In this document: positions 1 through 51,291 of the stretch, in pieces
Numbering within the stretch: position 1 is the stretch's first letter
How the letters are laid out: each line of letters begins with the position of its first letter
NCBI GenBank assembly: GCA_938075585.1
Contig: CALJHG010000004.1
Location: 73,311-124,601 of the forward strand
Direction: 5' to 3'
Source of the DNA: an uncultured Gammaproteobacteria bacterium
GTDB taxonomy: Bacteria; Pseudomonadota; Gammaproteobacteria; Ga0077536
Length of the DNA stretch: 51,291 bases
Program-made: the position numbers and the translations under genes
The notes under the pieces: model-generated
What the model saw: the letters and a program-made list of their open reading frames with translations, nothing else
Databases searched by the model: none
What the model was told of the DNA's origin: nothing

Positions 1-1
1 C

Positions 2-709
2 ATTCCGCCAGAAGCGTTAGAGGTTTTTTTAGAGACATTTGAAGGCCCCTTAGACTTATTACTGTATCTTATAAAAAAACAGAATCTGGATATTCTCGAT
101 ATCCCTATAGCCGGAATAACAGAACAATACATGTCCTATATTAATGTAATGCAAGAGTTGAAATTGGAATTGGCCGCCGAATATCTTTTGATGGCGGCGA
201 TGCTTGCTGAAATCAAATCACGCATGCTGCTTCCCCAGAAGAAGCTGGAAGAAGACGAAACGGATCCGCGGGCCGAGTTGGTGCGAAGACTCCAAGAGTA
301 TGAGCGGTACCAAAAAGCAGCCGCGACATTGGAGAGCTTACCCAGAATGGAGCGAGACTGGCAAAATTTAACAGTAGATTTTGAGAGAGTTCAATCAATT
401 CATCCCCCTCCCGAAGTTAAGCTAGAGGTTTTGGTGAGAGCATTTCAGGATGTGCTACATCGTTTAGATTTGGAGTCCGTTCATCTGGTTGAAAGGGAAC
501 CGCTTTCGGTCCGTGCACGGATGAGTAGTGTTCTTTCCATAGCTAAAGCTGGGATGTTTACTGCATTCTATGATTTTTTTACCGCTGAAGAAGGACGGCC
601 CGGGGCGATAGTGACTTTAATCGCCGTCTTAGAGTTGCTTAAAGAGTCAATGATTGAAATTGTTGAGGCGGAGAAGGACGGTCTTATATATATAAAAGTA
701 GTGGTATGA
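2..709 (+). CDS. scpA: Segregation and condensation protein A, 5' truncated by window edge
   Basis: ScpA is the kleisin subunit of the SMC-ScpAB condensin that compacts and helps segregate the chromosome. The frame is open from base 2, well before the first ATG at 131. Its first residues contain FEGPLDLLLYLIKKQ, the conserved N-terminal kleisin motif that contacts the SMC neck, so the gene clearly runs off the left edge and position 131 is not the start. The C-terminal winged-helix region (FTAFYDFF onward, then VTLIAVLELLKES) is complete. It ends 4 bases before scpB, in the usual scpA-scpB-rluB order. Only a few N-terminal residues appear to be missing. Confidence 0.95.
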   Translation: MPPEALEVFLETFEGPLDLLLYLIKKQNLDILDIPIAGITEQYMSYINVMQELKLELAAEYLLMAAMLAEIKSRMLLPQKKLEEDETDPRAELVRRLQEYERYQKAAATLESLPRMERDWQNLTVDFERVQSIHPPPEVKLEVLVRAFQDVLHRLDLESVHLVEREPLSVRARMSSVLSIAKAGMFTAFYDFFTAEEGRPGAIVTLIAVLELLKESMIEIVEAEKDGLIYIKVVV

Positions 710-713
710 TCCT

Positions 714-1370
714 ATGAACCAAGAAACACTTAAGTCAGCTATAGAAGCGATGCTTATGGTTGCGGATGAGCCAGTCCCAGTAGGTCGGCTTGCGGCACTT
801 CTTGAGAAACAACTTAGTGAAGCAGTTCCCCGGGACAAAGTTCGTCTAGCCATTGAGAGCCTAGTGTCTGATTATGTCGGGCGCGGAGTCGAATTAGTGG
901 AGGTTTCTGCTGGTTTTCGATTTCGTTCAAGCGCAGAGTATTCCAGTTTTGTTGGGGGGCTTTGGGAAGAGAGGAAGCCGCGTTACTCTAAAGCATTTCT
1001 CGAAACCTTAGCAATTATTGCTTATCGCCAGCCGGTAACTAGAGGAGAGATCGAGCATATCCGCGGGGTGGCAGTGAGCTCTAATATAATTAGATCATTG
1101 TTGGAGCGAGACTGGATTAAGGCGGTTGGTCACCGGGATGTGCCTGGACGACCAGTAATTTTTGCTACCACGAAAGAATTTCTAGATTATTTTGGTTTAA
1201 AAGCGTTAGGTCAATTGCCGGAACTGCCAGAGATGACCGATTTGGATGCTACGCATGAAAAGTTTATTGTGAATGAGGGGGAGCCTAATGACACAAGCAC
1301 CCATCGGTCGGATGAGTTGGAGGCGTCGGACGAGCGAAAACAGCTTGATGAAAGCGCAATAGCTGAGTGA
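714..1370 (+). CDS. scpB: Segregation and condensation protein B
   Basis: ScpB is the winged-helix dimer (kite protein) that binds ScpA and supports SMC loading. At 218 aa it has normal family length. The motif ALAIIAYRQPVTRGEIEHIRG is present in close form (TLAIIAYRQPVTRGEIEHI), as is the second winged helix ending at GRPVIFATTKEFLDYFGL. The last 40 or so residues are acidic and charged, the low-complexity tail common in ScpB. It follows scpA by 4 bases and overlaps rluB by 4 bases, so the three are translated as one operon. Confidence 0.95.
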   Translation: MNQETLKSAIEAMLMVADEPVPVGRLAALLEKQLSEAVPRDKVRLAIESLVSDYVGRGVELVEVSAGFRFRSSAEYSSFVGGLWEERKPRYSKAFLETLAIIAYRQPVTRGEIEHIRGVAVSSNIIRSLLERDWIKAVGHRDVPGRPVIFATTKEFLDYFGLKALGQLPELPEMTDLDATHEKFIVNEGEPNDTSTHRSDELEASDERKQLDESAIAE

Positions 1371-2167
1371 GGAGGACTCAGCGAGATAGACCAATAGCAA
1401 AATCTACTGGAGAGAGAATTCAAAAAGCTTTGGCCCGTTCCGACTGGGGCTCTAGGCGGGAAATTGAACGGCTAATAAAAGACCAGCGGATAAAGGTAAA
1501 TAATAATTTAGCTGTCTTAGGTTTAAGTATAAGACCCGGAGACTCTATTCAGTTAGATAATGGTAGAGTCGTCGAGGTTGGACGCGATAAACAAGAGTTA
1601 CAAGTGTTGCTTTACCATAAACCTGCAGGTGTGGTTTGCACTCGGAGTGACGAAGAAGGGAGGCCAACAATTTTTGAAAAGCTTCCGAGAATAAAGCATG
1701 GTCGTTGGCTAAATGTTGGACGGCTAGACATAAACACTACTGGTCTTTTGCTGTTTACGAATAATGGCGAACTAGCGCATCGCTTAACTCACCCCAAATA
1801 TAAAATTGACAGAGAGTATGCTGTTCGCGTGTTTGGGAATGTAAGTGAGAAAATGTTACTCACCATAAGAAAAGGAGTGGAGGTTGATGGCGAAATCTAC
1901 TCTTTTAATGACGTGGTAGCAGGAGAAGGGGGGGGGTCTAATAAATGGTTTTATTGCGTTGTACAGATGGGCAGGAACAGGGAGGTTCGTAAGATATGGG
2001 AATCTCAAGGAGTCACCGTCAGTCGCTTAATGCGTGTTAGGTTCGGCAACATAATGCTTCCAACTGATCTGCGTCCGGGCCGAAATTTGGAATTAGGGAC
2101 ACCATTAGTAAAAGAACTATGCGCTTTAGTTGGCTTAGGGGACGGCGATGAGTTTGATGGCACTTAG
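1367..2167 (+). CDS. rluB: 23S rRNA pseudouridine synthase RluB family
   Basis: This is a RsuA/RluB-type pseudouridine synthase, expected to isomerise a uridine in 23S rRNA (U2605 in E. coli). An S4 RNA-binding domain occupies about residues 15-60 (RIQKALARSDWGSRREIE). The catalytic domain has the signature GRLDINTTGLLLFTNNGE with the catalytic Asp, and later the motif QMGRNREVRKIWE. The start is a GTG at 1367 that overlaps the scpB stop as GTGA. No other start fits the S4 domain better. RluB was chosen over RsuA or RluE because of the scpB linkage and the 266 aa length. Confidence 0.9.
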   Translation: MRRTQRDRPIAKSTGERIQKALARSDWGSRREIERLIKDQRIKVNNNLAVLGLSIRPGDSIQLDNGRVVEVGRDKQELQVLLYHKPAGVVCTRSDEEGRPTIFEKLPRIKHGRWLNVGRLDINTTGLLLFTNNGELAHRLTHPKYKIDREYAVRVFGNVSEKMLLTIRKGVEVDGEIYSFNDVVAGEGGGSNKWFYCVVQMGRNREVRKIWESQGVTVSRLMRVRFGNIMLPTDLRPGRNLELGTPLVKELCALVGLGDGDEFDGT

Positions 2168-2221
2168 CGCTCAAATGAGCTGTTCTTTAAGAGAGGGATG
2201 AGATTGCCATTGGCTTAGGGG

Positions 2222-2227
2222 TATAAT
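2222..2227 (+). promoter_or_regulatory. Candidate -10 element for tpiA-secG
   Basis: A perfect TATAAT lies 39 bases before the tpiA ATG, in the 99-base gap after rluB. No convincing -35 is seen at 16-18 bases, so this is a candidate only. Confidence 0.35.
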
Positions 2228-2266
2228 AGTAAGAATATAGCAACGTTTTCAAATTAGGTTGGTTTT

Positions 2267-3013
2267 ATGAGAAAGGCTTTAGTCGCTGGCAATTGGAAAA
2301 TGAACGGGACTATAAATGATGTTAAAGAACTGACTTCTAAGATCTGTCAAACAGAGTGGAATGACGTTGATATAATGCTTGCGCCCTCGTTTGCGCATAT
2401 GCATAGTGTTAGTGAAATCCTTAGCGGGACAAATGTTCTTTTAGCTGGACAGGACTGCTCTGAGTTTGACCAAGGCGCTTTCACTGGAGAGACTAGCGCG
2501 GATATGTTAGCTGATTTGGGTTGCACTCATGTGATTGTGGGTCACTCCGAACGCCGGCAATTTTTCGGTGATGATGACTTGCGAGTCGCTCGGAAAGCAA
2601 GAAAAGCGCAGATTAAACGGCTCTGTCCGATAGTTTGTGTTGGCGAAACTTTGGAAGAAAGAGATAGCGGTAAGACGACAGAGGTGATTGAGAGACAATT
2701 GTGTGCCGTTTTTGAGATGATTGAAAATAAATTTGTTATTGCCTATGAACCTGTTTGGGCCATTGGTACTGGGAAGTCAGCTACGCCAGAAATGGCACAA
2801 GAGGTGCACGAGAATATACGGCAGTACTCGGCTGCGCATTCTCACGCTAATGGATCAGATCTTCGTATTCTTTACGGGGGCAGTGTGAAGCCTGATAATG
2901 CGGATGAGTTATTTTCTATGCCGGATATAGATGGTGGTTTGATTGGCGGCGCGTCGTTAGACTCTGAGTCCTTTTTAAAAATATGCTGCTCAGCAGCTAA
3001 ACTGATAAATTAG
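2267..3013 (+). CDS. tpiA: Triosephosphate isomerase
   Basis: TpiA interconverts dihydroxyacetone phosphate and glyceraldehyde 3-phosphate in cytosolic glycolysis and gluconeogenesis. At 248 aa it has normal length. All active-site elements are visible: NWKMNG near the N-terminus (substrate Asn and Lys), IVGHSERR (electrophilic His), AYEPVWAIGTGK (catalytic Glu plus mobile loop 6), and LYGGSVKPDN and GLIGGASL (phosphate binding). It is followed after 9 bases by secG, a pairing conserved in many gammaproteobacteria. Confidence 0.98.
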   Translation: MRKALVAGNWKMNGTINDVKELTSKICQTEWNDVDIMLAPSFAHMHSVSEILSGTNVLLAGQDCSEFDQGAFTGETSADMLADLGCTHVIVGHSERRQFFGDDDLRVARKARKAQIKRLCPIVCVGETLEERDSGKTTEVIERQLCAVFEMIENKFVIAYEPVWAIGTGKSATPEMAQEVHENIRQYSAAHSHANGSDLRILYGGSVKPDNADELFSMPDIDGGLIGGASLDSESFLKICCSAAKLIN

Positions 3014-3022
3014 AGAAATTTT

Positions 3023-3376
3023 ATGTCGTTACTTTTAACTGGTTTGTTGGTACTACAGGTTGTTCTGGCGGTACTTTTGGTGGGATTAGTTCTGATTCAA
3101 CAAGGCAAAGGTGCAACTGCTGGTGCAGGATTTGGAGGTGGTGCTTCTGGTACCGTGTTTGGTTCGCGAGGTTCGGGATCGTTCATAACTCGCATGACAG
3201 CTATTATTGCCACGTTTTTTCTGTTAAATAGTCTGTTCTTAGCGTACTTATATGCGAACAATTCGCAATCTGATAGTTTGCTAGATAAAGTGTCGACGGA
3301 AGTTAGCTCTCATAGTGATAACGTCGTGATACCTGGCTTAAACTCAACAGAAGGTGCGCCGGTCATTCCAGAGTAA
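3023..3376 (+). CDS. secG: Protein translocase subunit SecG
   Basis: SecG is the small accessory subunit of the SecYEG translocon in the inner membrane. At 117 aa it has two hydrophobic segments (about residues 3-24 and 54-75) separated by the conserved glycine-rich cytoplasmic stretch GKGATAGAGFGGGASGTVFG. The acidic, Ser/Thr-rich tail is variable in the family. The gene lies between tpiA and a tRNA-Leu gene, its usual place. Confidence 0.95.
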   Translation: MSLLLTGLLVLQVVLAVLLVGLVLIQQGKGATAGAGFGGGASGTVFGSRGSGSFITRMTAIIATFFLLNSLFLAYLYANNSQSDSLLDKVSTEVSSHSDNVVIPGLNSTEGAPVIPE

Positions 3377-3499
3377 GGTTTTTTTTATAATTTAGAACAT
3401 TAGAGACCAAAAACGCGATATAATTATCAGCGATTCAAAAGCGTCCACAGATGTGTACGTGTTTGTTCTTTATATTCTTTGCCCTGTTACCGAAATCTA

Positions 3500-3584
3500 G
3501 CCGATGTGGTGGAATTGGTAGACACGCTGTCTTGAGGGGGCAGTGCCGAAAGGCGTCCCGGTTCGAGTCCGGGCATCGGCACCA
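3500..3584 (+). tRNA. tRNA-Leu (anticodon GAG)
   Basis: A full class II tRNA cloverleaf can be folded by eye. The acceptor stem GCCGATG pairs with CATCGGC; the D arm contains AATTGGTAGAC; the anticodon arm is CTGTC-TTGAGGG-GGCAG with GAG at positions 34-36; there is a long variable arm (TGCCGAAAGGCGT) and a T arm with GGTTCGAGTCC. The discriminator is A and the CCA end is encoded. It reads CUC and CUU leucine codons. The position after secG is conserved in gammaproteobacteria. Confidence 0.96.
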
Positions 3585-3749
3585 GACTGGTAGGCTGTTC
3601 GCGTAATGTTTGAATTTGATAATGTTGGCTTTGGGCAGTTAAGTTTAGGTGCGTAGAGGTATGTGTGACGAGTGGAAAAGAAGTGTGGCTTGGATTTAAC
3701 AAAATTCGGTCAGTGCTAAGTTGAATTTTTAAGGGAGCTGCTTAACAAA

Positions 3750-4118
3750 GTGTTAGAGCTATATTTACCTATATTAATTTTTGTGGTCATAGGCGTCGGC
3801 GTCGGCGTAGTGTCACTAGCGGCTAGTGTAGGGATTGGTGAAATATTGGGTGTTCGTAAACCTGATAGTGAAAAAAATTCGCCTTTTGAGTGTGGGTTCG
3901 AGGCATTTGAAGACGCTCGGATGAAGTTTGATGTACGATATTACCTTGTCGCGATACTTTTCATTATTTTTGATTTGGAAATTGCATTTTTCTTTCCTTG
4001 GGCCGTGGTGTTGGATGATATTGGCGCTTATGGTTTTTGGGCTATGATGATATTTTTAGGTATTCTTGTTATTGGGTTCGTATATGAGTGGCGCAGAGGA
4101 GCTTTGGAATGGGAATGA
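3750..4118 (+). CDS. nuoA: NADH-quinone oxidoreductase subunit A
   Basis: NuoA is a membrane-arm subunit of complex I near the quinone site. It has 122 aa with three transmembrane helices and the conserved loop around [24 protein letters not shown], which contains the conserved Cys and the acidic residues following it. The start is GTG at 3750, preceded by AAGGGAG at a somewhat long distance. It is the first gene of the nuoA-N operon, about 165 bases after the tRNA-Leu gene. I see no clear promoter in that gap. Its stop overlaps nuoB. Confidence 0.96.
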
Positions 4119-4591
4119 GTGAAGTTCAAGATAAAGGCTTTGTTACCACTTCAGTTGACACTATCGTTAATTGGGCAAGGACAGGTTCTATGTGGCCGAT
4201 GACTTTTGGCTTAGCCTGCTGTGCAGTTGAGATGATGCATGCTGGGGCGGCTCGATACGATTTGGATCGTTTCGGTGTGGTCTTTCGTCCGAGTCCAAGA
4301 CAGTCTGATGTTATGATTGTAGCTGGAACGTTAGTCAATAAAATGGCTCCTGCACTGCGCAAAGTATACGATCAAATGACTGAGCCAAAATGGGTTATAT
4401 CGATGGGTTCGTGTGCTAACGGTGGTGGTTATTATCACTATTCGTACGCGGTGACCCGGGGATGCGACAGAATTGTTCCTGTTGATGTTTATGTTCCCGG
4501 ATGTCCCCCCACCGCAGAGGCTTTGCTTTTCGGCGTGATGCAGTTGCAAAATAAGATAAAGCGAACTAACACTATTAGTCGCAAGAGTTAA
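4109..4591 (+). CDS. nuoB: NADH-quinone oxidoreductase subunit B
   Basis: NuoB carries the terminal N2 [4Fe-4S] cluster that reduces quinone. The ligand motifs are present: [11 protein letters not shown] (adjacent Cys pair), [10 protein letters not shown] and [11 protein letters not shown]. The open frame begins at GTG 4088. ATG 4109 is preferred because AGGAG lies 7 bases upstream; ATG 4115, which forms an ATGA overlap with the nuoA stop, is the alternative. Either choice gives about 160 aa, as expected. Confidence 0.96.
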
Positions 4592-4598
4592 GGCTAGA

Positions 4599-5294
4599 AT
4601 GTCTAAGAAAAATACAGCATTGTTAGTGACACTGGCCGATATACTTGGTGAGCGCTTGGTATCCTCGAGTGATGCATTGCATGAGATTACCATAGAGATC
4701 CTATCAAATGATTTGCTAAGTGTAATGAGATTGTTAAAGGAAGCAGATAGCCTGCAATTCCATCAGCTAATTGATCTAAGCGCGGTAGATTACTTAGAGT
4801 ACGGGAAGGCTGATTGGCAGACACAAAGCGCCTCGTCGGATGGCTTTAGCCGAGGCGTAGGTGCTACAGAAATGTCCGATAGCGTTGAGAATAGCCGCAG
4901 ATTTTGCGTGGTCTACCATCTCTTATCCGTAGAACACAATTATAGGTTGAGAGTTAAGTGTTATTTAGACCAAGAATCTCCGAGACTTCATTCTGTAGCC
5001 GAGATCTGGGCAGTCGCAGATTGGTACGAAAGAGAAGCGTTTGATTTATTTGGCATTTTATTTGATAACCACCCTGATCTGAGGCGGATACTTACTGACT
5101 ATGGTTTCATAGGGCATCCATTTAGAAAGGATTTTCCCCTGGAAGGCTATGTAGAGGTGAGATACGACCCTGAGAAAAAACGTGTTGTGAATCAACCCGT
5201 GAGCATTGAACCGAGGACTCTAGTTCCTAAGGTGATACGTGAAGAAGATTGGTTACATTCCTCTAAGCCCCTAAGCGAGGTAGAAGATGCCTGA
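4599..5294 (+). CDS. nuoC: NADH-quinone oxidoreductase subunit C
   Basis: NuoC (30 kDa subunit) is a hydrophilic connecting subunit of the peripheral arm. At 231 aa it has the family signature around [11 protein letters not shown] (here [17 protein letters not shown]) and [19 protein letters not shown]. It is a separate gene, not fused to nuoD as in enterobacteria. It starts 7 bases after nuoB and overlaps nuoD by 8 bases. Confidence 0.96.
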
Positions 5295-6540
5295 GATCCG
5301 AAATCTTACGATGAATTTTGGGCCTCAGCATCCGGCTGCCCACGGTGTTTTGCGATTGATTCTTGAAATGGACGGCGAAGTTATTGAGCGCGCAGATCCT
5401 CACATAGGTTTGCTGCACCGAGGTACTGAAAAATTAGCCGAGAATAAGCCTTACAATCAAAGTATTGGCTATATGGATCGTTTAGATTACGTGTCAATGA
5501 TGTGTAATGAGCACGCTTACGTGCTTGCTATAGAGAAATTACTTCAAATAACACCTCCTGTTCGATCGCAGTATATCAGAGTGATGTTTGACGAGGTGAC
5601 GCGTATACTAAATCACTTGATGTGGTTAGGGGCGCATGGACTAGATATTGGGGCGATGACAATATTCCTCTACTGTTTTCGGGAGAGGGAAGATCTGATG
5701 GACTGCTATGAGGCAGTATCTGGCACCCGAATGCATGCGACTTACTACCGGCCAGGTGGGGTCTATCGCGATCTGCCTGAAACGATGCCTCAATATGAAG
5801 TGTCAAAGTGGCGTAGCGAGAAAGAGGTCCGGAAGCTTAACGAAAACCGTTCTGGTTCCTTGCTGGATTTTTTACAAGATTTCGTCGATCGTTTTCCTGC
5901 GTGCGTTGATGAGTATGAGACTTTGCTAACTGATAATCGTATATGGAAGCAAAGAACAGTAGACATAGGAATTGTAACTCCTGAAAGAGCACTCGAATTG
6001 GGTTTTACTGGTCCAATGTTAAGAGGATCTGGGGTTGTTTGGGATCTGCGAAAAAAACAACCTTATGAGGTTTATCGTGATTTAGATTTTGATATTCCGG
6101 TAGGTACTAATGGTGATTGTTATGATCGGTATTTAGTTCGTGTTGAAGAAATGCGGCAGTCTGCCAAAATTATAGGTCAGTGTATAGATTGGCTTAAGGT
6201 TAATCCTGGTCCCGTAATCCTGCAAGATCCTAAACTAGTAGCTCCTGATCGTGAGTCTATGAAGGGAGATATGGAATCGCTGATTCATCACTTTAAGCTT
6301 TTTACGGAAGGGTATTGCGTGCCAATAGGCGAGGCATATGCTGCTGTAGAACATCCAAAAGGAGAATTTGGTATCTATTTAGTGTCAGATGGGGCGAATA
6401 AGCCTTATCGGGTTAAAGCACGCGCATCCGGCTTTGCACATTTGTCCGCTATGAACGAAATGGTTCAAGGTCACATGTTATCTGATGTTGTAGCGGTCAT
6501 AGGCACAATGGATATTGTTTTTGGGGAAGTAGACCGTTAG
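5287..6540 (+). CDS. nuoD: NADH-quinone oxidoreductase subunit D
   Basis: NuoD (49 kDa subunit) forms the quinone-binding cavity with NuoB. At 417 aa it begins in the usual way with [14 protein letters not shown], whose His-containing loop lines the quinone site. [21 protein letters not shown] and the C-terminal DIVFGEVDR are all conserved. The ATG overlaps the 3' end of nuoC, indicating translational coupling. Confidence 0.97.
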
Positions 6541-6551
6541 GCAAAATTGTG

Positions 6552-7049
6552 ATGGAAGATTCTGTAAACACAAGATTATCTGAACACGCTCGAGCATTCA
6601 TAGATGGATGCTTGAAAAAGTACCCTGAAGACCAGAAACAGTCGGCTATTTTGTCTGCTTTAACTGAGGTGCAGCACGAAAATCAGGGTTTTTTAACAGA
6701 AAGCTTAATGGATGCAGTCGCTGATTATTTGGATATGCCTAGGATTGCGGTATATGAAGTCGCTAGTTTTTACTCAATGTTTGAGACAAAGCCTTGTGGG
6801 AGGAACTGCGTGGCTATTTGTACCAACATTTCTTGTATGTTGCGCGGAAGCGACAAGATAGTGCAGCACATCGAAAATAAGCTGGGTATTAGTTTGGGCG
6901 AATCTACTGCAGACGGTCGTATTTTCTTGAAAAGAGAAGAGGAGTGCCTTGCAGGCTGTTGCGGTGCTCCAATGATGCAGGTCAATCATGTCTACCACGA
7001 ACGGCTCACCATTGATGATGTTGACGAGATTTTGGATAATTTAAAATGA
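6552..7049 (+). CDS. nuoE: NADH-quinone oxidoreductase subunit E
   Basis: NuoE (24 kDa subunit, thioredoxin-like fold) holds the N1a [2Fe-2S] cluster. The four ligands are visible as CTNISC (C-x4-C) and CLAGC (C-x3-C), with EVASFYSMF upstream. ATG 6552 and the GTG just before it at 6549 are both possible starts, and neither has a good ribosome site. The gene overlaps nuoF by 4 bases. Confidence 0.95.
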
Positions 7050-8350
7050 AGCGTATTGAACTTAATCAGACTTGTTACGAGACCCTTCAATTTGACGAGC
7101 CTTGGACACTGGAAAATTATTTAAAAATAGGTGGCTATAAAGCATGGGAAAATATCCTAGATAATAAAATACCACCAGAAGATGTTATTGAAGTTGTAAA
7201 AGCTTCGGGTCTCAGGGGGAGGGGTGGTGCCGGTTTTCCGTCTGGTGTTAAATGGAGCTTCATGCCTAAGACTGACTCTCAGAAATATATAGTGTGTAAT
7301 TCTGATGAGAGCGAGCCTGGCACTTGTAAAGATCGAGATATATTGCGTTTTAACCCACATGCCCTAGTGGAAGGTATGGCAATTGCTGGTTACGCTATTG
7401 GAGCGACGGTAGGTTATAACTATATGCGAGGTGAGTTCATGGATGAACCGAGCATGCGTTTTCAGGCTGCGTTAGCGGAAGCCTATCAGTTAGGTTACTT
7501 AGGAAAAAACATTAAGGATACAGGCGTCGATTTTGACCTGTACGATCATTTAGGCGCCGGGGCATATATTTGCGGTGAGGAGACAGCTCTTCTTGAATCT
7601 TTGGAGGGGAAAAAAGGACAACCTCGTTTTAAACCACCGTTTCCCGCAGGTTACGGGCTCTATGGTAAGCCAACCACCATTAACAACACTGAGTCTTTAG
7701 CTACCGTTCCTACCGTATTAAGAAAGGGCGCTGATTGGTTTGCTGAAGTTGGCAAGCCGAATAATGGTGGCACTAAGATTTTTTCAGTCAGCGGGCATGT
7801 GCAAAAGCCTGGTAATTTTGAAGTGCCCATGGGGACCTCTTTTCGAGATTTATTGGAACTCGCGGGTGGGCTTTTTGAAGGGAGAAGTTTGAAAGCAGTG
7901 ATTCCTGGTGGTTCGTCGGTTCCGGTTCTAACTGGTGAGAGGATGCTTGACATCGATATGGACTATGACTCAATAGCTGAAGCAGGGTCGATGCTTGGTT
8001 CTGGCGCGGTGATTGTAATGGACGACACCACTGATATGGTTAAGGTATTGCGCCGAGTGTCTCGATTTTATTATGCCGAATCGTGTGGCCAATGTACGCC
8101 TTGCAGGGAAGGTACTGGTTGGCTGTATCGAATGCTAGATAGAATAATCAAGGGACAGGGGGAGACCGAAGACATTGAGCGTCTCGATGCGGTAGCCGGC
8201 AAGATAGCAGGTCATACTATTTGTGCTTTAGGAGACGCCGCCGCAATGCCGGTCCAGAGTTTTGTGAAAGAGTTTTATGATGAATTTGTTCACTACATCG
8301 AGCATGGGTGTAGCGTTTTAGATAATAAGGACGAGTCAGCCGCCGCTTGA
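7046..8350 (+). CDS. nuoF: NADH-quinone oxidoreductase subunit F
   Basis: NuoF (51 kDa subunit) is the NADH- and FMN-binding entry point of complex I and carries the N3 [4Fe-4S] cluster. At 434 aa, [16 protein letters not shown] is the nucleotide-binding glycine-rich loop, [14 protein letters not shown] belongs to the FMN site, and [15 protein letters not shown] with the later HTICALGD gives the four cluster cysteines. It overlaps nuoE and the next frame. Confidence 0.97.
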
Positions 8351-8367
8351 AGCATCTGAAAATAATT

Positions 8368-10731
8368 ATGAGCAATACCGACAAAATCAAAATAGAAGTA
8401 GATGGACGTGAAATCGATGCCGATCCGGGGTCCATGCTGATTGAGGCCACTGATGCCGCCGGAATTTATGTTCCTAGATTCTGCTATCATAAGAATCTCA
8501 CGGTGGCGGCAAACTGTAGAATGTGTCTTGTGGAAGTTGAACGTGCCCCCAAGCCGATGCCGGCGTGCGCAACTCCGGTGTCAGAAGGGATGAAAGTGTT
8601 TACCCGTTCAGAGAAAGCGACGGCGGCACAACATGCCACAATGGAATTTTTGCTGATCAATCATCCTCTGGATTGTCCCGTCTGTGACCAGGGCGGCGAA
8701 TGTGAGTTGCAAGATCTTGCGATGGGGTATGGAAGTGGGGTTTCGCAGTTCACTGAAGGTAAAAGAGTTGTTCAGGACAAAGATATAGGGCCGCTCGTTC
8801 AAACTGAGATGACTCGCTGTATACACTGTACGAGGTGTGTAAGGTTTGGGGAAGAAATCGCTGGTCTGCGGGAATTGGGTGCTACTGGTCGTGGTGAGAA
8901 TATGGAAATTGGAACCTACGTGGAAAAGGCGATGCGTTCCGAACTATCTGGTAACGTTATTGATCTTTGTCCTGTTGGAGCACTAACTAACAAACCATAC
9001 CGGTTTTCTGCCAGAGCCTGGGAGTTGAAACAGGTGGCTGGTATAGCGCCTCACGACTGCTTAGGCTCAAATTTATATTTTCATGTAAAAGGACAGCAGG
9101 TAAAACGCATTGTCCCCAAAGAAAATATTGATATAAACGAAACTTGGCTCTCTGACAGAGATCGATACAGCTATGAGGGTATGCATCATCAGGATAGATT
9201 GTCTAGCCCAAGGATTAAGCGAAATGGTCAGTGGGTTGATTGTGACTGGGAGACCGCATTCTCTAGAGTTACTAGTTTGCTGAAAGAACATTCTTTTGAA
9301 AACGCAAACGATCTGGTGGGATTGATATCCCCCTCTTCGACAACTGAAGAGTTTTACTTGTTTCAGAAGTTGTTACGTGGTTTGGGTTCAAATAGTGTCG
9401 ATCACCGACTGCGACAAGTTGATTTTAGGAAGCAGATTAGTGAGCCATTTTTCCCAAATGCAGGTGATAGCTTAAATAGCCTAGAGCAGGCAGATGCGGT
9501 ATTAATCGTTGGCTCTTATCCCAGACATGAGGTCCCATTATTAAACTTACGTATTCGAAAAGCTGCTTTGAAAGGTGCTAAAGTTATCTACATTGATACT
9601 CATGGCCGGCCATTCAATTACTCCGTTAGTGAAGAGGTAATAATGAAGCCCTCAAAACTAGCTTCTTATTTGAAGAAACTTTCGGAAAGTATCATTAGAT
9701 TGGATGATTCTTCTGAGCAGGGCGAACCGTCAGAAATAGATTCATTGGCTGGTTTGCTTGTCAACTCTAAGTCGCCTTTTTTGGTTTGTGGCTCGACAAT
9801 TCAATGTCATGTTGATCGCTCCATTCTAATCGAACATATCAATAGTATTGCTTCAAAAATAGGTGCTAAAAAAGTCACGATTGAAAGTGGTGCGAACCCG
9901 GCAGGAGCCTGGCTAGCTGGTGCGATACCTCACCGTGGAGCTGGTGGAGAAGTTCTTCTTGAAAACGGTGTGGACTCACGCGAGGCATTTAGTTCTGCAA
10001 ACCGTGGATACATTCTCATGGGTATTGATCCCTTGATGGATACTGCTGTTCCCAGTGAAACGAGACAATCTCTAAGTGAGGCAGAATTCGTCATCTCTAT
10101 CTCATCGTTTGCTACCGGCAGTTTATTAGAGCTATCCGACGTTATCCTTCCCATGGCACTTTATGCCGAAAACGAGGGCTGTTTCGTTAATGCTACTGGA
10201 ACAGTGCAAAATTTTAATTCGGTGATAAAGCCTTTTGGGGAATCACGACCAGCGTGGAAAATTTTGCGAGTTTTGGGATCTAGGCTTAGTTTGTCAGGAT
10301 TTGATGCTGTTGAAGTTGCAGACGTGTTAGGGGATTCGTTGCAACGCTGGATGGCTAGAGAATTTGTGGCTCCCGAGTGCGGCAAAAAAGAAACAGCTTT
10401 AGTCCGTGATACTGGCGAGCTAGAAATGATTGTGGAAATTCCCATGTACCGAGTCGATAGCCTGGTTCGTCACGCTGATTCATTGCAGAAGACATTAGAG
10501 ATCGAAAAGGTAGTGCGGATCTGTTCGGAGACGGCTTCATCGTTGAGCTTGGCAGACAGAGAGAGGGTCACCGTTCGTCTTGGTGAGAGGGCTGCACTTG
10601 CAGAAGTTGTTATAGATGATGCAATATCGCAAGGAGCGGTGCACGTATTAGGAGCTTGCCCTGAGTTATTAGATGTCCTTGATAATTGCGCCCAAGTTTC
10701 TCTAGAGAAAACTCTGATAGGTGCTTCATGA
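8368..10731 (+). CDS. nuoG: NADH-quinone oxidoreductase subunit G
   Basis: NuoG (75 kDa subunit) carries electrons from NuoF towards NuoB. Visible clusters: N1b [2Fe-2S] ([22 protein letters not shown]), N5 ([18 protein letters not shown], His plus three Cys) and N4 ([10 protein letters not shown] plus CPVGAL). The rest is a molybdopterin-oxidoreductase-like domain without cofactor. The extra N7 cluster motif of the E. coli protein is absent: only a single Cys (DCLGSN) remains there. ATG 8368 is preferred to the in-frame TTG 8347 that overlaps nuoF. Length from ATG is 787 aa. Confidence 0.95.
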
Positions 10732-11777
10732 GTCCCATAGCATTGATAGAGCAGATTCTTGAGCCGCTACTTTATCCTTCTTTAGTGGTAGTGGTAGTTA
10801 TTGTTCTAAAAATTTTGGCAATCATGCTTCCGCTAATGGCCGCTGTCGCTTATACAACTTTGGCAGAAAGAAAAGTTATAGGTTACATGCAGGTAAGAAT
10901 TGGTCCTAATCGAGTTGGTCCGAGGGGGTTATTGCAGCCAATCGCCGATGCTTTAAAATTAATGTGTAAAGAGTTGATTGTTCCAACTGGTTCGAGTCGC
11001 TTTTTATTTTTGCTAGCTCCAATTTTGGCTTTGGGTCCTGCATTGGCGGCTTGGGCGGTTATCCCTTTTGGTTCCGAGATGGTCCTTGCTGATATCAACG
11101 CTGGGTTACTTTACGTCTTGGCCCTGACTTCGCTTGGGGTTTATGGAATTATTATTGCGGGCTGGGCATCTAATTCAAAATATGCGTTCTTAGGCGCTAT
11201 GAGATCCGCCGCACAAATCGTTTCGTATGAAATCGCTATGGGTTTTGCTCTTGTCGGAGTTCTAGTTGCGGCGCGAAGTTTAAATTTAGGTGATATTATT
11301 GAAGCCCAACGAGGTACTCTAGGTATTTTTAGTTGGTTTTGGTTACCATTATTCCCCTTGTTTTTAATTTATTTTATTGCCGGAGTTGCTGAAACAAATA
11401 GAGCCCCTTTTGATGTCAGCGAGGGTGAATCCGAGATCGTGGCAGGCTTTCACGTGGAGTATGCGGGAATGGCATTCGCACTATTTTTCTTAGCTGAATA
11501 TGCCAATATGATTTTGATTTCGGCACTAACGGCGATCATGTTTCTTGGTGGTTGGTTGTCTCCTCTAAGTTTTATCCCAGACGGAATTCATTGGTTTTTG
11601 CTGAAAACAGGGGGTTTTTTGTTTCTATTCTTGTGGTTTAGAGCAACTTTCCCGAGATATCGCTATGATCAAATCATGCGGCTAGGGTGGAAGATATTTC
11701 TTCCAATAACAATAGTGTGGGTAATGCTAGTCGCCGCGATGGTCGTTTGGCAACTACCTCCCTGGTTTGTAAATTAG
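10728..11777 (+). CDS. nuoH: NADH-quinone oxidoreductase subunit H
   Basis: NuoH is the membrane subunit that closes the quinone tunnel. At 349 aa from ATG 10728, which overlaps the nuoG stop as ATGA, it has about eight transmembrane helices. Conserved loops are [19 protein letters not shown] and [19 protein letters not shown], and the C-terminal [18 protein letters not shown]. The open frame extends upstream to 10686, but that part lies inside nuoG and is unlikely to be translated. Confidence 0.96.
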
Positions 11778-11792
11778 GTTCGGGGATCGCCG

Positions 11793-12281
11793 ATGAATAA
11801 ATGTATTAATTTTTTAAAAAGCCTTACCTTGTGGGAGCTTCTCAAAGGACTTGGCCTGACCGGTAAGAGACTTGTTACGCGAAAAGTAACGGTCCAATAT
11901 CCCGAAGAAAAAACACCTCAATCTGCCCGGTTTCGAGGCTTGCATGCGTTGAGACGCTACCCCAATGGAGAGGAACGATGCATTGCATGTAAGTTGTGCG
12001 AGGCAGTGTGTCCTGCTCTAGCGATTTCCATTGAGTCGGAGGTGAGAGACGATGGCAGTAGGCGCACTTCTAAATATGAGATAGATTTAACTAAGTGCAT
12101 TTTCTGCGGATTTTGTGAGGAGTCGTGCCCAGTTGATTCAATAGTTGAAACTCGACATTTTGAGTACCATGGAGAGGCACGTGGTGATCTTTTAATGACG
12201 AAAGAAAAATTATTAGCGAATGCCGACCGCTTTGAGGAACAGATCGCGTCTGATCGTCAAGCTGAAGCTAGATACCGGTAA
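11793..12281 (+). CDS. nuoI: NADH-quinone oxidoreductase subunit I
   Basis: NuoI (23 kDa, ferredoxin type) holds the N6a and N6b [4Fe-4S] clusters. Two complete C-x2-C-x2-C-x3-C-P motifs are present: [12 protein letters not shown] and [12 protein letters not shown]. At 162 aa it has normal length. A 65-base gap follows before nuoJ. Confidence 0.97.
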
Positions 12282-12346
12282 TGTGTTACTTATTTATGGG
12301 AGATGTGGTGGGGAATGTGAAATTTCTCCGCTGGTACAAAAAATAA

Positions 12347-12949
12347 ATGTTTGAACAAGTCCTATTTTACATTTTTGCGAGTATGGTTGTCCTGTCTGCC
12401 GTTATGGTTATCTGTATTAAGAACCCTGTTCATGCCGCCCTGTTTCTAGTGCTAGCGTTCTTTTCAAGCGCTGGTTTATGGTTGTTGCTTGAGGCCGAGT
12501 TTCTCGCGATCGCGTTAGTGTTAGTGTATGTCGGTGCGGTTATGGTGCTATTTTTATTTGTTGTGATGATGCTAGACATTAATCTTGCAGAGTTGAGGGA
12601 GGGTTTCGCGCGCTATGTACCTGTTGCGCTTGTAGTTTCCGTAGGAATGTTAATTTCGCTTGGGTCTATTGTCGGTAGTGATAATTTCGGTCTCGAGAAA
12701 ATTGCTGCAATTGAGCCTTACCCGAGTGATTATAATAATACTAGGGCTCTGGGGTTGGCGATGTATCAAGATTATATCTGGCCATTTGAGGTTGCTGCTG
12801 TGATCTTACTGGTAGCAATAGTTGCCGCTATTACGCTGACCCTAAGAGCAACTCGGCAGACCAAGGCAGCGGATCCAGACCATCAAGTGTTAGTACGAAG
12901 TACAGATCGATTGCGGGTCATCAAAGTGGTGCCCGAGGAAGAAGAGTAG
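12347..12949 (+). CDS. nuoJ: NADH-quinone oxidoreductase subunit J
   Basis: NuoJ is a five-helix membrane subunit linking the quinone module to the antiporter-like subunits. At 200 aa it shows [36 protein letters not shown] (the pi-bulge helix) and VMMLDI, all conserved. The C-terminus is charged and cytoplasmic. Confidence 0.95.
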
Positions 12950-12960
12950 GAGTTTCGCAA

Positions 12961-13266
12961 ATGTTAGCACTATCAGACTTTCTGACCGTAGGAGCAGTTT
13001 TATTTTGTTTGAGTGTCGCCGGAATAATTATAAATCGAAAAAATGTCATTATTCTACTGATGTGTATCGAACTGATGCTGCTAGCTGTGAATACCAATTT
13101 TATCGCGTTTTCGCGGTATGCTGATGATGTTTCGGGTCAAGTTTTCGTATTTTTTATTTTAACAGTAGCTGCGGCAGAAGCTGCCATAGGACTTGCGATC
13201 CTTGTAGTACTATTTCGAAATAAAAACTCGATCAATGTCGAAGATCTGGATGTAATGAAGGGTTGA
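12961..13266 (+). CDS. nuoK: NADH-quinone oxidoreductase subunit K
   Basis: NuoK is a three-helix membrane subunit of the proton pathway (MrpC-like). At 101 aa the two key membrane glutamates are in place: [13 protein letters not shown] and [13 protein letters not shown]. It begins 11 bases after nuoJ. Confidence 0.96.
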
Positions 13267-13315
13267 CAATTTCCATGAAACTGATGTGTCCAATTGAAGT
13301 AGAGAATATTTAACA

Positions 13316-15283
13316 ATGCAGAACTTATGTTTAGTTATAGTACTGTCACCATTATTTGGAGCTCTAATTTCCGGGCTGTTTGGTAAAAAAATAGGTCGCG
13401 CTGGAGCTCATTGGGTAACTATTATTGGTGTGGGAGTGTCATTTGTTCTCTCCTTAATTGTTTTTTGTAAATTAGTAGTTTGGGATGAGCCGGTCTTTAA
13501 CCAGAATTTATATGTTTGGTTGTCGACAGGCGGGCTAAATTTTTACATTGGCTTTTTGATCGACGAATTGAGCGCAACGATGATGTTAGTCGTTACCTTT
13601 GTTTCATGGATGGTCCACATTTACACCATTGGTTATATGCGCGACGATTCAGGTTACCAGAGATTTTTTTCCTATATATCCCTTTTTACTTTCAGCATGT
13701 TGATGCTGGTTATGTCCAACAACTTCCTTCAACTTTTTTTCGGTTGGGAGGCCGTCGGAGTTGTCTCTTATTTGCTGATAGGCTTCTGGTTTAAGAAAGA
13801 CACTGCTATATATGCGAATTTAAAGGCATTTTTGGTTAACCGTGTGGGTGATTTTGGTTTTCTGCTCGGTATATGCTGTGTATTCATGTACTTCGGAAGT
13901 CTTGACTATGAAACAGCGTTCTCTATGGCTCCAGCAATACAAGATGACGTAATGGTAGTAATACCGGGTTATGAATGGTCTGTGATGACCGTTATGTGTT
14001 TACTTCTTTTTGTTGGCGCTATGGGTAAGTCTGCGCAAGTGCCCTTGCATGTTTGGTTGCCTGATTCAATGGAAGGCCCGACTCCAATTTCAGCCCTGAT
14101 TCACGCCGCCACAATGGTTACCGCTGGCATATTCATGGTTGCAAGAATGTCTCCGTTATTTGAGTTGTCGGAGGTTGCACTTTCTACTGTACTTATCATT
14201 GGTTCAATCACTGCTTTTTTTATGGGACTGCTGGGCTTGGTCCAGAGTGATATCAAACGCGTCGTCGCGTATTCAACTCTCTCCCAATTAGGCTATATGA
14301 CGGTGGCTCTTGGCGTCTCAGCATACGCCGCAGGTATTTTTCACCTGTTTACGCATGCTTTTTTTAAAGCACTTCTATTCTTGGCAGCCGGCTCAGTGAT
14401 AATGGGCATGCATCATCAGCAGGATATGCGAAAGATGGGCGGTTTGAAAAAGTATATGCCGATAACCTATTGGACTAGTTTGATAGGGTCTTTGGCGCTT
14501 ATAGGCTTCCCTGGCTTCTCGGGCTTTTTTTCGAAAGATGCGATAATAGAAGCTGTGCACTTATCTCATATCGCGGGTGCCGGAATAGCGTATTACGCTG
14601 TACTATCCGGAGTTTTTATTACCGCGTTATACTCGTTTAGATTAGTCTTTTTAGTTTTTCATGGAGAAGAACGCTTCGACGAGAACACTAGGTCTCATTT
14701 GCATGAATCGCCAGCCGTTGTGACCATACCCTTGATGCTGTTAGCCATCCTATCTGTTGGTTCGGGAGCGGTGGCGATTACGCCCATGTTGTTTGATGGA
14801 TTTTTCGGTGAGGGGATATATGTTGCTACTAATCATGATGTTCTGGCTGAGCTTGGTACGCATTACCACGGCGTGCTAGGGATGATGATACATGGGTTAT
14901 CCCAGCCTCCATTTTGGCTGGCAGCGGCTGGCGTATTCACTGCATGGTTTTGCTACCTTAGACGACCTGAAATCCCCGCCAAAGCAGTTGCCTTTGCAGG
15001 TGCGTTGTACAGGTTACTGCTCGATAAATATGGGTTTGACCGATTTAATGACTGGTTTTTTGCCGGAGGGACAAGGCGTGTTGGGCAACTATTCTTTCGA
15101 GTGGGCGATGTAGCGATTATTGATGGAGCAGTCGTGAATGGCAGCGCAAAAGTTGTATCGTGGACTTCTCAAATGACTCGCCGACTACAGTCAGGATTGC
15201 TATATCATTACGCCTTCGCGATGATACTTGGGTTGATCTTCCTTTTGATCGTATTCGTGCATCAGATTTTGCTCGCGAACTAG
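13316..15283 (+). CDS. nuoL: NADH-quinone oxidoreductase subunit L
   Basis: NuoL is the distal antiporter-like proton channel with the long lateral helix. At 655 aa it shows the conserved stretch FFGWEAVGVVSYLLIGFW (key Glu), GAMGKSAQVPLHVWLPDSM (key Lys) and ALIHAATMVTAGIFM. The C-terminal amphipathic lateral helix and a final anchor helix (YHYAFAMILGLIFLLIV) are complete. Length is normal. Confidence 0.97.
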   Translation: MQNLCLVIVLSPLFGALISGLFGKKIGRAGAHWVTIIGVGVSFVLSLIVFCKLVVWDEPVFNQNLYVWLSTGGLNFYIGFLIDELSATMMLVVTFVSWMVHIYTIGYMRDDSGYQRFFSYISLFTFSMLMLVMSNNFLQLFFGWEAVGVVSYLLIGFWFKKDTAIYANLKAFLVNRVGDFGFLLGICCVFMYFGSLDYETAFSMAPAIQDDVMVVIPGYEWSVMTVMCLLLFVGAMGKSAQVPLHVWLPDSMEGPTPISALIHAATMVTAGIFMVARMSPLFELSEVALSTVLIIGSITAFFMGLLGLVQSDIKRVVAYSTLSQLGYMTVALGVSAYAAGIFHLFTHAFFKALLFLAAGSVIMGMHHQQDMRKMGGLKKYMPITYWTSLIGSLALIGFPGFSGFFSKDAIIEAVHLSHIAGAGIAYYAVLSGVFITALYSFRLVFLVFHGEERFDENTRSHLHESPAVVTIPLMLLAILSVGSGAVAITPMLFDGFFGEGIYVATNHDVLAELGTHYHGVLGMMIHGLSQPPFWLAAAGVFTAWFCYLRRPEIPAKAVAFAGALYRLLLDKYGFDRFNDWFFAGGTRRVGQLFFRVGDVAIIDGAVVNGSAKVVSWTSQMTRRLQSGLLYHYAFAMILGLIFLLIVFVHQILLAN

Positions 15284-15329
15284 GTATCCTCTAATTTTTA
15301 AAATAATTGTATAAAGAAAGAACTTATAT

Positions 15330-16850
15330 ATGGGTGATGAAATACGATTTTTAAGCATACTTATTTGGTTGCCTATCTTGGGCGGTATGTCTGTCATTTT
15401 TTCGGGCGCACGCTTTTCTGAAAATTTCACTAAGATCCTTGCTTTAGCTTTAAGCGTCATTACTTTTGCTATTTCTCTATTCATTTGGAGTCGATTCAAC
15501 AATGATCTCGGTTCCATGCAGTTCACGGAATTAGCTCAATGGATCCCAGCTTTTGGAATACAGTATGCACTAGGTATTGACGGTATAGCTCTCCCGCTAA
15601 TTATTTTGACCACATTTACCACTTGTATAGTTGTATTGGCCGGTTGGGTAGTTATTAAGGATAGGCAAGGATTTTATCTGGGAGCATTCCTTCTTTTGGA
15701 AGGGCTAATGATAGGTGTTTTCAGCTCTCTGGATGCCGTATTGTTTTACGTGTTTTGGGAGGCAATGCTAATCCCTATGTTTCTGATCATTGGGATATGG
15801 GGAGGACCACGCAGAGTCTATGCTACCATAAAATTTTTCTTGTATACCTTTATGGGTTCGCTATTCATGCTAGTCGCACTTCTTTACTTGTATTTTAAAG
15901 GTGGGACTTTTGACGTATTAGCTCTGCACAGCCTTGGTTTGACGATGATAGAGCAAAAATGGATATTTATTGCATTTCTATTAGCCTTCGCGGTTAAAGT
16001 ACCCATGTGGCCCGTGCACACATGGTTACCCGATGCTCACGTCGAAGCACCGACCGGTGGATCTATTATATTGGCTGCTGTCATGCTCAAACTAGGCGGA
16101 TACGGCTTTTTACGTTTTAGTCTGCCCATAGCGCCCGATGCTTCGATGGCTTTTGATGGTTTGATGATCGCTTTGTCATTAATTGCTATCGTTTACATTG
16201 GTTTTGTTGCTTTGGCTCAGCAGGATATGAAAAAATTGATTGCCTATTCTTCAATCTCGCACATGGGGTTTGTGACGCTCGGTTTCTTTGTGATTTTTCA
16301 GGTTGCGACGAACACTGGAGATTGGATGCAAGCGAGTGCTGGAATCGAAGGAGGCATGATTCAGATGATCTCGCATGGGTTTATCTCCGGCGCAATGTTC
16401 TTATGCGTTGGCGTCCTATACGATCGAATGCATAGTCGAGAGATAGGTGATTATGGTGGCGTAGTGAATACGATGCCAATATTCGCGTCATTTATGCTTT
16501 TGTTTGCGATGGCGAATGCAGGTCTGCCTGGTACTTCAGGGTTTGTAGGAGAGTTTATCGTGATACTCACCGCATTCAAGGCTCAATTTTGGTACGCATT
16601 CCTAGCAGCTACCACTTTAATTTTAGGCGCAGCGTACACATTATGGATGTACAAACGGGTTGCTTTTGGTGAAATAAAAAATCCGAAAGTGATGGAGCTT
16701 GTAGACGTCGATAAACGAGAGTTTTTTATGTTGGCATCACTGGCAGTCATGGTACTTTTATTTGGCATTTGGCCCGATCCCTTATTTGATATGATGCACG
16801 CGAGTGTTGAGCAGCTAGCGCAACATATATCGGCATCTAAACTTCCTTAG
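15330..16850 (+). CDS. nuoM: NADH-quinone oxidoreductase subunit M
   Basis: NuoM is the middle antiporter-like proton-pumping subunit. At 506 aa the diagnostic elements are YVFWEAMLIPMFLIIGIWG (key Glu), AFAVKVPMWPVHTWLPDAH (key Lys) and AYSSISHMGFVTLG. It lies 46 bases after nuoL and 9 bases before nuoN. Confidence 0.97.
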   Translation: MGDEIRFLSILIWLPILGGMSVIFSGARFSENFTKILALALSVITFAISLFIWSRFNNDLGSMQFTELAQWIPAFGIQYALGIDGIALPLIILTTFTTCIVVLAGWVVIKDRQGFYLGAFLLLEGLMIGVFSSLDAVLFYVFWEAMLIPMFLIIGIWGGPRRVYATIKFFLYTFMGSLFMLVALLYLYFKGGTFDVLALHSLGLTMIEQKWIFIAFLLAFAVKVPMWPVHTWLPDAHVEAPTGGSIILAAVMLKLGGYGFLRFSLPIAPDASMAFDGLMIALSLIAIVYIGFVALAQQDMKKLIAYSSISHMGFVTLGFFVIFQVATNTGDWMQASAGIEGGMIQMISHGFISGAMFLCVGVLYDRMHSREIGDYGGVVNTMPIFASFMLLFAMANAGLPGTSGFVGEFIVILTAFKAQFWYAFLAATTLILGAAYTLWMYKRVAFGEIKNPKVMELVDVDKREFFMLASLAVMVLLFGIWPDPLFDMMHASVEQLAQHISASKLP

Positions 16851-16859
16851 GCTTATTTT

Positions 16860-18290
16860 ATGAACGATATTAGTTTAATAATGCCAGAAATTCTTCTCAC
16901 TGGTTTTGTCTGCTTGTTGCTCATGGTGGATGTTTATCGCAAGCCTTCTTCGGGTGACGTCACTTTTTGGACTGCGGTAGTTTCGGTCGGTATTGTTTTA
17001 GTGAGCATTATCAACTACTGGCCCGCGGAAAAATCAACTGGATTTTCCGAAACGCTGGTTATAGACCCCATGTCAATATTGCTTAAGCTGGTCCTTTTAA
17101 TTTCACTGCTATTCAATTTTTTTTACGCTCGCGAATATTTTAAACGAAGCGAGAAAGGACAGTCTGAATTTTATATCCTGGCAATATTCTCGGCGTTGGG
17201 CATGATGGTACTGATATCCGCGCAAAGTTTGTTAACCTTGTATCTAGGGTTAGAGTTATTATCTCTTTCATTATATGCGATGGTGGCGATGGAACGAGAT
17301 TCGGCCTTAGCCTCCGAAGCTGCGATGAAATATTTTATATTAGGAGCGTTAGCCTCCGGGATGCTGTTGTACGGCATTTCTATGCTTTATGGCGTTAGCG
17401 GCACACTCAACTTAGCGGAATTAGCAAAATATTCTGACAAAGGTGATCAAAGTTTGTTGCTTGTTTTTGGTCTTGTGTTTGTACTAGTCGGTATCTCGTT
17501 TAAGCTGGGGATAGCACCTTTCCATATGTGGGTACCCGACGTCTATCAGGGAGCATCGACTCCTGTCACTTTGTTTATAAGTTCCGCCCCTAAGATAGCT
17601 GCATTTGCGATGGCGATAAGAGTATTGGTAGATGGTTTGCCTGGTTTATCCATTCAATGGAGTGCTATGTTAACTATACTGGCTGTGACATCTATCGCGA
17701 TTGGTAACATAGTGGCGATTGCTCAGACAAATATTAAACGCATGTTAGCCTATTCGACGATTTCTCATATGGGATTTTTGATCCTGGGGGTCATTGCTGC
17801 AACCGCACAAGGGTACGCGGCATCAATGTTTTACGTATTCATTTACGCGATAACGAGTATGAGCGCGTTTGGTATAATTATACTTTTAGTAAGTAAGTCA
17901 AAGACACCTGAATTGATTAATGACTTTGCTGGTCTGGCGAAAACGAGACCTTGGATAAGTTTTATTTCTATGGTGGTTATTTTTTCACTGGCTGGAGTAC
18001 CTCCCTTTGCAGGCTTCTGGGCTAAATGGTTTGTGCTGAAAGAATTGATTGCTTCAGGGAGTGTGGTTGTAGCAGCCGTCGCGGTTATTTTTTCTCTTAT
18101 AGGTGCTTACTATTATCTGAGAGTGGTCAAAATTATGTATTTTGATGAGCCAACCCCAGACTCTCATGCCGGTAATCAGCCGTCATTAGGCATATATGTC
18201 TTCACTCTTAATGGTGCTCTTATTTTGTTTCTCGGCTTGTTCCCAGGGGTGCTTATGCATTATTGCTTAGTCGCCATGCAGGCCTACTAA
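16860..18290 (+). CDS. nuoN: NADH-quinone oxidoreductase subunit N
   Basis: NuoN is the proximal antiporter-like subunit and the last gene of the complex I operon. At 476 aa, LYLGLELLSLSLYAMVA (key Glu), GISFKLGIAPFHMWVPDVY (key Lys) and AYSTISHMGFLILG are conserved. The next gene, psd, is convergent, so the operon ends here. No clear intrinsic terminator is seen in the 39-base gap. Confidence 0.97.
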   Translation: MNDISLIMPEILLTGFVCLLLMVDVYRKPSSGDVTFWTAVVSVGIVLVSIINYWPAEKSTGFSETLVIDPMSILLKLVLLISLLFNFFYAREYFKRSEKGQSEFYILAIFSALGMMVLISAQSLLTLYLGLELLSLSLYAMVAMERDSALASEAAMKYFILGALASGMLLYGISMLYGVSGTLNLAELAKYSDKGDQSLLLVFGLVFVLVGISFKLGIAPFHMWVPDVYQGASTPVTLFISSAPKIAAFAMAIRVLVDGLPGLSIQWSAMLTILAVTSIAIGNIVAIAQTNIKRMLAYSTISHMGFLILGVIAATAQGYAASMFYVFIYAITSMSAFGIIILLVSKSKTPELINDFAGLAKTRPWISFISMVVIFSLAGVPPFAGFWAKWFVLKELIASGSVVVAAVAVIFSLIGAYYYLRVVKIMYFDEPTPDSHAGNQPSLGIYVFTLNGALILFLGLFPGVLMHYCLVAMQAY

Positions 18291-18329
18291 ACTAGATAGT
18301 TTCGAACGAGGACTAAGGGGAGGTAAGGT

Positions 18330-19181
18330 CTATAGGTTAATAGTGCCTCCTAGCTCGGCTCCTACCGTAATACTCTTTTCGTGTGTCCCAAATTTTTCCC
18401 AAGATGCGAAGTTTCTGCTTGTCAGTAAGATGACGGTTGAACCCATGTTGAAGCGCCCCAATTCAGTACCTCTCAGGATCTTTTCACTCTGGAGAGAGTG
18501 TAAAGTATCGGGTTTTAAATTGTGTTTTGGCCTATTGACAAACCTACTTTGTAAGTGCGTGTAGATCTCAAAGCTTCCAACATTTAGCGCTCCGACCATC
18601 ACGAGCGCGAAGAAGCCACTATTACCTTCATATACAATCGACGCGCGCTCATTCACACAAAACAGGTTGTTGATATTGTTTACTGTATTTTTATTGACCG
18701 AGAACAGATGCCCGGGGGTGTAGCGTAAAAAGCGTGCTTCACCATCACTTGGCATGTGAATTCGATGATAATTATAGGGGGCAAGGTATATTGTGTGATA
18801 GGTACCGTTTGAAAATAACGCGACTAACTTCTCATCGCCCAGTAAACTCTTTAACGAGTAATGCCTCCCCTTAGCCTGAATAAGTATTTCACCTTTTATA
18901 TCTCCAGACCGACTAATAGTCCCGTCCGCTGGGCTAGTTACTTTGTTTCGATCAAAGGGCTGGGGTCTCGCGTTGTTTGCAAGCTCTCGGGTGAAAAACT
19001 GATTAAATGTTGAGTAAGCCGATGGATCTTTTATTTTCGCATCAGACATATCGACCTTATAAACATAAATATAGAGACGTATGACCAGGCTGCTTAAGTG
19101 ACCGAGTTGTAAGCGCGAACCTATTCCGAATAATGCTGACAGTGCCTTTTTAGGTAGAATTTTTTGGAGGAGGACGAACAT
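18330..19181 (-). CDS. psd: Phosphatidylserine decarboxylase proenzyme
   Basis: Psd decarboxylates phosphatidylserine to phosphatidylethanolamine at the inner membrane. It is made as a proenzyme that cleaves itself at a Gly-Ser bond to create the pyruvoyl cofactor. That site is visible as MGSTVILL near the C-terminus. SPADGTIS (Asp of the self-cleavage triad) and YNYHRIHMPSDG (His) are also conserved. Length is 283 aa, normal for the short type I form. It is first read on the minus strand after the convergent nuo operon. Confidence 0.96.
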   Translation of the reverse strand: MFVLLQKILPKKALSALFGIGSRLQLGHLSSLVIRLYIYVYKVDMSDAKIKDPSAYSTFNQFFTRELANNARPQPFDRNKVTSPADGTISRSGDIKGEILIQAKGRHYSLKSLLGDEKLVALFSNGTYHTIYLAPYNYHRIHMPSDGEARFLRYTPGHLFSVNKNTVNNINNLFCVNERASIVYEGNSGFFALVMVGALNVGSFEIYTHLQSRFVNRPKHNLKPDTLHSLQSEKILRGTELGRFNMGSTVILLTSRNFASWEKFGTHEKSITVGAELGGTINL

Positions 19182-19196
19182 AGCTAGTATCTTGAG

Positions 19197-19637
19197 TTAG
19201 GAGTTTTTTATGGGTAAGGAAAATTGCCAGTCGCTATTTTCTCCACAAAATGCAGAAAATAAGATCAGCTGATCAGTATTGAATTGCTCTGATTGTTTTA
19301 CCCTTAACATCAAGTGGATTCCACCAGGTTTAGCCTCTAGTACCTGATTCGGTAATAACATCAAACGGCCTACGGGGCGCATTCTTGTGACCCCATCACT
19401 ATTTGTTCTGGATGAGTGGATCATAACTTTTACGAACTGATTACTGTTAAAGTTATTTATGGTTTGAGTTTCTTGGCTATTGTTTTTGATTGAAAAGTAG
19501 GCAGCTGTGTACTTAGTTCCCGGTAGTGGCTTTTTGACCCATCCATCGAGGAGCTCTAGTGAGTCGCACGCAATAATTATATTTGGGCATAGGACTATCA
19601 TTAACGAAGCCAAAAATAATTGGATCTTACTCATCAT
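19197..19637 (-). CDS. Exported PCuAC-type copper chaperone
   Basis: This is a periplasmic copper chaperone of the PCu(A)C (DUF461) family, which delivers Cu(I) to the CuA centre of cytochrome oxidase. The signal peptide is about residues 1-22 (MMSKIQLFLASLMIVLCPN). The copper ligands follow the family pattern: His in VMIHSS, Met in TRMRPV, and HLM after PGG. The open frame extends to 19715, but ATG 19637 has AAGGA just upstream and gives the signal peptide at the N-terminus. It overlaps the end of the upstream SCO gene, and both serve the same assembly pathway. Confidence 0.88.
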   Translation of the reverse strand: MMSKIQLFLASLMIVLCPNIIIACDSLELLDGWVKKPLPGTKYTAAYFSIKNNSQETQTINNFNSNQFVKVMIHSSRTNSDGVTRMRPVGRLMLLPNQVLEAKPGGIHLMLRVKQSEQFNTDQLILFSAFCGENSDWQFSLPIKNS

Positions 19638-20280
19638 AAATTCCTTGGTAAAATGAAAGGATATTCTGGAATCGCTCAGTGATCTGTAACGAGTTGTGCG
19701 GAGGGGTGAGTACACTTGCCATATGTCCAGACGGGTCTATAAAGAAAATACCGGACGAATGCTCAATAGTGTAGTCGTCACCTACTTCATCAATTTTCAT
19801 GAAGAGCGTATTGAAGGATCTGGCTACAGCTTTTAATTCATCGGTAGTCCCCGTGACAGCGATGAGATCTTTTGAGAAGTAGCTTGCGTACTTAGCTAGA
19901 TTGGAAAGCGTATCTCTCTCAGGGTCTACTGATATGAAGACAGTTTGTAGCGCCAAATCCGAACCACTTTCCAGTCTTAGCGCTTTAGCGGCCTTGGTCA
20001 TAGCTTGAAGAGACATAGGACAGATATCAGGACAATTCGCGAATCCGAAAAAGACGAGGGACCATGTGTTCTTGAAATTATCTAAGGTGAATGTTTCACC
20101 GTACTGGTTATTCAATTGTAACGGCTTTATCAACGGAGGATCGGGCCAAAGTATCCCTTCCACATGCGGACTATTATGTTCCGTAGTCATGGTTTTGGAG
20201 ATCAATATTCCAGATAAAAACGCCATTACTAATATGCTGGCATAAACTATATATAAAATTTTGATCTTGGCGAGGCTCAT
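19627..20280 (-). CDS. SCO1/SenC family copper metallochaperone
   Basis: This is a membrane-anchored thioredoxin-fold protein for CuA assembly in cytochrome c oxidase. An N-terminal hydrophobic anchor occupies about residues 8-28. The copper/thiol motif is CPDIC in FGFANCPDICPMSL, and the distal ligand His is in YTIEHSSGIFFIDP. At 217 aa it has typical length. It overlaps the PCuAC gene by about 10 bases, forming a two-gene metallochaperone unit. Confidence 0.92.
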   Translation of the reverse strand: MSLAKIKILYIVYASILVMAFLSGILISKTMTTEHNSPHVEGILWPDPPLIKPLQLNNQYGETFTLDNFKNTWSLVFFGFANCPDICPMSLQAMTKAAKALRLESGSDLALQTVFISVDPERDTLSNLAKYASYFSKDLIAVTGTTDELKAVARSFNTLFMKIDEVGDDYTIEHSSGIFFIDPSGHMASVLTPPHNSLQITERFQNILSFYQGIYDE

Positions 20281-20331
20281 ATAGAAACTGTAATTAAAAT
20301 AGTGAAACCTTTAATACTCATACGAAATAGA

Positions 20332-21927
20332 TTAGGTGCTTCGACCAGTTTTGAGAGCCTTGTATCGCGCTAAAATCGCAGTGGTTGAAGGATCACTTTG
20401 ATTGCAGCTAGTTTCTGAGTCTATGTCATCTATAATCGACGAAGCAAAAGCTTTTCCAAGTTCAACACCCCACTGATCAAAAGGGTTTATATTCCAGACG
20501 GCGCTTTGTACAAACGTCTTATGTTCATAAAGTGATATTAATGCGCCTAGAGTTTTAGGATTAAGCTCGTCCATATAAATCAGCGATGAGGGTCGGTCAC
20601 CGCGTAGCTTTTTATAATCTTCGATATTATTTTGTCGTTCATTGCCCAACATTAACGCGCGCGATTGCGCAAGACAGTTAGCTACGAGCATGTCTTGGTG
20701 CTTTTCATATCCCGGGGCCGCCTTTAGAGCGAGTATAAAGTCGACAGGAATCTGGTGAGTGCCTTGGTGAAGCAGTTGGCAAAAACTATGCTGCGCATCG
20801 GTACCTGAGGCACCCCAGGTGACCGGCGCGGAGTGATAGTCAATAGTAGTGCCATCCAATGAAATACTTTTCCCATTGCTTTCCATTTCTAATTGCTGGA
20901 GGTACATCGGCAGACTACTAAGCCTATGTTCATAAGGGATTATCGCTAAGCTGGCACTTTTGAGAAAGTTTGTATTCCAGATACCAACCATACCGAGGAT
21001 TACAGGTAGGTTTCTTTCTAGAGGTGCCGTCTTGAAGTGGCTATCTACCGTTGCAGCACCAGATAAGAAATCCACATACACGTCATAGCCATATTTCAAT
21101 GCAATAGGCATACCCATGGCAGACCATACTGAGTATCTACCCCCAACCCAATCAGGTATCCTTAATATATTTTCTTTCTCGATTCCAGTTGCGTTGGCTT
21201 TAGCACTATTCGCTGTGATTGCTACAAATTGGTTTTTCAGAGACGTCTCTTTAGATAATGTGGATTTTAGCCAATCCCTTGCGGACTCATAGTTTCTAAG
21301 CGTTTCGGATGTACCGAATGACTTAGACGCCACTACAAAAAGAGTTTTATGGGGTGATAGAGATGAGACTAAGTCCCTGAATTTTTCTCCGTCCAAGTGA
21401 TCCAAGAAGTGAATGTTCATCGCCGATGTCTCTTCTTCTCGCAAGGCTTCGATTACAAGTTTAGGACCTAAATTAGAGCCTCCGACCCCTATCATTACTA
21501 CATCAGAGAAACTTTCACCATAATCGTTACACTTCTCTCCAGAGCGGATGGCATCGACCAGGATTTTTAACCGCGCTTTTGATTCTCCCGCCTCGGCGAT
21601 AAAATTTTTCGGGACCCAGCTTTCGTTATCTGATGAAGCGCGAAGTGCCACGTGCAGAGCGGGCCTGTCCTCAGTGACGTTGACATGGACTCCAGAGAAT
21701 AAGTCAGCTATCTTTTGTTTTATATCGCACTTGTTCGCTAGCTCAAGTAATGAGGATAGTGTCTGCTTGTCTAGACGGTTTTTAGAGGCATCCAAAAACA
21801 ATCCCGCGGCTTCGAAAGTGAAGTCGCTTACTCTATTTTGATTCGCAGAAAATAAATCGATAATAGAAGTATTTTGAAGGTGTTTCGCATACTCGCGGAG
21901 TTGGGCTATCTGCTTTTGTGACTTCAT
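20332..21927 (-). CDS. pgi: Glucose-6-phosphate isomerase
   Basis: Pgi interconverts glucose 6-phosphate and fructose 6-phosphate. At 531 aa, slightly shorter than the 549 aa E. coli enzyme, it has the two signature stretches VASKSFGTSETLRNYESA and NPFDQWGVELGKAFA. VMIGVGGSNLGPKL binds the phosphate, and GGRYSVWSAMGMPIAL contains conserved active-site residues. Its ATG overlaps the trhO stop as ATGA, so it is coupled to the gene upstream. Confidence 0.97.
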   Translation of the reverse strand: MKSQKQIAQLREYAKHLQNTSIIDLFSANQNRVSDFTFEAAGLFLDASKNRLDKQTLSSLLELANKCDIKQKIADLFSGVHVNVTEDRPALHVALRASSDNESWVPKNFIAEAGESKARLKILVDAIRSGEKCNDYGESFSDVVMIGVGGSNLGPKLVIEALREEETSAMNIHFLDHLDGEKFRDLVSSLSPHKTLFVVASKSFGTSETLRNYESARDWLKSTLSKETSLKNQFVAITANSAKANATGIEKENILRIPDWVGGRYSVWSAMGMPIALKYGYDVYVDFLSGAATVDSHFKTAPLERNLPVILGMVGIWNTNFLKSASLAIIPYEHRLSSLPMYLQQLEMESNGKSISLDGTTIDYHSAPVTWGASGTDAQHSFCQLLHQGTHQIPVDFILALKAAPGYEKHQDMLVANCLAQSRALMLGNERQNNIEDYKKLRGDRPSSLIYMDELNPKTLGALISLYEHKTFVQSAVWNINPFDQWGVELGKAFASSIIDDIDSETSCNQSDPSTTAILARYKALKTGRST

Positions 21928-22871
21928 AGTAATTTGCGCGTTTGATTCAAGGCTTTGGCAGCACGCACTTCACTTAACTGCGTTTGATGATTTCTTTCCA
22001 TTAGCGCGGCTCTTCGACTATCGTCCAGACTGTCTATGCAGTTGTGGCAGGAGATTCCGTATTCATATTCTTTTAATCGTCGGTCATGAGGGGAGAGTGG
22101 TCTGCGGCAACCGTGGCATTTTTCGTAGTCTGCGGGTTCTAGGTTTGCGTCTACTGCTACTCTATCATCAAATACAAAGCAGTCACCTTCCCACATAGAG
22201 TACTTTTTGGTGCTGTCTTGTAGATAAGAAAGAATTCCGCCTTTGAGTTGAAAGACCCGCTTATGACCAAGTTCTAGGAGGTGTGCTGATGCTTTTTCGC
22301 ACCGTATACCACCGGTACAAAACATTGCGATTGGTTTTTCCCTATCATCTTCTAAAAGTTCTTGGATTTGCCCGGGAAATTCTCTGAAGTTTTTAGTGTT
22401 AGCTCTCACCGCGGTCTTAAAAGTACCCACATCTATTTCGTAATTATTACGTGTATCAATTACCAACACATCGGGGTTATTGAGCAAGTCGTTCCATTCA
22501 TCGCCAGATACATGTATTCCAGTATTTAATTCCGGTTTCACGTTTGTTAACCCAATACTCACTATTTCTTTTCTAACTTTAACTTTAAGTCTTTTAAAGG
22601 TGGGGATTGCGCTAGCGGCACTATTTATTATTATTTCTTCAATATTCAGTCTTTTTTTAATATAGGAAAGGAGCGCTTTGATGGCAGCGTTTTCTCCAGA
22701 TACAGAACCATTCACCCCTTCTTCAGCAATTACGATCGTTCCAATAATTGCATTTCCTTGACAGAAGTTAGTGAGATCGATTTTAAGTTGATTAGTGTCG
22801 ACAATTTGAATAAATCGATAAAAACTTGTTGTTATGTCGTTTTCTTTCATGGAATGCGCGAGTGTGATCAT
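21924..22871 (-). CDS. trhO: tRNA uridine(34) hydroxylase TrhO (rhodanese-like)
   Basis: TrhO (formerly YceA) performs oxygen-dependent hydroxylation of tRNA U34 to 5-hydroxyuridine. That is the first step towards cmo5U, which CmoA and CmoB encoded next door complete. At 315 aa it has an N-terminal acylphosphatase-like domain, a central rhodanese domain with the active-site loop MFCTGGIRCEKAS, and a C-terminal Cys-rich segment (CHGC ... CHNC). The start is ATG 22871; an in-frame ATG seven codons later is possible. Confidence 0.93.
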   Translation of the reverse strand: MITLAHSMKENDITTSFYRFIQIVDTNQLKIDLTNFCQGNAIIGTIVIAEEGVNGSVSGENAAIKALLSYIKKRLNIEEIIINSAASAIPTFKRLKVKVRKEIVSIGLTNVKPELNTGIHVSGDEWNDLLNNPDVLVIDTRNNYEIDVGTFKTAVRANTKNFREFPGQIQELLEDDREKPIAMFCTGGIRCEKASAHLLELGHKRVFQLKGGILSYLQDSTKKYSMWEGDCFVFDDRVAVDANLEPADYEKCHGCRRPLSPHDRRLKEYEYGISCHNCIDSLDDSRRAALMERNHQTQLSEVRAAKALNQTRKLL

Positions 22872-22887
22872 TGCTATTCAAAAAATA

Positions 22888-23598
22888 TTACTTAATTGCT
22901 AAAAACCCTTCGAAGCAGAGATATTTGAATACTGATGTTACATCCTTAAATCCGGCTCGCTCCAATAATCCCATATTTCCCGAATGCGAGAATGGCTCCA
23001 GTACACTTTTGAGGCTTCGTGACTTCGAAATTATTTCGTCGCCACTGTAGCCTTGAGTGAGTTTGTAGTCGGTATACAAAGAGCTAATTATATCTTGAAA
23101 GCGAGCATCCGGGCTGCGAACTTTTTCAAAGAGCAAAAATGCGCCTCCCCAGTTTAGGGCCTGGTATATCTTGTCGAATGCATTTTGCCTGTAGCGCGGC
23201 GATATGAATTGCATCGTATAGTAGGACACCACAAGATCGGTCTTAAGCAGCTCGATATTTTCTATACTGTCATCTATGATTGATATTTTCTTATTATTTT
23301 TGCATTTTTCACGCGCAATGGTGACCATGTCTTTTTCAGATTCGACTCCGTAGAACTGGATCCCCTTATCTTCGTGGTGTGAGTCCAAATTTTTCAACAA
23401 AGTTGCAGTTGAACACCCTATGTCGTAACAAACACTGTTGTTTGTTAGAAAAAAGTCTGACAGACCTAAAGCAAGTTTATGACCTTCATTGTAAAATGGT
23501 ACAGACTTTTCAATATGTTGCTCAAATTGTGTTCTAGTTTTGTTTGCGAACGTCCAACGCGCATTTTCTGCGTCTATTACATCGCCGATTTTTGCCAT
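22888..23598 (-). CDS. cmoA: Carboxy-S-adenosyl-L-methionine synthase, divergent CmoA
   Basis: CmoA makes carboxy-SAM from SAM and prephenate, the donor CmoB uses on tRNA U34. The protein has the SAM-binding motif CYDIGCSTATLL and the CmoA-type C-terminal half: YYTMQFISPRYRQNAFDKIY, LNWGGAFLLFEKV, and a conserved Arg at ISKSRSLKSVL in the position of the carboxylate-binding Arg. The family start MAKIGDVIDAE sets ATG 23598; the open frame reaches 23613. The N-terminal half is divergent from E. coli CmoA. Its place opposite cmoB supports the call. Confidence 0.82.
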   Translation of the reverse strand: MAKIGDVIDAENARWTFANKTRTQFEQHIEKSVPFYNEGHKLALGLSDFFLTNNSVCYDIGCSTATLLKNLDSHHEDKGIQFYGVESEKDMVTIAREKCKNNKKISIIDDSIENIELLKTDLVVSYYTMQFISPRYRQNAFDKIYQALNWGGAFLLFEKVRSPDARFQDIISSLYTDYKLTQGYSGDEIISKSRSLKSVLEPFSHSGNMGLLERAGFKDVTSVFKYLCFEGFLAIK

Positions 23599-23701
23599 AA
23601 GAAAGTCTCTCAACGTAATGATCCTAGTATTCCCTATTTATTTTACATCAAGTTCGTAAAAGATGGTTCTTTTTGAATAAGAATTAAGCGATCATGGCTA
23701 G

Positions 23702-24724
23702 ATGAGTAATTTTAAACAACAACTTGAGGCAGTTTGGGGAAGTTCGCTGGCAACCTATTTGTTCTCGGTTCGAGATTTATTGGAGAAACATTTCTCGTCT
23801 ACTGAACTTAATGGCTGGTGGGAAAGGATAGAACCCGATCTGCTCAATACATTCAGAAAAAATGGGAAGACCAATTTTTGGGAGACTCAGATTTCACAAT
23901 TACCGAGCATCAGAAATAGCAGTGTCGATGGGGAGCGTGTGGTTGAAGTCAAGAGTTCTGATGTCGTATCCCAACTTGATATCGACGATATACAGATTGC
24001 TTTACAAAATTTGAAACCCTGGAGGAAAGGCCCATTTAATTATTTCGGAATCCACGTTGATAGTGAATGGCGTTCTGATATGAAGTGGGCAAGAATATCT
24101 TCAGTTTTAGGATCACTTCAAAATAAAAAGATTCTCGACGTGGGCTGTGGCAATGGTTATTACATGTGGCGCATGTTTGAGAAAGGAGCTTCTTTGGTGC
24201 TGGGAATCGATCCTAGCGTTTTGTGCTTAGCACAATTTCGTTCATTGAGTAAATATGCACCCAACATGCCCGTCGGGATGATTCCGGTCGGTACTGAAAC
24301 CCTTTCAGAAGAAATGCCATGGTTTGATGTCGTCTTTTCGATGGGCGTTTTTTATCATCGGCGCGATCCTATTTCCCACCTAATAGAATTGCGAAACATG
24401 TTGAAGCCTGGGGGTAGAGTGGTATTAGAAACTTTGATCATTGATAGCCATGAAAAAGAAAGGTTAATTCCTGAGAGTCGCTATGCGCAGATGAGAAATG
24501 TTTGGGAACTGAGTTCGCCACCCGTAATTGAGGAGATGCTACAAAGTGTAGGATTTCAAGACGTATCATGTATCGATATATCTAAGACTACGATAGAAGA
24601 ACAGCGCACAACTCATTGGATTGACTCGTTTTCGTTGAAAAATTTCCTCGATCCTATGGATAGTAGTCGTACCGTGGAAGGATATCCTGCTCCAGTGAGA
24701 GCATGTTTTATCGCAGTTTTATGA
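23702..24724 (+). CDS. cmoB: tRNA U34 carboxymethyltransferase
   Basis: CmoB transfers the carboxymethyl group of carboxy-SAM to 5-hydroxyuridine-34, giving cmo5U that widens wobble reading. At 340 aa the signatures PWRKGPFNYFGIHVD and SEWRSDMKW are CmoB-specific, followed by the methyltransferase motif ILDVGCGNGYYMWRM and FSMGVFYHRRDPISHL. It is transcribed divergently from cmoA across 103 bases, whereas E. coli has a cmoAB operon. The start has little Shine-Dalgarno support. Confidence 0.95.
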   Translation: MSNFKQQLEAVWGSSLATYLFSVRDLLEKHFSSTELNGWWERIEPDLLNTFRKNGKTNFWETQISQLPSIRNSSVDGERVVEVKSSDVVSQLDIDDIQIALQNLKPWRKGPFNYFGIHVDSEWRSDMKWARISSVLGSLQNKKILDVGCGNGYYMWRMFEKGASLVLGIDPSVLCLAQFRSLSKYAPNMPVGMIPVGTETLSEEMPWFDVVFSMGVFYHRRDPISHLIELRNMLKPGGRVVLETLIIDSHEKERLIPESRYAQMRNVWELSSPPVIEEMLQSVGFQDVSCIDISKTTIEEQRTTHWIDSFSLKNFLDPMDSSRTVEGYPAPVRACFIAVL

Positions 24725-24775
24725 AAATTTAACCTATTGAATCATATGGTTTTTTTCTGAGATGCCATTTTTTCG

Positions 24776-24797
24776 ACTTCACATAAACTTCACAAAT
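24776..24797 (+). promoter_or_regulatory. 11-bp spaced direct repeat, operator-like (Pho-box-like)
   Basis: The octamer ACTTCACA occurs twice, at 24776-24783 and 24787-24794, exactly 11 bases apart with AT-rich spacers, upstream of the DUF1329 gene. Repeats one helical turn apart are how PhoB-type response regulators bind, and the TTCA core resembles the TTTCA/GTCA part of Pho boxes. Regulator identity is inference. Confidence 0.35.
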
Positions 24798-24955
24798 CTT
24801 ATGGTAACGTCATCTCACGCCTAAATTTACGTTGGATAAACTGTTTTCGGCGAAAAAATTAGGGGAGGCAATTGTTGTTGTGACAAAAAGTTTTCGCAGT
24901 AACCGTTGTTAATTTTTTAGTTGTGCGCTGCAAGTGCGCAAAGAGGGAGAAAAAT

Positions 24956-26344
24956 ATGCGAAATCAATTCAGTGCTGTTGCTCTGGTTGTCGCGTTGGTA
25001 TCACCTTTAGTCGTAAACGCCTTTGGCGAATCTGACTATATGGGATGGTTTAATGCAAACCAATCAGCGCAGCCCCAGTTTGTTGACGGCGACGTGATTA
25101 CTTATGATAAAGCAGACTTAGTGCGGCCTTTTATTCCTAAAGAATTCCAAGATGAGTGGATCTTCCAAGGAATGGAAATGACCATTAAAGATGCTGGTGA
25201 TATGCAAAATGGCCAAGTATACCTAGATGCTACTAAAAAGCATTATGGTACTGCTACGATAGCGTCTGATGGTGCGATCGAGAATTATCAAGCTGGTCGT
25301 CCTTTTGATCCGGAAAAATTTGTTCCAGGCGCTGACAGCGGATGGAAAATGATTTGGAACTGGAACTACCGCTGGCAGAATGATGGCGTGAACGTTGGTG
25401 AAGTCGAGTGGGTTTGGGTGCGTCGCGGTGGCAACCACGACAAACATGAAATCATGACTCGTTCAGGCGGTAAATATGCTCAGTACTACGAAGGTGGTGG
25501 TTCTTTTGAGCGTGTGCTAAATGGCCCTTATAAGCGCTATTTGATGGCGCACAACGCTAAACACGGTGCGACTGATTACCGCGTGAATGGTGGTAAAGGC
25601 TTTGCTAAAGGAACAGAATTCCGTGAATACACCGGATTCGTGTCTCCTTTTGATATCGCTGGTACTGCATTCTTGATTTTACGATACGACGATCCTCGTA
25701 AAGCCGATGACTCTTGGGCGTATATTCCAAGTTTGAGACGCGTACGACGAATCTCTGTTGAGGTAAAATCTGACTCATTACTAGGAACAGATCACACTTT
25801 AGAAGATTTCTATGGTTTCAATGGTCGACCAATGGAGCATGATTGGGAGTATGTAGGTGCTACTAATATTCTCGTAGTTGCTCGGTCAAGAAATCGTGAA
25901 ACTGTTTATTATGGTCCTAATGGCTGGGCAGTAAAAGATGATTATGCTCTAAGGAAAACAGATGTTGTAAAACAAATTCCTAAGAGTTCCGCTCACCCCT
26001 ACGCGTTTAAATTTATTCACGTAGACCGTGCGACTGGTGAATCTTACTACGCTAACGCTTTTGATAAAGCAGGTGAACTATGGAAAGTTTGGCAGTTGAC
26101 TAAGGTTTGGACTGAAGATCCTTGGGTTGTTTTAGACGGAAAGGGAAGTCCTTTTGCGTGGAATGAGCCAGGTCAGTTTAGTCCAAAAGGAACTAACTTC
26201 CAGTTATTTCAAAGTATCAATGTAATTGATCTACAGAATAACCGAGGAACACTTGTTCCGTGTCGAGGAACTGAAGCTCCGAATCAGGATTTGAGAAGAG
26301 CTAAACGTGTACTTGACGTTAACTACCTAACTGAAGGTCGTTAA
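24956..26344 (+). CDS. Exported DUF1329 family protein
   Basis: This is a 462 aa protein of the DUF1329 family, which has a LolB-like/outer-membrane lipoprotein-sorting fold; the biochemical role is unknown. The signal peptide MRNQFSAVALVVALVSPLVV ends at about NAFG, so the mature protein should be periplasmic. Family features include WKMIWNWNYRW, IAGTAFLILRYDDP, WAYIPSLRRVRRI and the Trp-rich C-terminal half. ATG 24956 has AGAGGGAGA just upstream and puts the signal peptide first; the frame is open back to 24923. The gene has a long leader, a strong ribosome site and a strong terminator, which suggests high expression as a single transcription unit. DUF1329 genes often lie near DUF1302 and RND genes, not seen here. 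Confidence 0.9.
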   Translation: MRNQFSAVALVVALVSPLVVNAFGESDYMGWFNANQSAQPQFVDGDVITYDKADLVRPFIPKEFQDEWIFQGMEMTIKDAGDMQNGQVYLDATKKHYGTATIASDGAIENYQAGRPFDPEKFVPGADSGWKMIWNWNYRWQNDGVNVGEVEWVWVRRGGNHDKHEIMTRSGGKYAQYYEGGGSFERVLNGPYKRYLMAHNAKHGATDYRVNGGKGFAKGTEFREYTGFVSPFDIAGTAFLILRYDDPRKADDSWAYIPSLRRVRRISVEVKSDSLLGTDHTLEDFYGFNGRPMEHDWEYVGATNILVVARSRNRETVYYGPNGWAVKDDYALRKTDVVKQIPKSSAHPYAFKFIHVDRATGESYYANAFDKAGELWKVWQLTKVWTEDPWVVLDGKGSPFAWNEPGQFSPKGTNFQLFQSINVIDLQNNRGTLVPCRGTEAPNQDLRRAKRVLDVNYLTEGR

Positions 26345-26366
26345 GCTATTTAAAAACAATCGTTTT

Positions 26367-26396
26367 AAAGGCCGTCCTAGTGACGGCCTTTTTTTT
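26367..26396 (+). terminator. Intrinsic terminator of the DUF1329 gene
   Basis: A perfect 10-bp stem, AAAGGCCGTC paired with GACGGCCTTT, has a 5-base loop and is followed by a run of eight T. It starts 23 bases after the stop and touches the stop codon of the convergent gene. It is the clearest terminator in the window. Confidence 0.93.
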
Positions 26397-27495
26397 ACTC
26401 TAAGATGGAAGTCCACGCGTCGCCCATTAGTTTGTTAGACGGTAGGCTTTCGTCCATGAGTTTTTCTGCAGCCTGGGACCCCACTATCGGAAGGCCTTCA
26501 GGATCGATGGCTCCGATTTGTAGGAGCACAGATGCTTGGTCCCAATAGATATGTTCGTGATACAGTTTGTTTCCCCGAAAGTTGACAATGGCCACCAGCG
26601 GAACCTGCACAAATTTATTAGTCGCTTTCACATTCGGAAGCATCCAGGGTACTTCGCAGGTATGGGTAAACGAAAATATCATTTCATCCACTAATCGATC
26701 ACTCCCGACTGTTCGAGAGATAGGCACCAGCTTCGTATCTGGTGGATTCGAATTCACAAAGAAGTTTGTGTAGAATTTTTTGAGATCTTTGTACCCAACG
26801 CCACCTGTCATTGTTGGGATATGGTTGACATAAGGCTCATCGACCATCGTTGACATAGTGGCGTCCACATTACGCTCACCAAACTCATACTGCGTATGAA
26901 GTTCCCAAAGCGCAGTCAGGTCATATATGGGCCCTATTTTATTTCGTATCGCTTCTAAGGTTCTGGAGTAAGCAATCAAGGTCGCTGACTTGTTGTAGCT
27001 CGCGCTTGTTGGTGAAAAGAAGTCACTTGAGACGTCTGGATAAGAGAAGACTTTTAAATTGCCATGACCTTCTAGGTGACTAAATATTTCGGGGGTACTT
27101 GAATGTATAATGACGTCACATCTGGCTTTTGCCACATCGATATGCGGTGGCCCGTAACAGACTGCACATTTAATTGAGGAGTGTTTGGCCATAGCAATCG
27201 CGACGGGTGCTGCTTGACCGAACGATATTACTGCGATATGTCCAACAAGTGATTCTAATGATGTGACCTTGTTGATAAGCGAGTTTATTACGTCCTCGTC
27301 CGAATTTTCGGTTTTCAGCGATATACAGTTATAGCCTTCGGCTGCGTATAGTGTTGTATTTTTGATAATAATATTTTGATCATACCCCTTTGGGTACAAT
27401 ACTAAGATTCCCGGACCGTGAGCGTCTTCAGGTGTTCTAGCAGTGACCGCACCGTAATTCGCTCCTAATGCTAATTCGATTTCCGTGCTACTCAA
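26395..27495 (-). CDS. DLH-like / SnoaL-like fusion protein, hydrolase triad lost
   Basis: A 366 aa protein with two parts. Residues about 1-170 resemble the dienelactone hydrolase alpha/beta-hydrolase fold (GPGILVLYPKGYDQN, IAVISFGQAAPVAIAMAKH, SYPDVSSDFFSP). Residues about 180-345 resemble a SnoaL/NTF2-like domain (YEFGERNVDATMSTMVDEPYV, HIYWDQASVLLQIG). In true DLH enzymes the nucleophile is Cys in G-F-C-x-G; here that position is Gly 93 (SFGQAA). The Asp and His positions also look substituted (HSSTPEIF; PDVSSDF). The TTG start at 27495 has AAGGGGGA upstream. It is divergent from a flavin monooxygenase gene, so a linked role is possible, but no substrate can be named. Confidence 0.72.
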   Translation of the reverse strand: MSSTEIELALGANYGAVTARTPEDAHGPGILVLYPKGYDQNIIIKNTTLYAAEGYNCISLKTENSDEDVINSLINKVTSLESLVGHIAVISFGQAAPVAIAMAKHSSIKCAVCYGPPHIDVAKARCDVIIHSSTPEIFSHLEGHGNLKVFSYPDVSSDFFSPTSASYNKSATLIAYSRTLEAIRNKIGPIYDLTALWELHTQYEFGERNVDATMSTMVDEPYVNHIPTMTGGVGYKDLKKFYTNFFVNSNPPDTKLVPISRTVGSDRLVDEMIFSFTHTCEVPWMLPNVKATNKFVQVPLVAIVNFRGNKLYHEHIYWDQASVLLQIGAIDPEGLPIVGSQAAEKLMDESLPSNKLMGDAWTSILE

Positions 27496-27581
27496 CGTTT
27501 CCCCCTTGTACTAATCATCTAATGTTATTCTATTGGAATACTAACATGTTCTACTTTTTTATTAATCACAAGGGGCTATGA

Positions 27582-28703
27582 GTGCGGAATCAAATTTCTA
27601 ATATGTATAAACCGCAGCATTTTAAATTAGGCGTGTTTTCAGCGAATTGCTCAGGGGGAATGGCTATTACCAAAGTTGAAGAGAGTTGGGATGCAACTTG
27701 GGAAAATAACATGACATTAGCTGCGATGATGGATAGCGCAGGCTTAGAGTTTTCTTTACCGATCGCGCGCTGGGTAGGTTACGGGGGAGATACGGCATTT
27801 CAGGAACAGTCGTTAGAAACAATTACTTGGGCCACAGGTTTAATCGGAAAAACTGAGAAGCTAACCGTATTTGCTACGGCACACAGCGCATTCTTTCATC
27901 CTCTTGTTGCCGCCAAGCAGTTCGCGACTATTGGTGAGATTGCCGCAGGCCGTTTTGGCTTAAACATCGTATGTGGTTGGAATCAACCAGAATACGCAAT
28001 GTTTAATTTGGATCTATCAGAAAACCATGACGTACGTTATCAGTTGGGACAATCCTGGTGGAATATAATCCGTCGTTCCTGGACCTCGACTGAGCCGTTT
28101 GATTGGGAAGATGCATTTTTTAAAATCAAGAATGGTCGTTGCACTCCACAGCCATTTTTGGAAACGCTACCGCCTATTATGAACGCGGGGTCATCACCAC
28201 AAGGGCAGGCCTTTGCGGCAAAGAATTGCGATTTTCTTTTTACTGTGATGCTAGATATTAAAAGTGGCAAAGAAACCGTCCACGCTGTTAAGGAGCTCGC
28301 GGCTAGAACTTACAGACGAGATATTGATGTTTTCACAACTACATATGTAGTATGCCGGCCGACTGCGCAGGAAGCTATTGATTATCATAATTACTACGCA
28401 AAGGACATGGCTGATCACGAAGCCGTTGAAAGATTAATGGGTTTGATGGGGATGCACGCTCATTCGTTCCCTCGGGATCAAATTGAATCACTTAGAACAA
28501 ATTTTGCCGCAGGGCACGGGGTATATCCGCTTATCGGAGACCCTGATACTGTAGCTGATGAGATTGAAAAAATCTCGCTAGCGGGCTTCGGAGGCATTTC
28601 AATGTCATTCGTCAACTACAACAGAGAACTTCCTTTTTTTATTCAGGAAGTGATCCCCCGTCTCGAGAGAAAAGGCTTACGGGTGCCAATAGGCACGGAC
28701 TAG
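27582..28703 (+). CDS. Luciferase-like (LLM) flavin-dependent monooxygenase, RutA-like group
   Basis: This is a bacterial-luciferase-family TIM-barrel enzyme expected to use reduced FMN and O2. The overall pattern follows the RutA/SsuD-like group: FKLGVFSANCSGG at the N-terminus, AARFGLNIVCGWNQPEYAMF-type motif in the middle (GRFGLNIVCGWNQPE), and PIMNAGSSPQGQAFAAKNCDF. Length is 373 aa. GTG 27582 has AAGGGG upstream; ATG 27603 is a plausible alternative, because a 7-codon ATG frame (27578-27601) ends right before it. Substrate is not identifiable; without other rut genes it is not assigned as RutA. Confidence 0.85.
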   Translation: MRNQISNMYKPQHFKLGVFSANCSGGMAITKVEESWDATWENNMTLAAMMDSAGLEFSLPIARWVGYGGDTAFQEQSLETITWATGLIGKTEKLTVFATAHSAFFHPLVAAKQFATIGEIAAGRFGLNIVCGWNQPEYAMFNLDLSENHDVRYQLGQSWWNIIRRSWTSTEPFDWEDAFFKIKNGRCTPQPFLETLPPIMNAGSSPQGQAFAAKNCDFLFTVMLDIKSGKETVHAVKELAARTYRRDIDVFTTTYVVCRPTAQEAIDYHNYYAKDMADHEAVERLMGLMGMHAHSFPRDQIESLRTNFAAGHGVYPLIGDPDTVADEIEKISLAGFGGISMSFVNYNRELPFFIQEVIPRLERKGLRVPIGTD

Positions 28704-28710
28704 CTATTTT

Positions 28711-29340
28711 CTAGACCTGAGTGCCGAGCCTATCTGAAACTTTAGAATGCCAAATTTTAGTGTGCGAGCAGTCATCTGGGACTGGTAAGCCTACTCGAAT
28801 TCCAAAATCAACTGCACATAGAGCGGTTATATCGCTAGCTGTGTATCGTTCTCCTGCCAAGTATTGCTCGGTTGTTAATCGGGATTCTAATTGTTGGTAG
28901 AACCAAGCAACACGAGCCTTTCCGCGCGTAACAAGTTCTGGGATAGTTGATACGCCCGAATAACCGGGCATTGCACGATTTTTGAATAGCTCATTGCTAT
29001 TACGGAAATACTCACCAACAGCTTGCATGCCTTGCATCTCCGAAAACCTTTCCCACGATTCTATGGTTGCAGCTTCAATTGGATTCTCGCCTAGTAAATT
29101 TGGTTCCGGATATAATGTTTCTATATACCGGAAAATAGAAGTCGCCTCTGTAATTACAGTACCATCATCAAGCTGTAATGCGGGTAAAGTACCCCAGGGG
29201 TTGATCTTTATATATTCGGGCTGCAAGTTTTCACCATCAATAATACTGACTTCTTGCATTTCGATATCAAGATTTTTCTCTTTAATGAATATTCTAGCTC
29301 TTCTTGGGTTTGGAGCCATTCCGCAGTCAAATAACTTCAT
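28711..29340 (-). CDS. Glutathione S-transferase family protein
   Basis: A 209 aa cytosolic GST with an N-terminal thioredoxin-like domain (MKLFDCGMAPNPRRARIF, then INPWGTLPALQLDDGTVITEATSIFRYIE, where the Pro-Ala-Leu and E-A/S-x-I elements bind glutathione) and a helical C-terminal domain with AGERYTASDITALCAVDF, the N-capping box. Substrate is unknown. It lies convergent to the LLM monooxygenase, 7 bases away. Confidence 0.9.
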   Translation of the reverse strand: MKLFDCGMAPNPRRARIFIKEKNLDIEMQEVSIIDGENLQPEYIKINPWGTLPALQLDDGTVITEATSIFRYIETLYPEPNLLGENPIEAATIESWERFSEMQGMQAVGEYFRNSNELFKNRAMPGYSGVSTIPELVTRGKARVAWFYQQLESRLTTEQYLAGERYTASDITALCAVDFGIRVGLPVPDDCSHTKIWHSKVSDRLGTQV

Positions 29341-29508
29341 TCACTATTCCAAATTTAGATTAAATGTACTTTAACACTTATTTCATAAATTTAGCTACGC
29401 ACGTTTGGCAATGATCGTCGATGTTTCCCAGAAGTGATATTCAAAATACTTCAAATTAGTCGCGAAGAGCCTATTTTCAATGCATTCTTTATCTGGCATG
29501 ATGACAGT

Positions 29509-29967
29509 ATGAAAAATTTAATACTATTAAGTTTGTTAGTGGCATTGTCTGCTAGTCTTCAGCCTGTTTTCTCGGCAAACGTAAAAGACGTCAAGAGACT
29601 GAAGTTGTTAAGAATGTGTAAGGGATGCGATCTGAGTGGTGCAAAATTACGCTACGCTGATCTTAAAAATGCGTTGCTTGTTGGCGCTAATCTATCAGGG
29701 GCAGACTTGAAAGCTGCTGATTTGAGTGGTGCAAATTTGACTGGTGCAAATTTGACTAATGCTGATTTATCAGAATCGGATCTGAACGGCTCTGTGCTAG
29801 TAGATGCTGATCTGCGTGGTGCCGAATTATATAATTCTAATCTGCTACGATCCGATTTAAGAGGTGCCGATTTGTCGACAATCGAAATCGATGCTTCGCG
29901 ACTAATCGAGGCAACGATCTGTAAGACTAAAACAAAAGCGGGAGAGCAGAATAGAGACTGCAGCTAG
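29509..29967 (+). CDS. Exported pentapeptide-repeat protein
   Basis: The mature part is almost entirely A(D/N)LxX repeats, such as [19 protein letters not shown], about 13-15 in series from about residue 45, which would form a right-handed quadrilateral beta-helix. An N-terminal signal peptide ([18 protein letters not shown], cut near FSA) argues for secretion to the periplasm. ATG 29509 was chosen because it gives this signal peptide; the open frame starts upstream at 29434. Two Cys flank the repeat start ([11 protein letters not shown]) and two lie at the end (CKTKTK...DCS), possibly disulfides. Function unknown. Confidence 0.85.
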
Positions 29968-30024
29968 TAGGTTAGTTTTACTATAATTTTTTGATTTAGA
30001 CTATTGGGCTTTGCCTAAAGAAAT

Positions 30025-31026
30025 ATGACAATAAAAAATTACTCGCTACTAGATCTTGCACCTGTCAATGAGGGTTCTGAACCAGCAGATGCTTTCCGAA
30101 ATGCCGCCGACTTGGCGAGGCATGCCGAAGGTTGGGGGTTTACTAGATACTGGCTGGCCGAGCACCATAATATGCCTGGGATCGCTAGCGCTGCAACATC
30201 AGTGGTCGTAGGGCATGTTGCTGGGAGTACCAAAACAATTCGGGTCGGTGCGGGTGGGATTATGTTGCCTAATCATTCTCCCTTAGTAATCGCGGAGCAA
30301 TTTGGAACTCTTGAATCCCTGTATCCTGGACGGATTGATCTTGGATTAGGTCGAGCCCCAGGCAGTGACATGGTTACGGCGCGCGCACTTCGAAGAAACC
30401 TAGAAAGTAATCCAGACAATTTTTTTCAAGATTTAGGCGAGTTACAGGATTTTTTTTCCCCTCCTGGAGAATCTCAGCGCGTGCAAGCTGTCCCTGGTTC
30501 TGGACTAGAGATCCCGATTTGGATACTTGGTTCGAGTATGTTTGGTTCTCAAGTTGCTGCAGCACTAGGCTTACCTTTTGCGTTTGCATCTCATTTTGCG
30601 CCCGATTCTATGTTAGGGGCGATACAAACCTACCGCTCTCATTTCAAGCCATCTCGAAATTTAGCAGAACCTCATGTAATGGTCGGGGTAAATTTTTTTG
30701 CAGCGGAAACAGATATTGAGGCTCAGCGACTTTTTACTTCGTTACAAAAGCAATTCACCAATCTTTTTAGAGGGAGCCCTGGCAAATTACAACCACCGGT
30801 AGATTCTATGGACGCCTATTGGAGCCCTGCTGAACGAGTGGGTGTGGAGAGAGCACTACTTCACTCTGTGGTCGGGTCATCTTCTACTGTGAGCGAGAAG
30901 CTTGAGGAGTTCATCGAGCTTACTGGAGCCGACGAGCTAATGCTCACAGGGCAAATATATGAGCACAAGGCACGACTGACCTCGTTTGAGATAGCCTCAC
31001 AAGTTTGCTCAAAACTAATCCATTAA
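30025..31026 (+). CDS. Luciferase-like (LLM) flavin-dependent oxidoreductase, YhbW/MsnO8 type
   Basis: A 333 aa luciferase-family protein of the MsnO8/YhbW group. It has [17 protein letters not shown] at the N-terminus, the [20 protein letters not shown] motif in which the Glu-His-His triplet is typical, and [32 protein letters not shown]. It uses flavin; the substrate is unknown. It is the second luciferase-like enzyme within 3 kb and is not close in sequence to the first. It ends 6 bases from the convergent argC. Confidence 0.9.
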
Positions 31027-31032
31027 CCGTAA

Positions 31033-31989
31033 TTACGTGAGACCAGTGTCTTCGTCAACGCCAATAAGCGAATTTACAGTTTGAACGCATTGGCCCGAGG
31101 CACCTTTACCTAGATTATCCAGTTGAGCCACTACGATAAATTGTTGTTTCTCTTGGTTATAGAGCAAATGAAGATGCAGTTGGTTACTGCCGTTTAGGGC
31201 TTGTGGGTTCAGAGAGTCATCTGCTTCGGCATAATTGGATTCTATAACTTTAACAAATTTTTCATTTTCGTAATGTTCCGAATATATTTGACGAATGTCA
31301 CTAGCGGTAACTTTTTTCCCAATTTGCGATAGTGGCAAGGGCACGTGGACCAGCATTCCTTGTTTATATGGCCCCACAGTTGGCAGAAAGGTGGGATCTT
31401 TTTTTATCCCCGACCAGAGTTTTATCTCTGGCACATGTTTGTGATTGAGGTTAAGTGAGTAATCGTAACCGCTCAAGGTGACCGATCCTTCTTTGGGAGT
31501 GCGCTCAAATTGCGAGATTAGATTTTTACCTCCTCCCGAGTAACCCGATAATCCATGGATATAAAAAGTCTCAGAGCCGTCGAAGAGACCTGATGATATA
31601 AGAGGGTGAATGATAGAAACGGCCCCGATGGCGTAACAACCAGGATTACTTATCCGCTTGCTTGATTTAATCTCATCTCTTTGAGATTTATCATATTCAG
31701 TAAAGCCATAGGACCAATTACTATTTGTTCGGTGCGCTGAAGACGCATCTATGATAGTCGTAGCACTATTCTCTACTAAGGACACCGCGTCTTTTGCAGC
31801 TTCGTCAGGAAGGCAAAGAATAACTATATCGGCAGCATTAATTGCATTTTTACGCGAGATTCTACTTTTCCTTTCTTTATGGGGCAGTTGAATTAGATCG
31901 ATATCCTGTCGGGCCTGAAGCATGTCAGAGATTTTAAGGCCAGTTGTTCCCGCCTCGCCATCAATAAAAATCGTTGGTTTTCCAGTCAT
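31033..31989 (-). CDS. argC: N-acetyl-gamma-glutamyl-phosphate reductase, short type 2
   Basis: ArgC reduces N-acetylglutamyl phosphate to the semialdehyde with NADPH in arginine synthesis. At 318 aa this is the short type 2 form, recognised by the N-terminal TIFIDGEAGTTGLKI and the active-site Cys in SNPGCYAIGA. HGLSGYSGGGKNLI and CVQTVNSLIG also fit. The type 1 enzyme of enterobacteria is different. It stands alone here, without other arg genes. Confidence 0.92.
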   Translation of the reverse strand: MTGKPTIFIDGEAGTTGLKISDMLQARQDIDLIQLPHKERKSRISRKNAINAADIVILCLPDEAAKDAVSLVENSATTIIDASSAHRTNSNWSYGFTEYDKSQRDEIKSSKRISNPGCYAIGAVSIIHPLISSGLFDGSETFYIHGLSGYSGGGKNLISQFERTPKEGSVTLSGYDYSLNLNHKHVPEIKLWSGIKKDPTFLPTVGPYKQGMLVHVPLPLSQIGKKVTASDIRQIYSEHYENEKFVKVIESNYAEADDSLNPQALNGSNQLHLHLLYNQEKQQFIVVAQLDNLGKGASGQCVQTVNSLIGVDEDTGLT

Positions 31990-32103
31990 TTTTTATTTTC
32001 CGGAGTTAGTTTTGTTGTTCTGTACTTTGATTCGCTTGTATATTAAAGGTTATTTGGGAGTCGACAAGTGTTTGTAAGTATTTGGTTTGTGATGTAACCC
32101 GTC

Positions 32104-34119
32104 TTATATGTCACGTCCAAGTTTCTCTGCTTCATAAATTATTGCTTCAATACGTCGGGGCGCGATCATATCTCCTAACTTATACGCTCGGATGTGCTCT
32201 TTCACCTCGGAATATAGCGCATCATTTGGATTTTGAGTCATCGCCATAACCACGGCAGATACGTTCGTCCTATGCGTTGGTTCTCCCCCCCAGATATCGT
32301 AAACCGAAATAGAATCCTCATATATCTCCTCTATAAAGTGCAGCGGGCTGAGTCGGACATTCAAATTTTTTAAGCGCGGCATTACGTAGGGCATGTCCAA
32401 TGTTCGCTGTGTATCAGCTCCAATGAATGATCTAGGAGATATGATCTCAACGGCAATCTTACTATCGGCTAATAATTCAGCGAGGCCTAGAGGAAGATAC
32501 TCTCCGGTCTCATCTAAAATAATGACGTTTTCTCCTAGACTATCCGGAGACGCCAAAGCCAACTCAATTGCGGTCTTTATGTCCATGACTATCGGAAGAT
32601 GCGATCCTGGGATATTACCTCTTTCTGGCCTATATGGGCTGTAACCTGTTGTGGCCCAACGAGCGCCTGTTGCAAAGACTGTTATATCGCCCGAGATCTG
32701 TGTTTCAGTCATTTCGCTTAAAGTATTGATTTTAGCTCCCGCATTCATTGCTCGAGTCACTAGGTTGTCTATTGCTTTTTGCCAAGCTGCTCGAGTTGGC
32801 AATTTTTTGAGTAGATTGAGTCTGCCGCCTAGATCAGTACTAGATTCAAATACCGTCACTGCATGTCCTCTCAGAGCGGCAGTTCCGGCGAAACGAAGAC
32901 CTGCGGGTCCGCCACCGACGACAGATATCTCTTTCGGTGAGTCTGCGAGCGATATACTTCCTTTCCCCCAATATCCTTCACGCCCCATCTCGGGATTTTG
33001 AAAACACGTTACCTCTCTATTGTTAATTAGCCTACTAATACAAATATTTGCACCAATACAATGTGTGACGTCTTTTTCATTTTTATTCAAACTTTTACTC
33101 ACTAAATGAGCATCTGCCATATGTGCTCGCGTCATAGCAACCATGTCGGCATCACCGCTAGCCAGCATCTTTTCTGCGTGACTTAAAGTCAGGAAACGAC
33201 CAACTATAAAAAGGGGGATATCGTCTCCAATAATTTTTCGAGCTTTTTTAGCACTTTCAGCCAGAAAACCTTCTTTCATGGTTCCCATCGGAGCTACTGC
33301 GACATGTAAAGTGTGGTAACCACCTGCCGACAAATCATAAAAATTGAATAGATCGCATGACTTAAAAATTTCCAGTTGTTGTTCCGCCTGTGTTGCAGTG
33401 ATCCCAGCGTCACCTAAGTATTCATCAAAAGATAGCCTGAGCCCCATTACGAAGTCCGGTCCAAGTTTTTCCCGAATAGCTTTGCCGATATCAATTATCA
33501 AACGACAACGGTTCTCTATGGTACCGCCATATTTATCGGTACGTTTGTTAAAAGCAGGGCTTAGAAATTCTCCCAGTAACTGACTATGGGCTGCATGTAT
33601 TTCGATTCCATCGAGCCCTGATTCTGAAACATTAGTCGCAGATTCTACGAAGTAGGAAATTAATTCATCTATATGTTCCAATTCCATGGCGATCGGCATC
33701 TCCTCGGTAACAGCCGATGGAATGCGGGATGCAGCCCACAATGGTCTCCAATCGTCAATGTATTGGGTACCATCGCCTTGGGCGCCACAGGCAAAAAGCT
33801 GGACTAGCTGCTTACAATCGAATTCGTGGACTGCTTCACCTAATTTTTTGTACCAAGGAATACAGCGCTTATCGTAAGCCACGCAACCTGCGGCATAGTT
33901 TCGACCGGTAGGATGAACTGCTTGTTGTTCCAGGATGAGTAATCCTACTCCACCCTTAGCGCGTTCTCGATAATAATTTATATGACGTTCACTAAGTGTT
34001 CCATCTTTCCCATACAGCTGGGTATGCCCGGTCATCATAATTCTATTTTTTATTTCGAGATTACCAATTTTTAGGTGGCGTTGGACATGACTGTAGTTTT
34101 TGTTACTTATACTAGACAA
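32104..34119 (-). CDS. Trimethylamine-dehydrogenase-like FMN/FAD oxidoreductase
   Basis: A two-domain flavoprotein: an N-terminal Old Yellow Enzyme-type TIM barrel for FMN (ending near GDADMVAMTRAHMADAHLV) and a C-terminal FAD/NAD(P)-binding half starting with ISVVGGGPAGLRFAGTAA. Between them is the iron-sulfur region CIGANICISRLINN...TC. In trimethylamine dehydrogenase the pattern is C-x2-C-x2-C-x11-C; here the second Cys is Ala. HAAHSQLLGEFLSPAFNKR is the usual barrel motif. Relatives include 2,4-dienoyl-CoA reductase and demethylases of methylated amines. The open frame begins at TTG 34188, but TTG 34119 has GGGGAG 7 bases upstream and is preferred, giving 671 aa. It is divergent from the efflux pair. 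Confidence 0.85.
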   Translation of the reverse strand: MSSISNKNYSHVQRHLKIGNLEIKNRIMMTGHTQLYGKDGTLSERHINYYRERAKGGVGLLILEQQAVHPTGRNYAAGCVAYDKRCIPWYKKLGEAVHEFDCKQLVQLFACGAQGDGTQYIDDWRPLWAASRIPSAVTEEMPIAMELEHIDELISYFVESATNVSESGLDGIEIHAAHSQLLGEFLSPAFNKRTDKYGGTIENRCRLIIDIGKAIREKLGPDFVMGLRLSFDEYLGDAGITATQAEQQLEIFKSCDLFNFYDLSAGGYHTLHVAVAPMGTMKEGFLAESAKKARKIIGDDIPLFIVGRFLTLSHAEKMLASGDADMVAMTRAHMADAHLVSKSLNKNEKDVTHCIGANICISRLINNREVTCFQNPEMGREGYWGKGSISLADSPKEISVVGGGPAGLRFAGTAALRGHAVTVFESSTDLGGRLNLLKKLPTRAAWQKAIDNLVTRAMNAGAKINTLSEMTETQISGDITVFATGARWATTGYSPYRPERGNIPGSHLPIVMDIKTAIELALASPDSLGENVIILDETGEYLPLGLAELLADSKIAVEIISPRSFIGADTQRTLDMPYVMPRLKNLNVRLSPLHFIEEIYEDSISVYDIWGGEPTHRTNVSAVVMAMTQNPNDALYSEVKEHIRAYKLGDMIAPRRIEAIIYEAEKLGRDI

Positions 34120-34195
34120 GTTGTTTCTCCCCGTAGACTGCCAGTTACTCTTTAATTTATCAGAATTTTTTTGTCTTATATTTTCCAAGTAGCTT

Positions 34196-34216
34196 GTTGA
34201 ATCTCAACATTAGTTG
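34196..34216. promoter_or_regulatory. Short inverted repeats between divergent genes, operator-like
   Basis: GTTGA-ATC-TCAAC (34196-34208) overlaps CAAC-ATTA-GTTG (34205-34216), two linked dyads in the spacer between the flavoprotein gene and the efflux operon. A perfect CTATATATAG lies at 34233-34242. This is the kind of site a local repressor could use, but no regulator gene is adjacent. Confidence 0.3.
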
Positions 34217-34291
34217 AACTGGTCGTTATTATCTATATATAGAGTTAAAATAATTTATTCGTCAAGCTATGTATTAATCGGAGTATCGTAT

Positions 34292-35287
34292 ATGCGCTTT
34301 AAGCGTTTTTCCGCAGTTTTGGTCTTTTCCTTACTCAGTGGAGTCGGACTTATTCAATACCTTTCTTATAAGGATTCTCACCCCTCAACTGAGGATGCTT
34401 ACGTGCAAGCACATATTGTCAATATTGCATCCCGCGTGTCTGGTCCTGTTATTAAATTACATGTATCTGAAAATGATTACGTAAATGCGGGCGATGTATT
34501 GTTTGAAATTGATCCTTCGGTCTTTGATGCCATAGTTCAAGGAGCATCGGCTAATTATGAGCTTGCTGCTCAGTCCACCGGGGCAAGTGATGCCGAAGTA
34601 GGAGTGGCTAAGTCTACATTAGAAGAACGTAAGGTGAGTCTTTCTAGGGCGAAGAGAGCATTAGAAAGAGCCACTTCTCTCGCCCAAGCAAAATTAATTT
34701 CTGAAGCTGAATTTGATGACGCGACTGCCACATATGCTGAAGCAAAAGCGTCTGTAGCCAGCGCAAATGCTGATCTGCGAAGAGCAGAGAGTGAGTCGGG
34801 TGCGAAGGGTGAGGATAATGCACGTCTCCGAGAAGCTGCTGCTCAACGAACTGCCGCTGAACTCGATCTAGCTTTCACCAAGGTTGTAGCTCCTGTTTCG
34901 GGTTGGATCACTAACCTTTCTTTGCGAGAGGGGGCTATGGTGATAGCTCGTCGCTCGCAGTTCTCTATTGTTGAAGATAGTGAGTGGTGGGTTGAGGCAA
35001 ATTTCAAAGAAACAGATTTAAAGTCGATGCGACCGGGGCAGCAGACTACTATCGAAGTGGATATGTATCCGGATCTAACACTCCAAGGACATGTTGAAAG
35101 CCTAGGTGCTGGGTCAGGAGCGGTATTTTCATTACTCCCTCCTGAAAATGCCACAGGAAACTGGGTTAAGGTTACACAGAGATTTCCGGTCCGCATATCA
35201 ATTGAGTCGCGACACGACGATCTTGATGAGATTAGGCCACTACGGGTTGGAGCCAGTGCGACTGTCACAGTCGACGTTAGGGAATGA
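34292..35287 (+). CDS. HlyD/EmrA-type membrane fusion protein of a multidrug efflux pump
   Basis: This is the periplasmic adaptor of an MFS-based efflux system. It has an N-terminal transmembrane anchor (about residues 6-24) and an EDAYVQAHIVNIASRVSG lipoyl half with the typical T-x-DAYV start. An alpha-helical hairpin with many Ala and Glu follows, then the second lipoyl half (FTKVVAPVSGWITNLSLREG) and a beta-barrel part. ATG 34292 is preferred because it begins just before the anchor and has CGGAG upstream; the frame is open from 34214. It overlaps the transporter gene as ATGA. No outer-membrane channel gene is adjacent. Confidence 0.9.
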   Translation: MRFKRFSAVLVFSLLSGVGLIQYLSYKDSHPSTEDAYVQAHIVNIASRVSGPVIKLHVSENDYVNAGDVLFEIDPSVFDAIVQGASANYELAAQSTGASDAEVGVAKSTLEERKVSLSRAKRALERATSLAQAKLISEAEFDDATATYAEAKASVASANADLRRAESESGAKGEDNARLREAAAQRTAAELDLAFTKVVAPVSGWITNLSLREGAMVIARRSQFSIVEDSEWWVEANFKETDLKSMRPGQQTTIEVDMYPDLTLQGHVESLGAGSGAVFSLLPPENATGNWVKVTQRFPVRISIESRHDDLDEIRPLRVGASATVTVDVRE

Positions 35288-36852
35288 GCGTTAGCCTAGA
35301 AGGTGACGAGGACAAGCCTTCGGTCGCCTTAGTCGTTGGCGTAATGCTTGTCGCCACGTTAGAAGTGCTTGATGTCACCGTAGTGAATATAGCACTTCCT
35401 CACATCATGGGCAGCTTTGGGGCGACGCCTGATCAGGTGACCTGGATGATCACTTCCTATCTTATTGCTACTGTCATAGTGATGCCGCTAACAGGTTACT
35501 TTGTATCGCGTTACGGTCGTCAGCGGACGATGCTTGTTGGCGTAGTTGGTTTTACTATCACATCCTTGGCGTGCGGTCTTTCATGGAGTTTAACTTCAAT
35601 GGTAGTATTCCGCTTTTTACAGGGAGCATTTGGTGCCGTATTGGTACCTATCTCTCAGTCAATCTTACTTGATGCTTATCCACGTGAGAAAGCAAATCAG
35701 GCTATGGCTCTTTGGGGCTTAGCTATTATGGTCGCTCCAGTGATGGGACCTGTCATAGGAGGCTATATTACGGAATACTGGAGCTGGCCTTGGGTGTTTT
35801 TTATTAATATTCCTTTGGGCTGTATTGCGTTGTTTTTAGTCATTGACCGAGAGAAATCTCTCCCTAAAGGCAAGAGGGTAGATGCTGATTGGTGGGGTCT
35901 TTTGTTCTTAGCTATCGCCTTGGCTAGTTTTCAAACGGTACTAGACCAAGGACATATGAGAGATTGGTTCGAATCAACGTTCATTTGGATATTGTCTTGG
36001 ATCTCCATTTGCTTCGCTTTACTTTTCATCGCGAGAGCGTACGGTAGGAATGATAATTTTATAGATATACGATTATTTTCGGATCAAAATTTCACATTTG
36101 GCTGCCTTCTCATGGCTGGGTATGGCATGGCTATGTACTCGAATATAGTGATGTGGCCACTTCTAGCTCAATCCGTTTTTAATTATCCTGCTGATCAAGC
36201 TGGTTGGATCTTAGCCCCTAGAGGCGTGGTAAGTGCGATAATGATGATTACTATCGGAACGTGGTTAGCCCCCCGCGTAGATATGCGTTGGATTATCGGA
36301 ATTGGTTTAATTTTTTCCGCTTATGCAGCTTCGATGATGGCAGGTTTGTCCCGCGATGCTGGCGCATTCTCCCTTGTTGCACCAGGATTACTGATGGGTC
36401 TTGCGATGGCTTGCGTGTTTGCGCAACTCTCTACAGCGACATTCTCAACGATTGTCCCAGAAAAAAGCTCCGACGCGGCTGGAATTTATAACGCAGTTAG
36501 GGGGATAGGAGGGTCGATAGGTATCGCAATTACAAGCGCATTTTTAGTGCGAAAGGAGCAGATCCACTGGCATAACCTAGGAACTAATATTAGCGAAGTG
36601 AATCCAAATATTTATAGTTGGATGGAAAAAGCTGATATTGCCATCGATGAGCCGACTGCCGCCGCGAAGTTAGGGAAAGAGCTCTTTCGGCATGCCGAGA
36701 TGGCAGCTTTTAATGACGTATTTTGGTTGGTAGCGCTGATGTTCATCAGTTTGTTGCCATTCGTTTTTTTTATGAATAACACTCAGAGAAGTAAGGGTGT
36801 TTTAATAGAGAAGAAGGTATCTCAAAAGGACTCATCATCCCACCAGGGGTAA
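35284..36852 (+). CDS. DHA2 family MFS drug exporter, EmrB/QacA type
   Basis: A 522 aa, 14-helix proton-driven exporter. Motif D1 appears in helix 1 (LEVLDVTVVNIALPHIMGSF), motif A in the 2-3 loop (GYFVSRYGRQRTMLVG), and motif C in helix 5 (APVMGPVIGGYITEYW). It pairs with the HlyD-like adaptor just upstream to form an EmrAB-like pump; substrates cannot be read from sequence. Its 3' end overlaps the convergent crotonase gene by 31 bases. Confidence 0.92.
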   Translation: MSVSLEGDEDKPSVALVVGVMLVATLEVLDVTVVNIALPHIMGSFGATPDQVTWMITSYLIATVIVMPLTGYFVSRYGRQRTMLVGVVGFTITSLACGLSWSLTSMVVFRFLQGAFGAVLVPISQSILLDAYPREKANQAMALWGLAIMVAPVMGPVIGGYITEYWSWPWVFFINIPLGCIALFLVIDREKSLPKGKRVDADWWGLLFLAIALASFQTVLDQGHMRDWFESTFIWILSWISICFALLFIARAYGRNDNFIDIRLFSDQNFTFGCLLMAGYGMAMYSNIVMWPLLAQSVFNYPADQAGWILAPRGVVSAIMMITIGTWLAPRVDMRWIIGIGLIFSAYAASMMAGLSRDAGAFSLVAPGLLMGLAMACVFAQLSTATFSTIVPEKSSDAAGIYNAVRGIGGSIGIAITSAFLVRKEQIHWHNLGTNISEVNPNIYSWMEKADIAIDEPTAAAKLGKELFRHAEMAAFNDVFWLVALMFISLLPFVFFMNNTQRSKGVLIEKKVSQKDSSSHQG

Positions 36853-37664
36853 ACTTTTGGCATATCCGCTGAGACTTTGTCGATAAAATTTGGATGCCTT
36901 TTTTCTAGGAATGACTGTACACCTTCTTTAGCGTCACTAGATCTTCCTAAGGCGAAAATACTTTTTGAGTCGATTCGATGTGCTGCCATAGGATCTTTTT
37001 CGCCTAACATTTTCCACATCATTTGCCGAGTTAGAGCGATAGAAACAGCCGACGTATTCACGACGATTTCCCTCGCGATTGTCTTTGCCCTAATGAGAAG
37101 CTCGTCTTTTGGAACCACCTCTGATAGCAAATCACTTTGGAGTGCTTCTTGGGCGTCTATAATGCGACCTGAGAAGCACCATTGAAGTGCTTTAGAAATC
37201 CCAACTATGCGTGGTAAAAACCAACTTGAACAAGCCTCGGGTACAATACCACGACGCGCAAACACGAAACCAAAGCGAGAATCTTCTGATCCAATCCGGA
37301 TGTCCATGGGTAGTAACATTGTGACTCCGACTCCAACTGCGGCTCCATTTACTGCAGCAATGAGAGGCTTTTGGCAGCTGTACATCTTTAAAGCAAGAAT
37401 ACCGCCTCCGTCTCTATGGTTCTCCGCCGCGCCCATTTTTTCAAAAGATTTTTGCCCTCCTGAAAGATCGGCGCCGGCGCAAAACCCCTTGCCAGCCCCG
37501 GTAATAATTATAACTCGGACCTCATCTTGATGATTCGCACTATCCAGAGCGCTCACTAACTCCTCTAGCATTTGAGGATTAAAAGCATTGAGTTTCTCTG
37601 GTCGATTTAAGGTCAATGTAAGGATATTCTCCTCGAGATCCCAATTGATGCATTGGTATTTCAT
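36822..37664 (-). CDS. Enoyl-CoA hydratase/isomerase (crotonase) family protein
   Basis: A 280 aa crotonase-fold enzyme acting on an acyl-CoA. LNRPEKLNAFNPQMLEELV is the N-terminal signature, GKGFCAGADLSGG and NGAAVGVGVTMLLPMDIRI form the CoA oxyanion hole, and RRGIVPEACSSWFLPRIVG carries one catalytic-type Glu. The first Glu of true enoyl-CoA hydratase (in the Q-P-E-I position) is not seen, so an isomerase or other crotonase reaction is as likely. It has no obvious beta-oxidation neighbours. Confidence 0.88.
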   Translation of the reverse strand: MKYQCINWDLEENILTLTLNRPEKLNAFNPQMLEELVSALDSANHQDEVRVIIITGAGKGFCAGADLSGGQKSFEKMGAAENHRDGGGILALKMYSCQKPLIAAVNGAAVGVGVTMLLPMDIRIGSEDSRFGFVFARRGIVPEACSSWFLPRIVGISKALQWCFSGRIIDAQEALQSDLLSEVVPKDELLIRAKTIAREIVVNTSAVSIALTRQMMWKMLGEKDPMAAHRIDSKSIFALGRSSDAKEGVQSFLEKRHPNFIDKVSADMPKVYPWWDDESF

Positions 37665-37693
37665 ATTTTTTCCTTATTTGGGTTTAGAGTAGG

Positions 37694-37770
37694 TGGCGAC
37701 CCGGGCAGGATTCGAACCTGCGACCTGTCCCTTAGGAGGGGACCGTTCTATCCAGCTGAACTACCGGGCC
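37694..37770 (-). tRNA. tRNA-Arg (anticodon CCT)
   Basis: On the minus strand the acceptor stem GGCCCGG pairs with CCGGGTC (one G-U pair), the D arm contains GTTCAGCTGGATAGAAC, the anticodon arm is GTCCC-CTCCTAA-GGGAC with CCT at positions 34-36, and the T arm holds GGTTCGAATCC. The discriminator is G and the CCA end is encoded. It reads AGG. It lies just downstream of glnS on the same strand. Confidence 0.96.
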
Positions 37771-37813
37771 TTAGAGACCTTCACAGTAAAGGTAAATTTT
37801 GAAATTTTTACGA

Positions 37814-39493
37814 TCATGAGCGGGTGATTTTAGCCCACGTGTCGCGCAGCGTAACAGTTCTATTGAAAACAATAGTATCTCCGGCTGTCGTTTGTTCGCC
37901 GCGACAGAAATATCCCAGCCGTTCGAATTGGAATGTATCGCCTTCTTTGGCTTCCTTGAGGCTCGGCTCGCCGACGGCTTTGTCGCATTTGATAAGCGAG
38001 TTCGAATTGATATGTTCAAGAAAGTTTTCTGCGCTAGCTGGATCTTCAGAATTGAAAAGCCTATCAATTAAATTGACCTCCATTGGCTGCCCTAAGGTGG
38101 CCGATACCCAATGTATGATACCTCTTATTTTTCTACCGTCAGAAGTCTTTCCGCCGCCAGATTGTGAATCGTATTTGCAATGAAGCTCGATTAAGTTGCC
38201 GTTATTATCTTTAACAATATCTTCACAGGTGATCGCATACCCATAACGAAGTCGAACTTCACTATGTTTACTGAGACGGTGAAATTTTTTCGGCGGGTTT
38301 TCCATGAAGTCACTTCTTTCTATGTATATCTCACGGGTTAAAGGAATTTTTCGCTTACCAAAAGCATCATTTTTTGGGTGATTTGGTACCTCTATCCATT
38401 CAGTTTGCTCATCTGGGAAATTTGTTAAAATTACCTTGATTGGATCGATAACTACCATAGCTCGGGCTGCGTTAGTATCTAGATTTTCCCTAACACAATT
38501 TTCTAGGACAGCGGTGTCGATTACCGCCTGCTTTTTAGTAATGCCTATTCTGTCGCAGAAATCTTTTATTGCTTCGGCTGGGTATCCTCTTTTACGCATT
38601 CCTTTGAGGGTAGGTAACCTGGGATCGCCCCAGCCATTTACATACCCTTCCGTCACGAGTTGATGTAATTTTCTTTTACTGGTTACCGTATAGTTTAACT
38701 CTAGTCTTGCGAACTCTATTTGCCGAGGATGACAATCAATTGAGATATTATTAAGTACCCAATCATAAAGTGGCCGATGATCTTCAAATTCGAGAGTACA
38801 AAGACTATGAGTAACTCCTTCAATAGCGTCTGAAATGCAGTGCGTGAAATCATACAGTGGGTATATGTGCCACTGATCGCCAGTGCGGTGATGAGTGGTG
38901 TTCTTGATACGATATAGCGCAGGATCGCGTAAATTAATATTGGGGGAGGCCATGTCTATTTTTGCTCTTAGCACGTGAGATCCTTCTTCGAACTTACCGT
39001 CATACATTCCTTGAAATAGAGTTAAGTTATCTTTCACACTGCGATTTCTATGAGGACTCTCTGTCCCTGGTGTGGTTAAAGTCCCTCTAGTTAGGCGTAT
39101 TTGTTCAACTGACTGGTCATCTACATACGCTTTGTCGTGTTCAATTAGTTCGCAAGCAAATTTGTATATTTGTTCAAAGTAGTCGGAAGCATAGTGTAGA
39201 TGTCCTTTAAAATCGAAACCTAACCATTTGACATCTGCTTTTATCGCTTCGGCATATTCTTCTTCTTCTTTATCAGGGTTTGTGTCGTCAAAGCGTAGAT
39301 TACAATAGCCTGAGAATTCGAGCGGGAGCCCAAAGTTTAAACACATAGATTTTGCATGTCCGATATGAAGAAAACCATTAGGTTCCGGTGGGAACCTAGT
39401 GATGATTCCTTGCTGGATCTTGTTCGACTCTATTTCGTTAGTCACTATGTGTCTAATGAAATTTGATGATTTACTATTCCCGTTATTTGACAT
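37814..39493 (-). CDS. glnS: Glutaminyl-tRNA synthetase
   Basis: GlnS charges tRNA-Gln with glutamine. At 559 aa it has the class I HIGH motif in PPEPNGFLHIGHAKS and the KMSKS-equivalent TSKRKLHQLV. DDTNPDKEEEEY and WHIYPLYDFTHCISDA are enzyme-specific, and the C-terminal anticodon-binding beta-barrels run to the end. Its presence implies direct Gln-tRNA charging, as in other gammaproteobacteria. The downstream tRNA-Arg may share its transcript. Confidence 0.97.
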   Translation of the reverse strand: MSNNGNSKSSNFIRHIVTNEIESNKIQQGIITRFPPEPNGFLHIGHAKSMCLNFGLPLEFSGYCNLRFDDTNPDKEEEEYAEAIKADVKWLGFDFKGHLHYASDYFEQIYKFACELIEHDKAYVDDQSVEQIRLTRGTLTTPGTESPHRNRSVKDNLTLFQGMYDGKFEEGSHVLRAKIDMASPNINLRDPALYRIKNTTHHRTGDQWHIYPLYDFTHCISDAIEGVTHSLCTLEFEDHRPLYDWVLNNISIDCHPRQIEFARLELNYTVTSKRKLHQLVTEGYVNGWGDPRLPTLKGMRKRGYPAEAIKDFCDRIGITKKQAVIDTAVLENCVRENLDTNAARAMVVIDPIKVILTNFPDEQTEWIEVPNHPKNDAFGKRKIPLTREIYIERSDFMENPPKKFHRLSKHSEVRLRYGYAITCEDIVKDNNGNLIELHCKYDSQSGGGKTSDGRKIRGIIHWVSATLGQPMEVNLIDRLFNSEDPASAENFLEHINSNSLIKCDKAVGEPSLKEAKEGDTFQFERLGYFCRGEQTTAGDTIVFNRTVTLRDTWAKITRS

Positions 39494-39579
39494 TTGAGTA
39501 TTCTAAATATTTGTTGTTTAACTTAGCATTATATCGCTACCTACATTAGGAGCACATCACAACGGAGCGATAAAAAATT

Positions 39580-39960
39580 TTAGGACCAATTCTTGGTTAA
39601 GGTAGCTATCCATATTCCAAGCGTACCAATAATCGCTACAAATACAGCGGCTGCACCAAAGTCTTTGGAGCGACCGATCAGTTCATCGTTTGCAATGGAA
39701 ATTTTGTCGCAGATGGCTTCGATAGCGGAATTGATTAGTTCAATTATGATTAGCAAGAGCAATGAACCAATTAAAAGTACATAGTCTATTAAAGTATTAC
39801 CAATTAGCCCAGCTAGAGGAATTCCAAAAAGTAAAATATAAATTTCTAATCGAAAGGCGTCTTCGTGTTGCCAAGCAAGTTGGAGGCCTTTTATAGAATA
39901 ACCAAATGCGTTTTTTAGTCTGGCAATTCCGTGTGGTTTGGAGCGGGACACATTAATCAT
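39580..39960 (-). CDS. dgkA: Diacylglycerol kinase
   Basis: DgkA is a small trimeric membrane kinase that recycles diacylglycerol to phosphatidic acid. After an amphipathic N-terminus (RLKNAFGYSIKGLQLAWQHEDAFRLEI) it has three transmembrane helices and the active-site signature ELINSAIEAICDKIS followed by KDFGAAAVF, which is diagnostic. ATG 39960 gives 126 aa, close to the 122 aa E. coli enzyme. The frame is open to a GTG at 40032, but a TATAAT (minus strand, 40021-40016) lies inside that extension, so it is probably promoter DNA. It is divergent from lexA. Confidence 0.93.
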   Translation of the reverse strand: MINVSRSKPHGIARLKNAFGYSIKGLQLAWQHEDAFRLEIYILLFGIPLAGLIGNTLIDYVLLIGSLLLLIIIELINSAIEAICDKISIANDELIGRSKDFGAAAVFVAIIGTLGIWIATLTKNWS

Positions 39961-40015
39961 AGGATTTGGGAGCGTTGTTTGTTCAAGGTTTGCCAAATAG
40001 ACTACTAACTTTACT

Positions 40016-40021
40016 ATTATA
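40016..40021 (-). promoter_or_regulatory. Candidate -10 element for dgkA
   Basis: On the minus strand a perfect TATAAT lies about 55 bases before the preferred dgkA ATG. No good -35 is evident. Confidence 0.35.
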
Positions 40022-40090
40022 GCGCAAAGCACTGATGTAACTATAGTTTACTATATTGACTACTTACGTACGATTTTATTTGATGTGTAA

Positions 40091-40150
40091 TTATCTTGTA
40101 TAAATAAAAATACTGTATATAATAACAGTATGTTTATTTATACAAGATAA
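40091..40150. repeat. 60-bp inverted repeat centred on the LexA box; lexA promoter
   Basis: The outer 18-base arms, 40091-40108 (TTATCTTGTATAAATAAA) and 40133-40150, are exact reverse complements. Over the whole 60 bases 26 of 30 pairs match. The dyad centre (40120.5) is also the centre of the LexA box. TTGTAT at 40096-40101 and TATAAT at 40118-40123, 16 bases apart, form a good promoter for lexA. By symmetry a weaker promoter reads towards dgkA. Confidence 0.85.
40113..40128. promoter_or_regulatory. LexA (SOS) box
   Basis: CTGT-ATATAATA-ACAG matches the gammaproteobacterial LexA consensus CTGT-N8-ACAG exactly, with an AT-only core. It covers the -10 element of the lexA promoter, so LexA binding would block its own operon and with it imuA and imuB. 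Confidence 0.92.
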
Positions 40151-40156
40151 TTTACC

Positions 40157-40774
40157 GTGACTTCATCACTGACATCTAGACAACAAGAAATTTTTAGCCT
40201 TATCAAAAGGCACATTAAGAGAACTGGTATGCCGCCAACGCGAGCAGAGATCGCAACGCACTTTGGCTTTCGGTCCGCTAATTCGTCTGAGGAACATCTG
40301 CGTGCGTTGGCGCGAAAGGGTTTTATCGAGTTGATTCCAGGCACGTCAAGAGGAATTACACTAATAGAAGATGACCCTTTCGATAGTTACAAAATACCCG
40401 TTGTTGGACAGGTCGCTGCAGGACATCCTGTATTAGCTATCGAGCATATAGAGCAATATTGTTCTGTTGATCCTTCAGTATTTCATACACGTCCGGATTA
40501 TTTACTTCGCGTCAAAGGGGATAGTATGCGCGACGCGGGTATATTAGATGGGGATTTACTTGCCGTAAAATCCACACGAGATATAACAGATGGACAAATT
40601 ATTGTTGCCCGCATTGATGATGAGGTTACTGTGAAGCGATTTAAGAGAATCGGTTCGATTATTCACTTATCCGCCGAAAACCCTATATTCCCGACAATAA
40701 AAATTGATTTAGATAAAGTAGATTTCTTTGTTGAAGGTCTAGGCGTTGGTGTTCTTCGAGTCGAAGTGTTGTGA
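40157..40774 (+). CDS. lexA: LexA repressor
   Basis: LexA is the SOS repressor that cleaves itself when stimulated by RecA filaments. At 205 aa, the N-terminal winged helix has PPTRAEIATHFGFRSANSSEEHL. The cleavage site is Ala88-Gly89 in VVGQVAAGHPVL, the catalytic Ser123 is in GDSMRDAG, and Lys160 is in DEVTVKRF. The GTG start at 40157 has no clear Shine-Dalgarno. It heads a lexA-imuA-imuB operon (GTGA and ATGA overlaps) and carries its own LexA box upstream. This may be the main LexA or a second copy dedicated to the cassette; the window cannot tell. Confidence 0.95.
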   Translation: MTSSLTSRQQEIFSLIKRHIKRTGMPPTRAEIATHFGFRSANSSEEHLRALARKGFIELIPGTSRGITLIEDDPFDSYKIPVVGQVAAGHPVLAIEHIEQYCSVDPSVFHTRPDYLLRVKGDSMRDAGILDGDLLAVKSTRDITDGQIIVARIDDEVTVKRFKRIGSIIHLSAENPIFPTIKIDLDKVDFFVEGLGVGVLRVEVL

Positions 40775-41430
40775 AAAAAAATGAAATTTTTCATGATGGA
40801 GTTAGTTTAACTTATGGTGATACACTTACTACTAATAAAGAAACCTACTCAAGTACTTTTGACGACTTAGATCGGGCACTACCCGACGGTGGATGGCCCC
40901 GCGTTGGGATAACCGAAATTCTAATCCCCACTATAAATGCAAATGCTTTGCGTCTCTTACTTCCGGCGTTGGCAGAAATCAGTAATAAAAGATGGGTTGT
41001 TTTGGTCAGCCCTCCATACACTCCTTTTTCCTTAGCATGGAGACAAGCTGGTGCTGATGTCTCTAAAATTTTAGTTGTTGATTTACCAGAATCTGATTCT
41101 AGTAATAGAACAAATATCCTTTGGGCTTATGAACAAGCATTAAGATTCGATGACTGTGGTGCTGCATTATTTTGGGGAGACGAAATGAGTACCGTGGAAC
41201 TGCGTAAATTATACCTTGCTGCAGAGATGGGAGACACGTGGGGTATTGTTTTTAGATCTATTAAGTTTGCGAATTACTCTTCTCCTGCATCTTTACGAAT
41301 ACGGTTAGACGCATTACCACCAAGTAAATGCCATTTTACTCCGGATAATCTATCGTCAACAAAACTCAAAGGAACCATTATTAAGGGTTCTAGCTATTCG
41401 ATAGGACAACAGTTTTTATTAGAAATATGA
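40771..41430 (+). CDS. imuA: ImuA-like translesion synthesis protein
   Basis: ImuA is a RecA/SulA-related protein of the damage-inducible ImuA-ImuB mutasome. At 219 aa it has LDRALPDGGWPRVGITEIL near the N-terminus, the family signature, followed by RWVVLVSPPYTPFSLAWRQAG and VLWAYEQALR-like features. It starts with a GTG overlapping the lexA stop, and its own stop overlaps the imuB ATG, so expression is tied to the LexA box upstream. Confidence 0.85.
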   Translation: MKKNEIFHDGVSLTYGDTLTTNKETYSSTFDDLDRALPDGGWPRVGITEILIPTINANALRLLLPALAEISNKRWVVLVSPPYTPFSLAWRQAGADVSKILVVDLPESDSSNRTNILWAYEQALRFDDCGAALFWGDEMSTVELRKLYLAAEMGDTWGIVFRSIKFANYSSPASLRIRLDALPPSKCHFTPDNLSSTKLKGTIIKGSSYSIGQQFLLEI

Positions 41431-42980
41431 ACTCTGATTCATTAGTAGCTTCTTCGACAAAAAATAATTTGTCGTTTGATACTGAAAAGAATAAAAGAAC
41501 CAACTGCCCACAATTTATCGGAAGCACGGAGAATTTGTGGGTTTATTTATATTTTCCTTACTTTTCAATCGAGGTTTTGGTAGGCAATATGATTGCTAAA
41601 CAGCCGTGTGCCTCAGTTACAAAAATTAAAGGAATTATCACAGTAGAGGCAGCCAACCCCCAAGCTGAGGCATTAGGTATAAAGTCGGGGATGTCTGTGC
41701 AGTCGTTTTATATAAATGAACGGGTAAAGCTTTTAAAGCGCAATCAGGAAGTAGAGTACTTCGCTTTAGAATCTCTGTGCGACTGGGCCTTAAAATTTAC
41801 TCCGAGAATGTCAAAGGTAGGCTATCAAGGACTTTTACTTGAAGTTAAGGGAAGTCTGAAATTATTCGGCGGGATCGGAAGTCTTATGAAGCAGATGGTG
41901 ACTGAGTTGAAGTCCTTAGGTTATAGGCCTGAGTTCGCCGTCGCTCCGACACCTTCTGCTGCTGTTATGCTTTGTAAAGATAAGCCTAATGTAGTCATAG
42001 CAGATAAAACGAATTTAAAAAAAGTATTATCTATAACTTCTGTTACAGCGTTATTAATTAGTCATCAAGAGAAAAAAAATCTTAGAGATTTAGGCGTACG
42101 AAATTTAGGCGACTGTAGACGCCTCCCTCGGATTGGACTGAGAGAAAGATTGTCATCTGATTTTGTAGACATGTTAGATTGCTTGTTTGGCGATAAGCCG
42201 GAGTGCATAGAAGAGTTTACTCCAAGAAAATTTTTTGAATCTACTTTCTGTTTTTCCAGTGAAGTGATGGAAATTAAATCAGTGACACATGCGGCCCAGA
42301 ATCTTTTACGCGACTTAAAGCTTTATTTATTCCGAAGACAAAGTATTCCCTCTCGATTAATTTGGCGGCTAGAAGGTAACGATAACCATCGAGATTTTTT
42401 ATCTATACGTTGTGACGATAGTGCGAGTCAAGAGTCGATTATAAAACCATTGGTCAGCTATCTATCGAAACGGAAACTAGCAGGTAGGTATTTGTCTTCT
42501 CTTGGATTGAAAGTACTTGATGTGCCAAAAGATTTGAGTACTAGAATGGATTTCTTTAGCAGTAAATTCAGGGGAGAGAAGATTGCAGGATACGAAAGTC
42601 TTGTTTCCGGGCTAAAGAGAAGATTGGGAGAGAATGCTATTTATTTTTTAAAAGAAGGTTCTTCATATGAGGCTGAAGATAACTGTTCTCGAAGAAGTAT
42701 TAGTAGTCATCGGTTAAGTCCTACTTCTCACTACCATCCTGAAAGGCCGTTATGGCTGGTTAAAAAGCCTGTAAAACTTCCGGTTACCAATCGATGGCCG
42801 GAGTATCAAGGCGTATTAATGATTAAATTAGAGCGTGAGCGTATTTTAACTAATTGGTGGGAAACTAATATGATTGCTAGGGATTATTTTATAGCATCTA
42901 CTGCTTGCGGGCGACGCATTTGGATATATAAAGAGTTAGGTGTCTTAGATAGTTGGTACTTACGGGGAATTTTTGACTAG
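41427..42980 (+). CDS. imuB: ImuB, Y-family polymerase-like protein without catalytic residues
   Basis: ImuB resembles DinB-type polymerases but acts as a hub that recruits other polymerase parts to the sliding clamp. At 517 aa, the N-terminal motif that carries the first metal-binding Asp in active enzymes reads NLWVYLYFPYFSIE, with no Asp. The second motif reads GLLLEVKGSLKLFGG instead of S-x-D-E. Both are expected for ImuB. The C-terminal part includes the ImuB feature HPERPLWLVKKPVKL. A dnaE2 gene, the usual third member, does not follow; the next 314 bases hold no gene, and then the lipid cluster starts. Confidence 0.88.
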   Translation: MNSDSLVASSTKNNLSFDTEKNKRTNCPQFIGSTENLWVYLYFPYFSIEVLVGNMIAKQPCASVTKIKGIITVEAANPQAEALGIKSGMSVQSFYINERVKLLKRNQEVEYFALESLCDWALKFTPRMSKVGYQGLLLEVKGSLKLFGGIGSLMKQMVTELKSLGYRPEFAVAPTPSAAVMLCKDKPNVVIADKTNLKKVLSITSVTALLISHQEKKNLRDLGVRNLGDCRRLPRIGLRERLSSDFVDMLDCLFGDKPECIEEFTPRKFFESTFCFSSEVMEIKSVTHAAQNLLRDLKLYLFRRQSIPSRLIWRLEGNDNHRDFLSIRCDDSASQESIIKPLVSYLSKRKLAGRYLSSLGLKVLDVPKDLSTRMDFFSSKFRGEKIAGYESLVSGLKRRLGENAIYFLKEGSSYEAEDNCSRRSISSHRLSPTSHYHPERPLWLVKKPVKLPVTNRWPEYQGVLMIKLERERILTNWWETNMIARDYFIASTACGRRIWIYKELGVLDSWYLRGIFD

Positions 42981-43294
42981 TGGTTTTCCCCGTTATAAAC
43001 AAATTATCCTTTCTTATTCCATGACTGGGTATACTAAGACTATAATCAAAAGCGCTACGATACATTATATCTACACTAATTTTACCTTCAAAAAAAACAT
43101 AGAAACCATGACAGCATGATGACTTTAGTGTAATGTGCGGATATACTATCGAAATTGAAGTGCAAATTGCTAAAAAAAGCTATATAAATGCGAAAGTTAA
43201 ACAAAAAACCTCATTTATGTTACGAGCAGGTTATAATGTTAAACACTGAATAATTAAGGGGCCGAGTCGCAGTAAAACGACTCGTGGAGTCAGC
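42981..43294 (+). promoter_or_regulatory. 314-base gene-free, AT-rich leader of the lipid cluster
   Basis: No open frame of note and no tRNA are seen. TATAAT occurs at 43041-43046 and 43232-43237 and TATACT at 43143-43148, all possible -10 elements without strong -35 partners. The one at 43232, preceded by AGGT, is the best placed for the ligase gene. The last 30 bases contain nested hairpins over the ribosome site. No terminator is seen after imuB. Confidence 0.4.
43264..43291 (+). promoter_or_regulatory. Two mutually exclusive hairpins over the ligase ribosome site
   Basis: GAGTCG (43264-43269) pairs with CGACTC (43278-43283). The same GACTC (43279-43283) can instead pair with GAGTC (43287-43291) through a 3-base loop, hiding part of the GGAG Shine-Dalgarno (43286-43289) of the TTG start at 43295. 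This is pattern evidence only. Confidence 0.4.
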
Positions 43295-45073
43295 TTGAAT
43301 AAAAATAATCAGATTCCCATGCAAGTTACGCCGTTAAATAGTGCATTACCATTGAGAAATGCCTCATTTAATACTTTGACCGACGCGCTTGAATACGCTG
43401 CGAGGGGAGATACAGGTTACAATTTCTACGATGGCCGTGGGGACTTGTCGAGTGTTCTTAGTTACAAAGAATTACGTACCGAAGCGAAACTACTCGCGGG
43501 TAAGCTCTTGGGACTGGGTTGTCGACGCGGTACACGAGTCGCTATCGTGGCTGAAACTGATCCGATGTTTCACAGGTTCTTTTTTGCTTGTCAGTATGCA
43601 GGTTATATTCCGGTAGCATTACCCGCGGGATTTCAGATAGGTGCTCGAAAAGCCTACGTAGAGCAACTGGAACGAATGTTAGATAGCTGCGGGGCTGACT
43701 TGGCTGTTGCGCCGGAATCTCATATCGGTTTTCTAAAGCAGGCCGTAGAGCGGTTAAATTTAGTCAAAGCTGGGACCCCTGAAGAATTCGATTCCTTGAG
43801 TAAGACCAATATCTCGATGCAGCCGTTAGATCAAAATGATATCGCGTACTTGCAATACACATCAGGCAGCACGAGGTTTCCTCGCGGAGTAGAAATATCT
43901 CAAAATGCTGTGATGACAAATTTACGTGATATTGCAGTGCATGGACTGAGAATAAGTGAAAGCGACAGAATGGTTTCTTGGTTGCCTTTATACCATGATA
44001 TGGGTTTGGTGGCGTTTGTTTTATTGCCTCTTGGTAGCCAGCTTTCAGCTGATTATTTGAGTCCGCGCACATTCGGTATGCGGCCACGTTTGTGGTTGAA
44101 GTTGATATCCCAAAATCGTGGGACGATTTCCTCGAGTCCGCCGTTTGGATATGCGCTGTGCGCAAAACGCCTTCGCCTGACTGATCAAGATCGATATGAT
44201 TTAAGTTCTTGGAGAGTTGCATGTGTCGGAGCAGAAAGGATTCATCCTGAGCCGCTTAGACAATTTGCGCATGTTTTAAAAGCTGCGAATTTCGATGCAA
44301 AGGCTTTTGTAGCTTGCTACGGGATGGCTGAGTGCGCATTAGCCATTAGCTTTGAAGAACTCGATGTTGGTATAACTTCGATACAGGTTGATAAAGATAG
44401 TATGTCGAGAGAAGGTCTAGTCAGACCCTTAGATGATAAGCACGCGGATGGGCTTAATTCTTTGACCTTCGTTGACTGTGGGAAAATTTTGCCGAGTTTT
44501 GAAATGGCGATTCGAGATGACGCTGGAGATGATCTGCCGGATTATCAGTGTGGTCGTATATGCTTGAGAGGACCCAGTGTCATGACTGGTTATTTTCAAA
44601 ATCCTACCGCCACTGACGAATCACTTTCTAAGGAGGGTTGGCTAGATACTGGTGACATAGGGTATCGAGTCGGTGACAACGTCATAGTTACCGCGCGTCG
44701 TAAGGATGTGATTATTGTCAATGGACGTAATATTTGGCCGCATGATCTAGAGTATCTGGCTGAGACGCTTCCAGGAGTTCGGTTCGGTAATGTTTCTGCA
44801 TTTTCATTTGCTGATGACACGGGATCTGATCAAGTTGTTATGGTAGTAGAGTCGAGAGAGTCGAATCCAGCAAAAGTGCGAAGCTTAATTAATGAACTGT
44901 CTGGTTTGATATCGAAAAATTTTGGGATGGCCTGTCATATAGATCTTGTGCCTCCTAGGACTCTCCCCAGAACCTCTTCGGGAAAACTTTCACGTTCAAA
45001 AGCGAAGCAAGACTTTTTAGCGCGCTTGGAAGTTATTGACAATGATACACAGGTTATAAGCGCCAACGCTTGA
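43295..45073 (+). CDS. Fatty acyl-AMP ligase / acyl-ACP synthetase (sphingolipid type)
   Basis: This adenylate-forming enzyme is expected to activate a fatty acid and load it on the ACP encoded two genes on. At 592 aa, the motifs in order are YLQYTSGSTRFPRGVEIS (phosphate loop, with Arg instead of the usual Lys), SWLPLYHDMGLVAF, YGMAECALAIS, WLDTGDIGY, KDVIIVNGRNIWPHDLE and the final LPRTSSGKLSRSKAK with the catalytic Lys. The SWLPLYHDMG and NIWPHDLE patterns are typical of FAAL enzymes and not of acyl-CoA synthetases. TTG 43295 has GGAG upstream; ATG 43319 is the alternative. It is first in a four-gene operon matching AasR of the Caulobacter ceramide locus. Confidence 0.88.
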   Translation: MNKNNQIPMQVTPLNSALPLRNASFNTLTDALEYAARGDTGYNFYDGRGDLSSVLSYKELRTEAKLLAGKLLGLGCRRGTRVAIVAETDPMFHRFFFACQYAGYIPVALPAGFQIGARKAYVEQLERMLDSCGADLAVAPESHIGFLKQAVERLNLVKAGTPEEFDSLSKTNISMQPLDQNDIAYLQYTSGSTRFPRGVEISQNAVMTNLRDIAVHGLRISESDRMVSWLPLYHDMGLVAFVLLPLGSQLSADYLSPRTFGMRPRLWLKLISQNRGTISSSPPFGYALCAKRLRLTDQDRYDLSSWRVACVGAERIHPEPLRQFAHVLKAANFDAKAFVACYGMAECALAISFEELDVGITSIQVDKDSMSREGLVRPLDDKHADGLNSLTFVDCGKILPSFEMAIRDDAGDDLPDYQCGRICLRGPSVMTGYFQNPTATDESLSKEGWLDTGDIGYRVGDNVIVTARRKDVIIVNGRNIWPHDLEYLAETLPGVRFGNVSAFSFADDTGSDQVVMVVESRESNPAKVRSLINELSGLISKNFGMACHIDLVPPRTLPRTSSGKLSRSKAKQDFLARLEVIDNDTQVISANA

Positions 45074-45087
45074 TATAGGCTAGAAAG

Positions 45088-45990
45088 TTGCACATTATTT
45101 TAACTGGCGGAACCGGATTTATCGGAAGCCAGTTGCAACAATTTTTGGTTTCTTCTGGTCATACAGTCGTGGTGTACACCAGAAAACAGCGCGGCAGAAA
45201 CGCCAATATCCTAGCAAGTTGTTCTAGTGTCCAAGGTTCGCTTACTGATTCGGAGAAAATTAACAGATTAATGTCTGAGTGTGATCTCGTGATTTATTGC
45301 GCTGGTAGCGTCCGAGGTGCGCGGCCAAAAGATTTCTTTCAGGCAAATGTAGCTGGTCTAAAGATATTTGGTGAGGCTTTGGCGAAATCTGGAGGTCGTA
45401 TGTTGCTCATATCATCATTAGCAGCGGAACGGCCACATCTCTCTGACTATGCGAATACTAAGTACCTTGGTGAAACCGTTCTTGAAAGTATAGAAGGTCT
45501 GCATTGGTGTATTCTGCGTCCGCCGGCGGTCTATGGCGCGTCTGATACTGAGCTGAGACCTTTATTTAAACTGATGAATCGAGGTATTGCATTAATTGTT
45601 GGACCAAAAGACCAAAGACTATCGTTGCTACATGTCGATGATTTAGCTAGAGCGGTGTGTATGGTAGTTAGGTCGTCATTGGCTTTTAAGAGTCGGAAGA
45701 TGACACTTCATGATGGCAAAGAGGGTGGCTATCTTTGGAGCGAGATCGTTAAGTCTGTGAGACCTCGTGGAGTGACTATCACGATACGCTTGCCGCAAAT
45801 TATCTTGATTTGCTTCGCGAAAATAAACATGCTTTTTGCTTCTATTTTTGGATACCTGCCTATGCTTTCACCTGGTAAAGTCAGGGAACTTTCGGAAACC
45901 GCTTGGGTCTGTGATAATGCCAAGATTAGTGAGGTATGTGACTGGGAACCGCGTGTAAATCTTCAGCAGGGTATGCGGAAAATTCTGTAA
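45088..45990 (+). CDS. NAD-dependent epimerase/dehydratase family reductase (CerR-like)
   Basis: An extended short-chain dehydrogenase of 300 aa. The dinucleotide motif is TGGTGFIGSQL at the N-terminus, and the catalytic set is Ser in LLISSLAA with Tyr and Lys in DYANTKYLGE. VIYCAGSVRGA and RPPAVYGASD also fit the family. Between an acyl-ACP ligase and an ACP-SPT pair, it corresponds by position to CerR, the epimerase-type enzyme that reduces the 3-keto group in Caulobacter ceramide synthesis; that role is inferred from context. The start is TTG 45088, 14 bases after the ligase stop. Confidence 0.85.
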   Translation: MHIILTGGTGFIGSQLQQFLVSSGHTVVVYTRKQRGRNANILASCSSVQGSLTDSEKINRLMSECDLVIYCAGSVRGARPKDFFQANVAGLKIFGEALAKSGGRMLLISSLAAERPHLSDYANTKYLGETVLESIEGLHWCILRPPAVYGASDTELRPLFKLMNRGIALIVGPKDQRLSLLHVDDLARAVCMVVRSSLAFKSRKMTLHDGKEGGYLWSEIVKSVRPRGVTITIRLPQIILICFAKINMLFASIFGYLPMLSPGKVRELSETAWVCDNAKISEVCDWEPRVNLQQGMRKIL

Positions 45991-46022
45991 AAACTTTAAC
46001 AATATTTCGGTGATAGAATTAG

Positions 46023-46274
46023 ATGACACATGCAAAAATTGTGACGCGACTAATTGAACTTCTTGAGAGTTTAGTTGCTAGTGTCGAAAACTTTGATCAA
46101 GAAACTGCGCTAGTTGGAGATGCTGGCTTGGAGTCAATTCAGGTTATTGAATATTTGTGCGAGGTCGAAGATGATTTTGATATAGTTATCGACGAGGAAG
46201 CTCTTTCTTATGTGAATACAGTTGGGGATCTCGCAGAAACTATTTTGAAAATTAATCTTGGTAAATCTTCATGA
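46023..46274 (+). CDS. Dedicated acyl carrier protein
   Basis: An 83 aa acidic four-helix carrier protein. The phosphopantetheine attachment Ser38 is in GDAGLESIQVIEYL (LES instead of the common DSL), and the C-terminal helix is TVGDLAETILKI. It is not the fatty-acid-synthase AcpP. It overlaps the SPT gene by 4 bases, so the two are coupled, as with AcpR and SPT in Caulobacter. Confidence 0.9.
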   Translation: MTHAKIVTRLIELLESLVASVENFDQETALVGDAGLESIQVIEYLCEVEDDFDIVIDEEALSYVNTVGDLAETILKINLGKSS

Positions 46275-47449
46275 GTTTATTTGAAAAGTTTTCTCAAGCT
46301 CGCGCATTAGAGCAAGCGCTGATGGAAATGCCAATCAATCCGACCGGTACTATTATTAGCGAAGTCGTGTCTGCCTCCGAAGCGATAATTGGCGGCCAAC
46401 TGAAGATAATGGCAGGTACGAATAATTATTTAGGCCTTACGTTTGATGCTGACTGCGTGGCCGCAGGACAACAAGCTCTGCTTGAGGCCGGCACAGGTAC
46501 CACTGGATCTCGTATGGCTAACGGTACGTATCAGCAGCATTTGGATTTAGAGATAGAGATTGCAGAATTCTTTGATTTATCCCATGGGATGGTTTTTTCG
46601 ACTGGTTATTCGGCCAATATCGGAATGCTAACTGCACTTCTCAATACTGAGGACTCGGTACTTATTGATTCCGAAGGACACGCTAGTCTCTTCGACGGGT
46701 GTCGAATGAGTGGTGCAAAAATATATAGATTTAAGCATAACGACCCAGAAGGTCTGCGCAAGAGACTGAGCAGATTGGGGGAAGCAGGTAAAGATGCTCT
46801 TATTGTTGTAGAGGGACTTTATAGTGTTCGAGGTGACTGCGCGCCGTTAAAAGAATATGTAGACGTCAAAAACGAGTTTGGAAGTTATTTGATGGTAGAT
46901 GAGGCTCATTCACTTGGCCTATATGGAGAAAATGGTCGCGGTTTGGCTGAAGATCAAGGTGTAAGTGACGAGGTAGATTTTGTAGTTGGAACCTTCAGCA
47001 AAAGCCTTGGTTCGATTGGGGGTTTCTGCGTAAGTAATCATCCGGAGCTAAGTCTAATTCGTTACGCAAGCAGGCCATATATTTTTACGGCATCGCCGTC
47101 TCCATCGGTTATAGCGACGACTAGACAGGCTTTAAAAAAGATTAAAAATTGCCCTGAATTGCGACAAATAGTTTGGTCAAATGCGCAACTCTTACACTCT
47201 GGCTTGTCTAAACTTGGATTTCAAATAGGGGCAGACGTCAGTCCTGTGATTGGAATCCCTTTTGAAGATAGAGAGGTTGCTCTTACTTACTGGCAGGATT
47301 TATTTAATAAAGGAGTTTATACAAATCTAATATTACCGCCAGCAGCTCCAGATGGCGGGAGTTTGATCCGTTGCAGTGTGACCGCGGCGCATAGTAAGGA
47401 GCAAATAAGAGTCATACTAGACGCCTTCGACGCGATTAAAAATGGTTGA
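46271..47449 (+). CDS. Serine palmitoyltransferase-like alpha-oxoamine synthase
   Basis: A PLP enzyme of the alpha-oxoamine synthase family, most likely serine palmitoyltransferase: serine plus acyl thioester gives a 3-keto long-chain base, the committed step to sphingolipids. At 392 aa, GTNNYLGLTFDADC and GTGTTGSRMANGTYQQH are conserved, SEGHASLFDGCRMSG contains the PLP-stacking His, LMVDEAHSLGLYG has the PLP Asp and His, and GTFSKSLGSIGGF has the Schiff-base Lys. The relatives BioF, Kbl and HemA are possible on fold alone; the ACP and acyl-ACP ligase neighbours, and absence of bio genes, favour SPT. Confidence 0.87.
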   Translation: MSLFEKFSQARALEQALMEMPINPTGTIISEVVSASEAIIGGQLKIMAGTNNYLGLTFDADCVAAGQQALLEAGTGTTGSRMANGTYQQHLDLEIEIAEFFDLSHGMVFSTGYSANIGMLTALLNTEDSVLIDSEGHASLFDGCRMSGAKIYRFKHNDPEGLRKRLSRLGEAGKDALIVVEGLYSVRGDCAPLKEYVDVKNEFGSYLMVDEAHSLGLYGENGRGLAEDQGVSDEVDFVVGTFSKSLGSIGGFCVSNHPELSLIRYASRPYIFTASPSPSVIATTRQALKKIKNCPELRQIVWSNAQLLHSGLSKLGFQIGADVSPVIGIPFEDREVALTYWQDLFNKGVYTNLILPPAAPDGGSLIRCSVTAAHSKEQIRVILDAFDAIKNG

Positions 47450-47481
47450 CTACTAGAGGAAGCGGTTGATTTGGTAGTGCA

Positions 47482-48378
47482 CTACTTAAATCCACCTCGT
47501 CGAAAAATTTTCCAGATAAGGGGCCACGAGAAGATAAGTGGGTATTTGAGTTGTAACGCAGTAGCATTTTCTTTTATCCCAGTGTGTCTTTCTATTTTCC
47601 AAAGTAAATATTCAAGAGGCTGGTTAAATGTGCTTGTCGCTTTCAGTAGACGGGCTATTGATAAAAAGATTCCAAGTGTCCTTCGGGCCTTCCATCGTAA
47701 TTTAGTTTTGAGACGATATTTATTAGAGCATTCGAAAGTCCATTCATTATTTCCTGCTGTTGATAGTCCTAAAGTATCTGAGTGTTCAGTAACTTTTGAC
47801 TCAAAGTAGTCTTGATGGTGCTTCACTATTAGAGTTATTTTATCCTGACTTTCCGCCCTTAGCTCGGCTCCATAGGTAAGGGTTAGCGCCGTTTCCCACA
47901 ATTGTGTACTAGTGAATGATTTCGGAGACATACCTAATGCTTCTCTCATCATTCTTTTTTCTGACGACCCAATAAGGATATTTAAAGTATTCTGAACTTT
48001 TTCATTTTTCACATAAAGAATACTGCAGGGTTGACTGAAACGCGCCCATAGATAAGGGTGGAATCCTGTTGTTGTTTTTTTTTCAAGGTGCTTTAGTGAG
48101 ATAGTTGCGTATTTAGCACTGCATTGCACGTTTCGTTTTGAAAGACCTAATTGATATACATTTGGTTCGAGTAACTGATTAGCTACTTTTTGCCAGACGG
48201 AGGGGAGTTTGTCGTAATCAGTGAAAATAACGTAGAAGTCTGGGAGTGTGTCTCGTTTTCCACGAAGCCACGAACCATAAAGTATCACAGCTTCGACATT
48301 ATCACCGTATTTTTCTATTATTGCCGCTAGGAACTCATCGGGCCACCAATCTTCAAGGGGTTGGTTGCTAAGAGTCAT
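47482..48378 (-). CDS. Nucleotidyltransferase-fold protein with altered active site
   Basis: A 298 aa protein with an N-terminal minimal nucleotidyltransferase motif: AVILYGSWLRGKRDTLPDFYVIF has the G-S pair (35-36) and an Asp at 47, but the second metal-binding acid two residues on is Tyr 49. The rest (about 100-298) is alpha-helical with basic stretches (RLKTKLRWKARRTLG) and a hydrophobic C-terminus, perhaps membrane associated. I do not recognise a named family for the C-terminal part. Its start overlaps the CDP-alcohol transferase gene by 11 bases, so they form one operon convergent to the SPT operon. A role in head-group chemistry is inference. Confidence 0.65.
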   Translation of the reverse strand: MTLSNQPLEDWWPDEFLAAIIEKYGDNVEAVILYGSWLRGKRDTLPDFYVIFTDYDKLPSVWQKVANQLLEPNVYQLGLSKRNVQCSAKYATISLKHLEKKTTTGFHPYLWARFSQPCSILYVKNEKVQNTLNILIGSSEKRMMREALGMSPKSFTSTQLWETALTLTYGAELRAESQDKITLIVKHHQDYFESKVTEHSDTLGLSTAGNNEWTFECSNKYRLKTKLRWKARRTLGIFLSIARLLKATSTFNQPLEYLLWKIERHTGIKENATALQLKYPLIFSWPLIWKIFRRGGFK

Positions 48379-49552
48379 AGGCTTGTTTGGTTTGAGAAAA
48401 CGTTTTGAATGCTTTAGGGGATAGCTCTGCGGCGCGGGGATCTTGCAGCCAAGATTTTAGGTGACCTTCGCTCACTCGCACAAAGACTGCGTAGGTCAGT
48501 CTGAAAAAAAGTAGGACTGTACAGATCAAAGTCCATCCGACCACACTAATAAATCCCAAAGACGGTTGGCCCCGTATGGTAGCTACCGTGAGAATGACTA
48601 AGCATGGGTTTCGTCGTGCGACGAATAGTCTAAAATACGCGTCGACTGGCCTCCACGCGAACAGCGAACAGTTTCCCAGTCCTTCAAATAATCCTTCCGC
48701 GATACGGCCCCCTATGTATGCGCAAATCATTACAATGCTGAGGTCAGAAAGACTGTAGCCAAAAAGAGAAGTAGTTCCTGATAAGCCGATGCCCCAATAA
48801 AAGTACCATATTGGTGGGTGAATAATATCCATGCCATGATCCAAAATGTGTCCTGCTTTGCTAGTGCACTCGGTGATACGTGCTAATTTACCATCAACAG
48901 TATCCAGTAAAGTCATGACCCAACCGCTGACAAGTCCCAAGGCAAATAACCCTTTTGCAAAACATACAAGTGCGAGCAGCATTAGCAATGCCCCAACTAT
49001 AGTGACAATGTTTGGTGTGATACCGAACTGCACACATAACCTGACTATAGTTTTTGCAGGGCGGGGCCACCACCACTTAGTCACAAAATCAGTTATTCCT
49101 TTGTAAGAATTTCCGTACAGTAGAGATTCCAGCTCCTCGACCGAAAAACTTGGGATATGTTTTAGTAACGGAGGCTTCGATCGTCTGAGTTTATCATTAT
49201 ATTGTTCAAGTTTGGCTTGCTTATTACCTATAATTTGGGGGGGCGCGATAGAACCAACGGTCTGTTTATTTTGCTCGATTTTCCCAATGTCACATTTGAG
49301 AGCTGCAATGATATGCGTATCATCGCAAATCAGGAATTCAGAACTCGATTCGACGAAATTTCTAATAGTGTGGGCATCGAACATAAAGTTTGAGTCGATT
49401 AATAATACTAAGCTTTCAGGACTTTCTGTAAGCGAGCATTCGGAGGATAACGGGATATTTATAGAAGCCAATTGTTTCTGGATTCGATCTGCAGACTTAA
49501 GTCCCCACAGGACCGTACGGTTGTCGGAGACTATTGTGGCAGATTGGGACAT
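48368..49552 (-). CDS. CDP-alcohol phosphatidyltransferase with extra N-terminal domain
   Basis: A 394 aa membrane enzyme. The CDP-alcohol phosphotransferase signature D-x2-D-G-x2-A-R-x8-G-x3-D-x3-D is complete at residues 217-242 (DTVDGKLAR ... GHILDHGMD), within about six membrane segments from residue 170. The first 165 or so residues are soluble; VLWGLKSADRIQKQL and SLVLLIDSNFMFD look like a degenerate MobA-type nucleotidyltransferase domain, as in bifunctional inositol-phosphate cytidylyltransferase fusions, but the usual glycine-rich loop is missing. It would transfer a phospho-alcohol from a CDP donor to a lipid or polyol. Next to an SPT operon, a phospho-sphingolipid head group is a plausible product; this is inference. 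Confidence 0.82.
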   Translation of the reverse strand: MSQSATIVSDNRTVLWGLKSADRIQKQLASINIPLSSECSLTESPESLVLLIDSNFMFDAHTIRNFVESSSEFLICDDTHIIAALKCDIGKIEQNKQTVGSIAPPQIIGNKQAKLEQYNDKLRRSKPPLLKHIPSFSVEELESLLYGNSYKGITDFVTKWWWPRPAKTIVRLCVQFGITPNIVTIVGALLMLLALVCFAKGLFALGLVSGWVMTLLDTVDGKLARITECTSKAGHILDHGMDIIHPPIWYFYWGIGLSGTTSLFGYSLSDLSIVMICAYIGGRIAEGLFEGLGNCSLFAWRPVDAYFRLFVARRNPCLVILTVATIRGQPSLGFISVVGWTLICTVLLFFRLTYAVFVRVSEGHLKSWLQDPRAAELSPKAFKTFSQTKQAYDS

Positions 49553-49637
49553 AATTAAATCTCATGCTTAAAAAATTAGATAGGCATGCAGTATAATAAG
49601 TTCTTGTTGCATGGGCAAAATGAGTAATTAATTAGAT

Positions 49638-50492
49638 ATGCGGATTATACATTTAACCGATCCTCACTTGACTACCTTGCCTAGTTTTGCTGCAGGTAGG
49701 TTTTTATTTAACAAACGTTTTCTTGGCGCAATGTCTTGGTCACGTAGGCAGAAGTATCACCTTAGATCGCAGTTAGATCTCTTGGTGAAAGATATTAGGT
49801 TGGAAGCTCCTGATTTGCTTATATGTACTGGAGATTTGGTGCAAATAGGAACGGAGGCGGAAATTATTCAGGCGAAAGATTGGCTTGATGAACTTGCCAG
49901 TATATGCAGGGTAATTTTAGTTCCTGGTAATCACGACTGTTACCAGCGAGAGTCATATCAATTAATCGAGAGATATTGGAGTCCTTATTTTTTTCAGGAA
50001 CGTCACAAAGATCAAGGGTTCCCGAGTATTTTTCAGCATCAAGGAATCACTTTTATCGGACTCTGCTCCGCTCAGGCCGAGCCTTTTTGGTCTGCTAGAG
50101 GTATGTTGGGAGGAGAGCAACTAGAAAAATTGAAATCTATTTTGGAAACAAGTTCTGATACTTTTCAGTGTATTTTCCTGCATCACCCGCCGGTGCCTGG
50201 TATGTGCGCGAAGCGAAAGTCGTTGAGAGATGCAATTTTACTCTCTCATTTGCTGAAAGAGCAAAATGTTCAGATGGTTTTGCATGGGCACGTTCATCAA
50301 AATCAAATTTACACTGCGAATGAGCGTACTAAAGTATTTGCCACTGCCTCTGCTTCCAATGTGGCAGGACATGCGCCTGCATCGTATAGATTATTTGAAA
50401 TTAAAGCTGGAGGTCGTGACTGGGAGGTTTTAGCATCGCTTAAGGTTTTCGGTTCTTCGATAACAAAGGAACTTACACGACATTCTTGGTAG
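49638..50492 (+). CDS. Calcineurin-like metallophosphoesterase
   Basis: A 284 aa phosphoesterase with the full two-metal motif set: MRIIHLTDPHLT (D-x-H), ICTGDLVQIG (GD), VPGNHDCYQRE (GNHD), IFLHHPPVPG and VLHGHVHQNQ (GHxH). It resembles the class III cyclic-nucleotide phosphodiesterase-like branch by eye, but the substrate is not readable. It is divergent from the CDP-alcohol transferase across 85 bases, so it may belong to the same lipid pathway, for example removing a phosphate from a precursor. That link is inference. Confidence 0.87.
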   Translation: MRIIHLTDPHLTTLPSFAAGRFLFNKRFLGAMSWSRRQKYHLRSQLDLLVKDIRLEAPDLLICTGDLVQIGTEAEIIQAKDWLDELASICRVILVPGNHDCYQRESYQLIERYWSPYFFQERHKDQGFPSIFQHQGITFIGLCSAQAEPFWSARGMLGGEQLEKLKSILETSSDTFQCIFLHHPPVPGMCAKRKSLRDAILLSHLLKEQNVQMVLHGHVHQNQIYTANERTKVFATASASNVAGHAPASYRLFEIKAGGRDWEVLASLKVFGSSITKELTRHSW

Positions 50493-50514
50493 TTTTTTAG
50501 TTGGTAATGGTACG

Positions 50515-51291
50515 TTAGATTTTTTTAGTATACTGAATAGCAAGTAATAGAATTATGATCGGAGGTACCAAGACAGACATAGCCGGGCTCAGTTCGAGTA
50601 GTGCCGCCAAGTGGCCTGAGATCTGTTGAAGTAGATAAAAAATAATTCCGATGGCTCCAGCCAAAAGACTTCTGGAGCTAGTTGAACGGAATTGAACAGA
50701 TGATAGGGCGATAGGAACACCTATTAAAGCCATGGCAACCAGCATTAGAGGGAAGGCCAGTCGCTGCCATAAAACTAGCTGATGTGTCCGGGTGCCTACT
50801 CCATCATTTTGATTTGTCCTAATGTACTTGATTAGATCGAACGTCGACAACGCGCGCGGAGGAGTGACTAAGGCACCTAATTGATCAGAGGTAAAAAAGC
50901 TTTTCCATGTTAAAGACGGCAAGGTTCTCTTAGAAGGAGCTTCGACTGAATTTAGCCTAGTTTCTGTAACATTTTTAAGCTCCCATAGCCCGTCCGAACG
51001 GATCTGTGCATTTTCAGCTCTAATGGCTCTCAGGACATTACCAGATTGAGATAGCTCGTAGATTTCTAGTGCACCGACTATATTATCGGAAGCAAACGCT
51101 TCAATCCTGATCAATTGATTATTTTTCTTGCTCCAAAACCCGTCAGCAGTGTAATTCGTCTGCTCTAATATATACGCTTTGATTCGTTGAGCTTGTTGTT
51201 CGGTGGAGGGCACTACATAGTTCTGCGCAAGAACTGCTAATAAAGAGATAGCAAAGGTTACATAAACTATTAATTTAGAAAAGGATATGAC
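50515..51291 (-). CDS. lptG: LPS export permease LptG, 5' truncated by window edge
   Basis: LptG is an inner-membrane permease of the LptB2FG complex that extracts LPS for transport. The frame is open to the right edge of the window, so the apparent GTG at 51213 is not the start. The visible part includes a membrane segment (LIVYVTFAISLLAVL), NYVVPSTEQQAQRIKA, the periplasmic jellyroll with GLWELKNVTETRL, PRALSTFDLIKYI, then the C-terminal helices (LVLWQRLAFPLMLVAMALIG and after). By homology about a third of the protein (N-terminal helices) is missing. It is convergent to the metallophosphoesterase. Confidence 0.92.
   Translation of the reverse strand, partial: VISFSKLIVYVTFAISLLAVLAQNYVVPSTEQQAQRIKAYILEQTNYTADGFWSKKNNQLIRIEAFASDNIVGALEIYELSQSGNVLRAIRAENAQIRSDGLWELKNVTETRLNSVEAPSKRTLPSLTWKSFFTSDQLGALVTPPRALSTFDLIKYIRTNQNDGVGTRTHQLVLWQRLAFPLMLVAMALIGVPIALSSVQFRSTSSRSLLAGAIGIIFYLLQQISGHLAALLELSPAMSVLVPPIIILLLAIQYTKKI

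Follow-up and report, generated by a model that had tools for sequence, protein, structure and literature searches.

Several clusters for bacterial sphingolipid synthesis have been described, among them the CC_1168-CC_1152 region of Caulobacter crescentus (PMC11324152, PMC10331486, PMC12275187), in which CC_1165-CC_1162 follow the order aasR-cerR-acpR-spt (PMC11324152) and CpgD (CC_1152) is a CTP:phosphoglycerate cytidylyltransferase (PMC12275187). The operon ECD_02850-02854 of E. coli BL21 (B-type), together with yghO, contains the same four genes and adjoins LptF/LptG paralogues; yghO codes for bCerS and YghO has been listed as the CC_1154 orthologue, and the enzymes AasR, AcpR and SPT (serine palmitoyltransferase) have been biochemically demonstrated in both E. 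coli BL21 and Caulobacter (PMC9386255). Gammaproteobacterial clusters have also been described in Azotobacter vinelandii and Pseudomonas luteola; they are reported to lack CC_1158, CC_1166, CC_1167 and CC_1168 while retaining 13 or more of the 17 genes (PMC11324152). Ceramide genes are present in 4048 of 5426 complete E. coli genomes (75%), and the SPT cut-off was passed by 21 of 369 sampled genomes of the class. Set against these assays, described clusters and counts, the claim of an earlier, sequence-only reading of this DNA that sphingolipids are rarely described in gammaproteobacteria was overstated: ceramide genes are already known in this class, and the operon presented here adds one more example to a published type.

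The window (the whole stretch of DNA that was analyzed, 51,291 nucleotides) comes from an uncultured gammaproteobacterium, probably a marine one. ORF calling placed four genes at the coordinates also given by the sequence-only reading (Table 1), and together (43295-47449) they very probably constitute the operon for the ceramide backbone within a phosphosphingolipid cluster of the proteobacterial type. aasR starts with a TTG codon with GGAG upstream and is separated from cerR by 14 bp, cerR from acpR by 32 bp, and acpR and spt share a 4-bp overlap (ATGA). AasR scores 733 bits against the fatty acyl-AMP ligase model NF006624 (cut-off 600), matches the AMP-binding family (PF00501, 1.5e-55), conserves the YTSGST motif and is 44% and 46% identical to the E. 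coli-type and P. veronii AasR, respectively. CerR matches the Epimerase/SDR family (PF01370, 4e-26), conserves GGTGFIG and YxxxK (as YANTK) and shares 36-38% identity with its E. coli-type and P. veronii counterparts, and AcpR (PP-binding, PF00550, 8.5e-7) conserves the serine within GLES and is 38% identical to the E. coli-type protein. The identity and order of the four genes, the overlap of the last two and the agreement with the Caulobacter order, all proposed from the sequence alone, were borne out by these data. Relatives whose loci are complete, with SPT identities as low as 74% and lower still, share the aasR-cerR-acpR-spt order, so chance is not the explanation.

Table 1. Coordinates and assignments of the features discussed, in window positions.
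Feature	Coordinates	Strand	Length	Assignment and basis
dgkA	39580..40032	-		small integral-membrane lipid kinase (PF01219, 8e-28); candidate ceramide-1-phosphate source
aasR	43295..45073	+	592 aa	specialized fatty acyl-AMP/acyl-ACP ligase, AcpR-loading
cerR	45088..45990	+	300 aa	SDR/epimerase-type 3-oxo-sphinganine or oxo-ceramide reductase
acpR	46023..46274	+	83 aa	dedicated acyl carrier protein
spt	46271..47449	+	392 aa	serine palmitoyltransferase, AcpR-dependent, proteobacterial type
CC_1161-like	47482..48378	-		Tam41-type cytidylyltransferase, proposed CDP-ceramide synthase (Tam41_Mmp37 match, fold, Roseomonas homologue)
CC_1159-like (CpgA)	48368..49552	-		CDP-alcohol phosphatidyltransferase with N-terminal extension (PF01066)
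CC_1158-like	49638..50492	+		metallophosphoesterase (PF00149, 7.6e-18)
lptG2	50515..51291	-		LptG paralogue of the sphingolipid cluster (PF03739, 1.2e-43); cut by the contig end, N-terminus on contig C53 of the same genome

The product of the last gene of the operon is identified, from its sequence, as the proteobacterial AcpR-dependent serine palmitoyltransferase. It scores 571 bits against the curated SPT model (NF047599, cut-off 500), its GTFSKS (with Lys244), DEAHS and HASLFDGC motifs are intact, and its best PDB matches are all SPT (2x8u and 2jg2, 1e-117). In a phylogenetic tree it falls, with 100/100 support, in a 43-row clade with the Sphingomonas and E. coli-type SPT proteins, with BioF and Kbl outside. 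A position of this PLP enzyme inside the BioF or Kbl clade had been set beforehand as the outcome speaking against a sphingolipid operon, and both the tree and the model scores put it elsewhere. BioF, Kbl and ALAS belong to the same superfamily, and the BioF model gives 313 bits for this protein, but every score lies under the corresponding cut-off (BioF 426, Kbl 460/493, ALAS 338) and BioF and Kbl split off in the tree, which rules out BioF and Kbl by model score and tree, and ALAS (HemA) by model score. As, in addition, the companion genes and bCerS form a ceramide set, it is next to impossible that the enzyme is a BioF, Kbl or ALAS of an unrelated fatty-acid operon. An alpha-oxoamine synthase using another amino acid (e.g., cysteate or alanine), which would lead to sulfonolipids or 1-deoxy sphingoid bases, has the fold family in common and the cysteate C-fatty acyltransferase 28eh appears among the PDB matches, although with 185 bits versus 396 for SPT; this, the SPT cut-off being passed and the position inside the clade of E. 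coli-type and Sphingomonas enzymes make such a specificity highly improbable.

The window ends at the end of its contig (C4), inside the sphingolipid cluster, of which aasR-spt is the left end; the next four genes after spt, up to the window end, are part of the same cluster and had been missed in the sequence-only reading. This reading had correctly noted that bCerS is absent from the window and had called for a genome search, which found a homologue at C53:4299-5432. Its supposed location elsewhere in the genome did not hold: C4 and C53 lie 10 bp apart when placed on the locus of a relative (L003), so that bCerS belongs to the same cluster, about 5 kb into the adjoining contig, and a place away from the cluster is ruled out. 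The bCerS protein is 96% identical to that of L003, which in turn is 45% identical to YghO. It has no Pfam match (a GNAT match was obtained solely with the homologue from Roseomonas), no NCBIfam model for bCerS matched in the NCBIfam search, and its structure prediction (pLDDT 47) is too low for use. With it, all five ceramide genes are present in the genome. Just outside the window lie genes for CpgD, a CC_1153-type nucleotidyltransferase and an OlsC/LpxO-like acyl hydroxylase, the CpgD and CC_1153 homologues being on C53, and the same cluster, complete or partial, is found in the SPT-positive genomes of the family examined.

The genes at 47482-50492 match the phosphosphingolipid headgroup enzymes of Caulobacter, the homology having been assigned through Roseomonas proteins at the corresponding positions. 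The homologues of CpgD, CC_1153, CC_1159, CC_1158 and CC_1161 (28-42% identity between the window or L003 proteins and those of Roseomonas) are collinear with the Roseomonas cluster and with the Caulobacter CC_1168-CC_1152 order. The Tam41-like protein reaches 30.6 bits for Pfam Tam41_Mmp37 (cut-off 24) and shares 30% identity with the protein that occupies the CC_1161 position in Roseomonas; the top Foldseek match of its low-confidence predicted model (pLDDT 60) is Tam41 (8.1e-5), and the fold matches are consistent. The CC_1159-like protein has a complete DxxDGxxARx8GxxxDxxxD motif, 32% identity to its Roseomonas counterpart and PIP synthases as top PDB matches, and the CC_1158-like protein likewise shares 32% identity with the one encoded at the CC_1158 position in Roseomonas. 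A phosphoglycerate-type headgroup is slightly favored; it is uncertain because no homologue was detected here of CpgB, the enzyme with which Caulobacter begins to build the headgroup.

The last gene of the window had been taken as lptG and used, in the sequence-only reading, as a sign that LPS and sphingolipids may coexist. Its product groups in a tree with the LptG2 proteins of sphingolipid clusters, apart from K-12 LptG and from the housekeeping LptG of the same genome (on contig C70), so that it is ruled out as the housekeeping copy and should not be taken as an LPS marker. The coexistence of both lipid classes itself remains probable, as suggested by the presence in the genome of LpxC and a separate housekeeping LptF/LptG pair. 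At least three LptF/G genes are found in 19 of 19 SPT-positive genomes of the family, versus at most two in 17 of 17 SPT-negative ones, and this split over a second pair supports the fairly likely role of LptF2/LptG2 in sphingolipid export.

From this gene content, we infer a pathway in which AasR would load a free fatty acid onto AcpR and SPT would join the AcpR-bound acyl group with serine to give 3-oxo-sphinganine, which N-acylation by bCerS and reduction by CerR would convert into dihydroceramide. A phosphoglycerate-type headgroup could then be added by the CC_1161-, CC_1159- and CC_1158-like proteins, CpgD, the CC_1153-type nucleotidyltransferase and the OlsC/LpxO-like hydroxylase, and the lipid would reach the outer membrane, in parallel with LPS, through LptF2/LptG2 and an LptA-like protein.

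The CpgB (CC_1160) ceramide kinase family (DAGK_cat) gave no match in the source genome, which is 92% complete, or across its 15-genome clade, in a search that was positive in control genomes. All clusters of the family that lack the kinase and were read past spt retain the Tam41-like gene, which codes for the presumed next enzyme after the kinase. What is new here is this clade of 15 genomes without detectable CpgB that yet retains the Tam41-like enzyme. DgkA, encoded in the window by the sole dgkA gene found in the genome, might have replaced CpgB by non-orthologous replacement, leaving the remaining Caulobacter-type route unchanged, a tentative proposal. Within the family, each of the 15 genomes without the kinase has DgkA, whereas the four with a DAGK_cat kinase lack it; adding the class-wide SPT-positive genomes, it is found in 18 of 18 without and in 9 of 22 with a DAGK_cat protein, and ceramide is an in vitro substrate of the E. 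coli DAG kinase, which serves to measure it (PMC2743360). However, this anticorrelation is suggestive at most, because most of the genomes without the kinase, the 15 of the family, fall in a single clade (support 100/99) and hence represent few independent events, and the contrast is weak at the genus level (p about 0.02). The ordinary role of DgkA is DAG recycling, and the dgkA-lexA-imuAB arrangement is ancestral, since SPT-negative relatives also have it, so the proximity of dgkA to the operon is no evidence and is ruled out as a sign of a sphingolipid role.

The lack of a DAGK_cat match would also fit a ceramide that does not receive phosphoglycerate by the Caulobacter route: the CC_1159-like enzyme might transfer the CDP-glycerate of CpgD directly to the ceramide 1-OH, or the headgroup might be another one. 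The CDP-alcohol transferase, with its full catalytic motif, matches CDP-alcohol enzymes that use hydroxyl acceptors, and two relatives (G022 and G023) lack CC_1159 and CpgD homologues in the stretch read and keep the Tam41-like and CC_1153-like genes. This is rather unlikely, though, as enzymes of the Tam41 type should require a phospholipid as substrate, and the retention of the Tam41-like gene suggests that ceramide-1-phosphate is still made. Taken as a whole, it is plausible, if short of an even chance, that this clade builds phosphosphingolipids without CpgB, through a DgkA takeover or a kinase-free route via the CDP-alcohol transferase or the Tam41-like enzyme, and that LptF2/LptG2 and the LptA-like protein form a dedicated exporter beside that of LPS.

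Compared with the Caulobacter cluster, the window cluster has homologues of CC_1161, CC_1159, CC_1158, LptF2, LptG2, bCerS, CC_1153 and CpgD, identified from their positions and sequences by way of the Roseomonas cluster, lacks the CpgB/CC_1160 ceramide kinase and contains in addition an OlsC/LpxO-like hydroxylase and an LptA-like gene; a flippase-type gene found in the clusters of some relatives is absent from that of the window genus. The kinase-less headgroup module exposes a step without an assigned enzyme in bacterial phosphosphingolipid synthesis and offers a short list of candidate genes. The product of 47482-48378 shares Pfam family and fold with Tam41, the mitochondrial/bacterial CDP-DAG synthase, although identity in the structural alignment is about 15% and its proposed substrate would be ceramide-1-phosphate instead of phosphatidate. 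The E. coli-type SPT is 54% identical to that of the window, whereas the E. coli locus examined has YghQ/YghR/YghS/YghT in place of the Tam41-like, CC_1159 and CpgD homologues. In E. coli K-12 the cluster is disrupted by an IS5 element. The A. vinelandii and P. luteola clusters share with the window a gammaproteobacterial origin and contiguous ceramide and headgroup genes (PMC11324152), and differ from its cluster, which lacks CC_1160 and carries a CC_1158 homologue.

The sphingolipid cluster in the window begins with aasR, cerR, acpR and spt, at the positions that a sequence-only reading had given. They are four intact ORFs that match curated models, contain the catalytic motifs and are closely spaced (14 bp between aasR and cerR, 32 bp between cerR and acpR, and a 4-bp ATGA overlap between acpR and spt). 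That reading had made the phylogeny of the PLP enzyme a refutation test, which the operon passes, as the enzyme is placed with the serine palmitoyltransferases (SPT): in a maximum-likelihood tree of 53 rows, it lies inside a 43-row clade (support 100/100) with the SPTs of Roseomonas, Sphingomonas, P. veronii and E. coli B-type strains, outside of which are the BioF proteins of E. coli and of a member of the Bacillota, E. coli Kbl and a paralogue from its own genome. Its top eight PDB matches are bacterial SPT structures (around 390-396 bits), and other matches include a cysteate acyltransferase (185 bits) and Kbl, BioF and ALAS (218 bits or less). It scores under the cut-off of the curated BioF, Kbl and ALAS models, which, together with the tree position, rules out BioF or Kbl; HemA is absent from the tree rows, and a HemA/ALAS identity is excluded by the model score alone.

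Genes of the sphingolipid cluster, in order, and the genes upstream of it
Feature	Position	Model or remark
dgkA-lexA-imuA-imuB	39580-42980	
aasR	43295-45073	fatty acyl-AMP ligase, 733 bits (cut-off 600)
cerR	45088-45990	SDR/epimerase
acpR	46023-46274	phosphopantetheine carrier
spt	46271-47449	serine palmitoyltransferase, 571 bits (cut-off 500)
Tam41-like	47482-48378	
CDP-alcohol transferase	48368-49552	CC_1159-like; motif complete
metallophosphoesterase	49638-50492	
lptG2	50515-51291	remainder on C53
lptF2	C53	
LptA-like	C53	
cpgD	C53	
OlsC/LpxO-like hydroxylase	C53:2749-3501	L003:17778-18533
CC_1153-like nucleotidyltransferase	C53	
bCerS	C53:4299-5432	
cupin	C53	

The source genome (1.95 Mb, 92% complete) belongs to an organism that, from the sample names, we take to be marine, and L003, L004, L005 and L006 are MAG contigs of its genus. 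The window ends with its contig (C4), inside the cluster; L003, from a close relative (SPT 95% identical), continues past this point, and along it C4 is followed after 10 bp by C53, another contig of the source genome. The ceramide synthase (bCerS), expected elsewhere in the genome, was found across this join in the same cluster. It is 96% identical to the L003 protein, which shares 45% identity with E. coli YghO (the CC_1154 orthologue in the list of PMC9386255) and 38% with the protein in the CC_1154 position of the Roseomonas cluster. The nearby aspartyl/asparaginyl-hydroxylase-type gene reaches 205 bits with the OlsC model (cut-off 450); such a gene is present in those kinase-less clusters for which enough sequence was read, and its product may 2-hydroxylate the ceramide acyl chain.

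The lptG gene had been taken as a sign of LPS. In a 35-row LptF/LptG tree its product clusters with sphingolipid-cluster LptG2 proteins (support 100/100 among those from clusters of the family), and a copy on contig C70 joins K-12 LptG and that of a relative lacking SPT. Counting split genes once, at least three LptF/G genes occur in 19/19 genomes of the GTDB family whose SPT exceeds the cut-off (always four, apart from two incomplete genomes), and two or fewer over the cut-off in the remaining 17/17. The window lptG is, therefore, not an LPS marker. The proposed coexistence with LPS is still likely, because the genome encodes LpxC and a separate LptF/LptG pair.

In Caulobacter, ceramide-1-phosphate is produced by the kinase CpgB (CC_1160; PMC10331486), of the DAGK_cat fold. 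No DAGK_cat match was found in the source genome, nor in any of the 15 SPT-containing genomes of genera g1, g4, g6, g7, g8 and g10; among SPT-containing genomes of the family it occurs only in genus g9, adjoining the cluster. The 15 genomes form one SPT clade (100/99) and the g9 SPT is placed elsewhere, so the family has probably gained the cluster on two or more occasions. The g9 cluster (L007-L009, L031, L032), probably a separate acquisition, is arranged differently, with a DAGK_cat kinase and no DgkA, and its SPT groups with that of another family (G154). The Tam41-like protein is assigned from a Pfam Tam41 score over the cut-off and from Foldseek, whose best five matches are Tam41 (model pLDDT 60). 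In other gammaproteobacterial clusters (L112, L115, L116, L117, L119, L124, L127, L129) the kinase usually adjoins this gene, so its occurrence without one is, among the genomes read, peculiar to the 15-genome clade.

Two explanations, about equally likely, are replacement of CpgB by DgkA and a kinase-free route to the headgroup. DgkA is encoded in 15/15 kinase-less and 0/4 g9 genomes and, across all sampled SPT-containing genomes, in 18/18 without DAGK_cat proteins and 9/22 with them; moreover, the E. coli diacylglycerol kinase phosphorylates ceramide in vitro (PMC2743360). However, a single clade dominates these counts, the contrast at genus level is weak (p ~0.02), the DAGK_cat proteins include some other than CpgB, the borderline genome G300 is left out and G369 is just 75% complete. 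The dgkA-lexA-imuAB arrangement is also ancestral in the family (L132-L134), so the nearness of dgkA to the cluster lends replacement by DgkA no support. In several SPT-containing genera, imuB is directly followed by the sphingolipid cluster.

Gene identities, order, motifs and the absence of a detectable CpgB are established from sequence, and a pathway can be proposed on them. SPT would condense acyl-AcpR and serine into 3-oxo-sphinganine, followed by N-acylation by bCerS and reduction by CerR, two steps whose order is disputed (PMC11087976). Ceramide would then be phosphorylated, with DgkA as a candidate kinase, and activated by the Tam41-like cytidylyltransferase; phosphoglycerate would be transferred from CDP-glycerate supplied by CpgD (PMC12275187) and trimmed by the metallophosphoesterase. 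The OlsC/LpxO-like enzyme would hydroxylate the acyl chain, and LptF2/LptG2 and the LptA-like protein would export the lipid. An MsbA-like ABC transporter (ABC_membrane and ABC_tran; L027:11233-12987), which may flip the sphingolipid, recurs in other gammaproteobacterial clusters (L112, L114, L115, L116, L121, L123, L125, L130) and is absent from that of the window genus.

SPT passes the cut-off in 21/369 sampled genomes of the class. A search of 5426 complete E. coli genomes found cerR-acpR-spt (at least 80% of the query covered) in 4048, and in L026:5576-18546 the genes lie between glcC and pitB. K-12 MG1655 (L142) has IS5 between yghO and yghQ in place of the aasR-to-lptF segment of other strains, and is thus unrepresentative of E. 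coli. The conjugative IncP plasmid pDCB2 of Diaphorobacter sp. JS3051 (L148) carries aasR-acpR-spt and a CpgD-type gene, near cytochrome P450, NRPS and phosphopantetheinyl transferase genes.

The gammaproteobacterial ceramide operon is already published: the E. coli BL21 enzymes were assayed (PMC9386255), and PMC11324152 describes clusters in A. vinelandii and P. luteola. For the variant headgroup module that lacks the kinase, no description was found in the literature covered, which takes in a minority of the subscription papers. The cluster's Caulobacter correspondence was drawn through Roseomonas proteins, by sequence and position: window proteins are 30, 32 and 32% identical to those at the CC_1161, CC_1159 and CC_1158 positions. 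CC_1161 has a CDP-DAG synthase domain, for which ceramide-1-phosphate activation was suggested as possible, and the Roseomonas cluster follows the Caulobacter order CC_1166-CC_1152, except for aasR and cerR (PMC11324152).
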